A stretch of DNA of 64,000 bases, taken from the NCBI RefSeq assembly GCF_003574315.2, contig NZ_AP025739.1:5146001-5210000 (forward strand), in the 5' to 3' direction. Within the stretch, counting starts at the first letter, position 1; the number at the start of each line of letters is the position of its first letter. The notes under the pieces were generated by a model. It worked only from the letters and a program-made list of their open reading frames with translations. It did no database searches and was not told the DNA's origin. Positions 1 to 64,000 of the stretch are shown in pieces. The translations under genes were made by a program, and so were the position numbers. Source of the DNA: Capsulimonas corticalis (GTDB taxonomy: Bacteria; Armatimonadota; Armatimonadia; Armatimonadales; Capsulimonadaceae).

Positions 1-2
1 AG

Positions 3-710
3 CAAGCTCGGTATGCAGACATTTGGGAGCGTGGTCTGGACGAGTTTCCCGTTCTCGTGGGCCAGCTTCACTCACAGGTGATCCCGACGGCGTGCGGCCT
101 GCTGGAGCAGGGTAAGCGGCGCATCGCTTATGTGATGACCGACGCCGCCGCGCTGCCGCTCGCATTCAGCAAAACGATCCGGGCAGCGCGCGCGCAAGGC
201 GTTATCGCGACGACAATCACATGCGGCCAGGCGTTTGGCGGCGATTATGAAACGGTTACGCCGCACTCCGCGCTGCTGGCGGCGAAACACATCGCGGACG
301 CGGACGCCGTCATCGTCTGTCAGGGACCGGGAAATGCGGGCACGGGCACGCGTTACGGCTTTAGCGGCGTCGAGCAGGCGGGAATTCTGGACATCGCCGC
401 GCGTCTCGGCGGAACGCCAATCGCCATCGCGCGCATGTCCGCCGGCGATGCGCGCCCGCGTCATCAGGGCGTCAGCCACCATACGCGGACAACGTTAGAC
501 CTGACCTACGCTCGCTGTGTCGTTCCCATTCCCATCGGCCATGATGGAGCCGGGATTCCCGATCGTCACAACGTCAAATACGTGGAAGGCTACGACGCAG
601 CGCTGGCCCGGCTGCGCGCGACAGGGATCTCGGTCACGACGATGGGCCGCGATCTGGATCAAGACCCGCTCTTTTTCGCCGCCGCCGCCTGCGCGGGGCT
701 GGCGGCGTAA
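3..710 (+). CDS. DUF3866 family protein (5' partial)
   Basis: The reading frame is open to the left edge of the window, so the N-terminus is missing; an internal GTG at 57 is not needed as a start. About 235 residues remain. The visible part alternates glycine-rich loops and short hydrophobic strands (YVMTDAAALPLAFS, CQGPGNAGTGTRYGFSG, ISMRD-like SHHTRTTLDL), the pattern I associate with DUF3866, a family of unknown function common in Gram-positive and related bacteria. It ends 25 bp before the next gene on the same strand. No catalytic role can be assigned. Confidence 0.75.
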   Translation, partial: QARYADIWERGLDEFPVLVGQLHSQVIPTACGLLEQGKRRIAYVMTDAAALPLAFSKTIRAARAQGVIATTITCGQAFGGDYETVTPHSALLAAKHIADADAVIVCQGPGNAGTGTRYGFSGVEQAGILDIAARLGGTPIAIARMSAGDARPRHQGVSHHTRTTLDLTYARCVVPIPIGHDGAGIPDRHNVKYVEGYDAALARLRATGISVTTMGRDLDQDPLFFAAAACAGLAA

Positions 711-735
711 CGACGCGATCAAAGGCAATTTTACG

Positions 736-1617
736 ATGCTGACGATCTTCACAATACCCAAGGCGTTTCGAGGCCATAACGGCGTCATCCAGCGCAACGC
801 CATCAAAAGCTGGACTCTCTTAAATTCGCCTTGTGAAATTATTCTGCTCGGCGACGATCCGGGCACGGCGGAAATCGCCGCCGAGCTTGGCCTGAAGCAT
901 ATCCCCGACATCGCTCGTAACGAATTCGGCACGCCGCTGATTAGCGACATGTTCGCACAGGCGGAACGGATTGCGAGCTATCCGCTGATGTGTTACATCA
1001 ACGCGGATATTATTCTGCTTGACGATTTCCTCACGACGACCGAATTTGTTATGAGGCGCTGTCGCAAGTTTCTCCTGGTCGGCCGCCGACGCGACCTGGA
1101 TATTACCGAGCCGATCGATTTCGCCAATCCCAATTGGAAAGCCGATCTTCGAAAGTGGGCGCATGACGAAGGCAAGCTTTATAGCGTCGCCGGAGTGGAC
1201 CACTTTATTTTTCCAAAAGGATTGTTCGGAGAGATCCCGCCGTTCGCCATTGGACGCACGGTTTGGGACAACTGGTTGATGTTTCAGGCGCGTAATCGCG
1301 GCGGCCATCTGGTCGACGCCACGCAAACCATGACCGTGGTCCATCAAAATCACGATTATTCCCATGTCTCCGCCAAAGCCGGCGACGCCTGGAACGGGCT
1401 TGAAGCGCAGCGAAATCGGGAGATGGCGGGAAGCCACCTGCATGTATTTACGCTGGATGACGCCACATTGGTAGTCCTTCCTCACGATTCAGGAATGCGC
1501 CTGCGCCGAATTTTCACCAAGCTCCACATTGCCCGAATCCGTGTGCTTCACCCCAATCTCGCCGGACTATTTCGATTTGCCCACGTCATTCTTCGGCCCT
1601 TCCGGCGTGTCGCTTAG
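736..1617 (+). CDS. Glycosyltransferase-like protein
   Basis: A 293-residue protein. The frame is open further upstream (to 517), but that part overlaps the preceding gene; the ATG at 736 lies 25 bp after its stop and gives a natural N-terminus (MLTIFTIPKAFRGH). The first 100 residues look like a GT-A Rossmann half: a strand ending in LLGDD, and CYINADIILLDD at about 95-106, where NAD takes the place of a DXD motif. There is no signal peptide or membrane segment. The neighbours are a nucleotide-sugar dehydrogenase and an epimerase, so a role in making surface glycan is likely. The sugar and acceptor are unknown, and the family assignment is moderate. Confidence 0.6.
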   Translation: MLTIFTIPKAFRGHNGVIQRNAIKSWTLLNSPCEIILLGDDPGTAEIAAELGLKHIPDIARNEFGTPLISDMFAQAERIASYPLMCYINADIILLDDFLTTTEFVMRRCRKFLLVGRRRDLDITEPIDFANPNWKADLRKWAHDEGKLYSVAGVDHFIFPKGLFGEIPPFAIGRTVWDNWLMFQARNRGGHLVDATQTMTVVHQNHDYSHVSAKAGDAWNGLEAQRNREMAGSHLHVFTLDDATLVVLPHDSGMRLRRIFTKLHIARIRVLHPNLAGLFRFAHVILRPFRRVA

Positions 1618-1643
1618 CCCTAAGACAATGAGGTCGTCATTTC

Positions 1644-2996
1644 ATGCAAACCAGTGAAGCGCTTCGTCCATTCCAAACCGTGTCGGTCATCGGCCTCGGT
1701 AAGCTCGGAATCCCCATCGCGGCGTGTTACGCGGAACGGGGATACAACGTGATCGGCGTCGACGTCAATCCACACAATGTTGACTGCGTGAGTCGAGGCG
1801 TCTCGCCGATCTACGAGCCAGGGCTCGCCGAAATGCTCGCGGCGAACCATGACCGCATACAGGCGACCCAGGACACGGAGCAGGCTGTTTTGGACTCGCA
1901 GGCGACGTTTATCATCGTGCCAACCCCCAGCCAGGAAGACGGATCCTTCTCAATACAGTATGTGATTGATGCATGCGAGCATATTGGAGTCGCGCTGAGA
2001 ACCAAAAACGGTTATCATCTCGTTGTCATTACGAGCACGGTGCTTCCAGGAGCGACGGATGGGGAGATCCGTATGGTTCTGGAAAAGACCTCCGGTAAAC
2101 GCTGTGGCCGCGATTTCGGCTTATGCTATAGCCCTGAATTTATCGCTCTCGGAAGCGTCATTCGCGACTTGCTCTATCCGGATTTCTTATTGGCCGGCGA
2201 GTCGGACTCCGAGGCGGGACGATTGCTGACGGCGTTCTACGAAAGCATCTGCGACCGTCGCCCTCCCATTGCGCGAATGAGCAACGTGAACGCGGAGCTT
2301 GCGAAGATCTCCGTCAATTCGTTTGTCACCGCGAAGATCGCGTTCGCCAATATGCTAGCGCGTATTTGCGAGGAGCTGCCCGGCGCCGATGTCGATGTTG
2401 TCACGAACGCCATCGGGATGGACAGTCGAATCGGCCGCAAATATTTGAAGGGATCGATTGCGTACGGCGGTCCATGTTTCCCGAGAGACAATCAAGCATT
2501 ATCGTCGGTCGCTCGTCAGCTAGGCGCGCCGGCGTATCTCTCGGAGGCAACGGATGCGGCGAACCAGCATGAGACGCTGCAACTCGCGCGTCGCGTCAAA
2601 GAATACCTGCCTCTGGGCGGATCCGTTGGTATTTTGGGCCTTTCCTACAAGCCGGACACGGACGTTGTTCAGGAAGCGCCAGGGTTATTGCTGGCGAAAG
2701 CGCTGAATGATGAGGGAGTGCGGACCGTGGTCTACGATCCAGCGGCCATGGAGAACGCGCGCGCTGTTCTGGGGGAAGCCACGATCTTCGCCCCCACATC
2801 GGCGGAGTGTATCGATCAAAGCGATGTTGTGGTAGTGACAACGCCGTGGGCCGAGTTTCAGAAGCTGGACGCGCTCGTGTGGGCTCGGGAGGGCCGAAAA
2901 CGCGTCGTGATCGACTGCTGGCGAATTCTGAACCGAGACGATTATCACTCGATTGTCGACTATATCCCCCTCGGCGAATATATTGTCTCGAAATAG
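1644..2996 (+). CDS. UDP-glucose/UDP-ManNAc-type nucleotide-sugar dehydrogenase
   Basis: 450 residues. It should oxidise a nucleotide sugar at C6 to the uronic acid with two NAD+, in the cytoplasm. The N-terminal Rossmann motif is VIGLGKLGIPIA (15-26). The central domain carries the helix NAELAKISVNSF with the conserved Lys. The catalytic Cys278 sits in YGGPCFPRD. The C-terminal NAD/UDP-binding domain includes LGLSYKPDTD. Length and domain order match the UDP-glucose/GDP-mannose dehydrogenase family. The gene starts 26 bp after the glycosyltransferase and is followed after 16 bp by an epimerase, so the three probably make and use an activated uronic acid. Substrate (UDP-Glc or UDP-ManNAc) cannot be fixed by eye. 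Confidence 0.9.
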   Translation: MQTSEALRPFQTVSVIGLGKLGIPIAACYAERGYNVIGVDVNPHNVDCVSRGVSPIYEPGLAEMLAANHDRIQATQDTEQAVLDSQATFIIVPTPSQEDGSFSIQYVIDACEHIGVALRTKNGYHLVVITSTVLPGATDGEIRMVLEKTSGKRCGRDFGLCYSPEFIALGSVIRDLLYPDFLLAGESDSEAGRLLTAFYESICDRRPPIARMSNVNAELAKISVNSFVTAKIAFANMLARICEELPGADVDVVTNAIGMDSRIGRKYLKGSIAYGGPCFPRDNQALSSVARQLGAPAYLSEATDAANQHETLQLARRVKEYLPLGGSVGILGLSYKPDTDVVQEAPGLLLAKALNDEGVRTVVYDPAAMENARAVLGEATIFAPTSAECIDQSDVVVVTTPWAEFQKLDALVWAREGRKRVVIDCWRILNRDDYHSIVDYIPLGEYIVSK

Positions 2997-3012
2997 CAAA
3001 ACGGGAGTGTCT

Positions 3013-4035
3013 ATGAGCGCGAATTGGAACGATCGTCGTGTGTTGGTGACAGGCGGAGCCGCCTTTATCGGGTCGAATTTGACGGACGCGCTCTTGAAGC
3101 GAGGCGCGCAAGTTCGTATCGTCGACAACCTCAGCAGCGGAACGCTGGAAAACATCCAAGAGCATTTGGACGCCGGACGCGTTGAGTTTATCGAAGGAGA
3201 TCTGCTGGATCCCGAGGTGACGCGCCGGGCCGTGGAGGGGATGCAAGTGGTGTTTCATCTGGCGGCGGACCACGGAGGTCGCGGCTACGTGGATCTTCAT
3301 CAAGTTGAGTGCTCCACTAACTTGATTCTGGATTCGCTTGTCTTCAAAACTTGCTACGAGCAAAAGGTGGAGAAGGTTGTCTTTGCGTCTTCTGGCTGCG
3401 TTTACCCCAATTTCAAGCAGACGGATCCCGGCGAAATCGTTTATCTGACGGAGGACGCCGTTGGCCCGCCTTACGACGCCGACCACATATACGGCTGGGC
3501 AAAGCTGATGGGCGAGCTGACGCTCGAAGCGTATTGCAAACAGTATGGAATGAAGTCCGCAAGCTGCCGATTCTTCACGGTCTACGGCCCGCGCGGCGTG
3601 GAGAACCACGCGGTCATCGCTATGATCGCGCGGGCGTTTTTGGAGCAAAATCCCTTTGAAGTCTGGGGTACCGGAGAGCAAATCCGTAATTGGACCTATA
3701 TCGATGACATTGTCGAGGGGACCATTCTCGCGGCGGAGAAGATCGATGACGCGCGCGCGGTCAATTTGGGCACCATGGAGCGCATTCAGGTCATGGAAGC
3801 CGTCAAGGAAGTGCTGCGCTACACAAACCGGAGTCTTGAGATCGCCACGCAGCCGCATATGCCGACAGGACCGATGAACCGTGTCGCGGACAACAGTCTC
3901 GCCAAGTCTCTGCTGGGCTGGGAACCGCAGGTCAAGTTCTTCGACGGTTTGCATCGGACGATCGATTGGTACTTCAAAAACAAGAAACGTGAGGAAGTTC
4001 AGGCCATCTTTGCCCGAATGCTGACCGAGCGGTAG
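3013..4035 (+). CDS. NAD-dependent sugar-nucleotide epimerase/dehydratase (extended SDR)
   Basis: 340 residues from the ATG at 3013; the frame is open upstream to 2953 but that would overlap the dehydrogenase, and GGGAG lies 8 bp before 3013. The glycine-rich motif reads TGGAAFIGSNL, with Ala where TGGAGFIG is usual. Other family signs are VDNLSSG after the second strand, HLAADHGG, the SSGCVYP strand and the catalytic YGWAK. The C-terminal substrate domain has VYGPRGVENH and YIDDIVEG. It acts on a nucleotide sugar, perhaps the product of the dehydrogenase just upstream (for example UDP-glucuronate epimerase or decarboxylase, or GDP-mannose 3,5-epimerase). The exact reaction is open. Confidence 0.85.
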   Translation: MSANWNDRRVLVTGGAAFIGSNLTDALLKRGAQVRIVDNLSSGTLENIQEHLDAGRVEFIEGDLLDPEVTRRAVEGMQVVFHLAADHGGRGYVDLHQVECSTNLILDSLVFKTCYEQKVEKVVFASSGCVYPNFKQTDPGEIVYLTEDAVGPPYDADHIYGWAKLMGELTLEAYCKQYGMKSASCRFFTVYGPRGVENHAVIAMIARAFLEQNPFEVWGTGEQIRNWTYIDDIVEGTILAAEKIDDARAVNLGTMERIQVMEAVKEVLRYTNRSLEIATQPHMPTGPMNRVADNSLAKSLLGWEPQVKFFDGLHRTIDWYFKNKKREEVQAIFARMLTER

Positions 4036-4046
4036 ACGTGTCCTGG

Positions 4047-4052
4047 TATGAT
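4047..4052 (+). promoter_or_regulatory. Probable extended -10 box before the Nudix gene
   Basis: TATGAT is preceded by TGG, giving an extended -10 (TGGTATGAT) 36 bp before the Nudix start. No good -35 is seen. It would separate the Nudix-isomerase-dehydrogenase genes from the sugar-nucleotide genes upstream. Confidence 0.4.
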
Positions 4053-4087
4053 AGAGAAGAAATAACGCAGCAGACGGGAAAAATCTT

Positions 4088-4639
4088 ATGTCACAAGACC
4101 TGACCGAGAAGGTTACAAGCACTAAGCGTATTTATGACGGCAAGATCATCAACTTGCGCGTCGACTCCGTTTTGCTGCCTAACGGCAATATGAGCCAGCG
4201 TGAGATTGTCGAGCACAAGGGCGCGATCGCCGTCGTGCCGATGCTGGATCGGGACACCGTGATCCTGGTTCGGCAGTTTCGCAGCGCGACCGGGGGAACC
4301 CTTCTGGAGATCCCGGCGGGGTCGCTCAACGAAGATGAAGAGATCGATGTCTGCGCGCACCGGGAGCTTGCGGAGGAGATCAACTTCAAGGCGGGCCATC
4401 TGGACAAGCTCTTTTCGATGTATGTGGCGCCGGGATACTCTACGGAGATGATCCACGTCTACATCGCATACGGTTTGGAGCCGACGGCGGGAGAAACGGA
4501 TGAGGACGAGTTTTTGGATATCGTCAAGATCCCGTTCGCCGAGGCGTTGCACAAGATCCATACCGGCGAAATTCAGGACGCCAAAAGCATCAGCGGATTG
4601 CTGCAAGTAGAGCGTCTGCTTCCGAATCTGGAATTTTAG
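4088..4639 (+). CDS. Nudix hydrolase, ADP-ribose pyrophosphatase type
   Basis: 183 residues, the size of ADP-sugar pyrophosphatases. It likely cleaves ADP-ribose or a related nucleoside diphosphate sugar to AMP and a sugar phosphate in the cytosol. The Nudix box runs from GSLNEDE through REL to AEEI (about 79-98). All acidic metal ligands (E in GX5E, REL, EE) are present, but the usual Gly near the end of the box is Asn (EEINF). The strand VILVRQFRSATGG before the box is typical of the ADPRase branch. The ATG at 4088 is followed 23 bp after the stop by the isomerase gene, so co-transcription is likely. Confidence 0.85.
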   Translation: MSQDLTEKVTSTKRIYDGKIINLRVDSVLLPNGNMSQREIVEHKGAIAVVPMLDRDTVILVRQFRSATGGTLLEIPAGSLNEDEEIDVCAHRELAEEINFKAGHLDKLFSMYVAPGYSTEMIHVYIAYGLEPTAGETDEDEFLDIVKIPFAEALHKIHTGEIQDAKSISGLLQVERLLPNLEF

Positions 4640-4662
4640 GACGGAAATTTTAGGAGAAGATC

Positions 4663-5499
4663 GTGAAGTTAGGGATCAGTATGTGGAGTTATGTTGCCGC
4701 GTGGAAAACCGGCAACTTCGATATTCCGGCGTTTATCCATGAATGCAAGCGTCTGGGCGTGGACGGCGTCGAGCTGCTCGACTTCTTCTGGAAGGACCGC
4801 GCGGCGGAGACGCCCGCTGTCACAGAGGCGCTGCGTGAAACGGGACTTATCGTGGGCGTTTACTCCGTCTCCAATGAGTTCGTGAACCCGGACGAAGCGG
4901 CGCGTTTGGCCCAGGTTGAAGTGATCAAGCGCGGCGTCGACTCGGCTCTGGAATTCGGCGCCAAAACGGTGCGAGTCTTTGCGGGAAATCAAAAAGAAGG
5001 CGTTGATTTCGCGCTGGCGCTTGGCTGGATCATCGACGGTTTGAGCGCCGCCGCCGAATACGCTTACGCGAACGGCGTGACGCTTGCGCTGGAGAATCAC
5101 GGCAAGCTGGCGGGGCGCGCCGATCAAGTCGAGACGATCTTGAAGGCGGTCGCAAGCCCCGCGCTGAAGGCGAACCCGGATACGGGAAACTTCCTGCTGG
5201 TGCATGAAGCGCCGCACGACGCCGTCGAGAAATTGGCGACACGGGCCGGGATGGTTCACTTTAAAGATTTTCACCTTGTACCCGACAGCTATGAGGGATT
5301 TGCGTATACTTCCTTGGAAGGCCTCAAGTTTGTCGGCAAGCCGCTCGGTGAGGGAGATGTCGATTTGGCCGACTGCATTGTCTCGCTGAAGCAGGCGGGC
5401 TTTGACGGTTGGGTCAACATCGAATATGACGCCGAGATCGATCCGCTGGAAGGCGTGGCGCGCTCGGTGCAATTTGCAAATGGCCTGATGGGCCGGTAG
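4663..5499 (+). CDS. Sugar phosphate isomerase/epimerase (AP-endonuclease 2-like TIM barrel)
   Basis: 278 residues starting at a GTG at 4663 with AGGAGA 5 bp upstream. The fold signs of the xylose-isomerase-like TIM barrel are all present: LGISMWSY strand 1, VDGVELLDFF, VRVFAGN, LALENHGK (metal-binding Glu), NPDTGNF, MVHFKDFHL and GEGDVD near the C-terminal end, then VNIEYDAE. Members act on free or phosphorylated sugars, inositols or hydroxypyruvate. The stop is followed 12 bp later by an isocitrate-dehydrogenase-like gene, so the two probably act in one small pathway. Substrate unknown. Confidence 0.85.
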   Translation: MKLGISMWSYVAAWKTGNFDIPAFIHECKRLGVDGVELLDFFWKDRAAETPAVTEALRETGLIVGVYSVSNEFVNPDEAARLAQVEVIKRGVDSALEFGAKTVRVFAGNQKEGVDFALALGWIIDGLSAAAEYAYANGVTLALENHGKLAGRADQVETILKAVASPALKANPDTGNFLLVHEAPHDAVEKLATRAGMVHFKDFHLVPDSYEGFAYTSLEGLKFVGKPLGEGDVDLADCIVSLKQAGFDGWVNIEYDAEIDPLEGVARSVQFANGLMGR

Positions 5500-5511
5500 T
5501 TGGGAGTAGAT

Positions 5512-6594
5512 ATGGCGGAACACACGATTGTTGTCCTGGACGGTGACCAAACCGGCCAGGAGCTGTTACTGGAGGGCCTGCGTGTCCTCGAACCTTCCGT
5601 GATCCGCATGGATCTCGCATTTGAGCACTACGATTTGACGCTGGAGAATCGGCGCGCGACCAAAAATCAGGTCGTGCACGATGCGGCGGCGGCGATGAAG
5701 AAGTATGGCTTCGGCATCAAGGCGGCGACGATCACTCCGGATATCGCCGGCGATGTCGGTTCGCCGAATGCGATTTTGCGCGAAGAGATCGATGGCACGG
5801 TCATCGTCCGCACCGGCCGGCGTCTGCCGGGCGTCATGACCGTCGGCGGCGTCTCCGCCCCGATGTCCGTGGTGCGCATGGCCGTGGACGACGCCTACGG
5901 CGCGAAGGAGTGGCGCGAGGGGACCGGGTACGACGAGATCGCCTACCGCACCGAACACATCAACCGCGGCACCTGCCGAATGGTGGCCGAGTTCGCGTTC
6001 CGGCACGCGCAAAAGATGAATGCTAAGGTCTTCGGCGGCCCGAAATACACGGTGTCTCCTGTGTACGAAGGGATGTTCAAGGAAGAGATGGACGCCGCGT
6101 CGAAGAAATTCGGCTCCGTCCGCTACGAGCCGCAGCTCATCGACGCCACCTATGCGCTGCTGCTTGCCCGCGCCTCCGAGCCGCTTGTCATCCCCGCGCT
6201 TAATCGCGACGGCGACTGTCTGAGCGACCTGGTGCTGGCGTTCTACGGCTCTATCGCCGGCTCCGAATCGATCCTGCTGTCGTTTGACGAGAACTTTGAA
6301 CCTAAGGTCGTCATGTCCGAGGCGCCCCATGGCACCGCGCCGGCTCTGCAAGGCAAGAACATCGCGAACCCGCTGGCGATGATCCTCGCGGGCGCATCGC
6401 TCCTGTCCTTCCTGAAGAGCCCGGCCGCCACCCGCGCATCCCGCGCGGTCTACGAAGCGGCGTTTGAGGCGATCAACGACGGCGTTCGCACCGCGGATCT
6501 GCTCGGCCACGCCACGACCACGGAATTCACGGACAACGTGATCCATCGGGTACGGAACAAGGTTGAAGTTTGGGAGGCGATGGGGCAGAGCTAA
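5512..6594 (+). CDS. Isocitrate/isopropylmalate dehydrogenase family protein
   Basis: 360 residues. I chose the ATG at 5512 (GGGAG 5-9 bp upstream) rather than the TTG at 5500. It belongs to the NAD(P)-dependent decarboxylating dehydrogenases: DGDQTGQELL at the N-terminus, TPD and GSPNAILRE, RTGRRLPGV, the metal-site strand NRDGDCLSDLV (about 222-232) and the nucleotide-binding loop HGTAPALQGK followed by IANPLAM. Length fits IPMDH and short IDHs. It could be an isocitrate, isopropylmalate, homoisocitrate or tartrate-type enzyme. No leuA/leuCD neighbours are seen; the gene upstream is a sugar isomerase and a strong terminator follows, so this is the operon end. Confidence 0.8.
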   Translation: MAEHTIVVLDGDQTGQELLLEGLRVLEPSVIRMDLAFEHYDLTLENRRATKNQVVHDAAAAMKKYGFGIKAATITPDIAGDVGSPNAILREEIDGTVIVRTGRRLPGVMTVGGVSAPMSVVRMAVDDAYGAKEWREGTGYDEIAYRTEHINRGTCRMVAEFAFRHAQKMNAKVFGGPKYTVSPVYEGMFKEEMDAASKKFGSVRYEPQLIDATYALLLARASEPLVIPALNRDGDCLSDLVLAFYGSIAGSESILLSFDENFEPKVVMSEAPHGTAPALQGKNIANPLAMILAGASLLSFLKSPAATRASRAVYEAAFEAINDGVRTADLLGHATTTEFTDNVIHRVRNKVEVWEAMGQS

Positions 6595-6619
6595 TCTCGT
6601 CCTGCATCTCGATAAAAGC

Positions 6620-6653
6620 AATGGCCGTCGGTTAAAAACCGCCGGCCATTTTT
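6620..6653 (+). terminator. Rho-independent terminator
   Basis: The arms AATGGCCG and CGGCCATT (with inner CGGT/ACCG) enclose an A-rich loop and are followed by TTT. It ends the + strand run of genes before the convergent cysteine desulfurase. Confidence 0.8.
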
Positions 6654-6678
6654 CGTCGTTATTTTGTTGCGTTCACCT

Positions 6679-7827
6679 TCACACCCGCGTCAGGCGGGTG
6701 ATTAAGCGCGTCAGGATCTCCACCGTTTCCCGTATCTCCTCGTCAGTTGTTTCTCGTCCCAGCGTCAGGCGAAGCGCCGCGCCGCGCGCTTCCGAGGCCG
6801 CGCCAATCGCTGTCAGGACGTGGCTGGGCTCAATGCTTCCCGCCGTGCAGGCCGATCCCGACGACGCCGCGACGCCTGTGAGGTCCAGACTGACAAGAAG
6901 GGATTCGGCGTCGATGTCGGGGAATGAGAAATGGACATTTCCTGGAAGGCGCTGGGCCTGATGCCCGTTGAGCGCTGCGCCAGGAATGCGCTCACGGATC
7001 ATTCCGATCAGCAGATCACGCTGACGCTCCATTTGCTTCGCCGTCGTCTCGCGCTCGATGAGCATCAGACGCACGGCTTCTCCGAAACCGGCAATCGCCG
7101 CGACATTTTCGGTTCCCGCCCGTCGCTCCCGCTCCTGGCCGCCGCCATGGAGGAGGGGCTCGATGGGGATCCCATCTCGGACGTACAGCGCGCCGACGCC
7201 CTTGGGGCCATAAATCTTATGGGCGGAGACGGTGAGCAGGTCAACGCCAAGTTCGTGGACATTGAGCGGGTAGACGCCGTACGTCTGGACGGCGTCGGAG
7301 TGGAAGTACGTGTTGTGGCCGCGCAGCGCGCCGCCGATCTCCGCGATCGGCTGCACCGTACCGATCTCATTGTTTGCGTGCATGACGGAGACAAGCGTGG
7401 TCGTCGTTCTGATCGCTTCTAAGACCTGGCTTGCGGTGACCAATCCCTGGGCGTCTGGGGCGAGATATGTCGCTTCGAAACCGATCGTTTCTAAGAACCG
7501 CGCCGTGTGCAGCACCGCCTCATGTTCGATCTGAGTGGTGACAAAATGCTCGCCCCGCCGCCGATTCGCCAGTGTTACACCGAACAGCGCGGCGTTATCG
7601 GCCTCCGTTCCGCCACTGTTAAAGTTTATCTCAGAAAACTGTGCGCCGATAGACTCCGCGACAACCGCGCGGGCTTCATCGAGCGCCCGTTTCGCCCGCT
7701 GGCCTTCCGAATGCAGGCTGCTGGGATTGCCGAATCCGTCGCGCCCCAGAAAGGGCTCCATGGCTGCTTTCACTTCCGGGCGAATGGGGGTTGTGGCGGC
7801 GTGATCGAGATAAATTCGAGACTGCAT
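6679..7827 (-). CDS. Cysteine desulfurase (NifS/IscS-like)
   Basis: 382 residues; a PLP enzyme that removes sulfur from cysteine to form a persulfide for Fe-S clusters, thiamine or tRNA thiolation. The N-terminus IYLDHAATTP, the HEAV helix, SDAVQ, the PLP lysine K204 in SAHKIYGPKG and the active-site Cys327 in SGSACTAG are all in place. The short loop around Cys327 and SIEPSHVL fit the NifS/IscS group rather than SufS. The gene stands alone: no iscU or iscA lies beside it. A repeat-rich 185 bp stretch separates it from the upstream GH106 gene. Confidence 0.93.
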   Translation of the reverse strand: MQSRIYLDHAATTPIRPEVKAAMEPFLGRDGFGNPSSLHSEGQRAKRALDEARAVVAESIGAQFSEINFNSGGTEADNAALFGVTLANRRRGEHFVTTQIEHEAVLHTARFLETIGFEATYLAPDAQGLVTASQVLEAIRTTTTLVSVMHANNEIGTVQPIAEIGGALRGHNTYFHSDAVQTYGVYPLNVHELGVDLLTVSAHKIYGPKGVGALYVRDGIPIEPLLHGGGQERERRAGTENVAAIAGFGEAVRLMLIERETTAKQMERQRDLLIGMIRERIPGAALNGHQAQRLPGNVHFSFPDIDAESLLVSLDLTGVAASSGSACTAGSIEPSHVLTAIGAASEARGAALRLTLGRETTDEEIRETVEILTRLITRLTRV

Positions 7828-7849
7828 GCGGATATTGTACCCGTCAAGA

Positions 7850-8007
7850 AGCCCTCACCCGGCCCTTCGGGCCACCCTCTCCCAAAGGTATGGGCGAGGG
7901 TTAAGATTTGGATCTGTGATCCAAAAGATCTTATGACTTAAACGCTAACTCCCTCTGACTCCCCCTTTCCCAAAATTGGGAGAGGGGGCTGAGAGGAGAG
8001 GGCCTTC
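7850..8007. repeat. Composite palindromic intergenic repeat, copy 1
   Basis: Two imperfect palindromes of the type CCCTCTCCCA...TGGGAGAGGG are separated by an AT-richer spacer (TTAAGATTTGGATC). The left outer end reads GCCCTCACCC and the right outer end GAGAGGGCC, roughly inverted. The same order of left palindrome, TTAAGAT spacer and right palindrome occurs at 19842-19990. It lies between two minus-strand genes and has no reading frame of interest. Confidence 0.75.
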
Positions 8008-8011
8008 ACAC

Positions 8012-11000
8012 TTACCTCAGCTCCGCCGTTCGTGTCGGATACAGCGTCACCGGCCCAATCAAACCCGACTCTTGGAGCGGTGAGTCTTTCCCCCAAAGAC
8101 GCCACGTCGTGAATGTCTGCCGGCCGGTCGGGCTGGGCTGGTTCGCGGCGAGCCATGCGGGATACTCTTTCAATGTGCCGTCGCCGTTGCGGCTGCTATC
8201 CTCGGGAAGCTGCTCGTCGCCAATCATCCGGTTGATCCAGAGGTTCGTCACCTTGACAGTAATCTCGTTATCTCCAACTTTCAGGGCGCTCGTGACATCG
8301 ATCCGATAGGGCGCTTTCCAGAGAATGCCGAGGTCCTGGCCATTGATGAAAACCTGTGTGATCGCTTTGACCTTGCCCAGGTCGAGCATGACGGGCGTCG
8401 TCGGATCGATCAAGGATGCGGGGACGGTGAAGTTTTTGGTGTAGGCGGCCGTGCCGGAGAAGTATTTCACAGCGTTGTCGGATGACAGGCTCCAGGATTG
8501 CAGGGCGTCGAACTCGACCGTCTTATCATCGGACCTTATGGGGGCGCTGAGCGGCGTTCCGCCGGATTTGGCTGGGAACCGCGCCTGCCAGGGACCGCCC
8601 AGGCTAATCGGCTCAGCCGCCGGCGGGATCTTCGCGATAAGAGTTTTCCCGGATGCGGTTGTGGCGACGTATCGGCCGGGCGCCCAGGCTTCGAGCGTCA
8701 GCTTTCCGTCGGCGTCGGCGTGGAGGTCGGCAATGCGGCTCTGAGGGAAGTCGGCGTCCACGCTAAGCTGAATTGTGTCCGGGTCCTGCCCCATGGCGGT
8801 CAGTGTCGCCTTGCCGTCGGTGTACTGGATCGTCACGGTCTTGACGACGCCGAACGCGGGATCGTCGCCATTTGCGAGGTCCGCAACCTGAAAGACGCGC
8901 GCGCCGCTGTCCAGGAGCGTCTGCACTTTGGCGCGGACATCGCGGGTCCGCGCGGCGTCCCCCGGAGGGCCATAGGTGGCCGAGAACACCTTAAGATGGT
9001 TCACATCGCTCGGGCTGGAGGTGATCGGAGTTCCGTCGCGCGTGATGGAGACGATGGGATCTGTCTTTTTCGATGCAGGGCGGAACACGATGAACCGCGA
9101 TTCCGAGGCGTCGAAGTGCAGCGGCAGTGTCGTGACGCCGTTGTGATCCGTGTATATGGCGGCGAGTTCGGTTTTGCCCGTCTCCGGCGACCAGATCTCC
9201 GGGCGCTTGCCGGTGACACGGAAGGAATACGTTCCGTTCAGCGTCATGGGACTGAGATTGGCGACGAAGTAAGCCTCGATCCCGTTGGGGAGCGTTCGAT
9301 GGATGTACTCGACATCCGCCTTCACGCCCGGGCTTGCCGCGAAGTCTGCCGGAATACCACTCGCATCCAGGTACTCTTCTGCTGTCTGACCCCAGACGAC
9401 GCGCCCCTTGCCGACCGAACGTCGTCCAGGGACCGTGCTTTCGGCGCTGCCCCAGAGGCTTGCCGCGAGCGTCGCCACTTCGCCGTCGCAGACCGGGTAT
9501 CCCGTCAGGCTGGGGGATTTGCGCGGTCGTGACCCGACTACCGTGGCGCCTGCCTTCACCAACTCCGCGATCTTCTTGAGCAGCGCCGGCGTCATTGTCT
9601 GTGAGTCGGGCAGGGCGAGCACCCGATAGTTCATGCCATCGGGCAGCACAATCCGTCCGTTTTTGACGGACATCCGATTGAGAACGATGTCGGCGGAGCA
9701 GCCGTCGGAGGCGTACTTTCCGGTTCCCTGCGGCGGAGAATAGCGCCGGGGCGCGCCTTCGGGCTGAAGGTAGCAGATATCGGCGGCGTAATGGCCCATG
9801 CGCAGCATCGATTGGCAGCGGCTGAGATACTCATGCCATGGCTTGGACTGGCTCCACCACGTCTCCGTGCGCTCGTAGTGCTGCCCCCAGGGTCCCATGG
9901 TCATGCCGGGGGCGCGCAGGAGAGGCTCGCTCCCCGTGGCGTTCGGGTCCGTTCCGGCCCACGGCTGCATGGCGTAGCGGTGGAAGACAAAGCGATTGAC
10001 GCCGTGACAGAAGGCCCAGTCGCCTCGGAACTTGATATCGCCGGGCGCGGTTCGCCATCGCTCTTCGTCGCCGGCGGTGAACGATTCGGCGCCGACGATC
10101 GGCTTGCCGGTGACGTGCGCGGAGGACGCCATTTCCGCCGTGCTGAAGAGGCAGGCGTTGTTCGAGACCGGCCACCAAAACTCGGACATCGGCTCGTCGG
10201 CGTTCTCCGCGTACTGGATATCGTCGGTCGGCGCGCCGTCGTACGCCTCCATGGATAGCCGCAAGCCCTTGGCGTGCGCGCGGTCCCGCATCCGTCCGGC
10301 ATAGTTCGCGGAAACCAGGTCCGCCACCGTGCGCCGCAGATCCCATAAAAATCTTTCCGAGACTTCCTCGCTCTCCAGTACACGGCCCGTGACGATGGGA
10401 AGATAGGGCAGCGGATCGTATCCGCGCAGACGCTGGAAGTCCTCGCGGAACTGAGGCGACCAGTTGTTGGAGCCGACCTCCCAGCTGTCGATATGCGTCG
10501 AGATGAACGATTTGCCCGCAAGCGTTCCCGTATCGCTGATAAGCTTGCCGATCAAGCCATCGAATGCGGCGTCGGTCGCCGCCACGCTCAGCTTGTCGGA
10601 TTCCAGTCCCAGACCGCCCGCAGGGGCGGGGTGGTTCTCCACGCCGGTGCTGGTGTGGCCGATTCGCAGCACGGTCCACTCGCCGGCCGGCGACGTCCAC
10701 GCCAATTTGCCGCCGAGGAATTTGGACGTCAAATCGATCACGCCGGCTTTAGGGATTGTCTGCTCGGATGGAACGATCGGGTAGGAGGCCGGCGCGGCGT
10801 CGAACTCCTGCCGGTCGAACGACGCCTTGCCCCGGATATCAGGGATCGTGAACCCCGCTTTGGGTGTGGGAAACGCGAGCACGGCAATGTCTTTGTAGAA
10901 GCCCTGCACGGATTCCGGCGCGGCCAGTTCGATACTGACGGAATCGCCGCCGTGTACCGCCGTTTCCGTCCACACCAGCTTCTGCATTGACAACTCAGGA

Positions 11001-11416
11001 GTGATCCACGGGCCGCCGCTGCCGCACCAGCCGGCGTCATTGTTCATGTTGATCTCCAGCCCGAGACGCTGCGCCTCGGACGCGGCGAACGTGAACAGTT
11101 TGCGCCACTCGGGACCGGCGAAGGTCATCGGGCCGGCGGGCGCGCCCTGGTCCACCTCCATGATCAGCACTCCGCCGATGCCGACACGCTTCATCGCCTC
11201 CAGATCCGCCGTGATTCCTTCCCGGGTGATGTTCCCGTTCAGCCAGAACCAATAAACCCACGGCCGCGCGCTCGCCGGCGGCGAGGCAAACTCGCGCGCC
11301 AGCGCATCCCCAGTATTCGCCGGCGCCGTCGCGGCGTACGATTCGACGGCGGGCATCCCGGCCAGCGCCGACAGGGCGCACCCGATGAGAACCCAATTTC
11401 TGCTTCGCGGCATCAT
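8012..11416 (-). CDS. Secreted GH106-type alpha-L-rhamnosidase-like protein
   Basis: 1134 residues. The frame is open up to 11572, but that would read through the terminator of the L25 gene; the ATG pair at 11416/11413 follows GGGAG and starts a signal peptide (MMPRSRNWVLIGCALSAL, cleavage near SYAA). After it come REFASPPASARPWVYWFWLNG and GITADLEAMKRVGIGGVLIMEV, the N-terminal TIM-barrel region of GH106 alpha-L-rhamnosidases, and a C-terminal beta-sandwich with LDLGKVKAITQVFINGQDLG. It probably releases rhamnose from plant or microbial glycans outside the cytoplasm. It has no sugar transporter or regulator beside it. Substrate is inferred from family only. Confidence 0.8.
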   Translation of the reverse strand: MMPRSRNWVLIGCALSALAGMPAVESYAATAPANTGDALAREFASPPASARPWVYWFWLNGNITREGITADLEAMKRVGIGGVLIMEVDQGAPAGPMTFAGPEWRKLFTFAASEAQRLGLEINMNNDAGWCGSGGPWITPELSMQKLVWTETAVHGGDSVSIELAAPESVQGFYKDIAVLAFPTPKAGFTIPDIRGKASFDRQEFDAAPASYPIVPSEQTIPKAGVIDLTSKFLGGKLAWTSPAGEWTVLRIGHTSTGVENHPAPAGGLGLESDKLSVAATDAAFDGLIGKLISDTGTLAGKSFISTHIDSWEVGSNNWSPQFREDFQRLRGYDPLPYLPIVTGRVLESEEVSERFLWDLRRTVADLVSANYAGRMRDRAHAKGLRLSMEAYDGAPTDDIQYAENADEPMSEFWWPVSNNACLFSTAEMASSAHVTGKPIVGAESFTAGDEERWRTAPGDIKFRGDWAFCHGVNRFVFHRYAMQPWAGTDPNATGSEPLLRAPGMTMGPWGQHYERTETWWSQSKPWHEYLSRCQSMLRMGHYAADICYLQPEGAPRRYSPPQGTGKYASDGCSADIVLNRMSVKNGRIVLPDGMNYRVLALPDSQTMTPALLKKIAELVKAGATVVGSRPRKSPSLTGYPVCDGEVATLAASLWGSAESTVPGRRSVGKGRVVWGQTAEEYLDASGIPADFAASPGVKADVEYIHRTLPNGIEAYFVANLSPMTLNGTYSFRVTGKRPEIWSPETGKTELAAIYTDHNGVTTLPLHFDASESRFIVFRPASKKTDPIVSITRDGTPITSSPSDVNHLKVFSATYGPPGDAARTRDVRAKVQTLLDSGARVFQVADLANGDDPAFGVVKTVTIQYTDGKATLTAMGQDPDTIQLSVDADFPQSRIADLHADADGKLTLEAWAPGRYVATTASGKTLIAKIPPAAEPISLGGPWQARFPAKSGGTPLSAPIRSDDKTVEFDALQSWSLSSDNAVKYFSGTAAYTKNFTVPASLIDPTTPVMLDLGKVKAITQVFINGQDLGILWKAPYRIDVTSALKVGDNEITVKVTNLWINRMIGDEQLPEDSSRNGDGTLKEYPAWLAANQPSPTGRQTFTTWRLWGKDSPLQESGLIGPVTLYPTRTAELR

Positions 11417-11545
11417 ATGCTCCCTGCTCATTTTCCAAATCAAAGAAGATGCGCTCATTCTAACTGATGCGCCGCGAGGCATCAATGGAAAATCGGCCAA
11501 TCGGTTGTTCTGTGGGGAGGTGGATTGGACGGGCTTATTCCCTGG

Positions 11546-11590
11546 CGCAAAAAAGAAAACGGCCCGTCCCAATTTGGGACGGGCCGTTTT
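11546..11590 (-). terminator. Rho-independent terminator after the L25 gene
   Basis: On the minus strand a 15-bp perfect stem (GGGACGGGCCGTTTT arm at 11576-11590) with a 5-nt loop is followed by TTTTCTTTTTT. It lies 12 bp past the L25 stop and shows that the GH106 gene must begin downstream of it. Confidence 0.9.
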
Positions 11591-11601
11591 CCGTGATGTC
11601 G

Positions 11602-12249
11602 TTATTCGGAAGCGGGCGCGGCGGCGGCTGCGGCGCTTGCGGCGTCGGCCACGGTTGCGGCGGCGGCGTCCGCATCAGCTTCCGCCGACTGGGCGGTCTT
11701 GGAGTAATGCAGCGCGGCGATCGCGGTGTCGTCCGAGGTGGAGAACTCCAGGTTCGCGTTGTGCGGCAGGTCCGAGACGTGCAGGACATCGCCGAGCTTC
11801 ATTTGAGAAACATCGACGTCGAGCTGTACCGGCAGGTTCTGGGGCTCCGCGTGTACGGTTATCGTTTCCAGCATCTGCTCAAGCATCGCGCCGGCGGTCA
11901 GTACTTCGCGGGGTTCGCCAATCAACTGGATCGGGACTTGCGCCGTGATCTTCTCGCCCTTTTTGACCTGATGCAGGCCGATGTGCTCGAAGTCTCGGCT
12001 GATCGAATTGCGCAATAGGTTGTCGACGACAACGGTGTGCGTCTTTGCATCACCTTCAATCGTCAAATCGATAACGGTGTTCAGGCCCGATTCCGAAAGC
12101 AGAATCTGCGAGATCGCCTTCGCGGGAACCTCAATATTGACCGGCTCAAGGCCCTTGCCGTAAATCACTCCGGGGACACGCCCCTGTCGGAGCCTCTGTT
12201 TTCGCTCGCCTTTGGACAAGCTGCCGCGCTTGGCTGCCGTAATATTCAT
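11602..12249 (-). CDS. rplY: 50S ribosomal protein L25/general stress protein Ctc
   Basis: 215 residues from the ATG at 12249, preceded by AAGGAG 8 bp upstream; the longer frame to 12276 lacks this signal. L25 binds 5S rRNA in the large subunit. The N-terminal L25 domain begins MNITAAKRGSLSKGERK and has VPGVIYGKG; the second, TL5/Ctc-type domain runs to about residue 185, so this is the long form. The last 30 residues are almost only Ala, Glu and Asp, as in other long L25 proteins. It is monocistronic with its own terminator. Confidence 0.92.
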   Translation of the reverse strand: MNITAAKRGSLSKGERKQRLRQGRVPGVIYGKGLEPVNIEVPAKAISQILLSESGLNTVIDLTIEGDAKTHTVVVDNLLRNSISRDFEHIGLHQVKKGEKITAQVPIQLIGEPREVLTAGAMLEQMLETITVHAEPQNLPVQLDVDVSQMKLGDVLHVSDLPHNANLEFSTSDDTAIAALHYSKTAQSAEADADAAAATVADAASAAAAAAPASE

Positions 12250-12285
12250 CACTATCTCCTTGAAACGTCGCTTCATTATGCCCTA

Positions 12286-14664
12286 TTATGCGGGTGGATT
12301 AAACACGGAAGCGATCATTGGAGTATATTTCTTGCGGCGCGAGTCGATTTCAGGCGCTTGTTCTGGAGGCGAGAGAGCGGTGATTTTGTCCAGCAGCGAT
12401 CCATACAGCGTCGATAAGGAGTACTCTTTCGAGGGGCGGGAATGACCGTTCGCCGCAGCCGCCTCGATTCGTTTTGCCGCCGCGTCGTATCTTTGGAGCG
12501 CCCCCGCCGTATCGCCCGTCGATTGGTAAGCGGCCGCCACTAAAGAGTCAAACTGGACATCATAGTAGAACTGGCGTGGGTCGGCCGTGTACTCGCTCTT
12601 GCCGCCGGAGAGTTTTGCCAACGCTTCCGTCACATGCCGATAGCGCTGCGCCGTTTCTTCTTCGCGTTCCGTATCCGGCTGTCCGCCGCTCAGAGCCGCG
12701 CGCTGCGGGTTGCTTTGCCCGCCTTCCGCCGCGTACTTCTCCAGAACGGCGGCGGCGCGCTCGTAATCGGCGACGGCCGCCGCCATATCGCCATGGCTTG
12801 CGGCGTCGTCCGCCACGGCTGCGTTCGCCTGCGCGAATCGTTCTTCGGTAATATCTCCCAGCGCCCGCACCGTGCCGACCGGACCACGCTCCAGCTGCTG
12901 CATCTTTCGATAGTAATTGAGCGCGATATCGGGCGCGCTGATCGACGCGAGGTCCAGAATAAGGTCCAGCGAGTTGGGATCCTGTCTCAATCCCTCTTGA
13001 TAGGCGGTGATCGCCTCACTGGTGCGGTTGGTCGCTTTGTACAGATTGCCGAGGCGGCGATAGTTCAGGTAGCTCGGCTCCAGCGCAAGCGCGTTCTTCA
13101 GAGTCGATTCGGCGAGGCTCGTGTTGTGCTGGCGTGACAAATAGACTTTATAAGCGAGGTCGCTGAGATTGCGGCCATCCCAGGGCGACCAGCTTTGCGC
13201 GGCGGCGTAGGCGGTCTCGGCGTCCCCGCCCGTCGCCAGCGCCTGCTTCGCCTGATCGCTATATACGGCGCCGACGCCGTTGGTGACGGTAAACAGGGCC
13301 AGAACACCAGCGCCAATACCGGCGAGTGCGAGCGAAAGCCGCTTTTCTGGGGCCTGGGCATTGTCCAGGCCGCTTTCTTGCTGCGCGACGCCAGCGGCGA
13401 CGCCGGCGATCAGCCAGAATGTCGAACCGATGAAGAAGACGGACCAGTCGGAGTCGATCAGGTTCTGCACCATCGCGGCGACCAGCCCCGCAAGCAGCCC
13501 GGCGAGAACCAGGCGGTCGTCGCCGCGCTGGAGGGCGGCGACCAGGCGCGATGGCTTGCCATCCGAAGTCGGCGATGCGGGGCGCAGCAAAACGGCGACG
13601 ACGGCGGCAATTACCGAAATCTGGATGGCGAGCAGCAGCAGGAGCGCCGGAACGCCGCACTCGTCGGCGATCTGCAAATATCCATTGTGCGCAAGGCGCG
13701 TAAATCCGGTCAGCGCGTATTTCGGATAATCATAGACATAGGTGCCGACGCCGGTCCCGAAGATCGGGTTTGCGGCCGCCATATGCAGGGAGCCCTTCCA
13801 GGTCCAGACGCGGAACGCGCCGGAATTCTGCTGTGGGTGCATCAGACGCCCGATCACCGGTTTCGCGAGGACGCCCACCACGAGCAGCGCCAGAACGGAC
13901 GCGATTATCGCGCCTCCCCTGCCTTTCGAGGCGACGGCGGCGGGCGACGCGGCGGCCGTGTATTTCTTCTGACGGTACGCGAAGTATCCAAGTACGCAAA
14001 ACGAGAGCGCCAGCGACACCAGCGCAAACCGCGACTGCGTGGTCAGCACCGTCGCCAGCTCCAGCACGGCGACCAGGCCCAGGAGCACCGGCAGACGGTT
14101 TTCCGTCGGCGCGGAGAAGACAAGCGCCGCCGTTATCGGCAGCATCATCGCCATATAGGCCGCCAGGTAGTCCGGCGTGGACATTCCAAAAACGCGCCAG
14201 GAGGATTCGCCGTCGCGCAAGTGGATGGCGTATTCCTGGACGCCGATGGCGGCGGCGATGGCGGCGCCGCCCAGCAAGGCCAGCATCAGGGCGTATCGGC
14301 TGTCGCGATGGCGCGCGGAAACAAACCACGCCGTGAGAAACAACGCGAGGTCGGTGGCGACGATGCTGCCGCCGCGCAGCATGGGGGCGAGGAACGCGGT
14401 GGAGCTGTGCTGCCTGACGATGCGCGCCACGATGGAGATCAGCGCCCAGACCATCAAAGCGGCCGTCGCCCCGCGCGCGCGCCGAAGCGACGCCGGCGTT
14501 CCCAGCGCGCTTGACTGGCGCCACGCGCTCAGCACGGCGAGCAGCCCCGCGAGCGCGGCGGCGGCGCCAAAGAACGACGACCAGAGCGGCTCGTCGGGAC
14601 GAGCGGAAAGCAGGGGCGCGAGAAAGGCGACCAGGGAGAGCAAAACGACGATCGCCTGAGTCAT
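12286..14664 (-). CDS. O-antigen ligase/polymerase (Wzy-like) with C-terminal TPRs
   Basis: 792 residues. The first 460 hold about a dozen hydrophobic segments, starting with MTQAIVVLLSLVAFLAP; the Wzy_C-type region includes GTGVGTYVYDYPKYAL with HNGYLQIADECGV, typical of WaaL/Wzy enzymes that join O-antigen or capsule units at the periplasmic face. From about residue 480 the protein becomes soluble with TPR-like repeats (AESTLKNALALEPSYLNYRRLGNLY and AITAYQEGLRQDPNS). The ATG overlaps the stop of the upstream glycosyltransferase by four bases (ATGA), so the three genes form one operon. Ligase or polymerase cannot be told apart by eye. Confidence 0.85.
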   Translation of the reverse strand: MTQAIVVLLSLVAFLAPLLSARPDEPLWSSFFGAAAALAGLLAVLSAWRQSSALGTPASLRRARGATAALMVWALISIVARIVRQHSSTAFLAPMLRGGSIVATDLALFLTAWFVSARHRDSRYALMLALLGGAAIAAAIGVQEYAIHLRDGESSWRVFGMSTPDYLAAYMAMMLPITAALVFSAPTENRLPVLLGLVAVLELATVLTTQSRFALVSLALSFCVLGYFAYRQKKYTAAASPAAVASKGRGGAIIASVLALLVVGVLAKPVIGRLMHPQQNSGAFRVWTWKGSLHMAAANPIFGTGVGTYVYDYPKYALTGFTRLAHNGYLQIADECGVPALLLLLAIQISVIAAVVAVLLRPASPTSDGKPSRLVAALQRGDDRLVLAGLLAGLVAAMVQNLIDSDWSVFFIGSTFWLIAGVAAGVAQQESGLDNAQAPEKRLSLALAGIGAGVLALFTVTNGVGAVYSDQAKQALATGGDAETAYAAAQSWSPWDGRNLSDLAYKVYLSRQHNTSLAESTLKNALALEPSYLNYRRLGNLYKATNRTSEAITAYQEGLRQDPNSLDLILDLASISAPDIALNYYRKMQQLERGPVGTVRALGDITEERFAQANAAVADDAASHGDMAAAVADYERAAAVLEKYAAEGGQSNPQRAALSGGQPDTEREEETAQRYRHVTEALAKLSGGKSEYTADPRQFYYDVQFDSLVAAAYQSTGDTAGALQRYDAAAKRIEAAAANGHSRPSKEYSLSTLYGSLLDKITALSPPEQAPEIDSRRKKYTPMIASVFNPPA

Positions 14665-15557
14665 GATCCGCTCTCCCGATGATTCTTCTGATACCGCTTT
14701 TCATTGGAGCGGCGCCGCGCAATGCGGACGGCGCCGCGCAGCCACAGCCCCGAATAAACGACCGAGCGTCGCACCGGCCCGCCATCGGGATGGTGTTTCA
14801 AATCGTACTCGTACCAGGAGCGATGGAACTCCACGATCATCTTCTCGGCGTTATTGTCGCTCGAACGCCCGATAATATGCGTCACCACGGCCTGCGGGGC
14901 GTACACGACCTCAAAGCCGTCTTCCCAGGTGCGGCGGCAGATATCGACATCTTCGCAATACATGTAGAAACGTTCGTCCAGCGCCCCGATCCGGTCGATC
15001 AGCGTGCGCCGGATCATCATCGCGCATCCGGAAATCCAGTCCACGCTCTGGTCGCGGTCATGGCTGATGTCCCACATCAGATATTCGGCGGCGTACTTGT
15101 TTTGCGGCGCGATCTTGCCCAAAAACGTGTTGCGAAAGAACCCGGCCATCAGCGAAGGGAAGCGGCGGCAAGAGAACTGGAGCGTGCCGTCGGCGTTCAG
15201 CACGCGTGGGCCGATAATGCCCGCCTGCGGATGCGCGTCGGCGTACGACACCAGCGTATCGATCGCGCCCTCGTGCGCGAAGGCGTCGGAGTTCAGCAGA
15301 AATACATAGCGGCTTTGCGATGCGGCGATCGCCTGATTGTTCGCCTTCGAAAACCCGACGTTCTCGGTGTTCGCGATCAGCTTTACGTCGGGGAATTCGG
15401 ACCGGACCATCTCCGCCGAGCCGTCGGTGCTCGCGTTATCGACGACCCAGACTTCGTAATTCGATTTCGGCTTGGGGTCTGCGTAGAGTGATTGAAGACA
15501 GACGCGCAGATCCTTTTGCGCGTTCCAGTTGACGATAATGACGGCGATATCTGTCAT
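14661..15557 (-). CDS. Family 2 glycosyltransferase (rhamnosyltransferase-like)
   Basis: 298 residues, cytoplasmic GT-A enzyme. Motifs: VIIVNWNAQKDL at the N-terminus, VVDNASTDGSAEMV, ENVGFSKANNQAI, LLNSDA as the DXD-like metal site, and YCEDVDICRR near 200 (the ED acid/base region). This is the WbbL/rhamnosyltransferase subgroup. It overlaps the next gene by ATGA and is itself overlapped in the same way by the upstream paralogue (first 90 residues are similar), which suggests an old duplication. It probably adds a sugar to a lipid-linked glycan used by the O-antigen polymerase downstream. Confidence 0.9.
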   Translation of the reverse strand: MTDIAVIIVNWNAQKDLRVCLQSLYADPKPKSNYEVWVVDNASTDGSAEMVRSEFPDVKLIANTENVGFSKANNQAIAASQSRYVFLLNSDAFAHEGAIDTLVSYADAHPQAGIIGPRVLNADGTLQFSCRRFPSLMAGFFRNTFLGKIAPQNKYAAEYLMWDISHDRDQSVDWISGCAMMIRRTLIDRIGALDERFYMYCEDVDICRRTWEDGFEVVYAPQAVVTHIIGRSSDNNAEKMIVEFHRSWYEYDLKHHPDGGPVRRSVVYSGLWLRGAVRIARRRSNEKRYQKNHRESGS

Positions 15558-16438
15558 GTTGTTGCGGTCGGCGCCGTGGCTGGCTCCGACATAACCCTTT
15601 TTAATAATCGGTTCTCGTTCCAGCGAACGGCGAACGTGATGGCGCTGTAAAGCAGAGCCGGAGTCGTGCTTCGATAATGCTTCTCATAGAAACGCAGCAG
15701 TGATTGGTGGGACTCACGAATCATACGCGGTTTCACCTGCCGCGTGCTCCCGCCGCCATAATGCGTGAGCGTGGCCGGCGTGTAGTAGATCTTCCAGCCG
15801 TGCGTGCGCTTCGCCCGGTAACACCAGTCTACCTCATTGAAGAAGATCGGGAACTGTTCGTCGAGCAGCCCGACTTGATCGAGCGCTTTGCGCGGGATCA
15901 GCAGGAACGTCCCCATCGGCTGATCCGCCTCGCCTGGCTTGTCATAATCGAAGTACGTCATGCGGTACGCGGCAAAGACTTTGCTTTTGGGAAACAGCTT
16001 GGAGAACTTCAAATATTCCCACAGAACGGGGAGGGGATCGGGGAAACTGCGCAGGGACGATTGGGTGGAGCCGTCGGGCGACAGCAGGCGGCATCCCACC
16101 GCGCCGGCGTCGGGATGTTCTTGAAGAAAAGCGACCGTCTGAGTAAGGGTGTCCGAATGGAGAACAACGTCGGGGTTCAGCAAGAGAACGGCGTCGCCGG
16201 TCGCGGCGCGCAGCGCCTGATTGTTGCCTTCCGCATACCCTTTATTGTCGGCGTTGGCGATCAGGTTTACTTCGGGGAATTCGGCGCGGACCATCTCCGC
16301 CGAACCGTCCGTGCTGGCGTTATCGGCGACGATAATTTCGAGCGCGGCGTTGCCGGGCGGAAACTCCCGCAGCGAAGCAAGACATTCCTTCAGATAGCGG
16401 CAGGTGTTCCAATTGACGATGCAGACGGACAGCAGCAC
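15554..16438 (-). CDS. Family 2 glycosyltransferase, first gene of the envelope operon
   Basis: 294 residues. Same architecture as its downstream paralogue: CIVNWNTCRYLKECL, VADNASTDGSAEMV, ADNKGYAEGNNQAL, LLNPDV as metal-binding DXD equivalent, and FFNEVDWCYRAK. The C-terminus ends with HYRSTTPALLYSAITFAVRW, an amphipathic or membrane-associated segment. It opens a three-gene operon (two GTs and an O-antigen ligase) joined by two ATGA overlaps. Acceptor and donor sugar are not known. Confidence 0.9.
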   Translation of the reverse strand: MLLSVCIVNWNTCRYLKECLASLREFPPGNAALEIIVADNASTDGSAEMVRAEFPEVNLIANADNKGYAEGNNQALRAATGDAVLLLNPDVVLHSDTLTQTVAFLQEHPDAGAVGCRLLSPDGSTQSSLRSFPDPLPVLWEYLKFSKLFPKSKVFAAYRMTYFDYDKPGEADQPMGTFLLIPRKALDQVGLLDEQFPIFFNEVDWCYRAKRTHGWKIYYTPATLTHYGGGSTRQVKPRMIRESHQSLLRFYEKHYRSTTPALLYSAITFAVRWNENRLLKRVMSEPATAPTATT

Positions 16439-16563
16439 CAGTTACTCCACAGTCTCTCATAGACCGCAAGCCGCCGCGTCGCCGCCATGGTAGCAGGCAA
16501 GCAGGCGTGCTTCTGAGGGAGTATTCGTGCGCGAGAGGGGGATTTCCTGCTTTTTGTGGGGCC

Positions 16564-16597
16564 CTATTCCCCCGGCGCTTTAGCGCTGGGGGAATAG
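16564..16597. repeat. Palindromic repeat, copy 1 (CTATTCCCCC type)
   Basis: CTATTCCCCCGGCGCT and AGCGCTGGGGGAATAG form a near-perfect hairpin with a 2-nt loop. The same hairpin, with GATAAAGC in the loop, recurs at 26166-26203. Both lie within 40 bp of the 3' end of a minus-strand gene. Confidence 0.75.
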
Positions 16598-16608
16598 AGA
16601 CGACACCC

Positions 16609-17649
16609 TCACGCCAGCGGGCGCCGTGTTACCAGCTCATCTTCTTCCTGGCCGCGCCGCAGGGCGGCTTCTTCCGGGGTCTCGGCGAGCCAGTGAGCAT
16701 TGGCTTCGTCCTCGGCGGAGGTTTCCGTCAGAACCTGCGCGGGGACAACCGGTACTCCGGCCTCAGTTTCCGTAATAAAGCGCGACGCCGGGGCAGGAGG
16801 CGCGATCGGAACGACGGGCGTCATGGGAACGGGCTCGGCCATGATGTTGGGATCTTCCATCGCGCGGGCCGGCAGGGGAACGGCGGCAGGAGAAGTATCG
16901 GCGATGTATTGCTGGAGGGAGGCGTCGTTGCCCCAGCTCTGGCGGACATCTTCTCCGGCGGCGTTCACGTTGATATCGATGCCGACGGCGTTGTATTTTT
17001 CCAGAAGGCGCTTGATGTTATCGTAATCGGAAGGATCGATACGAGCGGCGATGAGGTAATCGCCTTCGGCGACGCGGTCCGCATAGCGGGTGGCGGCGTG
17101 CTCGGCCATGCCCATGTCGCGCAGGTATCCCGCGACACCGCCCGCGACTGCGCCTGCGGCCGTGGTGGCGACGGTTGCGCCCAGCGCCGCAGCGAGCGCG
17201 CCGCCGGCAAGGACGATGCCGAAGCCGGGGATCGTGATCGCGGCGGCGGCCGCCAGAAGGCCGGCGACCATACCGATGCCGGTGCCGACGGCGGCGCCCG
17301 CTTTGGCGTCTTCCACGGTTGTCGTCGTGATGCCCATCTTGCCGACGGCGTCCACGTTCTCGGCGGTATCGACGGAGCTGGCGGGCGTGACGGTGTCCGC
17401 GAGCGACGCCGCCGGCAGGGCGCCGGGCCGCGCGACATACACGGCCTCCGGCTCGCCGTTGGCGACCGCCGCAGGATCCGTCACGCGGGTGAAGTCTTCG
17501 CGGACGTGAGCGGTTTCGTTCTGCTCCGCCGCGCGGCGCGTGATTACGCCGACATCGTTATGCGACAAGCCGTGATCGATCAGCGCGCCGATGGCGCGCT
17601 CCGCGTCCGAGACCGTTTGAAAGAGTGCGTATACTGTTTCCACCGCCAT
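16609..17649 (-). CDS. General stress protein 17M-like (YflT domain) with glycine-zipper segment
   Basis: 346 residues from the ATG at 17649, which has GGAGG 9 bp upstream; the ATG at 17658 directly abuts the GGAGG. Residues 1-45 (ETVYALFQTVSDAERAIGALIDHGLSHNDVGVI, split by short variants) match the YflT-type N-terminal domain of bacterial stress proteins. The middle (about 115-175) is Gly/Ala-rich and hydrophobic, like a glycine-zipper membrane insertion. A second alpha/beta unit follows (GDYLIAARIDPSDYDNI) and then a Pro/Ala-rich acidic tail. A stress role is likely; mechanism unknown. Confidence 0.65.
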   Translation of the reverse strand: MAVETVYALFQTVSDAERAIGALIDHGLSHNDVGVITRRAAEQNETAHVREDFTRVTDPAAVANGEPEAVYVARPGALPAASLADTVTPASSVDTAENVDAVGKMGITTTTVEDAKAGAAVGTGIGMVAGLLAAAAAITIPGFGIVLAGGALAAALGATVATTAAGAVAGGVAGYLRDMGMAEHAATRYADRVAEGDYLIAARIDPSDYDNIKRLLEKYNAVGIDINVNAAGEDVRQSWGNDASLQQYIADTSPAAVPLPARAMEDPNIMAEPVPMTPVVPIAPPAPASRFITETEAGVPVVPAQVLTETSAEDEANAHWLAETPEEAALRRGQEEDELVTRRPLA

Positions 17650-17733
17650 GTGAGTCATCCTCCGTGTGTGTTAAAGACATGGAAGAGATACCCGCTCGCT
17701 TGTTATCATTAAACGTTGCGCGGTGAACGCCGT

Positions 17734-19077
17734 CTATCCCTGCGAGAATGGAAGCGCGCCGCCGAATGTATGCCAGATCAGCAGAACATTGAGCGCGATG
17801 ATCAGGGCGACACACGCGCCGGCGATCGCGTTGGTAAAGGGCTTGTTCACATGTTCGCGCATCAAATCTTTGCGCCGTGTGAACATCAATAATGGGATCA
17901 CGACGAACGGCAGCGCCAGAGACAAGCAGACCTGGGAAATGACCAGGATCTGTGTGTCGCCCCAGCCGGTGCGCGGCATCAAATAGATGACGATCAGGGC
18001 CGGGACCATCGTCAAACCCCGGCGCAGCAGCACGGAGAACTCGCGGCGGAGGAAACCTTCCATGACCATCTGACCGGCCAGTGTTCCCGTGACGGAGGAG
18101 GAAACGCCAGCGGCGAGGAGCGCGATGCCGAAGACCGTCGGCGCGGCGGCGCCGAGCAGCGGTTTCAGGGTCGCATAGGCCTGCTCCAGGCTGGTCACGG
18201 CGATTCCGTGACGAAAGAATGTCGCGGCCGCGAGAATGATCATCGCGGAGTTGATCAGCCAGGCGATGTTCAGCGCGAGCAGACTGTCCAGCACCGAAAA
18301 GTGCACGACTTTCCGCGTGTGGACATCGCGTTCGCCCGGCGTATCGATATTGTTTTCCATGCCGACCCGGGTTTTGATAACGCCGGAGTGGAGAAACAGG
18401 TTGTGCGGCATGACCGTCGCCCCCAGCATGCCGATGGCGACCACGATGGACGCATCCGACGACATCGCGAACGCCGGCCGGGCGGGGAGGGTGGGAATGA
18501 AGACGCCATGCAGCACCTGCGCCCAGTGGATCAAGCCGCCCACGGTCGAGATCTCAATCACGTAACACACGCCCACGGTGGCGACCATCGCCAGCACGAT
18601 GCCCTCAAACGCCCGGAACCCATAGCGATAGATCGCGAGGACGAGAAAGACGACGACTCCCGTAATCAGCGCGGCGGGAAAGAGCGGGATGTGAAAGAGG
18701 ATCTTGAAACCCAGAGCGGCGCCGAGGAATTCCGCCATGTCGGTCGCCAGCATCGCGATCTCCACCACGATCCAGAGGGCGATGGCGACGGGTTTGGAGA
18801 AGTGATCGCGGCAGTTTTCGGCGAGCGTTCGCCCGGTGACGATGCCGAGCTTGGCGGCCAGCATCTGCAAAATCAGCGCCATGATGTTCGAAAGCAGCAG
18901 CACCCAGAGCAGGCTGTAGCCGAACGCCGCGCCGCCGGCAATGTTCGTGCCCCAGTTGCCGGGGTCCATATAACCGACACTGACGAGAAACGCGGGGCCT
19001 AAATAAGGCGCGAAGGCCCGCAGTCGATTCCAAATTGTCGCAGGGCGTCCGGGCGCCAATGCTATGTTCGGATGCAC
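17734..19077 (-). CDS. mntH: Nramp-family divalent metal (Mn2+) transporter
   Basis: 447 residues with about 11 membrane segments. The metal-binding DPGN motif of TM1 is at 38-41 (GYMDPGNWGTN) and the TM6 motif MPHNLFLHS is present, both diagnostic for Nramp. It imports Mn2+ (or Fe2+) driven by protons at the inner membrane. It starts 15 bp after the stop of the mntR-like gene on the same strand, so the two form an operon controlled by the operator at the mntR start. Confidence 0.93.
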   Translation of the reverse strand: MHPNIALAPGRPATIWNRLRAFAPYLGPAFLVSVGYMDPGNWGTNIAGGAAFGYSLLWVLLLSNIMALILQMLAAKLGIVTGRTLAENCRDHFSKPVAIALWIVVEIAMLATDMAEFLGAALGFKILFHIPLFPAALITGVVVFLVLAIYRYGFRAFEGIVLAMVATVGVCYVIEISTVGGLIHWAQVLHGVFIPTLPARPAFAMSSDASIVVAIGMLGATVMPHNLFLHSGVIKTRVGMENNIDTPGERDVHTRKVVHFSVLDSLLALNIAWLINSAMIILAAATFFRHGIAVTSLEQAYATLKPLLGAAAPTVFGIALLAAGVSSSVTGTLAGQMVMEGFLRREFSVLLRRGLTMVPALIVIYLMPRTGWGDTQILVISQVCLSLALPFVVIPLLMFTRRKDLMREHVNKPFTNAIAGACVALIIALNVLLIWHTFGGALPFSQG

Positions 19078-19092
19078 GTCGTACCCGTTTCT

Positions 19093-19797
19093 TTAACCGT
19101 GATTTGCGGGAACCTGGTCCACCGGCAGCGGCGTCACGAAGACGCTCGCCAGCATCGGTTCATGGACGAGATGAGAGGTTCCGGCGACCAGAATCGTCAG
19201 AGAGTTGTCCGAATGCCGATCGGACACAAAAATTTGCGTGTGCAGTCCCATACGACGCTGAGTCAGTTCGCGCAGGAGCGCGGAATCGGTGTCGCGCACG
19301 CGCTCGATCCGCACCCAGTCGCCCGCCGCGCACTCACCGAGCGTCTGCCGGCGCGAGTCCACCAGAGCGCCATTGGCGCGCGGGATCGGATCGCCATGGG
19401 GGCAGGTCTCCGGATACCCAAGCAGTTCGTCGATCCGTGCTTCGAACTCCTCGGAGATCGCATGCTCTAGCTGCTCGGCCTCGGCGTCCACCTGATCCCA
19501 GGCGTAGCCCATCGCCTGGTGCAAATACTGCTCGATCAAACGATGGTGGCGAATCACTTCCAGCGCAATTTTGCAGCCGCTTTCCGTGAGAGTCGCCCCG
19601 TGATAAGGAATATAAGATATGAGCCGCATCCCGTCGAGCTGCTTGAGCATCTTCGTGGCGGCGGCGGCCGAAATCCCCACCTTTTCGGCGAGCGCCGAGG
19701 TAGTCACCGGAGCGGTGACGGACTGAAGTTTGTAGATCGCCTTGAGATAATCTTCCACCGCCTGACTAGTCGCGCGGCCGCTCTCAGATTTAACCAT
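19093..19797 (-). CDS. mntR: DtxR/MntR-family metal-dependent repressor
   Basis: 234 residues. The N-terminal winged helix is EDYLKAIYKLQ, TSALAEKVGISAAAATKMLKQL and ISYIPYHGATLTESG; the dimer/metal domain holds HHRLIEQYLHQAMG and HAISEEFEARIDEL with the expected Glu/His ligands; a C-terminal FeoA/SH3-like domain follows (about 155-234), as in the IdeR/MntR long form. The ATG sits inside a perfect 22-bp palindrome and has no Shine-Dalgarno sequence. It precedes mntH by 15 bp. I infer Mn-dependent autorepression of mntR-mntH. Confidence 0.88.
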   Translation of the reverse strand: MVKSESGRATSQAVEDYLKAIYKLQSVTAPVTTSALAEKVGISAAAATKMLKQLDGMRLISYIPYHGATLTESGCKIALEVIRHHRLIEQYLHQAMGYAWDQVDAEAEQLEHAISEEFEARIDELLGYPETCPHGDPIPRANGALVDSRRQTLGECAAGDWVRIERVRDTDSALLRELTQRRMGLHTQIFVSDRHSDNSLTILVAGTSHLVHEPMLASVFVTPLPVDQVPANHG

Positions 19798-19807
19798 GGT
19801 TAAATCT
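19786..19807. promoter_or_regulatory. Perfect 22-bp palindrome, probable MntR operator
   Basis: The half site is AGATTTAACCA and the second half is its exact complement. It resembles MntR/DtxR boxes (TTTAACC...GGTTAAA). It covers the mntR start codon and touches the -10 box at 19804-19809, so bound repressor would block initiation. Confidence 0.8.
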
Positions 19808-19832
19808 TACCCGCGTTCACGGGGATTGTCAA
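19804..19832 (-). promoter_or_regulatory. Promoter of mntR-mntH
   Basis: On the minus strand TTGACA (19832-19827), a 17-bp spacer and TAAGAT (19809-19804). A start 6-7 nt past the -10 falls on the A of the ATG at 19797, so the mRNA would be leaderless. Confidence 0.8.
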
Positions 19833-19841
19833 CCGTGAGCG

Positions 19842-19990
19842 GCCCTCACCCCCAACCCCTCTCCCAATTCTGGGAGAGGGAGCCAGAGAAGATTAAGATT
19901 TTAGATTAGCACATCTGACCTGAAAGCTCAATAAAACTCTGACTCCCCTTCTCCTAGAATTGGGAGAAGGGGCTGGGGGATGAAGGCCCC
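19842..19990. repeat. Composite palindromic intergenic repeat, copy 2
   Basis: Same build as 7850-8007: left palindrome (CTCTCCCAATTCTGGGAGAG), an AT-rich spacer starting GATTAAGATTTTAGAT, then the right palindrome (TCTCCTAGAATTGGGAGA). The outer ends are GCCCTCACCC and GAAGGCCCC. It fills the gap between citrate synthase and mntR. Confidence 0.75.
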
Positions 19991-20002
19991 TCCGAAAATA
20001 AA

Positions 20003-20035
20003 AAAAGGGGCAGGCCGTAATGGCCTGCCCCTTTT
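20003..20035 (-). terminator. Terminator of citrate synthase
   Basis: A 14-bp perfect stem (arm GGCCTGCCCCTTTT at 20022-20035, 5-nt loop) is followed on the minus strand by an uninterrupted T-rich run (complement of AAAATAAAAAAA). It starts 12 bp past the stop codon. Confidence 0.92.
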
Positions 20036-20047
20036 GAGAGAGAGTTT

Positions 20048-21196
20048 CTAGCGCTGATCGATCGGTACGACCGTCAGGTCGCGCGGTCCGATGTAGATGG
20101 CGCGCGGGCGGATCAGGCGGTTGTTGCCATACTGCTCCAGGATATGCGCGGTCCATCCGGCGATGCGGGAAACGGCGAAGACGGGGGTGAAGAGGTCGGT
20201 CGGGATGCCCAGAACGTGGTAGACGGAAGCGGAGTAGAAGTCGACGTTCGCTTTGAGGGTGGTTTTGCCCTTGGCGGCGAGCGCGGCGTCGGCGGCTTCC
20301 TGGACTTTTTCGCTCATCTCGAACCATTTGGTTTCGCCGGTAGCCTCCGCGAGCTGTTTGGACATTTCACGCAGCGAGACGGCGCGCGGATCGAGCGCGC
20401 GGTAGACGCGGTGTCCGATGCCGGGAATCTTCTTGCCTTCGGCCAGCATTCCGGAGACGACGGCTTCGGCCTTGTCGGGCGTGCCGATCTTCTCCAGCAG
20501 GTGCATGACGTTGATGTTCGCGCCGCCGTGCAGGGGGCCGGCGAGCGTGCCGACCGCGCTGGTGACGCCGCTGTACAGGTCCGTCAAGGTTGCCACGGTG
20601 ACGCGGGCGGCGAAGGTGGAGGCATTCAGCTCATGGTCGGCGTGCAGCACGAGGGCGACGTCTAGCGCCTTGGTGGCGGTGGCGTTCGGTTCGACGCCGC
20701 TCAGGAGATACAGGAAGTTGCCGGCGGTCCCAAGACCCGCCTTCGGCTCCAGGGGTTCTTCGCCTTTGCGCAGTCGATCCAGCGCCGCGACGATCGTTCC
20801 GATCTGCGCGGTGACCCGAATGGCCTTGCGGCGGTTGGCTTCGATGCTCTCATCGCCGTGGTCGGGATCGTAGAAGCCCAGCAGCGAGACGGCGGTGCGC
20901 AGGGCGTCCATCGGCGTCGCGGTCTTGGGGAAGCGCTTGATGAGCTCCAGCGCTTCTGCGGGGATGGCGCGGTTGGCGTCCAGCTGCGCGTTGAGCTCCG
21001 TCAGCTCGTCGCGGTTTGGCAGGCGGCCATTCCACAATAAATAAACGACCTCCTCGAAGGTCGTATGCTGTGCGAGATCATGGATATCATAGCCGGAGTA
21101 AATCAGCTTGCCGTCTTTGCCGTTCACATCGCAAATGGCGGATTTTCCCGCGACTACATCCTCAAGACCCTCAGTAAATTCCTTATCGTCTGCCAT
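20048..21196 (-). CDS. gltA: Citrate synthase (short, type I-like dimeric form)
   Basis: 382 residues, the length of the Gram-positive/archaeal class. It condenses acetyl-CoA and oxaloacetate at the entry of the TCA cycle. Conserved sites are LHADHELNAST (His188 region), GPLHGGAN (catalytic His223), PGIGHRVYRALDPRA (His262) and NVDFYSASVYH near 315 (catalytic Asp). The N-terminus has the expected GLEDVVAGKSAIC and YSGYDI. It is monocistronic between a consensus promoter and a strong terminator. A 2-methylcitrate synthase role cannot be excluded, but no prp genes are nearby. Confidence 0.93.
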   Translation of the reverse strand: MADDKEFTEGLEDVVAGKSAICDVNGKDGKLIYSGYDIHDLAQHTTFEEVVYLLWNGRLPNRDELTELNAQLDANRAIPAEALELIKRFPKTATPMDALRTAVSLLGFYDPDHGDESIEANRRKAIRVTAQIGTIVAALDRLRKGEEPLEPKAGLGTAGNFLYLLSGVEPNATATKALDVALVLHADHELNASTFAARVTVATLTDLYSGVTSAVGTLAGPLHGGANINVMHLLEKIGTPDKAEAVVSGMLAEGKKIPGIGHRVYRALDPRAVSLREMSKQLAEATGETKWFEMSEKVQEAADAALAAKGKTTLKANVDFYSASVYHVLGIPTDLFTPVFAVSRIAGWTAHILEQYGNNRLIRPRAIYIGPRDLTVVPIDQR

Positions 21197-21551
21197 CTAG
21201 GGTGAACCTTCCTCGCTGAAAAATTGTTGCGGCCGGGGCGCGCGCCGCTCGCGCGGCGCGCCGGGGCGTGCGCCTTGCCGAGAGCACCATATTCTACCAG
21301 TTTTAGAACGTGAAGTCAAACACATCCCGTTAGGAAATTCCCGCTGTCGCCGCGCGCAATTCGACGGGCGGATTATTGCTCCCAACGCTATAAAACCGGC
21401 CAAACTCATCCGTGGGTAAATGCAGGAAATCCGTGGACCGTTCGGTAATTTAACTTTGCTGTGCGCATCGGCGAACCTTCGATCCGTTCGCTGCGTCTTA
21501 AGGTTGATCCGCCCGCTTGATTGGATCCCTTATTCACAGCAGGAGAACCCT
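21197..21551. other. Divergent intergenic region between citrate synthase and the cytochrome gene
   Basis: 355 bp. It holds the citrate synthase promoter (21291-21319) and, in its transcribed leader, a GC-rich hairpin around 21238-21262 (GCGCGCCGC with GCGGCGCGC). The remaining 200 bp before the cytochrome gene show no clear promoter or reading frame beyond the in-frame extension of that gene. Confidence 0.5.
21291..21319 (-). promoter_or_regulatory. Promoter of citrate synthase
   Basis: Minus strand: TTGACT at 21319-21314, a 17-bp spacer and TAGAAT at 21296-21291, about 95 bp before the start codon. Confidence 0.75.
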
Positions 21552-22607
21552 ATGAAGTCCCGCTCCCTCGCCGCGTTCGCCGCATCGGTCGCGGCGCCGG
21601 TCGTTTTGATCTCCGCGGCATTGACGACGCGCCCGCTGCCGGCCGCAGAACCCGCGCCGCCCGCCGCCGGCCAGGCGGCGACGCAGTGGAAGTCGCTTTA
21701 TTCCGAGAAGTGCTCCGCCTGCCATAATCTGCCCAAGCCAGAAGAAAAGGCGATGACGCGCGGAGAGTGGCAAAAGACAGTCAATCGGATGCTGACAAAG
21801 TATCACGCCAGCGATTCGATCTCGCCCGCCGAAGCCGGTCACATCGTCGATTATCTGGCGACATTCGCCCCGAAGGGCGGAGACAACAACGCGGCCGATC
21901 CGTGGGGCGTCGACCGCATGGACGTTTGGGGGACGCCTCCTTGCTCGACCCAGGTGCTCAATTTCGAAGGACCATCGGCGATGGCGCGAGTGACGCCGAT
22001 CGGCGCTTCGGCGAAGTGGCGCATCGTCGCCGACAGCCAGTCGCCAGACGGCAACTCCGTCCAGGTTTCTTGTCCTACGGGAACGCCGTCCAAATTCGCC
22101 ATGCTGGGAACCCAGGGAGCATCGGGACAGGATCTTGATGTCCGCGTCCGTTTCAAGATCGTCAATGGAAAAATGAGCCCCGCCGTCGGCGTCGCCTTCG
22201 GTATGCAGGATCTGAGCCATTATTCCGTGCTGCGCTACGATCAGGCGCACAACGATCTCGCCCTGATCCTCGTCAACGGAGCCATTCATACGACGCTGCA
22301 AAAGACCAGCTTGAACGGAGATCCCGCGCCCATTGCGCCGCAGGTCCCAGGAACGCCGGCGAAGGCCGCCCCCGCTCCCGTCCGGGCGCTGTCGATCGCG
22401 CCGAACCAGTGGCATACGCTGCGCGTGTCCGTGAAGGATGGCGAGGTGCGTGGCTGGATCGACATGAACAAACGGCTTTCCATCAAGGATGACGGATATC
22501 GCGGGGGCAAGGTCGCGCTCTGGTCTCAGGGCGACACCACCGCTTCCTTTGACGACTGGACCGTCGATATCTATGATACGCAGCCGTCGATGAAACCGGC
22601 GGCTTAA
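21552..22607 (+). CDS. Exported c-type cytochrome domain fused to a LamG/DUF1080-like domain
   Basis: 351 residues from the ATG at 21552 (AGGAG 6 bp upstream); the frame extends to 21420 without a better start. A signal peptide (MKSRSLAAFAASVAAPVVLI, cleavage near PAAEPA) is followed by one haem-binding site C54-S-A-C57-H58 in a segment of about 70 residues ending VDYLATFAP, a small mono-haem cytochrome. From about 125 the protein is a beta-rich domain (FKIVNGKMSPAVGVAFGM, HTLRVSVKDGEVRGWIDM, VALWSQGDTTASFDDWTV), typical of concanavalin-like/DUF1080 folds. Extracytoplasmic. The electron partner and ligand are unknown. The next gene follows after 6 bp. Confidence 0.7.
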   Translation: MKSRSLAAFAASVAAPVVLISAALTTRPLPAAEPAPPAAGQAATQWKSLYSEKCSACHNLPKPEEKAMTRGEWQKTVNRMLTKYHASDSISPAEAGHIVDYLATFAPKGGDNNAADPWGVDRMDVWGTPPCSTQVLNFEGPSAMARVTPIGASAKWRIVADSQSPDGNSVQVSCPTGTPSKFAMLGTQGASGQDLDVRVRFKIVNGKMSPAVGVAFGMQDLSHYSVLRYDQAHNDLALILVNGAIHTTLQKTSLNGDPAPIAPQVPGTPAKAAPAPVRALSIAPNQWHTLRVSVKDGEVRGWIDMNKRLSIKDDGYRGGKVALWSQGDTTASFDDWTVDIYDTQPSMKPAA

Positions 22608-22613
22608 ATTTCC

Positions 22614-23129
22614 ATGACCATTCCGACCACCACGACCGAAGCGCCGAATGGCCCCGTGCAGTTATTGACGGACGCCAAAAAAGAGAAATTTCGGCTGGAC
22701 TACAACGGCGCTTCCATCTTCCAGGGCTCCGTCAAGGTGCGCCGCGCCGACACGGCCCTGTCCCTCAAAGACGCCAATACGCGATTATTCGTGCTGTCGA
22801 AGTACGACGGCTGGGATATTGTCACACAGACAATCCGAGTCGGCGTCATCGGCGCGACCGATGGCGATATTGTCTTGCTCAAAGGTGTCCTTCCCGAGAC
22901 TTTTGGGGGTATGCTATGCAAAGCGGAACATGTTGCGCTGCCGCCTGAGCCCGTGGAAGCAGACGCTTCGGCGTTCTACTGTATCGACCACGATTGGATG
23001 CTTTCGGTGGACGATGGGGCGGAAGGATCGTTTCTGACAGCGACGAACGGCAAGACCAAGATGGAGTTCGCCGGGGAGATCGTCCTGCGCTTCCGCCCCT
23101 GGTACCGCGCGCGGCATTGCGGGGTTTAA
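22614..23129 (+). CDS. Hypothetical protein, probably co-transcribed with the cytochrome gene
   Basis: 171 residues, not recognised. The ATG is 6 bp after the cytochrome stop, suggesting one transcript. No signal peptide, membrane segment or cysteine pair is seen. It is rich in short beta strands (FRLDYNGASIFQGSVKVRR, RLFVLSKYDGWDIV, GDIVLLKGVL), and ends with LRFRPWYRARHC. The N-terminal ten residues are Thr/Pro-rich. No function can be proposed from sequence alone. Confidence 0.6.
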   Translation: MTIPTTTTEAPNGPVQLLTDAKKEKFRLDYNGASIFQGSVKVRRADTALSLKDANTRLFVLSKYDGWDIVTQTIRVGVIGATDGDIVLLKGVLPETFGGMLCKAEHVALPPEPVEADASAFYCIDHDWMLSVDDGAEGSFLTATNGKTKMEFAGEIVLRFRPWYRARHCGV

Positions 23130-23201
23130 GACTCGCTCCGGGGTGGGTTTGCCAGGCCGAAGATCAAGAGATTTGCAGCAACTTTTAAGGAGATCGGGAT
23201 A

Positions 23202-24215
23202 TTGGCGATGAAGGCATTGTTAGTCGGCGCCGGCGGCATGGGGCGCGCCTGGGGCCGCAACTTGGTGGAGAATGAAGATGTCGAGCTTGTGGGCTGGGTG
23301 GACATCAACGCGGCGGCGGCGGCGGAAGCGGCGGAGCAATTGCGCTTGTCGTCAGCGTTTACCGGCGACGATTTGAGCAAGGCGATCGCGGAGGTCAAGC
23401 CCGACTTCGTGGTGGATGTCACGATCCCTGAAGCGCATCGCGACGTCACCGTCACAGCATTGAAGGCCGGCGCGCCGGTGCTGGGGGAAAAGCCGATGGC
23501 GGCGTCCATGGAGCAGGCGCGGGAGATGGTCGCCGCGTCTGAAGCGTCCGGCAAGCTCTACATGGTCAGTCAGAGCCGGCGTTACGACGCGCGGCTGCAC
23601 GCCTATCGCCAATTGATCGCTGACCGGATCGGCGGGAGTCTAGGCATCCTCAATTCCGATTTCTACATCGGCGCGCACTTCGGCGGCTTCCGCGATGAAA
23701 TGCCCAGTCCGCTCGTGCTGGATATGGCGATTCACACCTTTGACGCCGCTCGTTATCTCAGCGGCGCCGATCCCATTGCGGTGTACTGCGAGGAATTCAA
23801 TCCTTCGTGGAGCTGGTACAAGGGCGACGCCAGCGCGACCGCCATCTTCGAGATGACCGGCGGCCTGCGCTACACCTATCGCGGCAGCTGGTGCAGCGAA
23901 GGCGCGGGGACCTCCTGGGAAGGCGACTGGCGCGCCGTCGGCCCGCACGGCACGGCAGTTTGGGACGGAGAGCACGCGCCAAGCGCGGACGTGGTTCTCG
24001 AAGCGGCCGGCTTCCATTCCAAGACCGAGAAGGTTTCCAGCGAAATCGCCCCGGACTACATCGGCGGCATCGCCGGCTCGCTCCGTGACTTTATTCATGC
24101 GCTCAAGACCGGAGAAACTCCGATGGGCGAGTGTCACGATAACATCAAGAGCCTGCAAATGGTGTTTGGCGCGATGGAATCCGCGCGAACAGGGCAGCGG
24201 GTGCGGCTGGATTAA
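23202..24215 (+). CDS. Gfo/Idh/MocA family NAD(P)-dependent oxidoreductase
   Basis: 337 residues. I prefer the TTG at 23202, 9 bp after AAGGAG, over the ATG at 23208. The N-terminal Rossmann fold is ALLVGAGGMGRAWGRNL; then VDVTIPEAHRDVTVTAL and the motif GEKPMAASMEQA, where EKP carries the catalytic/cofactor Lys of this family. The C-terminal domain has QSRRYDAR, MPSPLVLDMAIHTFDAARYL with the conserved His. Members oxidise or reduce sugars and inositols in the cytoplasm. No dedicated sugar operon surrounds it, so the substrate is open. Confidence 0.87.
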   Translation: MAMKALLVGAGGMGRAWGRNLVENEDVELVGWVDINAAAAAEAAEQLRLSSAFTGDDLSKAIAEVKPDFVVDVTIPEAHRDVTVTALKAGAPVLGEKPMAASMEQAREMVAASEASGKLYMVSQSRRYDARLHAYRQLIADRIGGSLGILNSDFYIGAHFGGFRDEMPSPLVLDMAIHTFDAARYLSGADPIAVYCEEFNPSWSWYKGDASATAIFEMTGGLRYTYRGSWCSEGAGTSWEGDWRAVGPHGTAVWDGEHAPSADVVLEAAGFHSKTEKVSSEIAPDYIGGIAGSLRDFIHALKTGETPMGECHDNIKSLQMVFGAMESARTGQRVRLD

Positions 24216-24287
24216 AGACGGTCCGTGGAGCTTCGAAATCGCTACGACTGATCTTTTCGATCGAGACTGCGCAGTACTGAACACCCA

Positions 24288-24836
24288 ATGCCGACATTTG
24301 CCGATAACCCATTCACGCTTCTCTCTCTAATCGCCGCGCCTGCGGTTTTGACAAACGCGTCGTCCGTTCTGGCCCTTGGCACGAGCAATCGGTTCGCGCG
24401 CGCCATCGACCGGGCGCGTGCGCTGTCGGCGCAGTTGGAATCGCAGAAGCCGGATGATCCGAAGTCTCCAGACGCCGAGTGGAAGGCGGAGCAAATGTCT
24501 CTGCGCTTCCGGCAGCTTGGGCGCGTGGAGCGCCGCTCGATCTTGCTGCTGAATGCGCTGACATCCTTCTATTCGTCGCTTGGCTCGTTCGCCGCCGCCA
24601 GCCTCGTGTCATTGCTGGGCGCGGGGATTGCGGCCACCGGACATCATCCGATGGCGATCCGCGTCCTGCTCGGCCTGGCGCTCCTCGCCGGTTTCTGGGG
24701 GGTGGGCGGATTGGTCTATGGCACCTTTCTTCTCGTCCGCGAAACGCGTCTCGCGGTCGTGAACTTGAAAGAAGAAGCCGCCGCCGTACGCAAGAGGCAT
24801 CACCGGGTGCTGCCGCCGGAAGCGCCAAGCGATTGA
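24288..24836 (+). CDS. DUF2721 family membrane protein
   Basis: 182 residues. The N-terminus PFTLLSLIAAPAVLTNASSVLALGTSNR has the DUF2721 hallmark (helix, then SNR before an arginine-rich cytosolic loop with RARALSAQL). Two further hydrophobic segments lie at about 86-110 and 122-145 (NALTSFYSSLGSF, VLLGLALLAGFWGVGGLVYG). It is an inner-membrane protein of unknown function. It is followed by its own strong terminator. Confidence 0.75.
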   Translation: MPTFADNPFTLLSLIAAPAVLTNASSVLALGTSNRFARAIDRARALSAQLESQKPDDPKSPDAEWKAEQMSLRFRQLGRVERRSILLLNALTSFYSSLGSFAAASLVSLLGAGIAATGHHPMAIRVLLGLALLAGFWGVGGLVYGTFLLVRETRLAVVNLKEEAAAVRKRHHRVLPPEAPSD

Positions 24837-24856
24837 CGTCCCTTCTCTGTATCAGA

Positions 24857-24887
24857 AAGCGCCGGGAGTGTCCCGGCGCTTTTTTCT
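24857..24887 (+). terminator. Rho-independent terminator
   Basis: AAGCGCCGGGA and TCCCGGCGCTT form an 11-bp stem with a 3-nt loop, followed by TTTTTTC. It ends the DUF2721 transcript. Confidence 0.92.
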
Positions 24888-24897
24888 TGCCTCTGGG

Positions 24898-24903
24898 TAT
24901 AAT
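24898..24903 (+). promoter_or_regulatory. -10 box of a probably leaderless AI-2E-type gene
   Basis: TATAAT lies 9 bp before the ATG at 24913 and directly after a terminator. No -35 match and no Shine-Dalgarno sequence are visible, so transcription would begin at or next to the start codon. Confidence 0.55.
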
Positions 24904-24912
24904 CTGGACAAC

Positions 24913-26139
24913 ATGATCCCTCCAATGCCCACGGCCATTTCCACCTCGCCACGCAATTTGATTCGACTGGGCTTTTTTACCGCGCTCGGAGTTGCGATCC
25001 TTTATGTTCTGGCGGTCTTTGTCGAGCACCTTTCCAAAGCGGTGATCTCCATTGCGACTCCGTTTGTGGTAGGAACGGCGCTGGCGCTGCTGATGGACCC
25101 GGTGGTCGATCGCCTGGAGCGGCGTGGTTTGAGCCGTCTGGGCGGCGTCGCGCTCGTGTTTGGTTTGTTCCTGTTTTTCACCGTGAGCTTGACGTATCTG
25201 ATCGTGCCCGCGCTGGTCGATCAGGCCAGCGGGCTGGCGACGAATGCGCCGGCGAACATCAGTAAAATCCATGATATGGTGGATACATTTCTCAAAAGCC
25301 ATCGGAAAATTGGCCCCATCAAACTGCCGAACAACTTCACGAGTTACGACAAAATTATGGGCGGCGTCTCGTCGAAAGCGGCGGAGGTTCTTCAGCAGTC
25401 GGCGGGCAATGTGGCGAGCTTCCTGCTCGGCTCGATCACGACGATCTTGCAGCTTGTGGTCTCCCTGATCGTGACGTTTTATATGCTGGTTGACATCGAC
25501 CGGCTGCGCGCTCGTTTCTTCTTTCTGCTCCCGGAAAAGCGGCGGGCGACTGTGGGCGAAGTGGCGACCGATATCGGCGGCGTCTTCGCGGGATATCTTC
25601 GCGGGCTGCTCATCGTCTGCGCGCTGTACGGCGCGGCTACGATGGGCCTGCTTTACGCGATGTCCATCAAACATGGCGAGATCGCTCAGTATGCGCTGCT
25701 CGTAGGAGCGGCCGCAGGCGTACTCTACGCCGTTCCCTACATTGGCGCGCTCTCCACGGCGCTTGTCACCTTCATCGTCGCGTTCGCCGCCGGCGGCTTT
25801 TCATTCGGATGCTGGGGCATCGTCTTCACGCTGATCCTCAACCAGGTCTTCGACAACGTCATCACCCCGCGCGTCGTCGGCGGCGGGGTAGGGCTGCACC
25901 CCGTGGCCTCGCTCTTTGCGCTGACCCTCGGCGGCGAGCTGTTCGGTTTGTGGGGATTACTGCTCTCGGTGCCGGTCGCCGCCAGTATCCAGGTCATACT
26001 GCTGCGCGTGTTTCCCAAACTCAGCGAACCGACCCCCGCGCCGTTTTTGCGCGCTCAGGGGGTACGGGTGACGGAGTCGTCACAGACATCGCAGATTTTG
26101 GGGAAAGAGCCAAGTGAGGAAGAGAAGCCGAAGGAGTGA
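24913..26139 (+). CDS. AI-2E/PerM family transporter
   Basis: 408 residues from the ATG at 24913 (the longer frame to 24868 would start within the terminator). The topology is that of the AI-2E transporter family: two N-terminal helices (LGFFTALGVAILYVLAVF and ATPFVVGTALALL), the motif DPVVDRLERRGLSRL, a helical domain, then paired helices ending with ITPRVVGGGVGLHPVASLFAL and GELFGLWGLLLSVPVA. Members export AI-2 or exchange Na+/H+; the substrate cannot be read from sequence. The C-terminal 35 residues are charged and cytoplasmic. It converges with the ABC-F gene across a palindromic repeat. Confidence 0.85.
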   Translation: MIPPMPTAISTSPRNLIRLGFFTALGVAILYVLAVFVEHLSKAVISIATPFVVGTALALLMDPVVDRLERRGLSRLGGVALVFGLFLFFTVSLTYLIVPALVDQASGLATNAPANISKIHDMVDTFLKSHRKIGPIKLPNNFTSYDKIMGGVSSKAAEVLQQSAGNVASFLLGSITTILQLVVSLIVTFYMLVDIDRLRARFFFLLPEKRRATVGEVATDIGGVFAGYLRGLLIVCALYGAATMGLLYAMSIKHGEIAQYALLVGAAAGVLYAVPYIGALSTALVTFIVAFAAGGFSFGCWGIVFTLILNQVFDNVITPRVVGGGVGLHPVASLFALTLGGELFGLWGLLLSVPVAASIQVILLRVFPKLSEPTPAPFLRAQGVRVTESSQTSQILGKEPSEEEKPKE

Positions 26140-26165
26140 GCTGAGAGGCTAATCCCCGTGTTAAT

Positions 26166-26203
26166 CCCTATTCCCCCGGCGATAAAGCGCCGGGGGAATA
26201 GGG
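26166..26203. repeat. Palindromic repeat, copy 2 (CTATTCCCCC type)
   Basis: CCCTATTCCCCCGGCG and its complement CGCCGGGGGAATAGGG flank a short loop. It lies between two convergent genes and matches the hairpin at 16564-16597. Confidence 0.75.
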
Positions 26204-26204
26204 T

Positions 26205-27824
<1,620 letters not shown>

Positions 27825-27870
27825 GAAATCACCTTTGGATCAAACTCTCTTGGCCGGCGGCGTCTATCTC

Positions 27871-27900
27871 TTGACAACGCGCGCCGGCCGCCAGTATAAT
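27871..27900 (+). promoter_or_regulatory. Promoter of the T-box operon
   Basis: TTGACA, an 18-bp spacer and TATAAT, both boxes perfect. A start near 27907 places the T-box leader directly at the 5' end of the mRNA. Confidence 0.92.
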
Positions 27901-27920
27901 AATACCAAAATTAGCAGTTA

Positions 27921-28217
27921 AAGGCGTTGACGAAGAGGAGTACGCCGTAGCGGATCGCAGACAGAGACCTGGGGCAGCTGAGAACCGGGGCGTGAGGCGC
28001 GGCGGAAATGACTTTCGAGCTGGGTGGGGGAAAGGCCGTTTTGGCTGAGTAGTTCACTCCGGGGGGCTCCCGTGATTGGGCTAGGGTCGAAAGAGTGCGC
28101 TCATACGCGCATCACTTGCACCCGTCAAGGCGGCGCGCCGCGAGGAGCCCGCGAAACAAGGTGGTACCACGAAGGTGACAAATGCCTCTCGTCCTTGTGC
28201 AGGGGCGGGAGGCATTT
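27921..28217 (+). promoter_or_regulatory. T-box riboswitch (tRNA-sensing leader)
   Basis: Stem I shows the AGTA (27939-27942)/GAA (28005-28007) loop-E pair closed by CGCCG/CGGCG, and the distal AGAGA (27963-27967) and GCTGAGAACC motifs. The specifier loop after GAA reads ATGAC; ATG (Met) at 28008-28010 followed by A is the only sense reading near the expected place, one base earlier than standard spacing. The antiterminator is unmistakable: ACAAGG (28156-28161), bulge TGGTACC (28162-28168), ACG, then CGT and CCTTGT (28190-28198). It competes with a hairpin AAATGCCTC/GAGGCATTT (28180-28217), which lacks a long T run. TGGT in the bulge fits a tRNA with A73. Confidence 0.9.
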
Positions 28218-28244
28218 CGTGCTGAAATGCCTGTCGCCAAATTT

Positions 28245-28274
28245 GACCCCGCGTCGGATTGAACCTCGCGGGTC
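28245..28274 (+). other. Second hairpin in the T-box leader
   Basis: GACCCCGCG and CGCGGGTC pair with a single bulged C, 15 bp before the AGGAGG of the first gene. In addition, GGCATTT of the terminator can pair with AAATGCC at 28225-28231, so the leader may have a third conformation. Confidence 0.4.
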
Positions 28275-28304
28275 GAACACCAGAGCTCAGGAGGCCGTCA
28301 CTTC

Positions 28305-29573
28305 ATGGCGAAAGTTTTAGGTTTGCGCTGCCGCGAATGCGGGCAGCAGTACGATAAGGCTCCGATTCACGTCTGCGAGCTGTGCTTCGGGCCGCTGGAA
28401 GTCCAGTACGATTTCACCGCCGGTCCTAAGATCACCCGTGAGCTGATCGAGGACGGCCCGCTGACGATGTGGCGCTACAAGGATCTGCTGCCGCTCGACG
28501 GCGAACCCACGGTCGGCAAGCACGTCGGCTATACCCCCCTGGTCAAGGCGGACAATCTGGCGAAGGCGCTCGGTCTGACCGGCGAAGTCTACGTCAAGAA
28601 CGATTCTGTCAGCCACCCAACCCTTTCCTTTAAGGACCGCGTTGTTGCGGTCGCGCTCTCCAAAGCGCGCGAGTTCGGATTCGATATCGTCGGCTGCGCC
28701 TCCACGGGGAACCTCGCGAACTCCGTCGCCGCCCACGCGGCCGAGGGAGGCTTCGAATCCTATATCTTTATTCCGCACGATCTGGAGCAGGGCAAGATCG
28801 TCGGCACCCTGATCTACGGCGCCAACGTCCTTTCCGTCCAGGGCAACTACGACGAAGTCAACCGCCTCTGCTCGGAAGTCGCCGGCAAGTATGGCTGGGG
28901 CCTGGCGAATGTGAACCTTCGCCCCTTCTATGGCGACGGCTCCAAGACCTTTGGCTATGAGATCGCCGAGCAGCTTGGCTGGCGCACCCCGCAGCATGTC
29001 GTCTGCCCATCGGCCGGCGGCTCGCTGGTCACCAAGATCTACAAGGCGTTCCAGGAGTTCCATAAGCTCGGTCTGATCGACGAAGTGCAGACGAAGATGT
29101 ACGTCGCGCAGGCGACGGGCTGCAATCCGATCTCCACCATGGTCAAGGAACAGACGGAGATCATGAAGCCGGTGCGGCCGAACACGATCGCCAAGTCCAT
29201 CGCGATCGGCAACCCGGCGGACGGCTACTACGCCGCCGAAACCTGCCGCAAGTCGGGGGGCTGGGCGGAAGACGTCACGGACGAAGAAGTGGTCGAGGGG
29301 ATTTCGCTGCTGGCGAAGACCGAAGGCATCTTCACCGAGACCGCCGGCGGCGTCACCGTCGCCGTCACGCGCAAGCTGATCGAGCAGGGCCGCATTCCGA
29401 AGGACGAGAGCGTCGTGATCTGTATCACCGGAAACGGCATGAAGACGATCGACGCCGTCGTTGGCAAAATCGGTCAGACGATCCCGATTTCGCCTTCGCT
29501 GGCGTCGCTGGAGATTGCGCTGTCGGAGCGCGGACTGGCCGCGAAGCCGGGCCGTCCGCTCGTCACTGCTTAA
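28305..29573 (+). CDS. thrC: Threonine synthase-like PLP enzyme
   Basis: 422 residues, ATG with AGGAGG 10 bp upstream. The N-terminal 30 residues form a zinc-ribbon-like knuckle (C9-x2-C12, C24-x2-C27). The PLP lysine is K110 in LSFKDR, followed by GCASTGNLANS (phosphate cradle) and PSAGGSLVTK. This is the family that converts O-phosphohomoserine to threonine. It heads a T-box operon with a HemQ-like protein, a MoaD/ThiS-like protein and a NIL protein, which are sulfur-linked rather than threonine-linked partners, and the T-box specifier looks like Met. It may therefore use O-phosphohomoserine (or a related ester) for homocysteine synthesis; this is inference. Confidence 0.85.
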   Translation: MAKVLGLRCRECGQQYDKAPIHVCELCFGPLEVQYDFTAGPKITRELIEDGPLTMWRYKDLLPLDGEPTVGKHVGYTPLVKADNLAKALGLTGEVYVKNDSVSHPTLSFKDRVVAVALSKAREFGFDIVGCASTGNLANSVAAHAAEGGFESYIFIPHDLEQGKIVGTLIYGANVLSVQGNYDEVNRLCSEVAGKYGWGLANVNLRPFYGDGSKTFGYEIAEQLGWRTPQHVVCPSAGGSLVTKIYKAFQEFHKLGLIDEVQTKMYVAQATGCNPISTMVKEQTEIMKPVRPNTIAKSIAIGNPADGYYAAETCRKSGGWAEDVTDEEVVEGISLLAKTEGIFTETAGGVTVAVTRKLIEQGRIPKDESVVICITGNGMKTIDAVVGKIGQTIPISPSLASLEIALSERGLAAKPGRPLVTA

Positions 29574-29587
29574 GAGAGAACGTACTT

Positions 29588-30310
29588 ATGGCAAATCTCG
29601 CCGCTGAGGAAAACGCGAAGCTGCCCCGGCAGTTCGTCAACTTCGCTTACTATAAACTGGATCCGGCCTATCTGCTGCTGGATGACGAGACGCGCAAGGC
29701 CGGCGTCGCGGAGCTAACGGAAGTCCTGAAGTCCTGGCAGAGCAAGATCCTGCTCTACCCGTACACCACGTTCGGCGTTCGCGCCGAAACGGACTTCCTG
29801 CTCTGGCGGATTTCGTATCATCTGGACGACTTCGAGAAGATGGCGACCGAGATGCGGCGCACGCATCTGGGCAAGTATCTTCAGACGCCGTACTCGTTCC
29901 TGGCGATGACCAAGACCAGCATCTATGTGGACGACCATGTCCATGAAGGGCAGGAAAGCGTCCGCAACCAGATCGTCATCGGCGGCGGCAAGTATCTCTT
30001 CGTCTACCCGTTCGTCAAGACCCGGCCATGGTATGTGCTGGACAAGGAAGAGCGCCAGCGCATCATGCGCCAGCATATCAAGTTCGGGCATGAGTTCCCG
30101 TCGGTCAAGCTGAACACCACATACTCGTTCGGCCTGGACGATCAGGACTTCGTGGTGGCGTTCGAGACCGACTATCCTGCGGACTTCCTGGATCTGGTGC
30201 AGGGCCTGCGCGAGACGGAATCCAGCCTGTTCACGCAGCGCGACACCCCGATCATCACCTGCACGCAGCAGGAGATCGGCGAGATGCTCGCGCATATCAG
30301 CGGCATTTAA
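29588..30310 (+). CDS. Chlorite dismutase-family (HemQ-like) protein
   Basis: 240 residues, 14 bp after the thrC-like stop. The family core is present: FLLWRISYHLDDFEKM, YPFVKTRPWYVL (the Tyr/Lys/Trp-Tyr stretch typical of HemQ), and MRQHIKFGHEFPSVK with the His that serves as proximal haem ligand, then NTTYSFGLDDQDFVVAFE and SLFTQRDTPI. HemQ decarboxylates coproheme III to haem b in monoderm and related bacteria. No other haem genes lie here. Its place between a threonine synthase-like gene and a sulfur carrier is odd and may mean a different job or a haem-dependent step. Confidence 0.82.
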   Translation: MANLAAEENAKLPRQFVNFAYYKLDPAYLLLDDETRKAGVAELTEVLKSWQSKILLYPYTTFGVRAETDFLLWRISYHLDDFEKMATEMRRTHLGKYLQTPYSFLAMTKTSIYVDDHVHEGQESVRNQIVIGGGKYLFVYPFVKTRPWYVLDKEERQRIMRQHIKFGHEFPSVKLNTTYSFGLDDQDFVVAFETDYPADFLDLVQGLRETESSLFTQRDTPIITCTQQEIGEMLAHISGI

Positions 30311-30369
30311 GTATTATTGGCGCGCGGCGATGGACGCCGCGAGATTTTATCAAGAGGAGTAATCATCAA

Positions 30370-30654
30370 ATGGCAGTCAGCGTATTGATTCCCACACCGC
30401 TTCGGGGTTTGACGGCGGACCAGGACACTGTGGAGACGCAAGAGGGAACGATTGCGGAGCTTATCCAGTCTCTGGAGAGCGAGTATCCCGGCATTGGCAA
30501 TCGTCTCAGTTCCGAAGACGGCGTGCTTCGCCGGTTCATCAACATCTATGTCAACGGCGAAGATATCCGGTTCCTTCAGGGCGCCGATACGCCGGTCAAG
30601 AACGGCGACGAAGTATCGATCGTACCGGCGATTGCCGGCGGGAAGGACTGTTAA
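30370..30654 (+). CDS. MoaD/ThiS family sulfur-carrier protein with C-terminal extension
   Basis: 94 residues; GAGGAG lies 9 bp before the ATG at 30370. Beta-grasp protein: VSVLIPTPLRGLT, IAELIQSLESEYPG, RRFINIYVNGEDIRFLQG and the strand GDEVSIVPAIAGG. In carriers the C-terminal Gly-Gly is adenylated and becomes a thiocarboxylate; here three residues (Lys-Asp-Cys) follow G90-G91, so it would need trimming first, as described for HcyS of Wolinella and QbsE. It directly abuts the NIL-domain gene (stop and ATG adjacent). A role as sulfur donor for homocysteine or cysteine synthesis is the best guess. Confidence 0.85.
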   Translation: MAVSVLIPTPLRGLTADQDTVETQEGTIAELIQSLESEYPGIGNRLSSEDGVLRRFINIYVNGEDIRFLQGADTPVKNGDEVSIVPAIAGGKDC

Positions 30655-30894
30655 ATGGCTGTCGAGCGCTTCAATCTGACATTCAATTCGCAAATGGCGA
30701 ACATGCCGATCATCTACAATATCGGTCAGAAGTTCCAGGTCGTCACGGTGATCGAACGCGCGAACATCTCTGAGGAAGCCGGCTGGGCGCAGGTCGCGTT
30801 CAACGGCACGGGCGAAGAGATTCAGCGCGCCATCGCGGACCTGAACACCATCGGCGTATTCGTTTCCCCTCTGGAGTTGGCGGTCGTCGCCTAA
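30655..30894 (+). CDS. NIL domain-containing small protein
   Basis: 79 residues, a single ferredoxin-like NIL domain (VERFNLTFNSQMANMPIIYNI, VTVIERANISEEAGWAQVAF, IQRAIADLNTIGVFVSPL, each shown in part). NIL domains bind methionine or related ligands at the end of MetN and occur in homocysteine-forming proteins of methanogens. The gene starts at the base after the sulfur-carrier stop, so translation is coupled. Terminator 21 bp downstream. It could sense methionine or act as a subunit of the sulfur transfer step. Confidence 0.8.
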   Translation: MAVERFNLTFNSQMANMPIIYNIGQKFQVVTVIERANISEEAGWAQVAFNGTGEEIQRAIADLNTIGVFVSPLELAVVA

Positions 30895-30914
30895 CCGTTC
30901 TCAAGGATTCAAGT

Positions 30915-30953
30915 CGCCCTCCGGCCCCACTCGGGCCGGAGGGCGTCTTTTTT
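30915..30953. terminator. Bidirectional terminator
   Basis: CGCCCTCCGGCCC and GGGCCGGAGGGCG form a 13-bp stem; on the + strand TCTTTTTT follows. It separates the T-box operon from the convergent pilus gene, whose stop lies on its right edge. Confidence 0.88.
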
Positions 30954-32652
30954 ATGTCAGCATTCCCGTCACGCGCTGCCAGGAGAGCACGTCGTAGTGG
31001 TTTCCGGTCGTTGGGAAGAACGGCGGCGGGTGATCGGCGAGGCGGGTATCGTAATGGTACTGTTCTTGATAGCCGCTGGCGAGCGAGCCGTCGGAGTTCG
31101 CGTAGGCGAAGATACCGGACGATTGGGTGATGACGCCGCCGATGGATGTCATGGTTCCATTCGAGCTGGAGGAGGGGATCGACGGGTTCGCCGCGTCGAA
31201 CGTGGACGTCGCGAAGATATTCCCGTCGTACTCCAGGTTCGGTCCCGCCCCGCTTGCTACGGAGATATGGTGGCCTAAGAGGCCGAACACGCCGGCTTTC
31301 TGGTTGAAATTGGTGTCCGACGCCTGCGCGATGGACAGGTTTCGCGCCGTGTTATAAGTGATCGAACCGGTCAGCGTGACGTCTTTGGAGGCGGCGATAT
31401 CGGTCGCGATCGTCATTTGCGATCGATAGGTGATGTTGCCGGATGAATCGACTTTGTTGTCCGCGATCTGGCCGCTCAGTCCCGTGATATTCCCGTCGGA
31501 ATAGACCATGCCGTTCGGCGTGCCTGTGAGCGTGGTCATGGTGTGGACGCCGCTGACGCTCTTGTCGACCTTCGTCTGGTTGTTGCTTGGGTCGACCGTG
31601 ATCGTCTGAATGGTCGTTCCCTGAGTGACGGTGATGACCTGGTTGCCGCTGCCGTTGACGCTCAGGGCGACCACGCTGTTGCCGTGCAGGAAAATGCCGC
31701 CGGAGACGGTTCCCGAAGAGTTGACGATCGTGGCGCCGGCCGTTGTCGGCGTTCCCGCCGGCGCGGTGGTGCAGGGCGTCGGCGCCGGTAAGCCCATCGC
31801 GGCGTACTCCTGGGTATAGTCCGTGGTGGGAAGCGGGATTTGCGCCGAGTTCGGGATTTTTTTGCCGGAGCTATCGAGCAGGAAGTTGCCGTTGGCGTCC
31901 GTTTTATATCCCGTCGTCATACTCGGCTGCCCGCTCGTGGCGATACTTTTATAGTCGCTGATCGAGCTGGGGCTCGACACCACGCCGATGCTGTTCTTCC
32001 ACCATGTTACATTGCCCGAGACGGAAAACGCATCGTCGCCCGTGTACGTAAACATGGGGTTTGCCGTGTTATTGGACTTCCACAGGATGGTGGTTTGCAG
32101 ACCGTCCGCATCATTGGAGTGAAACGGCCCTTCGAAATGGTTGTTAAAGTCCCAAAATCCCGCGCCGTCGTTCACCGTGAAGTATGCGTACTTCCCGAAG
32201 CTCGCCTGCTGCACATAGACACGCACGGTCTGTGAGGCGCCGCTGGGCATCGTCGCCTGCGATTCGATCACATAATGTTTCTGCGTGCTCGTCGGATTGG
32301 TCGCATCGCCATCGATCCTCACCGTCAGAGTCGTTCCGGTCTGTCCAAACGGCGCCGTGATCGTTCCATTGGTGCCGTAGAAGTTTGTCATGGGGTGCAG
32401 GGCGTTGTCGTCCGGCGGGCTCGCCTGCTGCGTGAGCCAGGCGATGGCGAGGTCGACGCCGGAATCCGCCATGTTGAACGCTTCCGTGGTGTCGTTGCGG
32501 TGCTGCGACATTTGAATGGTCGCGCCGACCAGGGACACCAGACCCAGCGCCAGCGTGGACATGGCGAAGATCAGCACCAACGATGTCGCAAGAGCCGCGC
32601 CGCGCCGCCGGGAGGCGAGTCTTTTGAGCGTGATGGGTTGCAGAGTAGACAT
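30952..32652 (-). CDS. PilX-like type IV pilus assembly protein
   Basis: 566 residues. The N-terminus is RRRGAALATSLVLIFAMSTLALGLVSL, a class III-like hydrophobic helix as in PilX-type minor pilins, followed by a conserved Glu in NDTTEAFNMADSGVDLAIAWL. The rest is a large beta-rich region with YFTVNDGAGFWDFNNHFEGPFHSND and many Gly/Ser/Thr/Asn turns, a type seen in surface-exposed pilus proteins. It follows 18 bp after a PilW-like gene, so the three pilin genes form an operon. It could be a tip or adhesion component; not tested here. Confidence 0.7.
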   Translation of the reverse strand: MSTLQPITLKRLASRRRGAALATSLVLIFAMSTLALGLVSLVGATIQMSQHRNDTTEAFNMADSGVDLAIAWLTQQASPPDDNALHPMTNFYGTNGTITAPFGQTGTTLTVRIDGDATNPTSTQKHYVIESQATMPSGASQTVRVYVQQASFGKYAYFTVNDGAGFWDFNNHFEGPFHSNDADGLQTTILWKSNNTANPMFTYTGDDAFSVSGNVTWWKNSIGVVSSPSSISDYKSIATSGQPSMTTGYKTDANGNFLLDSSGKKIPNSAQIPLPTTDYTQEYAAMGLPAPTPCTTAPAGTPTTAGATIVNSSGTVSGGIFLHGNSVVALSVNGSGNQVITVTQGTTIQTITVDPSNNQTKVDKSVSGVHTMTTLTGTPNGMVYSDGNITGLSGQIADNKVDSSGNITYRSQMTIATDIAASKDVTLTGSITYNTARNLSIAQASDTNFNQKAGVFGLLGHHISVASGAGPNLEYDGNIFATSTFDAANPSIPSSSSNGTMTSIGGVITQSSGIFAYANSDGSLASGYQEQYHYDTRLADHPPPFFPTTGNHYDVLSWQRVTGMLT

Positions 32653-32670
32653 TGCCGGAGTTCTTTCTCG

Positions 32671-33456
32671 TTAGTACTGCGTGCGTCCATGAGCGCCGTT
32701 GGATGTGACGCCGAATGGATTGTGATCGCGCAGGTAAACGCACTCGCCCGTGAGCTGCGTCACATTCCCATTCGCCGCATCCGACGACGTGTAACCATGG
32801 ATGGGATCGTAGTAGGAGCTGACGATTTTGATCTTCACTTCATTCGCAATGGGCGTCACGCCGTCCGGCATATACGGCTGGATAAATTGGACGGCGTTGG
32901 GCAAGGGCGCGACGGATTTGATAATCGCGCGATTGACGGCTTGCCCTTGATCGATCCCGTTCTCCCAGAGGCACGTGCCGGTATTAGGGTTGGGCGTGCC
33001 GTTAGTGTTGGAGCGGTAGTAGTTCAGACTGACGCCGTCGTTTTTGACGTCCCAAAGGCTCGTACCGCCCGTGAGCGCCTGCGCCGATCCTCCCGAGGTC
33101 AGCTTCACGGATGTGGACGAGTTCGCCGCCGGCATGACGATATGGATCCCCGTGACGGCCACGTAGTTTCCCGTACTGTCGACGGCGTCATAGGTCGTGC
33201 CGTAAGTTCCCCCGTCCATGAGGGCGAATGAGCGCGCCTCGCGCAGATCATCCGAAACGGACTGGATGCCTCGGGCGGCGTCCAGCGAGGAGCTAGAAGC
33301 ACCGTTGACGCTCGCGCACAATCGGAGCATGGTGATAAACAGCGACATGACGCCCAGCATCAGCAGCGAGAACACCCCCATGCCGATCATGATCTCGACG
33401 AGGGTGAATCCGCGCGATTTGGAAAGTCCGCCGTTCCGCATGGTGTCAAATCTCAT
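32671..33456 (-). CDS. PilW-like minor prepilin
   Basis: 261 residues. The frame is open to 33960 but overlaps the upstream gene; the ATG at 33456 gives a proper prepilin leader (MRFDTMRNGGLSKSRG|FTLVEIM), cleaved by PilD before Phe, with Glu at +5. The following hydrophobic helix is IGMGVFSLLMLGVMSLF. The globular part is polar with few charges. It starts 17 bp after the PilV-like gene. In known pili PilV, PilW and PilX form the tip complex. Confidence 0.78.
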   Translation of the reverse strand: MRFDTMRNGGLSKSRGFTLVEIMIGMGVFSLLMLGVMSLFITMLRLCASVNGASSSSLDAARGIQSVSDDLREARSFALMDGGTYGTTYDAVDSTGNYVAVTGIHIVMPAANSSTSVKLTSGGSAQALTGGTSLWDVKNDGVSLNYYRSNTNGTPNPNTGTCLWENGIDQGQAVNRAIIKSVAPLPNAVQFIQPYMPDGVTPIANEVKIKIVSSYYDPIHGYTSSDAANGNVTQLTGECVYLRDHNPFGVTSNGAHGRTQY

Positions 33457-33473
33457 AACGTTGCCTTGCGCCG

Positions 33474-33983
33474 CTATCGAGCCGCGATGATCGTATGCGT
33501 GGTAAAGTTTCCGGAGCTCTGGCTGCCGCCTTGCCATGCGATGGTGACCGTGGCTTGAACGGCCTGCGCGAGCGTGGGCGCGTTCGAGCCGGTAGATGTC
33601 AGCGCCTGGCTGATCCATATCTTGCCGGTGCTGCCAGGCGGGAAATACCCGACGGAATTGCCGTTGTCGATCAGGTCGTCGACAACAGTGAACGAAAACG
33701 AGCCGTCCGAATTTTGCGTCGCCGAGTCGACAACGCCGCGTCCGTACAGCGCCGAGCCGTTCATTCCCGTAAAGCCCAGATCGCGCAATTGATCGATCTT
33801 CTGCTGGGCCAGCAGGGACGCCTGCGCGTAGTTGGCGCCGACATGGCCGGCGCGCGTGGCGACCGGGAAAGTCGCCCCAAACAGCAGCACCATCATTCCA
33901 AAAACGAACAGAGAGATCGCCAGCTCCACGAGGGTGAAGCCGCCGTTTCGTCGCATCCATGTTTTCTGGCGTGAGTGATTCAT
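33474..33983 (-). CDS. PilV-like minor prepilin
   Basis: 169 residues from the ATG at 33983 (a TTG at 34004 would add seven residues). Leader MNHSRQKTWMRRNGG|FTLVELAISLFVFGMMVLLFG with the PilD site and Glu +5. The body has QASLLAQQKIDQLRDLGFTGM, the segment typical of PilV/type IV pilus modification proteins. First gene of the pilV-pilW-pilX-like operon, downstream of a DUF2723 glycosyltransferase gene on the same strand. Confidence 0.78.
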   Translation of the reverse strand: MNHSRQKTWMRRNGGFTLVELAISLFVFGMMVLLFGATFPVATRAGHVGANYAQASLLAQQKIDQLRDLGFTGMNGSALYGRGVVDSATQNSDGSFSFTVVDDLIDNGNSVGYFPPGSTGKIWISQALTSTGSNAPTLAQAVQATVTIAWQGGSQSSGNFTTHTIIAAR

Positions 33984-34061
33984 GTGTCTGCTTTCTGATA
34001 ACAATGCTTACTTGGAATTATGCCGTTATTAGGGCGCGGCGGTATCCGTAAAGATAAGTGT

Positions 34062-36047
34062 TTAATTGACGCTCGCCTGCGCCGACATCGCGGTTTTCAT
34101 CGGCTGTCCGCGCAGTTCGGCGATGCGCTGCAACGTATCTTCGGCTTCCCGGCTCTTGAACAGGCGCAGCACATGGCGGTACGCAATCTCGGCTTCGTCC
34201 CAATCACCGCTCAGAAAGGCGATTCGGCCGCGCGCGATCTCTCCATTCACGTAATCCAGAGCCATATTGGTGAGGAAATCGTCGGTCACATACATGCCGT
34301 CGTAGACGCCGCGAAGCGAATAGTTTCTCCAGACACGCTTGGTCTCGGCGAGCAGAACGGGCGGCGCCGGACGCCGATCGTGAGGAAAAATCTCCAGTAG
34401 CAGGCCGATCTGCGCGATGGACGCCGTTTTCTCCAGATAATCCCGCACCGTGATCGTCTTGTCCCGCTCCAGGTGGATCGGAGGACCGTCCATCGCTCCC
34501 AAAAAGTAGAGCGGTCGATTCACGGCGAGGCAATGGGTGATAATGCGGCGCAGCGGCTCTTCGCGCGTCGCCTGTCGGATGGTGACCGAATCTGCCGGAA
34601 AGATCGAGGCCATATCTCGATCGCCTTGGGTGACTTGCGTGAGGTACCAGCCGCATACCCAGCGGTGATAGACTTTGTCGTAAATACCGGCGAGCATGCC
34701 GCGCTTGACGAGCGTGACATCCAGCCGGCGGCCTTCCACATGCTGCAAATACGAGATTGCGGAATCCGATGTATCGCGTCCAAAATCGATCAGAACGCCG
34801 CCGCGCGGGATGGTCGCGAGCAGATTGCGGCCGTAGTCATAGCAGGTCCAGTTATGGCTGAGGTCGTTGAGCGTCCAGTGCCGCATTGCCTGGAACGGAG
34901 TGATCGCCAGCGCGCAGGCAGCCGCGAGAGTTGCGAACGCGACATGCTTGCTGGGTTCGACACCGCGCTGGATAACGTCCCAGGCCGCCGTCATCGCAAA
35001 TCCCGCCGCCAGGGACATGCTGATATAGCACGGAATAAAGTAGATATAGGCGTTGTAAATTCCGTAATTAACCGTGTAGAAGACATCCGCCAAAATTACC
35101 CATGACAGCAGGATCGCCAGGGGGCGATGGTCCCGGCGGCTCCAAAGGACGATCAATCCGGCAAGGGCGAGCGTGGCGCCGGCCCACGTCAGTTCGCGTC
35201 CAAGACCGAAATACCAGGCGCTCAGCTGAAGCATCACATCGTGGAGACTGGAGTGAAACATGGCGTCAGAATACTGACGGCCAGTCACATGAAACCAGAA
35301 TGCGAACGGCGAGGTGACGCCTCCCCAGTTCGCGGCGGGGTGAGCCGACGCCCGGATGGGAAGATAGGCGTAAAACAGCAGCGGAGCCAATCCCATGGCG
35401 ATCGTGGACGTCCATTTCCGCCGCGTCTCTTGGTCCCTCAGTCGAAGCAGAGCCGGCTTAGTCATCAAAATAAATGCGAGGAAACCCGGAAGGAACAAAG
35501 TATTGGTCTGGTGATTGGTGAGGGCGAATCCATAGACGAGCGCCAGCATCCGTAAATCTCTCGTTTGACATCCGCGCGTTCGCCAGCGCGCCGCCAGGAA
35601 TAAGAGGAGCGACGTGTAGAACGCCGTCAGGCTGTAAGTCTCACAAAATAAGCATTGCTGCCAGAACGTGAGTGAAAACGCGAACATGCCGGCGGCGGCC
35701 GCCGCAACGACTCGGGAAGCTCCGACGGAGCGTGAGAAGCCGTATAGACAGGGAATCGCGAGAGCCCCAAACAGGGCGCTCAGCACATTCAATCGCCAAA
35801 TCGGCGCGCCTACGGGCAGGATGAGTGTCCAGAGTTTCGCCAACAGGCACCAGACGGGATATCCCGTCGGGTGGGTGACGCCGAGGGAATACGCCGCGGT
35901 CGCCAGTTCTCCGCAATCGCCCCAATAGATTGTTGGACAAAGTGTGCGCAGATACACGAAAAACGCCATCGCAAACAGCGCGGCGGCGACCCATCGGTCC
36001 TGAATATGAGCTTTGAGAGGAAAAATCATGGTTTCTCGACTGTCCAT
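34062..36047 (-). CDS. DUF2723 membrane glycosyltransferase-like protein
   Basis: 661 residues. The N-terminus has the DUF2723 signature: LRTLCPTIYWGDCGELATAA followed by YSLGVTHPTGYP, with the Asp of the GDCGEL loop that in protein O-mannosyltransferase-like enzymes contacts the lipid-linked sugar. About ten membrane segments cover residues 19-390; the C-terminal 250 residues are soluble and end with a TPR-like pair (AEIAYRHVLRLFKSREAEDTLQRIAEL, split here by helix turns). It may transfer a sugar to pilin or other exported proteins, given its place between pilin genes. Start at 36047 or the ATG at 36029; neither has a clear Shine-Dalgarno. Confidence 0.75.
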   Translation of the reverse strand: MDSRETMIFPLKAHIQDRWVAAALFAMAFFVYLRTLCPTIYWGDCGELATAAYSLGVTHPTGYPVWCLLAKLWTLILPVGAPIWRLNVLSALFGALAIPCLYGFSRSVGASRVVAAAAAGMFAFSLTFWQQCLFCETYSLTAFYTSLLLFLAARWRTRGCQTRDLRMLALVYGFALTNHQTNTLFLPGFLAFILMTKPALLRLRDQETRRKWTSTIAMGLAPLLFYAYLPIRASAHPAANWGGVTSPFAFWFHVTGRQYSDAMFHSSLHDVMLQLSAWYFGLGRELTWAGATLALAGLIVLWSRRDHRPLAILLSWVILADVFYTVNYGIYNAYIYFIPCYISMSLAAGFAMTAAWDVIQRGVEPSKHVAFATLAAACALAITPFQAMRHWTLNDLSHNWTCYDYGRNLLATIPRGGVLIDFGRDTSDSAISYLQHVEGRRLDVTLVKRGMLAGIYDKVYHRWVCGWYLTQVTQGDRDMASIFPADSVTIRQATREEPLRRIITHCLAVNRPLYFLGAMDGPPIHLERDKTITVRDYLEKTASIAQIGLLLEIFPHDRRPAPPVLLAETKRVWRNYSLRGVYDGMYVTDDFLTNMALDYVNGEIARGRIAFLSGDWDEAEIAYRHVLRLFKSREAEDTLQRIAELRGQPMKTAMSAQASVN

Positions 36048-36121
36048 AGTGATGCGCTAATGCGACGATTCTTAGTTACATATCGGCGAAATCCCGCATT
36101 TTCTACAGGTTGGAGAATGAG

Positions 36122-36158
36122 AAACAAAAACAAGGCGCCGGATAAATCCGGCGCCTTG
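36122..36158 (-). terminator. Terminator of the second pilin gene
   Basis: CAAGGCGCCGGA and TCCGGCGCCTTG form a 12-bp stem with loop TAAA; on the minus strand TTTTTGTTTC follows. Confidence 0.92.
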
Positions 36159-36181
36159 CCAATCGAAACGATCCGTGAAGC

Positions 36182-36547
<366 letters not shown>

Positions 36548-36575
36548 ATTCGGATTTTCCTTTGAGTATCGAAAA

Positions 36576-36600
36576 GCCGGCCGACGCTTCAGGCGCCGGC
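36576..36600 (-). terminator. Possible weak terminator between the pilin copies
   Basis: GCCGGC at 36576-36581 pairs with GCCGGC at 36595-36600; TTTTC follows on the minus strand. The stem is short, so partial read-through into the second copy is likely. Confidence 0.4.
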
Positions 36601-36627
36601 CAGCGGTCGTTGGCGTGATGTGAAAGC

Positions 36628-36993
<366 letters not shown>

Positions 36994-37202
36994 ACTTACT
37001 CCTTGTACCTTCTGTCCCGCATTGAAGTTGTAGCACGGGATCAGTCGTATTCGATATCTTTATATCGGTAGGAGTCCTCGTCAGGATTAGAGCGTCACAT
37101 TCGGTATTAATACGAGTTTTCGTCGTTTTTCTTCAAACAGCCATACTTTGGGTTCACCGATATCTCGATAGGCCGCCGCCTAGCGAAATATCACATAGAT
37201 GC

Positions 37203-37231
37203 TTGACTTTCAATACAGAGTTATGTAATAC
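37203..37231 (+). promoter_or_regulatory. Promoter of the ANTAR regulator leader
   Basis: TTGACT, a 17-bp spacer and TAATAC. A start near 37238 gives a leader of about 260 nt before the ATG at 37499. Confidence 0.65.
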
Positions 37232-37278
37232 TAGCCCTACATCGACGGTGAAGCCCGTCGTTCGAACCGCTCCAATGC

Positions 37279-37306
37279 AGGATCGTGCTTCGATCTTTTC
37301 TTTTTT
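37279..37306 (+). terminator. Leader terminator 1
   Basis: AGGATCG and CGATCTT enclose a TGCTT loop, followed by TTTTCTTTTTTG. Only about 40-70 nt downstream of the predicted start. A hairpin CGACGG/CCGTCG with a 6-nt loop (37243-37260) lies just before it. Confidence 0.65.
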
Positions 37307-37355
37307 GTATCACGCGTCTCACGCAATGAATGCGTAACCATTTCTCTGCCAATGA

Positions 37356-37413
37356 GGTTAGCCCGACAGTGTTGTCAATTACTAGACAACGCTGTGCGAC
37401 GCTAACCTTTTTT
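37356..37413 (+). terminator. Leader terminator 2
   Basis: Three stacked helices, GGTTAGC/GCTAACC, ACAG/CTGT and GTTGTC/GACAAC, are followed by TTTTTT. TAACC at 37335-37339 can pair with GGTTA of the left arm and so act as an alternative, anti-terminating partner. Confidence 0.8.
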
Positions 37414-37498
37414 GTCGTCTCCGGTCCACCCCGAACACACCGTTCCGTGCTGTGTTTACCGGCCGCTGAGACAAGGAGAACTTGGGATCTTCCACCTT

Positions 37499-38080
37499 AT
37501 GGAACACGCAAAAGTTGTTGTTGCCGATGACGACCCAATCACACGTATGGATCTTCGGGTCACTCTGGAAGAACTCGGCTTAATGGTGCTGGGGGAGGCG
37601 GAGGACGGACGCCAGGCGGTGGATCTCGTGCGATCCCTGCGCCCCGATCTGGCGATCCTGGATGTCATGATGCCCCAGATGGACGGCCTGGAAGCCGCCC
37701 GCATCATTCGCTCGGAAGATCTGGCTCCGGTCATGCTTCTCACGGGATACGCCGAGGAAGACATGGTGAGCAAAGCCGACTCCGCCGGCGTGCTTGCTTA
37801 TGTGCGCAAGCCGTTTCGCAAGGAAGACTTGATGCCGGCGATCGCCATTACCCTCGGACGGTATCGGGAGCGTCACAATCTCGAACAGGAAATTGAATCC
37901 CTCAAGGAAAAAATGGAATCCCGCAAGGTTGTCGGCCGCGCGAAGGCGATTTTGATGGAACGCTATAACCTTACGGAACGGGAAGCGTTTCACCGCATAC
38001 AAAACAAGAGTCAAATGCTGCAAAAGCCGCCCCATGAGATCGCGAAGGCGATCATTACGGCGAGCGAGCTGGGCGTTTAG
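37499..38080 (+). CDS. Response regulator with ANTAR RNA-binding domain (AmiR/NasT-like)
   Basis: 193 residues from the ATG at 37499; the frame is open to 37412 but the extra part is unlike a receiver, and there is no close Shine-Dalgarno. Receiver domain: DDDP at 10-13, phosphorylated Asp55 in ILDVMMP, Thr82 and Lys104 in RKPF. A coiled coil (RYRERHNLEQEIESLKEKME) leads to the ANTAR domain (about 137-193: VVGRAKAILMERYNLTEREA and FHRIQNKS), which binds paired hexaloop RNA hairpins and stops termination. Downstream genes are a porin and an ammonium transporter, fitting nitrogen control as with NasT. No cognate kinase is adjacent. Confidence 0.88.
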   Translation: MEHAKVVVADDDPITRMDLRVTLEELGLMVLGEAEDGRQAVDLVRSLRPDLAILDVMMPQMDGLEAARIIRSEDLAPVMLLTGYAEEDMVSKADSAGVLAYVRKPFRKEDLMPAIAITLGRYRERHNLEQEIESLKEKMESRKVVGRAKAILMERYNLTEREAFHRIQNKSQMLQKPPHEIAKAIITASELGV

Positions 38081-38514
38081 GATTTACCTGCGCAATGTCA
38101 CACTGTATGGATCGCACGGGGGCTATGGACGGCCCAAAGGACGCGGCAATTGAGCCGGTCATCATGTTAACCACTATTGTCACCGCCTTGACGCCGGGAT
38201 CCGTTCCCGCGCCGGGGAGACAACCAGAAAGGAGGTCTTACTGTGTGTGAGGCGGCCGCGCCGGCCGTGCCCACAACATCAGTTCCGTGACGAGCGTGGT
38301 CCTTATCGCGGAGCGCCAAGGAAGGCGTTCCCCGCTGGCGCATCGCCGCGTTCGTGTCCCCGTTCTTCCCTGAGACGGCGGCGCGCCGCGTCCTGGCCGG
38401 CCCTTATTCGACCCTGTCTCATTCGTGATCCGCTGCAAGTCCGGGTGGTCGCGCAACATAGCAAGAGTGTTAGACGCTCGATTATATTTCATTACGTCCC
38501 AGGAGGATTTGCAC
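38081..38514 (+). promoter_or_regulatory. Long leader of the porin gene with ANTAR-type hexaloop hairpins
   Basis: 434 bp without a gene. Stem GGGCT/GGCCC with loop ATGGAC (38120-38135) is followed 8 nt later by CGGC/GCCG with loop AATTGA (38144-38157). A third hairpin, GGAGCGCC/GGCGTTCC with loop AAGGAA, is at 38310-38331. Loops 1 and 3 have A at position 1 and G at position 4, the rule for ANTAR targets; loop 2 has only the A. A GC-rich hairpin at 38374-38394 could be a terminator but has no T run. Confidence 0.5.
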
Positions 38515-39783
38515 TTGCGTACGAACCTTATCGATCTGAAGAAGTTCTCGATGGCCGCCGCGATTTTGCTGGTTGGCGGCGCGTCGATCGCCCCCTCGAT
38601 GGCGCAGACCCCGCCGACCGCGCCCCCGCCGGCTCCCGGCACCACCGCGCCTTCCCCCGAGCAGGCTCCGTCCGGAACCGCCACGCCGACGCCCGCCGCG
38701 CCGACGCCCGCGCCGAACTACGATATCCAGTACAACGGTTTGGTGGACGGCTACTTCCAGTATCAGTTCAATAACCCGAAGGACGCCACGACGCTCACCG
38801 GACGCACGTACGACGTTCGCCACCTGACTCCCGCGCTCGCCCTTGCTGAGCTCAACGTGTTCAAGAACGCGAAACCGGGCGGCTTTGGCTTCAAGACGAC
38901 CCTGATCGCCGGCGACACCGCCGACATCAACCATGGCGGCCTGGGCGTGGGCGGAACCGGCGAAGGCCGCTTCAAGAACGTGCAGCAGGCTTACGGCACC
39001 TACGCCTTTGCCGGCGCAGGCGGCGGAATCGATTTCGGCAAGTTCTACACGCCGTTCGGTTATGAGGTTACGGAGAGCAATGCGAACTATAACTATTCGC
39101 GCTCCGATGTCTTCGCCCTTCTGCCGTTCTACCACTTCGGTGTCCGCGCTTATACTCCGTCGATCCATGGCCTGACCTTGACCGGTTATGTTGTCAGCAC
39201 GCTGAACGACACCGCGACCGCCGGCGTTCAGGACAACAACAAGGAGCCAGCGTACATCGTTTCGCTGAACTACGCCGACCCTGCCGGCAAGTACTCGATC
39301 ATCGAATCGGCCGGCTTCGGAAACGACAAGCCCGCCGGCGTGACGACGAAAACCGTCCTGAGCGATACGGACTTCACGTATAATATCTCGGCCGCGACCC
39401 TGGTCGGCCTGAATTACTTCTACGAGAAGTACAATCCGGACGGCGACAACAACGATCAGACGAACAACGGCTATGCGGTTTACTTCAAGCAGACCCTGAC
39501 TCCGAAGACCGCCTTCGCCCTTCGCTATTCCGGCTTCGAGCAGAAGCAGGACATTCCTGGTCAGCTTATTCAGGACGCTGCGGCGACAACGCCCGCGACG
39601 ACCACGACGTTCCGCCCGTGGGAAATCACCGCGACCTACGAGTACAAGGCCGCCGCGAACTTCCTGACCCGGTACGAGTATCGGCACGATCACGCGAACC
39701 AGAATGTCTTCGAGGATAGCGACGGCAATACGACCAAAAAAGAGCAGGACACCTTCTCGGTCTCCGGCGTCTTCACGTTCTAA
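38515..39783 (+). CDS. Outer-membrane beta-barrel porin (BBP2-like)
   Basis: 422 residues from a TTG at 38515 with a perfect AGGAGG 8 bp upstream. Signal peptide LRTNLIDLKKFSMAAAILL with cleavage near SMAQ, then a Pro/Ala/Thr-rich linker of about 45 residues, and from YDIQYNGLVDGYFQYQFNN on a chain of alternating amphipathic strands ending in SVSGVFTF; the terminal Phe is the outer-membrane insertion signal. This resembles the putative beta-barrel porin 2 family. It likely lets small solutes, maybe ammonium or other nitrogen sources, across the outer membrane, given the ammonium transporter downstream. Separated from it by a terminator. Confidence 0.8.
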   Translation: MRTNLIDLKKFSMAAAILLVGGASIAPSMAQTPPTAPPPAPGTTAPSPEQAPSGTATPTPAAPTPAPNYDIQYNGLVDGYFQYQFNNPKDATTLTGRTYDVRHLTPALALAELNVFKNAKPGGFGFKTTLIAGDTADINHGGLGVGGTGEGRFKNVQQAYGTYAFAGAGGGIDFGKFYTPFGYEVTESNANYNYSRSDVFALLPFYHFGVRAYTPSIHGLTLTGYVVSTLNDTATAGVQDNNKEPAYIVSLNYADPAGKYSIIESAGFGNDKPAGVTTKTVLSDTDFTYNISAATLVGLNYFYEKYNPDGDNNDQTNNGYAVYFKQTLTPKTAFALRYSGFEQKQDIPGQLIQDAAATTPATTTTFRPWEITATYEYKAAANFLTRYEYRHDHANQNVFEDSDGNTTKKEQDTFSVSGVFTF

Positions 39784-39804
39784 CTGGAACTGACCGTAGT
39801 TTCT

Positions 39805-39849
39805 GATCTCCGTCGGCGGACATGGATGGACGCCGGCGGAGATTTTTTA
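39805..39849 (+). terminator. Terminator between porin and ammonium transporter
   Basis: ATCTCCG and CGGAGAT with an inner CGGCG/CGCCG form the stem; TTTTTTAT follows. It lies 14 bp before the transporter start, so it may act as an attenuator that adjusts the ratio of the two gene products. Confidence 0.85.
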
Positions 39850-39862
39850 TCAGGGGGACTTT

Positions 39863-41494
39863 ATGCTTAGTCGCTTTACTGGACTGCGCGCCGCCTGCCG
39901 CGTACTGCTCCTTGCTCTCTTCCTCTGCTGCGCGCTCACCTTTGGCGGTTCTCTTCACTCAAGTTTTGCGCAGGTCGCCGGGGATCCTTCCGGCACCAAG
40001 ACCGGCGCCGCGATCGACGCTACTACGGCGAACGGCCCGATCTTCAAAGATCAGGAAACCGTGGACTCGGTGCGCGCGAACGTTCCCACCATCGCCACTC
40101 TCGCGGATGGCGTCGGACACACTCGCGTCGCCGTCAATATCGTCTTTACTCTGCTGACGGGCTTTCTCGTGATGTTCATGCAGGCCGGATTCGCCATGGT
40201 GGAAACAGGTTTCTGCCGCGCGAAAAACGCCGCCCATGTCATGATGACGAACTTGATGATTTATCCGATCGGAGTCCTGGGATTCTGGATTTGCGGCTTC
40301 GCGATCATGTTCGGCAGTGTGGGAGCGGTTGGGTCTCTGGGCGGAACGCCCGCTCTGATCGGCGGCGAATTCAAAATCGGAGACGTCGGTCTCTGGGGCA
40401 CACGCGGCTTGTTTCTTTCCGGCAACTTTTATGATGTCGGCGTGTTTACGCTTTTCCTTTTCGAAGTAGTATTCATGAGCGCGTCGGTCATTATTCCCAC
40501 GGGAGCGATGGCGGAGCGCTGGAAGTTCAATTCGTTCATCGTCTACGGCTTTTTTGCATCCATGATCCTTTATCCGATCTACGGCCACCAGATTTGGGGT
40601 GGGGGATGGCTTTCGCAGCTCGGTCACCTTTATCACCTCGGGCACGGCGCGGTCGACTTCGCCGGTTCGGGAGTTGTGCATAGCATCGGCGGCTGGACGG
40701 CGCTTGCGGGCGCGCTTGTGCTCGGTCCGCGTATCGGCAAGTTTACGAACGGCAAGGCCAATCCGATGCCCGGCCACGACATTCCGATGGCGCTGCTGGG
40801 GACCTTTATCCTGGCGTTCGGCTGGTTCGGCTTCAATCCGGGCTCGACGCTTGGTATGGCGGGCGCCGGCGGCATGCGCGCGGCGATCATCGCCGTCAAC
40901 ACCATGCTGGCTTCGGCTTCCGGCGCGTTCGCGGCGCTTTTGATCTGGAAGGCCATGTTCAAGAAGCCCGACCCCGGCATGGCGGCGAACGGGATGCTGG
41001 CCGGTCTGGTCGCGATCACCGCGCCGTGCGCTTATGTGACCTCCGGTTTCGCCATTCTGATCGGCGCCATCGCCGGCGGCCTGGTTTGCTGGGGCGTCAT
41101 CATGATCGAGAAGAACGGCATTGACGATCCGGTCGGCGCATTCTCCGTTCACGGAATCAACGGGATCTGGGGCGTGATGGCGGTCGGTCTGTTCGCCGAC
41201 GGCACCTATGGCGACGGCCTTAACGGCGTCTCCGGCAACGTCACGGGACTGTTCTACGGTCACGGCGGCGGAGCGCAGTTCATGGCGCAGATGATCAGTA
41301 TTGTGGTCTGCGGAGCATGGGCGTTCGGTATCTCGACGCTGTTCTTCAAGGTCCAAAACGCCCTGACGCCCGGCGGCATCCGCTCTCGCCGCGAGGACGA
41401 GATCGCCGGATTGGACATGCCGGAAATGGGCGCTTACGCTTATCCCGAGTTCCAGCTTCGCAGTGAAGTTCGGGAGTCGGCGCTGGTCGACTGA
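39863..41494 (+). CDS. amt: Ammonium transporter (Amt family)
   Basis: 543 residues. An N-terminal signal peptide (MLSRFTGLRAACRVLLLALF, cleavage near SFAQ) and a 60-residue periplasmic stretch precede the 11-helix Amt core, as in the longer Amt proteins. Typical sequences are MQAGFAMVETGFCRAKNAAH, MSASVIIPTGAMAERWKF, HSIGGWTALAGALVLGPR (twin-His region 1), AFGWFGFNPGSTLG and HGINGIWGVMAVGLFADG (second conserved His). It takes up NH4+/NH3 at the inner membrane. No glnB gene follows. Control by the ANTAR regulator upstream is inferred. Confidence 0.93.
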   Translation: MLSRFTGLRAACRVLLLALFLCCALTFGGSLHSSFAQVAGDPSGTKTGAAIDATTANGPIFKDQETVDSVRANVPTIATLADGVGHTRVAVNIVFTLLTGFLVMFMQAGFAMVETGFCRAKNAAHVMMTNLMIYPIGVLGFWICGFAIMFGSVGAVGSLGGTPALIGGEFKIGDVGLWGTRGLFLSGNFYDVGVFTLFLFEVVFMSASVIIPTGAMAERWKFNSFIVYGFFASMILYPIYGHQIWGGGWLSQLGHLYHLGHGAVDFAGSGVVHSIGGWTALAGALVLGPRIGKFTNGKANPMPGHDIPMALLGTFILAFGWFGFNPGSTLGMAGAGGMRAAIIAVNTMLASASGAFAALLIWKAMFKKPDPGMAANGMLAGLVAITAPCAYVTSGFAILIGAIAGGLVCWGVIMIEKNGIDDPVGAFSVHGINGIWGVMAVGLFADGTYGDGLNGVSGNVTGLFYGHGGGAQFMAQMISIVVCGAWAFGISTLFFKVQNALTPGGIRSRREDEIAGLDMPEMGAYAYPEFQLRSEVRESALVD

Positions 41495-41790
41495 TATTCC
41501 TCCCTCCTCTTCGAGATCCACGGGCTGAGAATCCCCTCTCAGCCCGACTTTTCATAATTGTTCGCCCAAACATATAGTTTTCCATCAAATTTGAGTATAA
41601 TATTTGCAGCATCTTTTGATAGTAATTTCACTGCTCTGCGCCGTTGCAGCTTCTCTTTTATTCAATGTTCTGGAAACAGCGTCGTGTTCCGGACAACCCG
41701 CAGTCACTTGTACTCAGGCGATAGCATCGCAGGACACTGAGATTCGTGCTGCAATGCTTCGAGAGATCTGTGAGGCCGGAGGGATCAGAA
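41495..41790. other. Intergenic region after amt
   Basis: Holds a terminator (41521-41552) and a TATAAT at 41596-41601 without a good -35. A 73-codon frame from a TTG at 41604 encodes a hydrophobic, signal-like N-terminus (LLIVISLLCAVAASLLF), but its start would be only two bases from the TATAAT and it overlaps the next gene, so I do not call it. Confidence 0.4.
41521..41552 (+). terminator. Terminator of amt
   Basis: CGGGCTGAGA and TCTCAGCCCG form a 10-bp stem with a 6-nt loop, followed by ACTTTTC. Confidence 0.85.
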
Positions 41791-42729
41791 TTGCCTATCA
41801 GCGGAAGTTCGTATTACGACGATAACAAAGAAAACGCCCCTAAAAAGAAGCCGTTTTTCAGAGCATATTTAGACGCCTTGAAGGCCGGGAAGCAAGCCTT
41901 GGACGCCGCAGTGTCTGAAGCTCCCACGTCCTTCGCCCCGCCGCCCGCAGCGGCGCCTGTCGCTCCCATCGCAACCCCAGCCGCATCCACGCCGCCAGTC
42001 GTGGAGTACGCGCCTCCCGCGCCAGCGCCCATCGCTACAGCGCCGTCTCCTGTCGCGGCCGCGCCCGTGGCCGCCTTTGAGCCCGCGCCGCAGAGCCGCC
42101 CTGCGCGCCGTCCCGCCAAGCGCCGTCGGTCCTCGGAATCGACGGAGATCGCTCCGAGCGCGAACGCATCCATGGATGTCATGATGCAGCACATCCTGGA
42201 ACTGGCGCAAAAGGTGGAAGCCGCCGCCAGTAAGGTGGAGGCGGTCGCGGACAAGGCCGAAGCGACGAACCGTCCGTCCGCGGAAGACGGCGTGATGGTT
42301 CCGACGCGCACGACCTTCTCGCGTCCCGCCCCGCAGTCCTCCAGCTCCCACACCGGCTCCGCCGACCCGGCGGAAGCGCCCATTGTCCCGCCGGTTGTCT
42401 CGGATCCCGGGTTTCGCGCGTCCGCAACCATCCCAATTGGACAGCCTCAGCGCCGCAGCGGCGCTCCGGAAACCATGGGGCGTGACAGTGCGTCGGGTCT
42501 GGTGACTTTGGAGCATGAGATGTCCATCCCCAAGGTTGCTCCGTTCATCCTGGAGGAGGCCCGAGACGCCATGCCCTCGCAATCGCTCCCGGAGCTTCGC
42601 CCCGTCGAGAGCGCCGCGCCGGAACTGCTGCTGACGAAAACCCAGGACGAACCGCGCCCGCAAGGCGCTCCGATCGTCCTGCGCTCGCAGAAATCCAAGG
42701 ATCCGCGCGCGGTAAACGACGGCCGCTAA
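41791..42729 (+). CDS. Hypothetical Pro/Ala-rich protein with a coiled coil
   Basis: 312 residues. I chose the TTG at 41791 because GGAGG lies 8 bp upstream; the frame reaches back to a GTG at 41746. No known domain. An N-terminal basic stretch (APKKKPFFRAYLDALKAG), a Pro/Ala-rich low-complexity region (about 45-110), a basic patch RRPAKRRR, then a heptad-like segment (ILELAQKVEAAASKVEAVAD) of about 30 residues, and another disordered tail. No signal peptide or membrane helix. Possibly a scaffold or chromosome/cell-envelope associated protein; function unknown. Confidence 0.6.
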   Translation: MPISGSSYYDDNKENAPKKKPFFRAYLDALKAGKQALDAAVSEAPTSFAPPPAAAPVAPIATPAASTPPVVEYAPPAPAPIATAPSPVAAAPVAAFEPAPQSRPARRPAKRRRSSESTEIAPSANASMDVMMQHILELAQKVEAAASKVEAVADKAEATNRPSAEDGVMVPTRTTFSRPAPQSSSSHTGSADPAEAPIVPPVVSDPGFRASATIPIGQPQRRSGAPETMGRDSASGLVTLEHEMSIPKVAPFILEEARDAMPSQSLPELRPVESAAPELLLTKTQDEPRPQGAPIVLRSQKSKDPRAVNDGR

Positions 42730-42757
42730 GAAACAAGCAGAAAAAGCATTCGTGCTC

Positions 42758-42800
42758 TGACAAGAGTGCGGCCGCCACTACGGCGGCCGCACTCTTGTCA
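42758..42800. terminator. Perfect 19-bp hairpin between convergent genes
   Basis: Arms TGACAAGAGTGCGGCCGCC and its exact complement around a 5-nt loop. There is no long T run on either side, but the position between convergent genes suggests bidirectional termination. Confidence 0.7.
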
Positions 42801-42847
42801 TTTGTGGTCTCGCGAAAGCAAAGCCATCGCCGATCAGTCTTTTGAAG

Positions 42848-43480
42848 CTATGCCCGCCGAGTCTTCTTGCGCGCCCTCAACGCCAGGATACCCAGGACAA
42901 ACGCGCCAACACCGAAGACCGCGCCCTGGGAAGCTTCCGGGACTGGCTTTAGCTGCTTCACATTGATCTGATATTCCCCCGTGTTGTCGCTAAATCCACC
43001 GTCGCTTACTCCGAAGTGAAGCTGTTCTGGAATTGACAGACCCGTGTTCAGAATAAATTGATAGTCGTGAAGTGGATTGTAAGGCGGCAAGGCTCCGACA
43101 ATGAAATTGGCGGCGTTCCGGCTGGTGTTGAAGATCACAAGCGGCTGTGAATCAAAGGCCAATTGATAGTTGCCGAAATCATGCCCGTTCGCCGGGCTGC
43201 CCGCGAATTGCCCTGTGTAGAGATAGAAGGCGTCGTTGTAATCCGTCCCATAGGACTGACCGACTCCTTTGACGTCCAGGAGGACATATCCGCTGTACGC
43301 CTTATTGGTCACCCCTCCATCCGGCTGGGTGAACGTTGCCGTCAAGTTTTCCTGCGGCAGCGATGGGCCATAGTTAATCCCACCAATATGGTATTGAGCG
43401 TGGGCGGGCCGGCAAGTCAAGCCGAGACTCACCATCATCGCAACTCCAACAAGAGTCGTCGTCTTGTGCACTGCTCGCAT
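42848..43480 (-). CDS. PEP-CTERM-like exported protein
   Basis: 210 residues from the ATG at 43480 (AAAGGA about 10 bp upstream; the frame to 43729 is not needed). Signal peptide MRAVHKTTTLVGVAMMVSLG with cleavage near AHAQ. Body is beta-rich with many Tyr, Asn and Gly (NYGPSLPQENLTATF, VLLDVKGVGQSYGTDYNDAF). The C-terminus reads PVPEASQGAVFGVGAFVLGI then RARKKTRR: a PEP motif variant, a hydrophobic helix and a basic tail, the tripartite PEP-CTERM sorting signal. Exosortase would process it, but none is in this window. Function unknown. Confidence 0.7.
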   Translation of the reverse strand: MRAVHKTTTLVGVAMMVSLGLTCRPAHAQYHIGGINYGPSLPQENLTATFTQPDGGVTNKAYSGYVLLDVKGVGQSYGTDYNDAFYLYTGQFAGSPANGHDFGNYQLAFDSQPLVIFNTSRNAANFIVGALPPYNPLHDYQFILNTGLSIPEQLHFGVSDGGFSDNTGEYQINVKQLKPVPEASQGAVFGVGAFVLGILALRARKKTRRA

Positions 43481-43605
43481 GTACTTGTTTTCCTTTCCGG
43501 AACGATGAACGAGGCAGAAAAATCTTGCTTCGCCCATTGTAGCACGGACGCGACTACCGGTCAAAGCGACGGCCGTTAAGTTGCTGTAAAAGGACGTTTT
43601 TGTGC

Positions 43606-43611
43606 TACGAT
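43606..43611 (+). promoter_or_regulatory. -10 box of probably leaderless radC
   Basis: TACGAT 6 bp before the ATG at 43618; TTGCTG lies 19 bp further upstream. No Shine-Dalgarno precedes the ATG, so initiation at the start codon is likely. Confidence 0.5.
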
Positions 43612-43617
43612 AGCGGT

Positions 43618-44520
43618 ATGTCTGAAAGCGAACAGGATCCCGCAAATCGCGTGAAACAGGCCCGGCCGCTGCTCTGGTCTCCATCCCCCGAACCGGAGAC
43701 GACTGCTCCGGCCGCGATGGCTCCTCCACCCAAAAACCGGGCGCGCTCGGCTCCCGCCACCGCGCTCACTCTTATCTCCGGCAACGCGAATCCCGCGTCC
43801 GCTGAAGACGCTGAGGCGCCGGCGCTTTCGATCAATCGCTACAGCCCAACCATCAAAGAATTGCCGACGGACGAGCGGCCCCGGGAACGACTGGCGAAGT
43901 ACGGCGCGCATGCATTGTCCACCGCCGAACTGATCGGCGTTCTGATCCGCACCGGCAACGCCGAGCGGAGCGCGGTCTCTCTGGGCGAGTTTCTCCTCGC
44001 GGAATTCGGCAACGTCAAGGGCATCGCGAGCGCCACGCTCGACCAGCTCGCCTCCGTCAAGGGCCTGGGGCTCGCCAAAGCCGCCGAAATCCAGGCCGCG
44101 ATCGAGTTCGGCCATCGCCTCGCTCTCTTCTCCGACGACGACCGTCCCGCGATTGCCGGCCCGCAAGATGTCGCCAACCTGATCATGCCCGAGCTGCGTT
44201 ACATCAAGAAAGAAACGCTTAAGAGTCTGCTCTTGGATACGAAGAACCGTGTGCTGGGCATCAAAACGGTCTCCATCGGCGACCTTTCCTCTTCGATCGT
44301 GCATCCTCGGGAAGTTTTTAAGGACGCGGTGACGTCCTCTGCCGCAAGCATTATTGTCGCGCATAACCATCCGTCCGGAGACCCCACGCCGAGCCGCGAG
44401 GATATTACGGTCACGAAGCGCTTGATGGAGGCGGGAGAGATCATGGGGATTGAACTGCTGGACCACATCGTCATTGGCGATGGCTGCTTTGTGAGCTTAA
44501 AAGAGAAGGGACTGATTTGA
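43618..44520 (+). CDS. radC: RadC/JAB-domain protein
   Basis: 300 residues from the ATG at 43618. The first 75 residues are a Pro/Ala/Glu-rich extension not usual in RadC. The helix-hairpin-helix UPF0758 domain follows (TDERPRERLAKYGAHALS, ELIGVLIRTG, LASVKGLGLAKAAEIQAAIE), then the JAB metalloprotease-like domain with the zinc motif AHNHPSGDPTPSRED (His-x-His and Asp ligands). RadC is named for DNA repair, but its biochemical role is not settled. It stands alone, followed 57 bp later by an exported protein gene. Confidence 0.92.
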   Translation: MSESEQDPANRVKQARPLLWSPSPEPETTAPAAMAPPPKNRARSAPATALTLISGNANPASAEDAEAPALSINRYSPTIKELPTDERPRERLAKYGAHALSTAELIGVLIRTGNAERSAVSLGEFLLAEFGNVKGIASATLDQLASVKGLGLAKAAEIQAAIEFGHRLALFSDDDRPAIAGPQDVANLIMPELRYIKKETLKSLLLDTKNRVLGIKTVSIGDLSSSIVHPREVFKDAVTSSAASIIVAHNHPSGDPTPSREDITVTKRLMEAGEIMGIELLDHIVIGDGCFVSLKEKGLI

Positions 44521-44577
44521 TTGAGACGTTCGTCTCATCGCCGTTCGGCTTATGGGATACCAGGGAGACACTCCATC

Positions 44578-45120
44578 ATGACCGCAATCTGCGTTCGCGG
44601 AATTCTTGTCGCCTCGATATTAGGGTTTTGCCTTACGCCAGCCGGCGCCGCCATCGCCGCGCCTCACGCAAGACCGGCGCGTACGCCAGCGCCGAAGCAA
44701 TACGAACAAATCCAAATTGCCGCGTTTGACTTCTACCTTAAGCAGTTCAATGACGCAGGGCCTCAATATTTGTCCGTGGCCGCTCATCGCGGCTGTTATG
44801 ACCCCAGCGGGCCGGTGATCGAGAGCATCCACAGGTTTTTCACGGCGGCAAAGAAGCAATCTCAGATGGGGACGGATGCGCGGAACATTCTTAAGCATCA
44901 TCCACGGCAGACGGCGCCCATTATTTATCCCGGTGTCTCGATCTCAATGACGCAAATGCGAAGAAATGGGCCGGACAGAGCGGATGTCACGATGTATTCC
45001 AAATACAACCCAATGGGCGACAGTGACTATGGCGCTGGAGAAGAAGTCCTGCTGCATCTGGTTCGATCCAGAGGGCAATGGTCGGTCATGAGCAAGCAAC
45101 AATTGTCAGAAGCGGGATAG
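44578..45120 (+). CDS. Hypothetical exported protein
   Basis: 180 residues from the ATG at 44578 with GGGAGA upstream. Signal peptide MTAICVRGILVASILGFCLT, cleavage near AIAAPHA. The mature part has an alpha segment (YEQIQIAAFDFYLKQFNDAG), a single Cys near HRGCYDP, and a C-terminal strand pattern (ADVTMYSKYN, EEVLLHLVRSRGQWSVM) that looks like a small NTF2-like or DUF4878-type domain. I do not recognise the family. It follows radC on the same strand but its own Shine-Dalgarno suggests independent translation. Confidence 0.6.
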   Translation: MTAICVRGILVASILGFCLTPAGAAIAAPHARPARTPAPKQYEQIQIAAFDFYLKQFNDAGPQYLSVAAHRGCYDPSGPVIESIHRFFTAAKKQSQMGTDARNILKHHPRQTAPIIYPGVSISMTQMRRNGPDRADVTMYSKYNPMGDSDYGAGEEVLLHLVRSRGQWSVMSKQQLSEAG

Positions 45121-45143
45121 GGGAAACGCGCATCACACTCGAT

Positions 45144-45644
45144 TTATGACAGCGGCTTCTCGTAGCAGTAGAACGGAAGCTCTCTGCCCCGATATGACAT
45201 CTCGCCGACAGAGATGTAGCCGCGTTTGAGCAAAAACGCCTGCATCGCTGTATTTGTGGAATAGGTGTCGACGCGCAGGTGATCGTGCCCTGAGTGGCGA
45301 GCGAGGTCGCAAATGCTTTGCTCCAGAAACGACGCGACGCCCGCGCCTCTCCGCGCCGTGCTGACGGCGAGGCGGTGGACGACCAGCGGCGGCGTATTGC
45401 GACTCCAGTTCAGGCCGGCGTATCCATCGGGCTGTACTTCGTCCACCGTGACGAACGCCGTTACTTCTCCTTCAAAATCCACCACATAGAGCGCTTCGCT
45501 GGCGACGTCCTGCTGGAAGCGCGCCCGGTCCGGATACTGAGCGTCCCACTGGAGGTTGCCGTAACGCTGCATCTCGACCACGGTCTCGGCGACGATGCTC
45601 ATGACCGATTCGAGGTCCTCCGTCATGGCTTTACGAAACTGCAT
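45144..45644 (-). CDS. GNAT family N-acetyltransferase
   Basis: 166 residues from the ATG at 45644 (GGGAG 9 bp upstream); the frame runs on to 45932 without a good start. GNAT fold: MQFRKAMTEDLESVMSIV, LYVVDFEGEVTAFVTV, LVVHRLAVSTARRGAGVASFL (the acetyl-CoA pyrophosphate loop, R-x-x-G-x-G/A) and LRVDTYSTNTAMQAFLLKRGY. It transfers an acetyl group to an unknown amine. A TATAAT (45668-45663 on the minus strand) upstream is a possible -10. It converges with the exported protein gene. Confidence 0.85.
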   Translation of the reverse strand: MQFRKAMTEDLESVMSIVAETVVEMQRYGNLQWDAQYPDRARFQQDVASEALYVVDFEGEVTAFVTVDEVQPDGYAGLNWSRNTPPLVVHRLAVSTARRGAGVASFLEQSICDLARHSGHDHLRVDTYSTNTAMQAFLLKRGYISVGEMSYRGRELPFYCYEKPLS

Positions 45645-46040
45645 ATCTCTGTTCTCCCGTCCTATTATACTTGATTGGGAATGGTAGAAAATTGGGAGAA
45701 GCGACGTCCCACGCGGAGGGGGCGCATGAGCGTGGGACATCGGGAGCGAATTACGGGGTGGCTTGACTGTCGACTTGCGTTTTGCGGAGGTGCGCCTTGT
45801 TCCAGACGAGGCGCGAAGCATGTCGAATGACAGTGTTCCAGACCTCAAGTTTTCCGGTGTGGAAAGAAATCGCGAAGGGATTTTGAGAAAGAGGGATTTA
45901 ACGAACAAATGGTCGGAACAAATGGGGATCACGCGGCGTCCTACTTGATGTGATCTCCTTATCTTTCCATCCCCGCAGTGGTGGAGGCCGCCGGCGCTAG
46001 GGCTTGTCCGGCGGCTCTTTTTTGAATTATTCCAGCGAGA
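45645..46040. other. 396-bp intergenic region with hairpin and + strand terminator
   Basis: Contains a hairpin GTCCCACGC/GCGTGGGAC around 45708-45736 and a strong + strand terminator at 45987-46023, yet no convincing + strand gene between 45645 and the terminator. Short frames (45726, 45763) lack family likeness. A small RNA or remnant gene is possible. Confidence 0.4.
45987..46023 (+). terminator. Strong + strand terminator without an obvious gene
   Basis: GCCGCCGG and CCGGCGGC form an 8-bp stem, followed by TCTTTTTT. The genes on both sides lie on the minus strand. Confidence 0.8.
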
Positions 46041-46540
46041 TTACGCCTTCGCGGGCTCGGCCGGTTTTGCGGCGGCCTCAGCGGCTTTCGCGGCTTCGGC
46101 GGCCTTCTTTTCTTCTTCGGCCTGCTTAGCGGCGGCTTCCGCCGCCAGGATCTTCGACACTTCCCCGCTCAGCAGGTCCTTCGCGGACTTCAGCTCGGCG
46201 GGGCTATCTCCCACAATGCGCTCCAGAACACGTCCGGTTTTCCCCGAAATTATGTACAGGCTCGGAATGTGCGAGATGCCCCAGCTGCGCGTCTGATAGA
46301 AATCGTAGTCCACCAGCAGGGAAACCTTGTCGATGCCGTTGGTTTCGGCGAACTGCTTGAGCGCGTCGCGATCTTCGCTCGCTACTCCCAGGGCAGCCTA
46401 CTTACTCGCCTCGATTTCACCGGTCCACTCCCGAACGGCTTTCAGACGTTCACCGACGCAGCCGTGTCGAGGGAGAAGAAAACGACAGCCAGCAGACCCT
46501 TAGGGCGCAGCTTCGCGGTATAGACATATCCGCACTTCCA
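46041..46540 (-). pseudogene. Decayed partial copy of the thioredoxin-fold gene at 47330-47911
   Basis: The DNA matches the intact gene from its stop codon back to about the codon for CDIKGG. The C-terminal 90 codons are open (46041-46313), then there are stop codons near 46395 and a one-base deletion (TTCAG-ACGTT against TTCAGCACGTT), while a piece of the N-terminal part (YTAKLRPKGLLAVVFF) is still readable in another frame at about 46440-46540. The C-terminal Ala/Lys/Glu tail is five residues shorter than in the intact gene. Translation of the 90-residue end alone seems unlikely to be useful. Confidence 0.75.
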
Positions 46541-46640
46541 GTGCGCCCCGCTGGTGCGTTCTAGATAGCCAGAGCCTCCAGGCCTAAGAACCGCCCGCAC
46601 AGAGTCATGCCTACTGTCGTTCCGATAACCAGGCTTACGA

Positions 46641-47156
46641 CTAGTCGGAGTTTTTTTCATCGAGAATACGTTTGTATTCCCAATCTTTTGAGTCCATATC
46701 ACCCAGGAATAGGCGCATATGCTTCGGCACCGCCTCATAAGCTGTTCGCAAACGCTCACGATTACTTTCCGTTGGGTCCTGTTTATATTGACGAAGCGCC
46801 TCGCCACAGAAATGAGCAGAAGTGGGTTTTTTATTCAAGGAAAGGATTTCGTCAGCCACCTGTTTGACAAACTCAACTTCCTCCACTCCTGCTTTGACAT
46901 CCGTAGCCGTGAAATTAAGAGATTCCATCATAGAGACACGCGCTCCTTCCGGTAAACGTGTTCTCACCCAGCCGCTACGTATTTTCTCCTGGAACCCCTC
47001 AAAGTCTACAAATCCCCAGCAGTCAATCATGCCGTCTTTATAGATTTTGATTTCTGTTACGAAAAAATGCCTACCATTTTTTATGAAGGCTTGGAGATAT
47101 GTCCCTGGCACTGACTCTCCGTCAACTTCGCGTTGTATCGTTTTGGAAAATGACAT
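46641..47156 (-). CDS. Hypothetical protein, AT-richer than its surroundings
   Basis: 171 residues, not recognised. No signal peptide or membrane helix. The first half is strand-rich (MSFSKTIQREVDGESVPG, HFFVTEIKIYKDGMIDCWGF, GWVRTRLPEGARVSM), the second half helical and charged (VEFVKQVADEILSLNKKP, YEAVPKHMRLFLGDM). Its lower GC content and the position between an intact gene and a decayed partial copy of the same gene suggest it was acquired. The look of a small soluble alpha/beta protein in such a spot recalls immunity or accessory proteins of toxin loci, but there is no toxin here, so this is only a thought. Confidence 0.6.
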   Translation of the reverse strand: MSFSKTIQREVDGESVPGTYLQAFIKNGRHFFVTEIKIYKDGMIDCWGFVDFEGFQEKIRSGWVRTRLPEGARVSMMESLNFTATDVKAGVEEVEFVKQVADEILSLNKKPTSAHFCGEALRQYKQDPTESNRERLRTAYEAVPKHMRLFLGDMDSKDWEYKRILDEKNSD

Positions 47157-47329
47157 TCTATTATTGACAACGGGAGTCGATACCTCGGGACTCGCCCGGT
47201 ACCGTTATTTGTCCTAAAGCGCCTTCAGTCGCAACTCTGAAGCACGCACCACAGTTAGCGCTCGCTTGAGCAGTCTCACCAATCGCAGTCTCCTTCTCAA
47301 TACTTCGGGGCTTGCCCCGGGGCAGTTTA

Positions 47330-47911
47330 TTATGCCTTCGCGGGCTCGGCGGGTTTAGCTGCGGCTTCAGCGGCTTTCGCGGCGGCTTCGGCGGCCTTCT
47401 TTTCTTCTTCCGCTTGCTTGGCAGCGGCTTCCGCCGCCAGGATCTTCGACACTTCCCCGCTCAGCAGGTCCTTCGCGGACTTCAGCTCGGCGGGGCTATC
47501 TCCCACAATGCGCTCCAGAACACGTCCGGTTTTCCCCGAAATAATGTACAGGCTCGGAATGTGCGAGATGCCCCAGCTGCGCGTCTGATAGAAATCGTAG
47601 TCCACCAGCAGGGAAACCTTGTCGATGCCGTTGGTTTCGGCGAACTGCTTGATCGCCTCGCGGTCGCCGGTCGCGACGCCGACGGCCGACCATTTGCTCG
47701 CCTCAATTTCGCCGGTCCACTCCTGAACGGCCTTCAGCACGTTGACGGACGCGGCGGTTTCGGGGGAGAAGAAAACGACAGCCAGCAGGCCCTTGGGGCG
47801 AAGCTTGGCGGTGTAGATATAACCGCCCTTAATGTCGCAGAGGCCGAAATCCGAGACGATCTTCCCAGCTCCGGTGGATGATCCCCCATAATATCTATTC
47901 GTGACCGGCAT
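47330..47911 (-). CDS. Thioredoxin/peroxiredoxin-fold protein lacking the CXXC motif
   Basis: 193 residues. The core follows the AhpC/TlpA fold (GYIYTAKLRPKGLLAVVFFS, WSAVGVATGDREAIKQFAE, VSLLVDYDFYQTRSWGISHIP with the cis-Pro loop HIPSLYII, GRVLERIVGD). The place of the catalytic Cys pair is SPETAAS, so it is probably not a redox enzyme; only one Cys (GLCDIKGG) is present. The C-terminal 45 residues are a highly charged Ala/Glu/Lys helix (ILAAEAAAKQAEEEKKAAEA). No signal peptide. A decayed copy of this gene lies 1.3 kb downstream, with a foreign-looking gene between. Confidence 0.75.
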   Translation of the reverse strand: MPVTNRYYGGSSTGAGKIVSDFGLCDIKGGYIYTAKLRPKGLLAVVFFSPETAASVNVLKAVQEWTGEIEASKWSAVGVATGDREAIKQFAETNGIDKVSLLVDYDFYQTRSWGISHIPSLYIISGKTGRVLERIVGDSPAELKSAKDLLSGEVSKILAAEAAAKQAEEEKKAAEAAAKAAEAAAKPAEPAKA

Positions 47912-48043
47912 ATCTGATGCACTCTCCTACAAATCGAGTTGTCGCTCTGGACGTTTTACCGCGCTATTTTACCCGAAATTCGCCAGGATCGCACGCTTAC
48001 GTGTTTCCTCCAGATGTGGAGGCTCCTTCGATTGTTTCCATGA

Positions 48044-48049
48044 TATAAT
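48044..48049 (+). promoter_or_regulatory. Possible -10 box before the 447-residue gene
   Basis: TATAAT 31 bp before the ATG at 48081; no convincing -35. ACGGAG lies between and serves as ribosome-binding site. Confidence 0.4.
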
Positions 48050-48080
48050 CATGTAAACCTTGTGTAAGACGGAGTTTTTT

Positions 48081-49424
48081 ATGCTGGATTCGATATTTGG
48101 ACCGATCGCTCATTCGGGCGCCGAACCGCAGCCGCTGGCGTATGTCGTTCTCTTCGAATCCTCGATCGCGCTGAATGTGGATGATTTTCGCAGGCATCTG
48201 CGGGCTTATGATCCCGAAACTCAGTTCGCGGAAGTCGAAAGCCTCGATGCGCCCGCAGACTCGGGAACGTTCGCCGGCCGTGTGAAGTGGGGAGTTCACG
48301 CTGTCGATATGGTCGGCTTCGATGCGCCGGCGCCGAAGTCTGTACTGGACCGGTGTCTTCCTCCCGCGCATTACGGCGAGCCGTTAAAGCGTCAGGCGTA
48401 CGCGCACAAGGCGAATATGCTCTTGATTCACCGAGGCCCCGAGGTCGATCCGATGAGCCGGTGCGTGGCTCTGGCCGCGATCGCCGGCGTTCTCGAACTC
48501 ATGGGCGCCATTGTCGTTTTGAGTGAAGCCGCGCAAACATCGCTTCCCGCCGGCGTCTTCAGCCCAAGAAGCGTCGCCGCTTCTCGGGTAGAGCATTTGC
48601 GCCGCCTGCCAATTCCGCTCTTTTATGTCGGCTGCGTCAAGTACAACCTCCCGAACACGCCGAAAATATGGATGCGGACCTATGGCGCCGACTTCTTCGG
48701 GGCGCCGGACCTTGCGATGCTGACGGCGGGCCACGGCGTGGCTCAGCAGACGATGGATCGATTCGACGCCATCCTCGGCTATATGATCGGTCAAAAGACG
48801 GTCGTGCAGGATGGACATACGATGCAGGTAGGCCAGGAGAACCTGCGTTTCCGCAAGCCGGCGGCGTCGGATCCGCAGGATGGGAGCGACGGTCCTTTTC
48901 TGGTGGTGGAGACGATCGCGGCCAGCGAAATCAATCGGCCGGCGGATCGTGTTACGTCGCGTGAGCTGACGATCCAGGAACTGACGAACATGCGGTCCGT
49001 GGCGCAGCGGGCGATCCTGGGGTTTACTGAGGTGACGCTGGGCAGCCCGCCGGAAAGCATCGTGCGGGCGATCGATCAGGAAGTTCGGCGGGTCCGTAAG
49101 CAGCAAAGCAGCTTGCTGGGAAAGCTGATGGACCGGAGCCCTAAGGTCGATCCGGCGGCGATGGCGATCGGGATCGGCGCGTTGTGGGGAGATCAGCTTG
49201 TCAGCCGGTTCCGCTGGGAGTGGGCGCATGTCACACGCGCCGGCAAGCGCGGTTTCGCGGTCGCCTCGCCGGACCGATCGATCGCGATCTATCCGAGTGA
49301 TTATCTGCGCCGCTGTTTATCCTCACCGGATCTCGAATGCGCGGTGGCGTCGTCTTTTCAGCGGATCGCCTCCGGCAGCGTTCCCCACGTTGCGCCAAAC
49401 AGTTATTTCGACATACTTGCCTGA
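48081..49424 (+). CDS. Hypothetical protein, possibly DUF4261 family
   Basis: 447 residues from the ATG at 48081 (ACGGAG 8 bp upstream). The first half has the pattern of DUF4261 proteins: LAYVVLFESSIALNVDDF, VDMVGFDAPAPKSVLDRCL, HKANMLLIHRGPEVDPMSRC, AAIAGVLELMGAIVVL, and IWMRTYGADFFGAPDLAML. The second half (about 250-447) is unlike anything I know, with a helical part (VRAIDQEVRRVRKQQSSLLG) and a C-terminal alpha/beta unit. It is cytoplasmic. Often such proteins sit near secretion or toxin loci, but none is evident here. Confidence 0.6.
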   Translation: MLDSIFGPIAHSGAEPQPLAYVVLFESSIALNVDDFRRHLRAYDPETQFAEVESLDAPADSGTFAGRVKWGVHAVDMVGFDAPAPKSVLDRCLPPAHYGEPLKRQAYAHKANMLLIHRGPEVDPMSRCVALAAIAGVLELMGAIVVLSEAAQTSLPAGVFSPRSVAASRVEHLRRLPIPLFYVGCVKYNLPNTPKIWMRTYGADFFGAPDLAMLTAGHGVAQQTMDRFDAILGYMIGQKTVVQDGHTMQVGQENLRFRKPAASDPQDGSDGPFLVVETIAASEINRPADRVTSRELTIQELTNMRSVAQRAILGFTEVTLGSPPESIVRAIDQEVRRVRKQQSSLLGKLMDRSPKVDPAAMAIGIGALWGDQLVSRFRWEWAHVTRAGKRGFAVASPDRSIAIYPSDYLRRCLSSPDLECAVASSFQRIASGSVPHVAPNSYFDILA

Positions 49425-49486
49425 AGCCCACGCCGCCGCTGGATAGTCTTAGGGGAATCTTCCATTCGATGGAAACGCGAATTCCG

Positions 49487-50557
49487 TTATGAGATTCGCG
49501 CCAGGGTCGTGCCTGCGGGGGTGATGATGACCGGAAGCTCCTGGCAGATCGGCGCTTCCGTCAATCCATTGATCTGACGGTGCAGCAGCGTCACGGCGGC
49601 GTCCGCCAATCCCGCGATATTTACCTCCACGGAGGAAAGGACATGGCGCGCCTGCGCCGGCCATCGCAATCCATCGTATCCGATCAGCGACAGCTGATCC
49701 GGCACCACGATCCCCATCCGCTCACAGTGCTCCAAAACTTGATAGCCCAGACGGTCGTGCCAGCAGAACAGCGCGGTGGGCGGTGTTGGCTCGGCCATCA
49801 GAAAACGCAGCGCCTTCGCGGCGTCGTCGTACTGGTTGTCGTCGGTGTGGATGATCCAGCGATCGGAGATGGGAACGCCCCGGTCCGCGAGCAGCTGGCG
49901 CAGCAGTCCAATGCGCAGATCGGCGTCGCGATTGCCGCCCGGCACGTTGCCGAGCGCCGCGATCCGTTTGTGCCCAAGCGCCACGAGCTGATCCGCGAGC
50001 TGTGTCAGGCCGCCGACGTGGTCTTCCTTGACACACGAAAGCGCGCCGCTGGTGTCCACGCTGTTCACCAGCACGGTGGGAAGGCGCGACGTGCGCAGGT
50101 AAGGCAGGAGCGGATCGTCCGGCTCGGCCGCGAACATCAAAACCCCATCGCATCGTCCGCCGTTCAAATGCCGGTAAGTCTCCTCCACCGAACGCTCGAA
50201 AACACAGTAGATAAGAATATCATATCCCAGCCGCCCGCCGGCCTGTTCGATGGCCGTGGTCAAACGGTCCATGTAGAGGTCATTATGGCTGCGCGTGCGG
50301 AACCCGTTGAAAAACGACAGCGTATGCGTGCGCCCCTGCTGCAAGGACTGTACGAGCAGGTTGGGGGAGTAGTCCAGATCGGCCGCGACTTTGCGAACGC
50401 GCGCCACGACATCGTCGGAAAGCCGCCGCTGCTTGGCCTTGTCGCTGAGCACCAGCGACGCCGTGCTGACGGAAACGCCGGCCTGCGTCGCGATGTCGCT
50501 GAGGGTGGGCCGGCCGGACGATTTATACATTCTTTTTTGCATGGGCGGTGTGCTCAA
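49487..50557 (-). CDS. LacI family transcriptional regulator
   Basis: 356 residues. The TTG at 50557 has AAAGG 8 bp upstream; the ATG at 50542 is the alternative. HTH: PTLSDIATQAGVSVSTASLVLSD, hinge helix with DYSPNLLVQSLQQGRT, then a periplasmic-binding-protein-type sensor (THTLSFFNGFRTRSHNDLYMD, GVLMFAAEPDD, LISLIGYDGL-like LSLIGYDGLRWP). Sugar-binding is expected. It is divergent from a prepilin gene, a small membrane protein and a GH30 galactanase, and palindromic operators lie on both promoters, so it should repress that unit and itself until its sugar binds. Confidence 0.9.
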   Translation of the reverse strand: MSTPPMQKRMYKSSGRPTLSDIATQAGVSVSTASLVLSDKAKQRRLSDDVVARVRKVAADLDYSPNLLVQSLQQGRTHTLSFFNGFRTRSHNDLYMDRLTTAIEQAGGRLGYDILIYCVFERSVEETYRHLNGGRCDGVLMFAAEPDDPLLPYLRTSRLPTVLVNSVDTSGALSCVKEDHVGGLTQLADQLVALGHKRIAALGNVPGGNRDADLRIGLLRQLLADRGVPISDRWIIHTDDNQYDDAAKALRFLMAEPTPPTALFCWHDRLGYQVLEHCERMGIVVPDQLSLIGYDGLRWPAQARHVLSSVEVNIAGLADAAVTLLHRQINGLTEAPICQELPVIITPAGTTLARIS

Positions 50558-50565
50558 CTATTTGA
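50554..50565. promoter_or_regulatory. Putative LacI operator O3 at its own start
   Basis: TCAACTATTTGA preceded by TGC; the halves TCAA and TTGA match the operators at 50654 and 50701. It overlaps the LacI start codon, suggesting autoregulation. Confidence 0.55.
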
Positions 50566-50653
50566 CCTTTCATTCATTCTAACAAACGTTGCTGTCACTG
50601 TCAAGGGCGGATACCGCAAAAACGCGAGAAAATCGTTTTGAAAAATATCTTGC

Positions 50654-50665
50654 TCAAGTACTTGA
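50654..50665. promoter_or_regulatory. LacI operator O1
   Basis: Perfect palindrome TCAAGTACTTGA preceded by TGC; it overlaps the -35 box of the prepilin promoter. Confidence 0.8.
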
Positions 50666-50690
50666 CAGGTTCTCGAAGCTATGATAACAT
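50662..50690 (+). promoter_or_regulatory. Promoter of the prepilin-GH30 unit
   Basis: TTGACA, a 17-bp spacer and TAACAT, with a start expected near 50697. Flanked and overlapped by the two operators. Confidence 0.75.
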
Positions 50691-50700
50691 TGGTCATTGC

Positions 50701-50712
50701 TCAAGTACTTGA
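50701..50712. promoter_or_regulatory. LacI operator O2
   Basis: Second perfect TCAAGTACTTGA, again preceded by TTGC, just after the expected transcription start and 47 bp (centre to centre) from O1. Confidence 0.8.
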
Positions 50713-50748
50713 TCTTATACGAAACACATTTACCAAGGAGAGTTGATA

Positions 50749-51555
50749 ATGAGTACAATCGCCCCTCGCTCCGCACAAAAAGGTTTTACCTTGATCGAAC
50801 TTCTCGTTGTCATCGCTATTATTGCGATACTTGCCTCCATTCTTTTTCCAGTTTTCGCGAAAGTCCGGGAAAAGGCGCGCCAGACCAGCTGCGCGTCCAA
50901 TCTTAAGCAGATCGGACTAGGTATTATGCAGTACACCCAGGACAACGATGAAGTCAATCCCTATGCCTACGGGAATGATACACATCCAGATAGCTCATGG
51001 TGCGCGCAGATTATGCCCTATGTCAAAAGCGTCGGTGTATTTTCCTGTCCTGACGATACCTACAGCCGGGGCGCAGAGGATCGGGACGCGAACGCCAATC
51101 TGATTACCGGGCAGGCGCCGCAAACTACATCCTACAGCATCACGCTTGCCCCCGGTAACAATAATGGCGATTGGTTCGGAGACTGGAGCTTTTCAAGAAC
51201 AAAGCTTGCGGGCATTACGTCGCCCGCAACCACGATTGCACTTTCGGAACGCTGGAATGCCTATCACTTTATCAAAGTCGGATGGGCGCAGGATAACTGG
51301 TGCGATGATGGTGAATACTTGCACGGACAAAACGGTGGTCCGGCGGGAGCGACTGGACACAGCGGCGGCTCGAATTATGCGTTCTGCGACGGACATGTGA
51401 AGTGGATGCGCTACGAACAGACCATCCAGCAGCAGGGCAGCGAGAAGCTTGCCACCGATCCGAGCTACGCCAGCTGGCTCAATAAGTGCCCTCAGTCAAC
51501 AACGAACTCCGCGCCCGCGCCGTACTTCGGTATGTGGACGACGAAACAAGACTAG
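50749..51555 (+). CDS. DUF1559-type prepilin (module A)
   Basis: 268 residues from the ATG at 50749 with AAGGAG 8 bp upstream. Leader [30 protein letters not shown] with the PilD site and Glu +5, then [22 protein letters not shown] (in parts), the DUF1559 hallmark, and near the C-terminus [13 protein letters not shown]. These secreted, pilin-like proteins are abundant in Planctomycetota and Armatimonadota and their function is not known. First gene of a unit with a small membrane protein and a GH30 galactanase, under two LacI-type operators. Confidence 0.9.
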
Positions 51556-51581
51556 CGTAAACGCGAAAGAAAGGCGCCGCA

Positions 51582-51797
51582 ATGAAAAAAGAGATCAGCC
51601 CGCTGGTGGTGATTGGCGCGATCGTCGTGATTATCGGCTTTGTCGGGTATTTTGGCTGGCGGGCGGTAAGCCCGGCGCAGCCGCCCGCCGGCAGCTACAC
51701 GCCCGGCGTGCCGCCCTGGCTTGACAAAAGCTCGGCGAATTACGGTAAACCGACCGGCGCTCCTGTCCCGCCCGGGACAAGCTCGCCTCGAGGTTAA
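51582..51797 (+). CDS. Small membrane-anchored protein
   Basis: 71 residues, GAAAGG 8 bp before the ATG. One N-terminal membrane helix (PLVVIGAIVVIIGFVGYFG) followed by a 45-residue Pro/Gly-rich tail (SPAQPPAGSYTPGVPPWLD). It lies 26 bp after the prepilin stop and before a terminator, so it belongs to the same transcript. Its size and position suggest a partner of the prepilin, for example an anchor or assembly helper; no family known to me. Confidence 0.7.
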   Translation: MKKEISPLVVIGAIVVIIGFVGYFGWRAVSPAQPPAGSYTPGVPPWLDKSSANYGKPTGAPVPPGTSSPRG

Positions 51798-51820
51798 CAG
51801 CTCAGAACAAATGAGAATGT

Positions 51821-51850
51821 CCGGCGATGCAAATCGCCGGCTTCTTTATT
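51821..51850 (+). terminator. Terminator between the small membrane protein and GH30
   Basis: CCGGCGAT and ATCGCCGG with loop GCAA, followed by CTTCTTTATT. It would give less GH30 than prepilin transcript. Confidence 0.75.
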
Positions 51851-51866
51851 ATGTATGGAGGCAAAG

Positions 51867-53357
51867 ATGCTTCGATCCGCAGGCGCATTACGATTGGGGG
51901 CGGCCGTGCTGCTGGCGAGTGTGTGGGCTCCGATGGCCGCGCGCGCCGATTATACGACGACGGTCAATCCCGCCACAAGCTGGGGAACGTGGAGGGGCTG
52001 GGGGAGTTCTCTCGCCTGGTGGGCGAACCAATTTGGGACCCGCGACGATATGGCGAACGTGCTGTATACCACGAATACCGTGGCGTTCACCAGCAACCAG
52101 GGTACGCAGTCGCTTCCGGGGCTCGGATTCAATGTCGTACGCTACAATGTCGGCGGCACGGGGACGCAGCCGATCAATGTGGGCGGGAGCGTGGCGACGC
52201 CCAATAATCCGTCGACGCTGCCGGCGTTCAAAATGATTCCCACCTACTGGCTGGATTGGGCCAGCTCCAGCCCAACTTCGTCCAGCTGGAACTGGACCGT
52301 CGATTCCAATCAGCGGAACATGATGTGGAAGGCCCGCGATCGCGGCGTGAATGTCTTTGAGCTGTTCTCCAACTCCCCGCCCTGGTGGATGTGCATCAAC
52401 TCCAGCACGACGGGCAGTAATAGCGGCAGCGGCGACAATCTCCAATCCTGGAATTATCAGTCGTTCGCGGTCTATATGGCGACGGTCGCAAAGTACTCCC
52501 ACGACAACTGGGGCGTGACCTTTACCTCCGTCGAGCCGTTCAATGAATCCAGTTCGAGCTGGTGGAAGTATCCTGGCAACCAGGAGGGCTGCCACTTCGA
52601 TATGTCCACGCAGAACGCCGTGATCGGTTATCTGCGCACGGAGATGAACAATCGCGGTCTTAACGCCACGCCGATCTCGGCGTCCGACGAGAACACCGTC
52701 GATGGCGAGATCTCATCCTGGAATGCGCTCACAACGGCGTCAAAATCCAGCGTCGGCCAGATCAACACGCACGGCTATCAGGGCGGCGGCGGAAACCGGT
52801 CCGGTCTGTACAGCACGGCCAAGACCGCCGGCAAGGAACTGTGGAACTCGGAGTACGGCGAGGGCGACGCCACCGGCATGTCGCTGGCGAGCAATCTCAA
52901 CCTGGACATGCGCTGGCTGCACCCACGTGTCTGGTGCTACTGGCAGCCGTTCGACAGCGGCGGCTGGGGCCTGATCCAGTCCAACCCCGGCGATAACTGG
53001 GTCGGCTTCGCCAATCCGAAGTATTACGTGCTAGCGCAGTACACTCGCCATATCCGTCCCGGCATGACCCTGATTGACGGCGGCGAGGGCAACACCGTGG
53101 CGGCGTACGACGCCGCCAATCACCGATTGGTGCTGGTGACCACGAACTATGGGACGGCGCAGTGGATCAACTATGACCTGTCGAAATACAGTACGGTGAA
53201 TGGAAACGCCGGAGGCGGAGTCGACCGCTGGGCAACCCAGACCAGCGGCGGCGATATGTACGCTTATCACGCCGACACCACGCTGAGCGGCAAGAAATTC
53301 TGGTCCTGGTTTCCTACCAATACCGTCCAGACGTTTGTCGTGAACAATATTTACTGA
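51867..53357 (+). CDS. Secreted GH30 endo-beta-1,6-galactanase-like enzyme
   Basis: 496 residues from the ATG at 51867 (GGAGG 5 bp upstream). Signal peptide MLRSAGALRLGAAVLLASVW with cleavage near ARADY. The catalytic barrel begins TSWGTWRGWGSSLAWWANQF and continues with GLGFNVVRYNVGG, FELFSNSPPWWMC, the acid/base Glu in SVEPFNESSSSWW and the nucleophile Glu in LWNSEYGEGD. This closely follows the fungal and bacterial GH30 subfamily 5 endo-1,6-galactanases that cut arabinogalactan side chains. Downstream on the other strand is an aldose 1-epimerase, which fits galactose use. Extracellular. Confidence 0.88.
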   Translation: MLRSAGALRLGAAVLLASVWAPMAARADYTTTVNPATSWGTWRGWGSSLAWWANQFGTRDDMANVLYTTNTVAFTSNQGTQSLPGLGFNVVRYNVGGTGTQPINVGGSVATPNNPSTLPAFKMIPTYWLDWASSSPTSSSWNWTVDSNQRNMMWKARDRGVNVFELFSNSPPWWMCINSSTTGSNSGSGDNLQSWNYQSFAVYMATVAKYSHDNWGVTFTSVEPFNESSSSWWKYPGNQEGCHFDMSTQNAVIGYLRTEMNNRGLNATPISASDENTVDGEISSWNALTTASKSSVGQINTHGYQGGGGNRSGLYSTAKTAGKELWNSEYGEGDATGMSLASNLNLDMRWLHPRVWCYWQPFDSGGWGLIQSNPGDNWVGFANPKYYVLAQYTRHIRPGMTLIDGGEGNTVAAYDAANHRLVLVTTNYGTAQWINYDLSKYSTVNGNAGGGVDRWATQTSGGDMYAYHADTTLSGKKFWSWFPTNTVQTFVVNNIY

Positions 53358-53370
53358 GAAGACTTACCCG

Positions 53371-53412
53371 TAAAAAACGGCCCTCCGAGAATTCTCGGAG
53401 GGCCGTTTTTTA
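53371..53412. terminator. Bidirectional terminator between GH30 and aldose epimerase
   Basis: Arms AAAAACGGCCCTCCGAGAA and the exact complement; A run on the left and T run on the right make it work on both strands. Confidence 0.92.
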
Positions 53413-53424
53413 GTGCGCCGTAAA

Positions 53425-54564
53425 TTACCGCGTGGAGAACTTGAAGATCGTCGTATACCGATAGACCTGACCGGGCTTCAGCTTGGTGGTCGGGTACTTC
53501 GGCTGGTTCGGGGAGTCGGGATAGTGCTGGGTTTCCAGAGCGAAGCCGTAGTGCTTCTTGTAAACTTTGCCGCCCTTGCCGCTGAACGTACCGTCCAGGA
53601 AGTTGCCGGTGTAGAGCTGGATGCCGGGCTGGTCGGTGAATACGGATAGGACACGGCCGGATTGGGGCGAATAAGCGCGCGCCGCCAGGATCATCTGGTG
53701 GCCGGGCTGGTTCAGCACGAAGTTATGGTCGTATCCGGCGCCGTTCTTGAGCTGCTGGTTGTCCTTGTCGATCCGCGCGCCGATTGGTGTCGCCTTGCGG
53801 AAATCGAACGGGGTGCCGGCGACGCGAGCGAGCGGTCCGAGCGGGATAGAGGTCTTGTCGATCGGCGTATAGCGATCGGCGTTCAGCATCATGGTTTGGC
53901 CCAGAATGTCGCCATTGCCCGCGCCGTTCAGGTTCCAGTAGGAATGGTTCGTCAGGTTGACGATCGTGTCCTTGCTGGTGGTCGCCGTGTAATCGATCTT
54001 CAGCGCGTTATCGTCGGACAGCGTGTAAACGGCCTTCACCGTCAGCGCGCCGGGAAAGTTCTCATCTCCGTCCGGGCTAACTAGCGTGAGCGCGAGGCCG
54101 ACGCCGCCGGCGCGGTGCAGCGGCTTCGCGGTCCAGATCTTCTTGTCGAATCCGATTTTGCCGCCGTGCAGGTGATTGACGCCATTGTTCACCGCGAGCT
54201 GGTACGTTTTGCCGTCGAGCGTGAAGCGGCCCTTGGCGATCCGGTTCGCATACCGGCCGACAAGAGCGCCGAAGTACGGGCCAGGGTTCTTGACATATCC
54301 CGACACGCTGTCGAAGCCCAGGGCGATATCGCCGAAATTGCCGCGACGGTCCGGCGTCTTGACGGAGGTCAGAATGCCGCCATAGTTGGTGATTGTGACT
54401 TGCACGCCGTTCTTATTCGTGAGCGTGTAAAGGCTGACGGCCTTCCCGCCGGGAGCGGTTCCGAAGGACTTCTGGGTGATGGTGTCACGCGAGGCGGCGC
54501 ACGCTCCGCCGGCCAATGCGGCGACGAGGGCGAGGCTGTAGAACGATTGTGCGACTGTCTTCAT
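53425..54564 (-). CDS. galM: Exported aldose 1-epimerase (galactose mutarotase)
   Basis: 379 residues. Signal peptide MKTVAQSFYSLALVAALAGG with cleavage near ACAAS. The galactose-mutarotase fold is clear: VQVTITNYGGILTSVKTPDR, YFGALVGRYANRIAKGRF, VNHLHGG (His), VNLTNHSYWNLNG (catalytic His), and the C-terminal catalytic Glu in YGFALETQHYPDSPNQP. It interconverts alpha and beta anomers of galactose/glucose, here outside the cytoplasm. It faces GH30, and TGCTCAA (half of the LacI operator) lies at its start on the minus strand, so shared control is possible. Confidence 0.92.
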   Translation of the reverse strand: MKTVAQSFYSLALVAALAGGACAASRDTITQKSFGTAPGGKAVSLYTLTNKNGVQVTITNYGGILTSVKTPDRRGNFGDIALGFDSVSGYVKNPGPYFGALVGRYANRIAKGRFTLDGKTYQLAVNNGVNHLHGGKIGFDKKIWTAKPLHRAGGVGLALTLVSPDGDENFPGALTVKAVYTLSDDNALKIDYTATTSKDTIVNLTNHSYWNLNGAGNGDILGQTMMLNADRYTPIDKTSIPLGPLARVAGTPFDFRKATPIGARIDKDNQQLKNGAGYDHNFVLNQPGHQMILAARAYSPQSGRVLSVFTDQPGIQLYTGNFLDGTFSGKGGKVYKKHYGFALETQHYPDSPNQPKYPTTKLKPGQVYRYTTIFKFSTR

Positions 54565-54813
54565 GGTTGAGCAATGTTCTCCTGAATACGCGGCGGCGCG
54601 TTATGTCGCTCCAAACGCTTCACTGGTTTTGAGAATCGAAACCTGTGTATGACGATGGAAGCAATCCTTGCGATCTATTGTACACTCAAGAGAAGGTTTT
54701 GTCGATGGAAGAACCAGGCATTTTTACGAGGGCGGCGTCAATTATACGGACAAATGCCGGCGCGCCGGTGGGCGGCCGCGAACACGCCGGCATGGGAGAA
54801 GACGGGGAGGGGA

Positions 54814-55104
54814 TCAGGTTTCGCTGGTGTCGCCAAGATGAGAGCGCTTGAGGGCGGCGGCTTCCCGCAGATAAGTCGCCGCGCGGATGTGCGCGAGACC
54901 GGTGGCGTCGGCTTCCCGCGCGAGGTCCTCCAGGTAGGCGGCCGTGTGATGAGACAGATCGCCGCTGCGCGAAAGCTCAAGCAGCGCGACGGGATTGCAA
55001 TGCCGGTAAGCTTCCGCGGCTCCCAGCAGAAGATCACGGACGCGCCAGCCGACGTCTTCAGCGTCGCGGTCGACATGATCGAACGTCGTTTGTTCCTCAG
55101 CCAT
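54814..55104 (-). CDS. Small hypothetical helical protein
   Basis: 96 residues from the ATG at 55104 (AGGAA 7 bp upstream); an ATG at 55122 would add six residues. Entirely helical in appearance: WRVRDLLLGAAEAYRHCNPV, LLELSRSGDLSHHTAAYLED and ATGLAHIRAATYLREAAALKR. No membrane segment or known motif. It stands alone between galM and a secreted protein gene. Function unknown. Confidence 0.6.
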   Translation of the reverse strand: MAEEQTTFDHVDRDAEDVGWRVRDLLLGAAEAYRHCNPVALLELSRSGDLSHHTAAYLEDLAREADATGLAHIRAATYLREAAALKRSHLGDTSET

Positions 55105-55226
55105 AAGTTGTTCCTGGTTCATTCTTGGTTCGTGTGCGTTCTTGGGAGAATCGCTTCTCTCCTCATTTCATTGTGGCATATTTGAGCCCTGACTTTAGAT
55201 GTTAATTTCTGAAATTTGTCCCACAA

Positions 55227-55276
55227 GAAAAATGAAATCGCGCCCGACGGGCGTCTAACCCATCGGACGCGATTTC
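55227..55276 (-). terminator. Terminator of the STN-like protein gene
   Basis: GAAATCGCG and CGCGATTTC with inner CCGA/TCGG; on the minus strand ATTTTTCTTG follows. Confidence 0.85.
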
Positions 55277-55299
55277 GTCGATCTTTTATCTCGAGCGGG

Positions 55300-56235
55300 T
55301 TATCGACCGTTCGATGTCGCTCCATAGTAAGCGGCTGCATTATTGGGATAGTTTGACGCGCCAAGCACGATCAATCCGCTGCCGTTGTTATAGGCGCTGG
55401 GATATGAGTAAGGATAGGGCGCGTTTGGATAGTTCGCGTTGCCGCCCTGGGCTCCCGTCGCATTCGCTGCGTTAGCGGCCGCGCCGTTTGCCCCCGTTTG
55501 GGCGGAGGCTTGCTTTTGTGCGGCGAGCATCGCTTGCTGCTCCTGTTCGGCTTTCTTGCGGGCGTCCTCGGCTTCGCGGGCGAGCATCGCGTCCCGCGCC
55601 GGATTATCGTAGAAGATCTTCGACATCTGGAGAATGGGCGAACCGGAGGCGGTATGGCCGACGATCCGCTGATCGGCCGCGAGCTGTGACCCACGTGGCG
55701 TCAGCACATACATGGTTTTCCAGGACGTATGCGTTTGCGCCGCGATCTCGTTCATCGCCTGGGCGATGGTCAGACCGGGCGCGGAAAGCGTGACGGAGCC
55801 TTGGATATCCCCGGCGACCTGCGCCACGGCGTCATCGGCGTCCGCGATCCGCGCAATGGCGTCGCCGGCGCTCAGCGATGTCTTGGAGAAGGGGACGCGC
55901 GCCGTGGAATCGATCAGCGCATGCTGGGGCGCGTCGCCTTCGCTTTTTGTCACGACGTAGATTTTGGTGAAGGTCGCTCCCAGCGCGTTCGCGAGGGTAT
56001 TGACGGCGTCCAGGCGAGCGCCGGGACCATCGGCGTTGACGACGCTGAAAGTGACGAGCTGCCGGCGAATGCCGCTCAGCCGGATATCGACGCCATACTG
56101 GGCGCCGACCTCGCGTGCGGCGACCGCTCCGCGTTCGGAATTGATATTGAGCGAACTCGCCGCAAACGCCGTCGATCCGAGACCGATGGACATCGCCGTA
56201 AACAATAGACAAGAAATCGATTGGCGCTTTTTCAT
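55300..56235 (-). CDS. Exported protein with secretin N-terminal (STN)-like repeats
   Basis: 311 residues. Signal peptide MKKRQSISCLLFTAMSIGLG with cleavage near AFAAS. Two short beta-alpha-beta units follow: VAAREVGAQYGVDIRLSGI with VTFSVVNADG, and GDAIARIADADDAVAQVAGD with QGSVTLSAPGLTIAQAMNEI and HTSWKTMYVLTP. This is the pattern of STN/FecR-like domains of secretins and TonB receptors, which hints at a pilus or secretion link. The C-terminal third is a charged helix and an Asn/Ala/Tyr-rich low-complexity tail. No secretin barrel. Function unknown. Confidence 0.6.
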   Translation of the reverse strand: MKKRQSISCLLFTAMSIGLGSTAFAASSLNINSERGAVAAREVGAQYGVDIRLSGIRRQLVTFSVVNADGPGARLDAVNTLANALGATFTKIYVVTKSEGDAPQHALIDSTARVPFSKTSLSAGDAIARIADADDAVAQVAGDIQGSVTLSAPGLTIAQAMNEIAAQTHTSWKTMYVLTPRGSQLAADQRIVGHTASGSPILQMSKIFYDNPARDAMLAREAEDARKKAEQEQQAMLAAQKQASAQTGANGAAANAANATGAQGGNANYPNAPYPYSYPSAYNNGSGLIVLGASNYPNNAAAYYGATSNGR

Positions 56236-56357
56236 GGCTCCCGCCTTTCACTGCAAAAGTGTGTCATGGTGCGGACGCCGAACTTTGGTTCATTCGGCGT
56301 CTCTTGTGAATACACTTTACAGCGGCAACGTGAAGCTGGGATGAAGCCGATCGCCGT

Positions 56358-57608
56358 CTATTGATAGTGCGCGAGAAGCTTCCGGGCCTGCGCCGTCCGA
56401 CCGGAGGCCATTAGCGGGAAGAAGGCGGCCAATTTCTGGTATGCCGCCGGCTGCTTCTGATAGCGCTTGCGCAGCAGGTACCATTGCACGGGCAGCCGCA
56501 GATCCTGCGCCGAGTAGGACGCCGCCGACGGGGCGTACTTTCGGCGCAGCCGCTGCGTCGTTTCCAAATCGCGATAACCGAACTCGACCGACGGCTCGAT
56601 CTGAGTGCCCTCGCCCCAGTCGTTCCAGGTAATGAGCTGCACCATGGGCGCGGCGCTTTTGAGCGCGCGCTCCAGGGTGTCGGCATAGGAAGCGCCGCCA
56701 CGATCGTCGATATGTCCCCAGGACGGGCCGACGCCGGCTTCGTGATAGATATCGTCAAATCGGGGATAAGCGGCGGGGATAAACGCCGGCCAGGCGCCCG
56801 CGCGCTGGTAGAAGCTGTCCATCTCCCGCTTTGCCCCGGCGGTTCCGCCGCCGGGCGCGGGCCAGTCAAAGCCGCCCTGGGACGCGGTCGGCATTCTCCG
56901 GTCGTTCTCGGTGATGTAGAGCGGCTGGGCCGGAAGCGCCGAGAAGATCTGACGCCACTGCGCGTCGTGATAGTAGGGATCTCCGAAGGACAGCAAGACG
57001 GGTCGGCCATTTTGCTTGACATACGCCGGTGAGGAAAAATACGCGCTCTGCATCCATCGCATCAGATCCTGTCCGTGCGCGACGACGTCTTCCGCTCGCA
57101 GCTTGCCGCCCTTGATCTCGTTCGGTACGGTTTGCGTTTCGTAACAGATCGCATAGCGCAGGCCCGCGCGCCGCGCGACGGCGGCGAACTGCTCGGTATT
57201 GCGGTTGGTCGCCGCGTAATCGTAGTAATCGTCGCGCCCATACCAGTCGACGATAACCCCGTCGATCCCCGCCGCTTTCATCAAGAGCGCCTGGCATTGC
57301 AAAAGATCGGGATCGCTGGAATCGTAGAGACCGACGAGCGGGCGATACTTCGACGCCGCCTCCGGACGCCCTCCGGTCACGCGCTGCGGGTCGAAGTGGT
57401 TCATGGTCCAGTGCCACCCCCACGAGCCGCTGAAATCCTTGCTCTGATACCAGGGCATGTAGTGCGCCAGCAGGAGCCGGCCGCTTTTTGCCGGCGTCCG
57501 CCCCGGTTTTGGCGCCGCATGCGCGCCAACCGCCTCCAAGCTCAGCCAGAGCGCGGCGGCTGCGAGAATCGCGAACGCGCTGTTTCTTTTGATAAGTCCC
57601 GCCGTCAT
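56358..57608 (-). CDS. Secreted GH99/GH71-like (WbsX-type) glycosidase
   Basis: 416 residues from the ATG at 57608; a TTG at 57641 would lengthen the signal peptide. Signal MTAGLIKRNSAFAILAAAAL with cleavage near AHAAP. Family signs: LLAHYMPWYQSKDFSGSWGW, GIDGVIVDWYGRDDYYDY, AICYETQT, PVLLSFGDPYY, and ITWNDWGEGTQIEPS, as in GH99-like and GH71 enzymes that hydrolyse alpha-mannan or alpha-1,3-glucan. Downstream of a prepilin gene on the same strand with a hairpin between; under the divergent GntR-type regulator by position. Substrate is inferred from family only. Confidence 0.8.
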   Translation of the reverse strand: MTAGLIKRNSAFAILAAAALWLSLEAVGAHAAPKPGRTPAKSGRLLLAHYMPWYQSKDFSGSWGWHWTMNHFDPQRVTGGRPEAASKYRPLVGLYDSSDPDLLQCQALLMKAAGIDGVIVDWYGRDDYYDYAATNRNTEQFAAVARRAGLRYAICYETQTVPNEIKGGKLRAEDVVAHGQDLMRWMQSAYFSSPAYVKQNGRPVLLSFGDPYYHDAQWRQIFSALPAQPLYITENDRRMPTASQGGFDWPAPGGGTAGAKREMDSFYQRAGAWPAFIPAAYPRFDDIYHEAGVGPSWGHIDDRGGASYADTLERALKSAAPMVQLITWNDWGEGTQIEPSVEFGYRDLETTQRLRRKYAPSAASYSAQDLRLPVQWYLLRKRYQKQPAAYQKLAAFFPLMASGRTAQARKLLAHYQ

Positions 57609-57639
57609 GGCCAATGGATTCCATTTCTGAATATGCGCC

Positions 57640-57674
57640 AAACAGCCGCGCCTTCCGAGAAAGCGCGGCTGTTT
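57640..57674 (-). terminator. Hairpin between prepilin B and the GH99-like gene
   Basis: AAACAGCCGCGC and GCGCGGCTGTTT form a 12-bp stem; only TTT follows on the minus strand, so it is probably a partial terminator or an mRNA stabiliser, as between the prepilin and GH30 of module A. Confidence 0.65.
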
Positions 57675-57704
57675 GCAAGTGCTCGCTGCGTGTGTGGGAT
57701 CTGT

Positions 57705-58499
57705 TTAGTTGGGAGTACCGAATTGGTAGGCGCCCTTGACGTAAATGTTCTTATACCAGTTGATGGATCCTTTTCGCATGGCTTTGACATGGCCGTCGGA
57801 GAACAGGAAATTGCTCATATCCGTGTGCCGATAGCGGGGCATCATGGAGCAGCCGTTCCAGTTGCTCCAGCCCGGCGCCGCGCTCATGTTCGCGGAATAG
57901 TCGCAATCGTGATCCGACGTGACATCCAGATGCGGGCTATAGGCATAATCATTGGCGGCGGTTCCGCCGCCGTTTGTCCAGTTGCCCTCCCAGGTTTGGA
58001 ACTGGAGCCAGCTGGAATTGCCGTCATTCTGGCCTTTTTCCGCAACGATCACAGTGTCGGCCGGAGCATCGAGCACGGAGATGCCCTGTACGGTGGCCGT
58101 ACCGATGTAAGGCTGCCCGTCGCGGAAGAGATCGTAGTTGGCGCCGTAGGTCGCGGGCTGATCGGCCGCGGTCGATGGGCAATGCCAGATGCCGCCGGCG
58201 CCGCTGTAATGTCCGCTGCCGGTGTAAATCTGGCCATTCTTGATATAGGGGCTCACGGCGTCAAACCAGCGAACTTCCTGTCCGGCGCCGTCGTTGTAGT
58301 GCAGCATCGGGAACATCTCATCGTAATCCTGATTGTACTGCAATATTCCAAGGCCGATCTGTTTTTCATTGGAAGCGCAGGTGATTTGCCGAGCCTTTTC
58401 GCGCGCCTTGGCGAAGACTGGGAAAAGGATAGCGGCAAGGATTGCGATGATTGCGATCACAACGAGAAGTTCGATCAACGTAAAGCCTGTTCGTTTCAT
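57705..58499 (-). CDS. DUF1559-type prepilin (module B)
   Basis: 264 residues from the ATG at 58499 (AAAGG 10 bp upstream; an ATG six bases earlier is closer than ideal). Leader [21 protein letters not shown], then FPVFAKAREKARQITCASNE and near the C-terminus FLFSDGHVKAMRKG, the DUF1559 layout. It shares the N-terminal third with the module A prepilin, but the body differs. Promoter and operators at 58583-58640 lie 80 bp upstream and are shared with the divergent GntR-type regulator. Confidence 0.9.
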   Translation of the reverse strand: MKRTGFTLIELLVVIAIIAILAAILFPVFAKAREKARQITCASNEKQIGLGILQYNQDYDEMFPMLHYNDGAGQEVRWFDAVSPYIKNGQIYTGSGHYSGAGGIWHCPSTAADQPATYGANYDLFRDGQPYIGTATVQGISVLDAPADTVIVAEKGQNDGNSSWLQFQTWEGNWTNGGGTAANDYAYSPHLDVTSDHDCDYSANMSAAPGWSNWNGCSMMPRYRHTDMSNFLFSDGHVKAMRKGSINWYKNIYVKGAYQFGTPN

Positions 58500-58582
58500 G
58501 TGCATAAGACCTTTCCTACTCGAAGCTATTGGGTTGGATGTGAACTGCGTTTCTCTTTTTCGAGAGCGCCTTGCTCTGGATG

Positions 58583-58596
58583 GATACTACTGTATC
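58583..58596. promoter_or_regulatory. Operator of the GntR-type regulator, prepilin side
   Basis: Palindrome GATACTACTGTATC (GATAC, 4-bp spacer, GTATC) just downstream of the prepilin transcription start. The same site, GATACAGTTGTATT, follows the regulator's own start at 58761. Confidence 0.7.
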
Positions 58597-58611
58597 GATA
58601 TTGCTAATATC
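58597..58611. promoter_or_regulatory. Second palindrome at the prepilin promoter
   Basis: GATATTGCTAATATC, 6-bp arms around GCT, lies between the -10 box and the GATAC operator and covers the expected transcription start. Confidence 0.6.
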
Positions 58612-58640
58612 AATATACCATGGCTTGTTCTGCGTGTCAA
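58612..58640 (-). promoter_or_regulatory. Promoter of prepilin B
   Basis: Minus strand: TTGACA (58640-58635), 17-bp spacer, TATATT (58617-58612). Confidence 0.85.
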
Positions 58641-58722
58641 TAGTATATTTGCAATAAATTTATTCTTTACCGAAGCGCGGATTCCGATCGTGATGGGAAT
58701 TGCGAATATCCCGGCGATTTCG

Positions 58723-58751
58723 TTGACAATCGGCAATACACGTGTTATACT
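58723..58751 (+). promoter_or_regulatory. Promoter of the GntR-type regulator
   Basis: TTGACA, 17-bp spacer, TATACT; start expected near 58758. Confidence 0.85.
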
Positions 58752-58760
58752 CAACTTATA

Positions 58761-58774
58761 GATACAGTTGTATT
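58761..58774. promoter_or_regulatory. Operator of the GntR-type regulator, own promoter
   Basis: GATACAGTTGTATT directly after the expected transcription start. It matches the site at 58583-58596 in arms and spacer. Confidence 0.7.
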
Positions 58775-58801
58775 GCTTATGAAAATTGGCGAATAAATAT
58801 T

Positions 58802-60136
58802 ATGGCGAATCCTTCCGCGACTCAATCCAATAAGAAAACCCCTTCGGTACGTGTCCCTGCGTACCAGCGAATTGAAGAGGATATCCGGACGAAGATCAAG
58901 GACGGGCGTCTGCCGGCGGGTTCGATGCTCGCCAACCGCCATAACCTCGCGCGGGAATACGGGGTCGCCTTGTCTACCGCGCAGCAGGCGATCGCGAAGC
59001 TCACTGCGGACGGCGTGCTGGTGACCTACGACCGGCGCGGCACGTTTGTTTCACACCCCGCGCCGGCGGAGAGCAACGGCGCCGGTCCTGAGAATGGAGC
59101 GGCGCCGGCGGTCCCAATCGCGGAGAAACGGATTGCCCGCGTACAGGAGCCGTTTTACGATTCGGCGATGCTGTCAGGCAAACCCGCTTCCATGACGCTG
59201 GGCATCGTGACCGCGTCGCGCATCGATACGATGAGCTATAGCGATATTGAGATCTTCTGGTCCTGTCTCGCGATCCGCGCTCTGGAGCAGGTTTTCTCGG
59301 AGGCGGGCGGCGCCACGCGTTACTATCATTGGCGCGGCGAAAATCAGGAAACGTGTCCGCAAGGTCTTCCCGAAGACTACGCCGCATCGATCCACAACGG
59401 CATCGCCGCCGTGCGCGCCGACGGCGCCGACGCCATCGCGGTCGTCGGCTTCTGCGACGCCCCCAATGTTTCGGACGAGATCGTGCGCGCCGTCGATATC
59501 GAGAACGTGCCTCTGGTTTATATCTCCTGGCACGAAGTCCAGCCGCCGCTCGCTCAAGTCTTCTACGACAACAGCTTCGCCGGCTATCAGGCCGCCCAGC
59601 ATCTGCTGCGCCAGGGATATCAGCGCCTGATCTTCATGGTCCCATTCGCCGACGCATGGATCACCGACCGCATTCAAGGCGCGCGTACGGCGATCCGCCA
59701 CGCCGGTCTTCCGGAAGAGACCCTGCGGTTATATTCTCCTGAATCGACAACCCTGGAGCCGTACGACCGCCCGATCGCGCCGACACGGATGTACGATCTC
59801 TCCCAGTCGTTCTTCACCAAGGAGTGGGAGCCGCTGCGCCGAGGCCCGGAGCCCTATGGCGTGATCGCGCCCAACGACGACACCGCCTTCACCGTCATGG
59901 ACGTCGCCGCCGAGCATGGATGGACCCCAGGGCGCGACTTCGGCCTGGTCGGCTTCGACGACGACCCACGCTCCTGCGCGCGCGGCCTGACCACCGTCCG
60001 CCCCCCGATTGAAGCCATGGGCGAAGAAGCCGGCCGGCTCCTGCTGCGCGCCCTGCAAGGCGACAAAAACGGCCAATCCGTCCGCCTGCGCTCGCATCTC
60101 ATTCCGCGCGCGTCCACATCGCTGGGAACGAAATAG
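58802..60136 (+). CDS. GntR-type regulator with LacI-like sugar-sensing domain
   Basis: 444 residues from the ATG at 58802; the frame to 58742 would start upstream of the predicted transcript. Winged helix at about 20-85: PAYQRIEEDIRTKIKDGRLP, then AREYGVALSTAQQAIAKLTADGVL and YDRRGTFVS, the GntR pattern. From about 145 a periplasmic-binding-protein-like sensor (SMTLGIVTASRIDTMSYSDI, VPLVYISWHEVQPP, YGVIAPNDDTAFTVMDVA, DFGLVGFDDDPRSCARGLTT), as in AraR. It should bind the GATAC palindromes on both divergent promoters and release them when a sugar binds. Confidence 0.9.
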   Translation: MANPSATQSNKKTPSVRVPAYQRIEEDIRTKIKDGRLPAGSMLANRHNLAREYGVALSTAQQAIAKLTADGVLVTYDRRGTFVSHPAPAESNGAGPENGAAPAVPIAEKRIARVQEPFYDSAMLSGKPASMTLGIVTASRIDTMSYSDIEIFWSCLAIRALEQVFSEAGGATRYYHWRGENQETCPQGLPEDYAASIHNGIAAVRADGADAIAVVGFCDAPNVSDEIVRAVDIENVPLVYISWHEVQPPLAQVFYDNSFAGYQAAQHLLRQGYQRLIFMVPFADAWITDRIQGARTAIRHAGLPEETLRLYSPESTTLEPYDRPIAPTRMYDLSQSFFTKEWEPLRRGPEPYGVIAPNDDTAFTVMDVAAEHGWTPGRDFGLVGFDDDPRSCARGLTTVRPPIEAMGEEAGRLLLRALQGDKNGQSVRLRSHLIPRASTSLGTK

Positions 60137-60181
60137 CAGAGATTTATCGGCCAAACATACGAATTTCTACCTTCTTTGGAT

Positions 60182-60219
60182 AAAAGCTCGGTCGGGCGCA
60201 ACCTGACCGGGCTTTTCGT
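60182..60219 (+). terminator. Terminator of the GntR-type regulator
   Basis: AAAAGC-CGGTC and GACCG-GCTTTT form the stem with one mismatch; short T run. Confidence 0.75.
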
Positions 60220-60269
60220 GTCACAGTGTATGTCACAATAAACCAAGCACTTCGTTCTGGAGGCAAATC

Positions 60270-61562
60270 ATGGCTTATCTCTCTCAATCCAACACCGCGA
60301 GGCGTGGATTCCTTATGGCGGCGCTTCAGCTGTCGGCTCTGCCTGTCATCGTTGCATCGGCGCAGCCTCGCACCTGGGCGGCGGACAATGCAAAATCCGC
60401 CGCCGCAGTCGCGAACACGGCGCAGGCGAAAGCACTGCTTGCATCCACGGTATCCAAGATTGGAGCGGCAAAGACAATCAAATTCACGAGTGTTGTGACG
60501 CTGACCGGTATTGGCGCGTCCCATACCTCACCCATAACTGTGGAAGTTATCAAGCAGCAGCCTGAACAGTTCTCCTATCGTTTACTCGATTCCGGAAAAG
60601 AGATCGGCAAAATCATCTCTTCTCTGAACGGCGGATATGTCTACGATCCCGTAGGCAACCGATACAGTAACATTGAAAAAGGAGAGCTGATGACTGGCTT
60701 GACTGTCATGCCGCCGGACAAAAGGCTCGGTATTGCCGTACTTTCGCATTTACTCATGGGCAGCCACCCATTTTCAGACCAGATGTTTATCGGCGGGACT
60801 TCCCCCAGCAAAGTCAGTTCCTATTCCGGCCAATTAAATGGACAGCCGATAAATCACATCATTGAAGTGTATCCTGACGGCAAAGGCGCTACGACAATTC
60901 ACACGTATGTGAACCAGCAGACCGGACTGCCCGATCGTTTCTCTGTTGATACAAAGTCCGTAGGTCAGCATATCACTCTGCAAATTGATTTCAGCGGCTT
61001 CCAATTGGGGGATACGCCGCTTCCTGATACAACGTTTTCGATGACTCCTCCCGCGACGGCCACGGTATATACGCCGCCGAAGGACCAGGAGTCCGCAGAA
61101 CCACCCATCCTCCCTACAGGAACCGTGGCTCCAAACTTCGCGGTTCAAGACGTCAAGGGCAAAACCGCGCACCTTGCAGATTTCGCGGGCAAAGTCGTCG
61201 TGCTTGACTTCTGGTCTACGTGGTGCGGCCCTTGCCAGGCTTCTCTCCCGGCCACGGATAAGCTGGCGAAGAAGTACAAAAGCAAGGACGTCGTGTTCAT
61301 GCCGGTCTGCTCCTGGGATGACAAGTCGGCGTTCACGCCATGGGTCAAACAGCGCAAGAGCTGGACGATGACGTTCTACTTCGATCCGGCGGGGCGCGGC
61401 GCGAAGAACATCGCGTCCGAGCTTTACAAAGTCTCGGGCATTCCCACACAGTTCGTGATCGGTAAGGACGGCAAGGTCGCGGTCGGGTTCGTTGGCTACG
61501 ACGGCGCCGAAGGAGAAAAGAATCTCTCTGCGGCGATTGATAAGGCGCTCGCAGGATCTTAG
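60270..61562 (+). CDS. Exported LolA-like/TlpA-type thioredoxin fusion
   Basis: 430 residues, GGAGG 6 bp before the ATG. The N-terminus NTARRGFLMAALQLSALPVI resembles a Tat signal. Residues 45-265 form a beta-rich domain like the LolA/DUF2092 outer-membrane lipoprotein carriers (VEVIKQQPEQFSYRLLDSG, NHIIEVYP, QIDFSGFQLG). Residues 285-430 are a TlpA/ResA-type thioredoxin with C319-G-P-C322 (STWCGPC), the cis-Pro loop GIPTQFVIGKDG. It should reduce disulfides or haem-binding cysteines outside the cytoplasm. What the LolA-like part binds is not known. Confidence 0.85.
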   Translation: MAYLSQSNTARRGFLMAALQLSALPVIVASAQPRTWAADNAKSAAAVANTAQAKALLASTVSKIGAAKTIKFTSVVTLTGIGASHTSPITVEVIKQQPEQFSYRLLDSGKEIGKIISSLNGGYVYDPVGNRYSNIEKGELMTGLTVMPPDKRLGIAVLSHLLMGSHPFSDQMFIGGTSPSKVSSYSGQLNGQPINHIIEVYPDGKGATTIHTYVNQQTGLPDRFSVDTKSVGQHITLQIDFSGFQLGDTPLPDTTFSMTPPATATVYTPPKDQESAEPPILPTGTVAPNFAVQDVKGKTAHLADFAGKVVVLDFWSTWCGPCQASLPATDKLAKKYKSKDVVFMPVCSWDDKSAFTPWVKQRKSWTMTFYFDPAGRGAKNIASELYKVSGIPTQFVIGKDGKVAVGFVGYDGAEGEKNLSAAIDKALAGS

Positions 61563-61666
61563 AAATCACCTTGCTCGTTCTAACATTCTAATCAAACACA
61601 TCGGATATCGCCGCCGCAGACGCGCCTCCGGCGACACCCTAGGATTTGAAATCCGCTCCGTATCCG

Positions 61667-61708
61667 AATCACAACAGCCCGCTCGATATCGAGCGGGCTG
61701 TTGTGATT
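61667..61708. terminator. 42-bp perfect palindrome between convergent genes
   Basis: The arm is AATCACAACAGCCCGCTCGA, plus one further base at the centre; the other half is its exact complement. It ends the peroxiredoxin transcript on the minus strand and probably the redoxin transcript on the plus strand, though T runs are short. Confidence 0.75.
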
Positions 61709-61712
61709 ACTC

Positions 61713-62189
61713 TTAGAGCGTCTTCAAAAACTCCAGGACTTTCTCGGCGTGCTGGTCCACTTTGACTCTCGGGTAGATCTTCACGATCTTGCCTTCTTTG
61801 TCGATCACGAATGTCGTGCGCTCGATGCCCATATACGTCTTTCCGTAATTCGTCTTCTCTTTCCAAACACCATACTCTTCGGCGATGGCGTGGTCGGGAT
61901 CGGCGACGAGCGGGAAGGGGAGCGTGAACTTTTCGGAAAACTTCTGATGGGATTTCGTGTCATCGGGGCTCACTCCCAGGATCACGGCGCCGACGGCTTC
62001 GTAGTCGGGGCGATGGTCGCGGAAGCCGCACGCCTGGGTGGTGCAGCCGGGCGTGTCGTCCTTGGGATAGAAGTAAACGACGACGTTCTTACCGAGATAC
62101 TCAGACAGCGAGACGGTAACTTCGCCCTCACGAGTGACGGCGGGAGCGGTAAATAGGGGCGCGGCGGCTCCCACGACGATTTCGGACAT
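61713..62189 (-). CDS. bcp: Thioredoxin-dependent peroxiredoxin (Bcp/PrxQ)
   Basis: 158 residues. It reduces peroxides using thioredoxin. Peroxidatic Cys49 in TPGCTTQACGF and resolving Cys54 five residues later define the atypical 2-Cys PrxQ/Bcp group. Further signs are VVYFYPKDDTPG, VILGVSPDDTKSHQKF, FPLVADPDHAIAEEYGVW and ERTTFVIDKEGKI. No signal peptide. A start SD (AAGGAG) lies upstream. It is followed after 36 bp on its upstream side by a cobalamin adenosyltransferase gene on the same strand. Confidence 0.93.
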   Translation of the reverse strand: MSEIVVGAAAPLFTAPAVTREGEVTVSLSEYLGKNVVVYFYPKDDTPGCTTQACGFRDHRPDYEAVGAVILGVSPDDTKSHQKFSEKFTLPFPLVADPDHAIAEEYGVWKEKTNYGKTYMGIERTTFVIDKEGKIVKIYPRVKVDQHAEKVLEFLKTL

Positions 62190-62225
62190 GGTGTGTCTCC
62201 TTCGATGAGTGCGTGCGATGCTGGC

Positions 62226-62777
62226 TTATGGGCGCGCGGGGCGCTCCCAGATTGGCTCGGCGACGCCGGCGCGATGGTTTGCGAGGCGAGCAAGAACAAA
62301 GAGGTGATCGCTGAGGCGGTTGAGATAGCGCTGGAGTTCATCACTGATCGACTCCTGCGCCGCCAGTGTCGTGACCAGCCGCTCCGCGCGGCGGCTGACG
62401 GCGCGGGCGACATGCAGCTGCGCGCCGCCGGGCGAGCCGCCCGGCAGGATGAAGTTCCGCAGCGGCTCCAGCTCCGTTTCAAACGCATCGATCTCCGCCT
62501 CCAGCCGCTCCGTGGCGTCGTTCTGAATGCGCGGAACCGTGTCGCCGCGTTCTTGCGGCGTTGCGAGGTCGGCGCCGACCTCGAACAGCTCGCCCTGGAT
62601 CCGCAGAATTACGGCCCGGATTTGCGCGTCGTCGATCAGCGGCAGCGCGGCGCCGAGAAACGCATTGCACTCGTCCACCGTGCCATACGCCGACACGCGC
62701 AGCGCATCCTTGGACACGCGCTGGCCGCCATACAAACTCGTCTCCCCGGCGTCGCCGGTTTTTGTGTAGATTTTCAT
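62226..62777 (-). CDS. pduO: Cob(I)alamin adenosyltransferase, PduO type
   Basis: 183 residues. It transfers the adenosyl group of ATP to cob(I)alamin to give coenzyme B12. The ATP loop MKIYTKTGDAGETSLYGGQRV at the N-terminus (shown in parts: TKTGDAGETSL), the cobalamin/ATP helices ALRVSAYGTVDECNAFLG and FILPGGSPGGAQLHVARAVS, and the R-x-A-E-R helix RRAERLV are all present. It lies 24 bp after the DinG-like helicase gene, so co-transcription is possible. No cob operon is nearby. Confidence 0.93.
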   Translation of the reverse strand: MKIYTKTGDAGETSLYGGQRVSKDALRVSAYGTVDECNAFLGAALPLIDDAQIRAVILRIQGELFEVGADLATPQERGDTVPRIQNDATERLEAEIDAFETELEPLRNFILPGGSPGGAQLHVARAVSRRAERLVTTLAAQESISDELQRYLNRLSDHLFVLARLANHRAGVAEPIWERPARP

Positions 62778-62801
62778 AAATTTCTGTTTGGCCCCATCCC
62801 C

Positions 62802-64000
62802 TCAGCGAGGCGGGGGGATGGGGCTCGCCGCTTCCTCTTCCGGCGCAAAAAACTTCGTCACGTCCTCGATATACCGCGTTACGGGTGAGCGCGGCAGGAA
62901 CTTCATAATGTCCGAACCGTAGCGCTTGGTGACCAAACGCGTGTCGAGCAGGGCGACGACGCCCCGGTCTTCGACGCCGCGCATTAGCCGGCCGAAGCCT
63001 TGTTTGAGGCGAAGCTGGGCTTGCGGGAGCGCGTAGTCGTTGAACCAGTCGCCGCCGCCGGCGGTGATCTGGTCGACGCGCGCTTTGTGCAGAGGACTGT
63101 CCGGCATGGCGAATGGGATCCGGTCGATGATCACGAGGCGCAGGCCGTGGCCGGGGACATCCACTCCTTCCCAGAAAGACTGCGCGCCGAGCAGCACGGC
63201 GTTTTCCTGCGATTTGAACGCCTCCACCAGACGGGCGTTCGGCATCTCGCCTTGCCGCAGCAGCGGGTAGGGCAGGTTGGCGAGCATGAGCTGCTCGTGG
63301 ACGACATTCAGCGCGCGATGCGAGGTGAACAGCAGGAACGCGCCGCCTTTGGCGGCGTCGAGCAGGCGAATGATCTCCTCGACGACTTCGTACGTGTAAC
63401 TCGGCGATTCACTCGGCGGCGGAAGACGGCGCGGAATATAGATCAGCGTGTTGGCGGCGTAATCGAACGTGGAGTCGACCAGGGTTTCGGTGACTTTCGT
63501 GTCCTCGGTGGGAATGCCGAGCCGTTCGCGCAGGTAGTCGAAGCTGCCATTTGTGGACAGAGTCGCCGAAATCAGTGTGGCTCCGACTCGGCGGTTGTGC
63601 GCCCAGAGGGTCGGGCCGAGCAGGGGCGCCACGGAGATCGGCGTGTAGTGCAGAGTCGTGATCGGCCCGCGCCGGCCGCCCCGGTTCTGCGATCCCCAGC
63701 GCAGATAGTTTTCGTCATCGCCCTGAAAGATCATCGCCAGTTCTTCCTTGGCGCGAGTGCACTGGCGTCGTAGGCCGTCGATGCGGTCCTTGGCGATGGG
63801 GTCGCCGCTGGTGTCTTGTTTCAGCAGCTCCACCGCGAGGCGGTCCAGCAGAGCGCCGACACCCGCCACCTGGGTCTGCGCGTTCTTCAGGGCGTGCGGG
63901 CCCTCCAGGGCTTCGCCGACGTTAAAATCGGGTTTGTTGATGCCGGCGAACGGGCTGAACAGCTCCAGGCTGGACTGCTCCAGCGCCTTCAGCCGCTCCT
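62802..64000 (-). CDS. dinG: DinG/Rad3-like ATP-dependent helicase (5' part outside the window)
   Basis: The frame is open to the right edge of the window, so the N-terminus (Walker A and the Fe-S/accessory region) is missing; about 399 residues are visible. The C-terminal helicase half is complete: ATLSTNGSFDYLRERLG, GGAFLLFTSHRALNVVHEQL, GAQSFWEGVDVPGHGLRLVI, IDRIPFAMPDSP and QGFGRLMRGVEDRGVVALLD (motif VI with Gln/Arg). This is the XPD/DinG superfamily 2 group that unwinds DNA or DNA-RNA hybrids in repair. It is followed by the cobalamin adenosyltransferase gene. Confidence 0.88.
   Translation of the reverse strand, partial: ERLKALEQSSLELFSPFAGINKPDFNVGEALEGPHALKNAQTQVAGVGALLDRLAVELLKQDTSGDPIAKDRIDGLRRQCTRAKEELAMIFQGDDENYLRWGSQNRGGRRGPITTLHYTPISVAPLLGPTLWAHNRRVGATLISATLSTNGSFDYLRERLGIPTEDTKVTETLVDSTFDYAANTLIYIPRRLPPPSESPSYTYEVVEEIIRLLDAAKGGAFLLFTSHRALNVVHEQLMLANLPYPLLRQGEMPNARLVEAFKSQENAVLLGAQSFWEGVDVPGHGLRLVIIDRIPFAMPDSPLHKARVDQITAGGGDWFNDYALPQAQLRLKQGFGRLMRGVEDRGVVALLDTRLVTKRYGSDIMKFLPRSPVTRYIEDVTKFFAPEEEAASPIPPPR

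Follow-up and report, generated by a model that had tools for sequence, protein, structure and literature searches.

Sulfur-carrier-dependent cysteine synthesis in Mycobacterium, the CysO-CysM-Mec+ system, combines a PLP enzyme and a MoaD-like carrier with a JAMM protease and a loading enzyme of the E1-rhodanese type. Methionine synthesis genes, such as metICFE-mdh of Staphylococcus and met genes of Lactobacillales, are controlled by Met T-boxes with an AUG specifier, a Stem I with loop E, a T-box bulge and a terminator/antiterminator pair (PMC3771891, PMC2494555). The met T-box of Staphylococcus aureus binds the initiator tRNA, and a change of its specifier left binding unaltered (PMC3771891). 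In Firmicutes, Met T-boxes are known to have taken the place of SAM riboswitches (PMC3771891, PMC3766115). As Hasebe 2024 is cited in PMC12172450, MetM of Streptomyces albulus is a homocysteine synthase whose gene is preceded by a SAM riboswitch, and metM-metO, in which metO is a sulfur-carrier-family gene, provides homocysteine from O-phosphohomoserine. A cyanobacterial homologue, 51.6% identical to MetM, acted as a threonine synthase in vitro, and methionine in cells was not raised by it (PMC12172450).

The window analysed here is a stretch of 64,000 nucleotides from the genome of Capsulimonas corticalis (contig NZ_AP025739.1), a member of the Armatimonadota; the leader and operon described below lie on its plus strand. 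The leader shares the AUG specifier, the Stem I with loop E and the T-box bulge, together with an antiterminator and a candidate terminator, with the Met T-boxes of Staphylococcus and Lactobacillales, and we consider it highly probable that a metM-(hemQ)-metO operon for the synthesis of homocysteine for methionine is under the control of a T-box riboswitch specific for tRNA-Met. Each part is of a known kind; what varies is the way they are combined and the shortened specifier loop.

Rfam model RF00230 was matched over its full length (model positions 1-219) at 27918-28199, with 78.2 bits and an E-value of 2.4e-17 in cmscan, in agreement with the preliminary description of a complete T-box. The default Rfam scan of the window at the gathering threshold listed nothing; the T-box was missed there because its score is below the RF00230 gathering score of 93 bits. 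The 7.6-Mb host genome contains three T-boxes in total, including this one. A sigma-70-type promoter was found at 27871-27900, with 12/12 consensus bases where 0.2 promoter-like sites were expected in shuffles. It had been called perfect, which is true of the exact hexamers TTGACA and TATAAT but not of the spacer of 18 nt instead of 17 nt. Stem I (27918-28020) carries the loop-E bases AGTA (27939-27942) opposite GAA (28005-28007) in the RF00230 alignment, its helices covary in 12 leaders, and its distal motifs are AGAGA and GCTGAGAACC. The antiterminator ACAAGG-[TGGTACC]-ACG...CGT-CCTTGT was placed at 28156-28198 by the RF00230 alignment and by folding, and its T-box bulge TGGT (28162-28165) is complementary to the ACCA end of a tRNA. 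These Stem I motifs and the antiterminator had all been described beforehand, and each was present in the sequence at its described place. A Shine-Dalgarno sequence, AGGAGG, is located at 28289-28294.

The loop following GAA reads ATGAC, as had been reported. To place the codon, 13 Armatimonadota leaders were compared, one per genome and each upstream of an orthologue of the downstream gene. AUG followed by a purine was present in 13/13 leaders, and in the window this corresponds to ATG at 28008-28010. The canonical GAA-N-AUG-R spacing was found in five of them, with the loop reading A-AUG-A in L035 and L036, A-AUG-G in L038 and L039, and C-AUG-G in L047. The spacer base was missing in the other eight, where AUG-A or AUG-G directly follows GAA (the window, L037, L040, L042, L043, L045, L046 and L056); this, together with the phylum and the metM-like target, sets these leaders apart from the Staphylococcus and Lactobacillales Met T-boxes. 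On the 3' side of the codon, the window has the purine A28011 and then the helix CTTT (28012-28015) paired with GAAG (27932-27935). In the alignment of 12 leaders, this helix was paired in 48/48 cells, and both bases had changed in three of its four pairs; the helix above loop E covaried too. The whole-structure score of the 12 leaders was 0.415, whereas shuffles scored 0.160 +/- 0.029 and sliding the structure gave no more than 0.158. The codon position is pinned because AUG-R-helix is the canonical 3' arrangement and the helix covaries. By this comparison the missing base is on the GAA side of the codon, the 3' side is canonical, and the specifier is AUG (Met). The preliminary description had favoured Met despite the unusual spacing and had named a covariance-guided alignment of homologues as the check; that alignment settled on AUG, textbook-spaced in five leaders, and not on a threonine codon.

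A threonine-specific T-box with a displaced ACU codon was weighed against this reading, as ACT does occur two bases 3' of the canonical position. The C and U of that codon are within the covarying helix, so no threonine codon is readable there; the base after AUG is G in five leaders, which hence contain no ACU; and host tRNA-Thr, with C73, does not pair with UGGU. This candidate was rejected on the covariation and on C73, and its probability is practically negligible. Of the other two T-boxes of the host, the one upstream of ilvB reads CUC (Leu) and the one upstream of valS reads GUC (Val), both with normal spacing. Just upstream of the ilvB T-box, a long GC-rich inverted repeat (L061 2021-2200) gave spurious plant miRNA matches.

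The match between the bulge and the discriminator base bears on which methionine tRNA is the ligand. The host elongator tRNA-Met has A73, whereas both initiator tRNA-Met genes and the tRNA-Thr genes that were read have C73, and the UGGU bulge therefore fits the elongator and neither the initiator nor tRNA-Thr. The earlier argument that TGGT fits A73 is thus valid for this genome, where it distinguishes Met from Thr as well. Elongator A73 and initiator C73 were found wherever these tRNAs were recovered from leader-bearing relatives, recovery being incomplete in some genomes. The bulge was UGGU in 9/13 leaders, UGGA in 3/13 and UGGG in 1/13 (L040), so the A73 match is imperfect across the set, since UGGA and UGGG do not pair with A73. 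An initiator tRNA-fMet ligand would follow the S. aureus precedent (PMC3771891), and the UGGG of L040 would pair with C73; with a UGGU bulge facing C73 initiators and an A73 elongator in the host, and U at this bulge position in most leaders, we regard an initiator ligand as unlikely. The bulge thus predicts elongator tRNA-Met, unlike the Staphylococcus Met T-box, and because the S. aureus element takes the initiator this assignment is kept as a prediction from sequence. All initiator tRNA-Met genes recovered from the Armatimonadota relatives had C73, typically together with U72 (L189, L190 and relatives). Separately, 18 tRNA genes, some of them for divergent Met and Ile tRNAs, form a dense cluster in the host genome that may derive from a mobile element (L178, G000:C1:1204000-1214000).

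A competing hairpin at 28178-28220 was identified as the candidate terminator by folding and by the equivalents with T-runs in relatives. Its fold of -27.6 kcal/mol (z -5.4; 0/200 shuffles equally stable) bears out the earlier proposal of a hairpin exclusive with the antiterminator. The U-tract 3' of the hairpin is poor (GGCATTTCGTG, a weak AUUUCG tract), and the terminator scan of the window leader returned no terminator-like site. In addition, an extra 9-bp hairpin at 28210-28232 (AGGCATTTC/GAAATGCCT), absent in the sister leader L037, could compete with the terminator. The missing U-run, the negative scan and this possible competitor would be compatible with control by another mode, e.g. 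RNA stability or translation. Most orthologous leaders, however, retain the terminator and its T-run in the same place, which makes such a mode rather doubtful, and control by antitermination remains the preferred reading.

The gene behind the leader (28305-29573) encodes a PLP-dependent protein annotated as threonine synthase, which matched TIGR00260 (thrC) well above the cut-off. The protein shares the fold family and the PLP-lysine motif SFKDR with ThrC; unlike ThrC, it has an N-terminal Cys4 motif (C9/C12/C24/C27) and falls in a separate clade. In a tree of 55 sequences, 41 metM-like proteins were split from 13 ThrC proteins by a branch with 100/100 support. A second host protein (G000:C1:6866484-6867512) was 36% identical to the window protein and 59% identical to an actinobacterial ThrC. 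Its gene lies ~1 kb on the downstream side of the homoserine dehydrogenase gene, separated from it by a single ORF. A few genes from hom-thrC, a protein matching TIGR02535 above cut-off is the proposed homoserine kinase; the canonical thrB model gave only a weak match in the host. The ThrC orthologue linked to hom is thus this copy and not the window gene. The window gene most likely encodes a MetM-like homocysteine synthase, and the label of threonine synthase given in the preliminary description would have to be dropped, with a separate ThrC elsewhere in the genome. The puzzle of a Met T-box in front of a threonine synthase would then be resolved because the gene, and not the RNA, was mislabelled.

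A gene of the HemQ/chlorite-dismutase family (29588-30310) starts 14 nt after metM and is followed by a metO-like sulfur carrier gene of the ThiS/MoaD/SAMP1 family (30370-30654), both assigned by family match. The carrier ends in AGG-KDC, and GG would become exposed only after trimming. The HemQ-family gene between metM and metO was found only in the family of the host and not in other relatives. Downstream of the operon, at 30952-34004, minus-strand genes encode proteins with pilin-like N-termini (GFTLVE) and secreted-type proteins. A MoaD-like ORF adjoined or was near the gene in 73/80 homologues from many phyla. The Nonomuraea homologue, 49% identical over 99% and on a long branch in the tree, is directly followed by the carrier and preceded by a SAM riboswitch (RF00162, 68.7 bits, cut-off 44.4); this is the arrangement given for S. 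albulus metM-metO in PMC12172450. As far as the S. albulus system is described there, it and the host share the pairing of a PLP enzyme of the ThrC family with an adjacent sulfur carrier protein and, as predicted for the host, a methionine-responsive RNA control and the replacement of acyl-homoserine routes. Here, in contrast, the RNA is a T-box and not a SAM riboswitch, a HemQ-family gene lies between, and the activity is predicted.

Profile searches of the host genome gave no match to PF01053 (MetB, MetC, MetY, MetZ), TIGR01392 (MetX) or TIGR01001 (MetA), and a full MetH was present. From these searches, the metM-like gene is most likely the only route of the host to homocysteine, the methionine precursor. 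A JAMM protease adjoins a fused ThiS-ThiF-rhodanese protein (L286 684-2619, G000:C1 about 6181900-6183400); machinery of this type, a JAMM protease with ThiS-ThiF(E1)-rhodanese, serves to load such carriers with sulfur. The host has parts like those of CysO-CysM-Mec+, with the JAMM and E1-rhodanese proteins encoded elsewhere in the genome, but a different PLP enzyme and product, and presumably O-phosphohomoserine instead of O-phosphoserine. Among 61 genomes, PF01053 was absent from 15/26 with metM and from 5/35 without it (Fisher p 0.0007; p 0.009 with one genome per genus), and MetX was present in 7/26 and 27/35, respectively. PF01053 enzymes were kept beside metM in 11/26 of the metM-bearing relatives. 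Five genomes (G026, G031, G044, G053 and G057) had neither metM nor PF01053 and may be methionine auxotrophs or use another route.

It could still be argued that the window gene is a second genuine threonine synthase, with methionine shortage acting through the T-box to divert flux at the O-phosphohomoserine branch point. The TIGR00260 match and the activity of the cyanobacterial homologue (PMC12172450) are in line with this, but more threonine synthesis under methionine starvation would be counterproductive, the ThrC orthologue near homoserine dehydrogenase is in the same genome, and methionine is favoured by the sulfur carrier linkage and by the SAM riboswitch upstream of a homologue. Under this explanation the host would also have no known homocysteine enzyme, and we judge it very unlikely. 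A homocysteine synthase is preferred, which may be bifunctional and may retain some threonine synthase activity, because the cyanobacterial homologue has that activity (PMC12172450).

All T-box-bearing genes in the tree fell within one Armatimonadota clade of 14 (support 100/98). Two members of this clade, L041 and L044, had no T-box upstream of metM. In the former (genome G020), a cysteine-synthase-like gene (L041 6245-7183) directly precedes metM, with no T-box there, and the end of the corresponding upstream sequence in L044 is similar. Among 80 homologues, the T-box motif was found upstream of only two, both from Armatimonadota, and upstream of 0/78 from other phyla. No detected T-box adjoined the MetX or PF01053 genes of the relatives. 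A partial literature search, with TBDB outside its scope, returned no paper describing a T-box upstream of a metM-like gene.

In the proposed mechanism, methionine shortage would leave elongator tRNA-Met uncharged, and its CAU anticodon would pair with the AUG specifier while its ACCA end would pair with the UGGU bulge. These contacts would stabilise the antiterminator and block the 28178-28220 hairpin, so that transcription would enter the operon. The MetM-like enzyme would then form homocysteine from O-phosphohomoserine and the thiocarboxylate sulfur of MetO, and MetH would methylate homocysteine to methionine.

The AUG specifier codon led to a proposed correction of the enzyme annotation. 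It is likely that metM-metO of Armatimonadota is controlled by a Met T-box in place of the actinobacterial SAM riboswitch, and that many of these genomes have no other route to homocysteine; that these T-boxes tolerate a missing spacer base between loop E and codon; and that many MoaD-adjacent threonine synthase genes across phyla are methionine genes. The same gene family would thus be under two unrelated RNA sensors, the SAM riboswitch and the Met T-box, and a T-box whose specifier loop is naturally shortened offers material for testing how codon position is set. A widespread family that is annotated as threonine synthase and linked to sulfur carriers seems to consist of homocysteine synthases, a reading that would close the gap which methionine synthesis appears to have in organisms that lack MetA, MetX and MetY.

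Follow-up and report, generated by a model that had tools for sequence, protein, structure and literature searches.

Organization of the operon

The window, that is, the whole 64,000-nt stretch of Capsulimonas corticalis DNA that was analyzed, comes from a genome of one contig (7.65 Mb) and contained four ORFs, all open and in the same orientation, in the order metM, hemQ, metO and NIL, with gaps of 14, 59 and 0 nt (Table 1). Third-position GC ranged from 0.68 to 0.83 across the four ORFs, and the Pfam matches of all four proteins (PALP, Chlor_dismutase, ThiS and NIL) were above the curated cut-offs. Both the coordinates and the protein families that the preliminary description had given for a four-gene operon were borne out.

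Table 1. Features of the metM operon and its leader in the window
Feature	Position	Strand	Basis
T-box leader RNA	27918..28199	+	RF00230, 78.2 bits, E 2.6e-17
Met specifier AUG	28008-28010	+	T-box alignment
Antiterminator T-box sequence GGTGGTACCACG	28160-28171	+	
Competing terminator-like hairpin of the T-box	28180..28218	+	55-nt stretch holding the hairpin: -28.2 kcal/mol
metM, candidate (PLP-dependent, MetM type)	28305..29573	+	PF00291 226 bits; TIGR00260 282 bits
hemQ-like (Chlor_dismutase family)	29588..30310	+	PF06778 188.8 bits
metO (ThiS/CysO-like sulfur carrier)	30370..30654	+	PF02597 73.5 bits
Stand-alone NIL-domain protein	30655..30894	+	PF09383 34.9 bits
Probable operon terminator (GC-rich inverted repeat, then T run)	30915..30953	+	by eye

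The order of the four genes was conserved in the Capsulimonas family, where metM-hemQ-metO-NIL was found in 7/7 sampled genomes of five genera (in one of them, the contig end cut metM). Outside the family the conservation did not hold, and metM-metO-NIL occurred without hemQ. Among 30 Armatimonadota metM loci, metO was found within the flank at 27, and a NIL match was obtained by tblastn at 24; a further locus (L022) showed NIL for a 25th genome, one in which the metM locus was truncated. At three f2 loci (L066, L073, and L074), T-box and metM were present and no metO or NIL match was found within the flank, which was counted against the MetM reading.

The T-box leader

The T-box lay just outside the region covered by the preliminary description (28305-30894), which had claimed a T-box with a Met-like specifier; the RF00230 match and the AUG specifier confirmed this claim. 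The Rfam gathering score for RF00230 is 93, so the window T-box, with its 78.2 bits, was missed by a default Rfam scan and was found by a targeted E-value scan. The T run after the T-box hairpin was short; attenuation in C. corticalis may therefore be weak or of another type.

A T-box was present 5' of metM in 26 of the 30 Armatimonadota loci (the window, and 15/16 and 10/13 loci in two scans). No T-box was found at L063 and L072, which belong to one family and had about 1.5 kb of upstream sequence covered, at L058 (327 nt covered) or at L075 (1 nt covered). Outside the 30 loci, a T-box of 40.4 bits was present in genome G106, and the scans of G045 and L087 gave no match. The specifier was AUG in 16/16 aligned T-boxes and in 27/27 overall, G106 included; 25 of these were read with a pattern expecting AUG and two (L065 and L071) by eye. 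Only 7 of the 27 T-boxes reached the Rfam gathering score. In another scan, of seven metM loci, an S-box was located upstream of metM in L086 and L089, and neither a T-box nor an S-box was found at the other five, which was also counted against the MetM reading. The Nonomuraea homologue of MetM had an S-box riboswitch upstream.

Neither a Met T-box before metM in Armatimonadota nor the stand-alone NIL protein was found in the literature searched. A search joining T-box, Armatimonadetes and methionine found no paper; it covered open-access literature only and is no proof of novelty. An excerpt of PMC12452182 describes thrC under tandem T-boxes in Bacillota, unlike the arrangement in C. corticalis.

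Classification and phylogeny of the PLP-dependent enzyme

The window MetM passed the threonine synthase model TIGR00260 (282 bits against a cut-off of 167), which would explain a thrC label. Eight PALP proteins over the cut-off were found in the C. corticalis genome. L005 was a canonical threonine synthase (TIGR00260, 303 bits), L003 and L007 scored as cysteine synthases, L001 and L004 scored as threonine ammonia-lyases, and L002 and L008 resembled, by eye, a further ammonia-lyase and TrpB. The genome thus held a second thrC and did not combine a sole thrC with a separate homocysteine pathway. The window MetM shared 49% identity with a Nonomuraea protein, with 99% of the query covered; directly downstream of that metM homologue lay the gene for a carrier of 91 residues with Gly-Gly at its end.

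The phylogenetic tree was constructed from 37 rows, namely 35 of 55 homologue rows (duplicates and further MetM rows omitted) and two haloarchaeal thrC, with the Nonomuraea row standing in for the MetM of Streptomyces albulus. The tree split into 29 MetM and 8 ThrC-type rows (SH-aLRT 100); it was obtained by a quick search with support by SH-aLRT only, and the program warned of long branches meeting. The ThrC-type rows included the second ThrC of C. corticalis itself and ThrC-type genes near metM in the MAGs L088 and L090 of Nitrospirota. In both MAGs the ThrC-type gene was located just downstream of metM and metO, showing that the two types coexist as separate genes in one place. The separation of this PLP enzyme from true ThrC, which the preliminary description had made a point to check, was recovered in the tree. 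Judged from these sequence comparisons, the window "threonine synthase" is most likely a MetM-type homocysteine synthase.

Other routes to homocysteine

No match to PF01053, the family of MetB, MetC, MetY and MetZ, was found in the C. corticalis genome at E ≤ 1e-40. Below that level there were five partial matches of at most 31.5 bits, three of them just over the Pfam cut-off of 27, and the proteins concerned resembled other PLP enzymes. The genome had no match to HcyBio (PF01837), which did match in 3 of the 14 control genomes. The search for metB, metY or metZ, together with HcyBio, revealed no convincing match.

Across 201 Armatimonadota genomes, PF01053 at E ≤ 1e-40 was present in 30 of the 52 genomes with metM and absent in 22. 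The expectation that metM would cleanly replace PF01053 enzymes throughout the phylum was not borne out (Fisher p 0.083). Two of 54 genomes (G053 and G192), whose sole match to the MetM query had 34-35% identity and fell among the ThrC-type rows of the tree, were excluded before these counts; G191, with one MetM and one ThrC-type match, was retained.

The carrier protein and its activation

The window MetO ended in AIAGG-KDC, with three residues past the Gly-Gly, so trimming has to be assumed. Among 38 distinct MetO homologues, 18 ended exactly at Gly-Gly, 18 had one to five extra residues, and two were fusions, one into E1-rhodanese and one into NIL. The closest PDB relatives of the window MetO were 4n6e_B and then 3dwg_C, the latter of which we take to be CysO.

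A JAMM protease gene (L102:5874-6308) was found in the same genome, directly before a ThiS-ThiF-rhodanese fusion gene (L102:6328-7809), with scores of 105.9 (Prok-JAB), 273 (ThiF), 68.8 (Rhodanese) and 44.3 bits (ThiS) for the pair. These two proteins would supply the trimming, adenylation and sulfur loading of MetO; in Wolinella, such carrier trimming is performed by a metalloprotease. The CysM-like L007 may pair with the fused carrier of L102.

The NIL-domain protein

The AlphaFold model of the window NIL protein had a pLDDT of 81. In the Foldseek search with this model, all ten matches at E ≤ 0.001 were C-terminal domains of MetN or other ABC-transporter ATPases. The protein had no cysteine, and NIL was the only family matched. 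In one genome, MetO and NIL were fused (L087:6305-6805). The predicted fold and the PF09383 match are shared with the regulatory C2/NIL domain of MetN; unlike that domain, the window NIL stands alone, with no transporter. On this model, the NIL protein is probably a methionine-sensing subunit.

The HemQ-like protein

No Chlor_dismutase protein other than the window HemQ was found in the genome. Its residues Y140 and H163 aligned with Y135 and H158 of C. diphtheriae ChdC (numbering offset worked out from the W183Y mutant entry), presumably the catalytic Tyr and proximal His, and both were invariant in 30/30 rows; duplicate loci and identical rows were dropped for the HemQ tree. The protein thus resembles HemQ/ChdC in family and in the catalytic Tyr and His, and differs in its genomic setting, in a genome without ferrochelatase, and in scoring below the NCBIfam cut-offs (126.5 of 235 bits). 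In family members outside the genus, HemQ was 58-67% conserved vs. 78-89% for MetM.

Among the 30 other genomes with both hemQ and metM, the two genes lay, by their coordinates, within 10 kb of each other in two (G106, with a metM spread over several reading frames, and G045, where they are close and convergent), were distant on the same contig in G022, and were on different contigs in 27. In three order relatives, a small Cys-rich protein came after hemQ and NIL after that, and in one of them metO lay in between; the copy of the small protein examined had no Pfam match. In G071, hemQ was located between genes resembling hemL and hemH, and in G100 and G124 hemH lay beside hemQ by coordinates. 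hemQ was present in 37 of 52 genomes with metM and in 28 of 149 without, shared ancestry not being removed from these counts.

Among 65 HemQ genomes, 26 had ferrochelatase (E ≤ 1e-10), 33 had AhbA/B-type PF17805 (E ≤ 1e-5), none had both and six had neither. The C. corticalis genome was of the PF17805 kind, with two AhbAB-like fusions below the NCBIfam cut-offs and no ferrochelatase. No AhbC (TIGR04546) over the cut-off was found in the genome; the model is strict, and among 14 controls only one passed it. Two weak AhbC matches were rejected by eye, as they resembled MoaA and another radical SAM protein. According to an excerpt of a review (PMC7242693), organisms differ in the enzyme that completes the coproporphyrin pathway, some using AhbD and others HemQ.

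Comparison with known systems

Wolinella succinogenes has a protein-thiocarboxylate route to homocysteine (HcyS, HcyD, HcyF and MetY), with a metalloprotease, an E1-like enzyme and acetylhomoserine. The route proposed for C. corticalis would likewise use a protein thiocarboxylate, a metalloprotease and an E1-like enzyme. In Wolinella, however, the substrate is acetylhomoserine and the enzyme, MetY, belongs to PF01053, whereas C. corticalis has no convincing PF01053 match and its activation genes lie outside the metM operon. The mycobacterial CysO/CysM/Mec system is alike in its carrier family, its JAMM release enzyme and a PLP enzyme of the same fold type; unlike the proposed MetM route, it makes cysteine from phosphoserine, and C. 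corticalis also has the CysM-like L007. The DUF39/NIL-ferredoxin pathway differs in that C. corticalis lacks HcyBio (PF01837).

In S. albulus, metO reportedly adjoins metM, and thiocarboxylated MetO is said to be the sulfur donor. Excerpts of PMC12172450, which cites Hasebe et al. 2024 (doi 10.1128/aem.01247-24) for MetM/MetO of S. albulus, describe a metM with a SAM riboswitch and a metO gene and a MetM that converts phosphohomoserine to homocysteine. A route to homocysteine from phosphohomoserine and carrier-bound sulfur, as proposed in the preliminary description, is supported for C. corticalis by the second thrC and the absence of PF01053 (E ≤ 1e-40) and HcyBio; that the route is new was not supported, as these excerpts show it already published as MetM/MetO. 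As far as the excerpts go, the two systems share a ThrC-like PLP enzyme, a metO carrier gene and methionine-related riboregulation, while C. corticalis has a T-box in place of the SAM riboswitch, an additional NIL gene, hemQ between metM and metO, and a carrier with three residues after Gly-Gly. The Nonomuraea layout (S-box, metM, and metO) equals the S. albulus layout given there. Compared with Streptomyces, the C. corticalis system is a new variant in its Met T-box and NIL subunit, in the fusion for carrier activation and in the capture of hemQ at family level. No paper on a cluster joining HemQ, threonine synthase and a NIL domain was found by titles and abstract starts among open-access papers.

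Alternative explanations

The PLP enzyme could be an ordinary second threonine synthase, with the carrier and NIL serving another role and the Met T-box being incidental. The TIGR00260 match over the cut-off fits this explanation, and so does a cyanobacterial MetM-like enzyme with an adjoining metO-like gene, which, in excerpts of PMC12172450, acts mainly as threonine synthase and deaminase and does not raise methionine. Against it, a canonical ThrC is encoded elsewhere in the genome, the MetM group is separate with full support, metO is near metM at 27/30 loci, and riboregulation recurs, with the Met T-box at 26/30 loci and an S-box upstream in three other lineages; a second threonine synthase is therefore very unlikely, and MetM is the preferred reading. 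For the NIL protein, a role as a substrate or sulfur-transfer subunit has been proposed in the case of the NIL-ferredoxin of the DUF39 homocysteine route, which is required for homocysteine in Methanosarcina and Desulfovibrio according to an excerpt of PMC5764234, and the one MetO-NIL fusion would suit such a role. The window NIL, however, is free of cysteine and matches the NIL family only, among solved structures its fold is nearest to the C-terminal domains of MetN or MetN-like proteins, the genome lacks the DUF39 partner, and no NIL match was found in the flanks of metM in Nonomuraea, L086, L088 and L093. Sulfur transfer by NIL is thus somewhat unlikely, and methionine sensing is the preferred role.

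The preliminary description had named the HemQ-like protein as a possible new element of the pathway. HemQ might, for example, be a heme peroxidase that oxidizes the sulfur donor or protects the thiocarboxylate; its place between metM and metO in all seven family genomes, the hemQ-Cys-rich-NIL arrangement in the three order relatives (with metO in one), its position near and convergent to metM in G045, the co-occurrence with metM (37/52 vs. 28/149, shared ancestry not removed) and the lack of ferrochelatase all speak for such a function. However, HemQ fits poorly as a new pathway element: it is the sole copy, keeps the Tyr and His of coproheme decarboxylase in 30/30 rows, and adjoins metM only in one family, with loose linkage in two of 30 other genomes. 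In addition, its relatives in G071, G100 and G124 adjoin ferrochelatase genes, metM-metO-NIL occurs elsewhere without hemQ, and conservation within the family is much lower for HemQ than for MetM. A role in the sulfur pathway is quite unlikely, and by its sequence HemQ is most likely an ordinary, putative coproheme decarboxylase drawn into the operon in the family ancestor. It is also unlikely, though conceivable, that in this family homocysteine synthesis and the final heme step are under a single Met-tRNA switch, with a divergent AhbC-type step feeding HemQ and NIL gating MetM as a soluble methionine sensor; the shared switch would then make sense because heme would be made via siroheme, at the cost of S-adenosylmethionine.

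Proposed mechanism and significance

The operon very probably serves methionine biosynthesis of the MetM/MetO kind, as predicted from its sequence. We infer that uncharged tRNA-Met would bind the T-box and transcription would continue into metM-hemQ-metO-NIL. The JAMM protease, whose gene lies elsewhere in the genome, would probably cut MetO back to its Gly-Gly end, and the carrier-E1-rhodanese fusion beside the JAMM gene would probably then adenylate and thiocarboxylate it. MetM would draw O-phosphohomoserine from the threonine branch and swap its phosphate for the sulfur of the MetO thiocarboxylate, and the resulting homocysteine would pass to methionine synthase. The NIL protein may act as a free-standing, MetN-C2-like methionine sensor, probably damping MetM or MetO at high methionine.

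"Threonine synthase" genes in public genomes may often encode homocysteine synthases, and a Met T-box or SAM riboswitch together with a carrier gene and a NIL gene offers a way to distinguish MetM from threonine synthase. If true, a soluble NIL protein that senses methionine for feedback would control a thiocarboxylate pathway in a new way.

Heme synthesis genes and HemQ-associated proteins

Among the 201 Armatimonadota genomes sampled, ferrochelatase (E <= 1e-10) was found in 28 and the AhbA/B-type domain PF17805 (E <= 1e-5) in 84, and none of the 201 had both at these thresholds. HemQ co-occurred with ferrochelatase in some of these genomes and with PF17805 in others.

The HemQ of locus L038 (genome G071) carried a C-terminal Rieske [2Fe-2S] domain (63 bits), and one was read by eye at the C-terminus of HemQ in L035 (genome G124). 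A ferrochelatase gene adjoined the HemQ-Rieske gene in both loci; in L038, a hemL-like gene did so too.

In the sister family, a small Cys-rich protein was encoded 3' of hemQ at four loci. Its Cys spacing resembles the motif of a thioredoxin-like [2Fe-2S] ferredoxin; no Pfam match was found for the L028 copy.

Pilin-like genes and carrier fusions

On the minus strand of the window, three genes resembled minor pilin or PilX-like components: one had an N_methyl motif (28.7 bits), another matched PilX_N below its cut-off, and the third was judged by eye.

Positions of the features described
Feature	Locus	Position	Strand	Source
Cys-rich small protein	L027	1179-1589		
Cys-rich small protein	L028	2201-2446		
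Cys-rich small protein	L030	1227-1595		
Cys-rich small protein	L109	4203-4376		
Pilin-like genes	window	30952-34004	minus	C. corticalis
JAMM protease gene, then directly ThiS-ThiF-rhodanese fusion gene	L102	5874-7809		C. corticalis
MetO-NIL fusion, one 167-residue protein	L087	6305-6805		Armatimonadetes MAG

Two fusions involved sulfur carriers. The carrier fused into the ThiS-ThiF-rhodanese protein would require a cut at its internal Gly-Gly.
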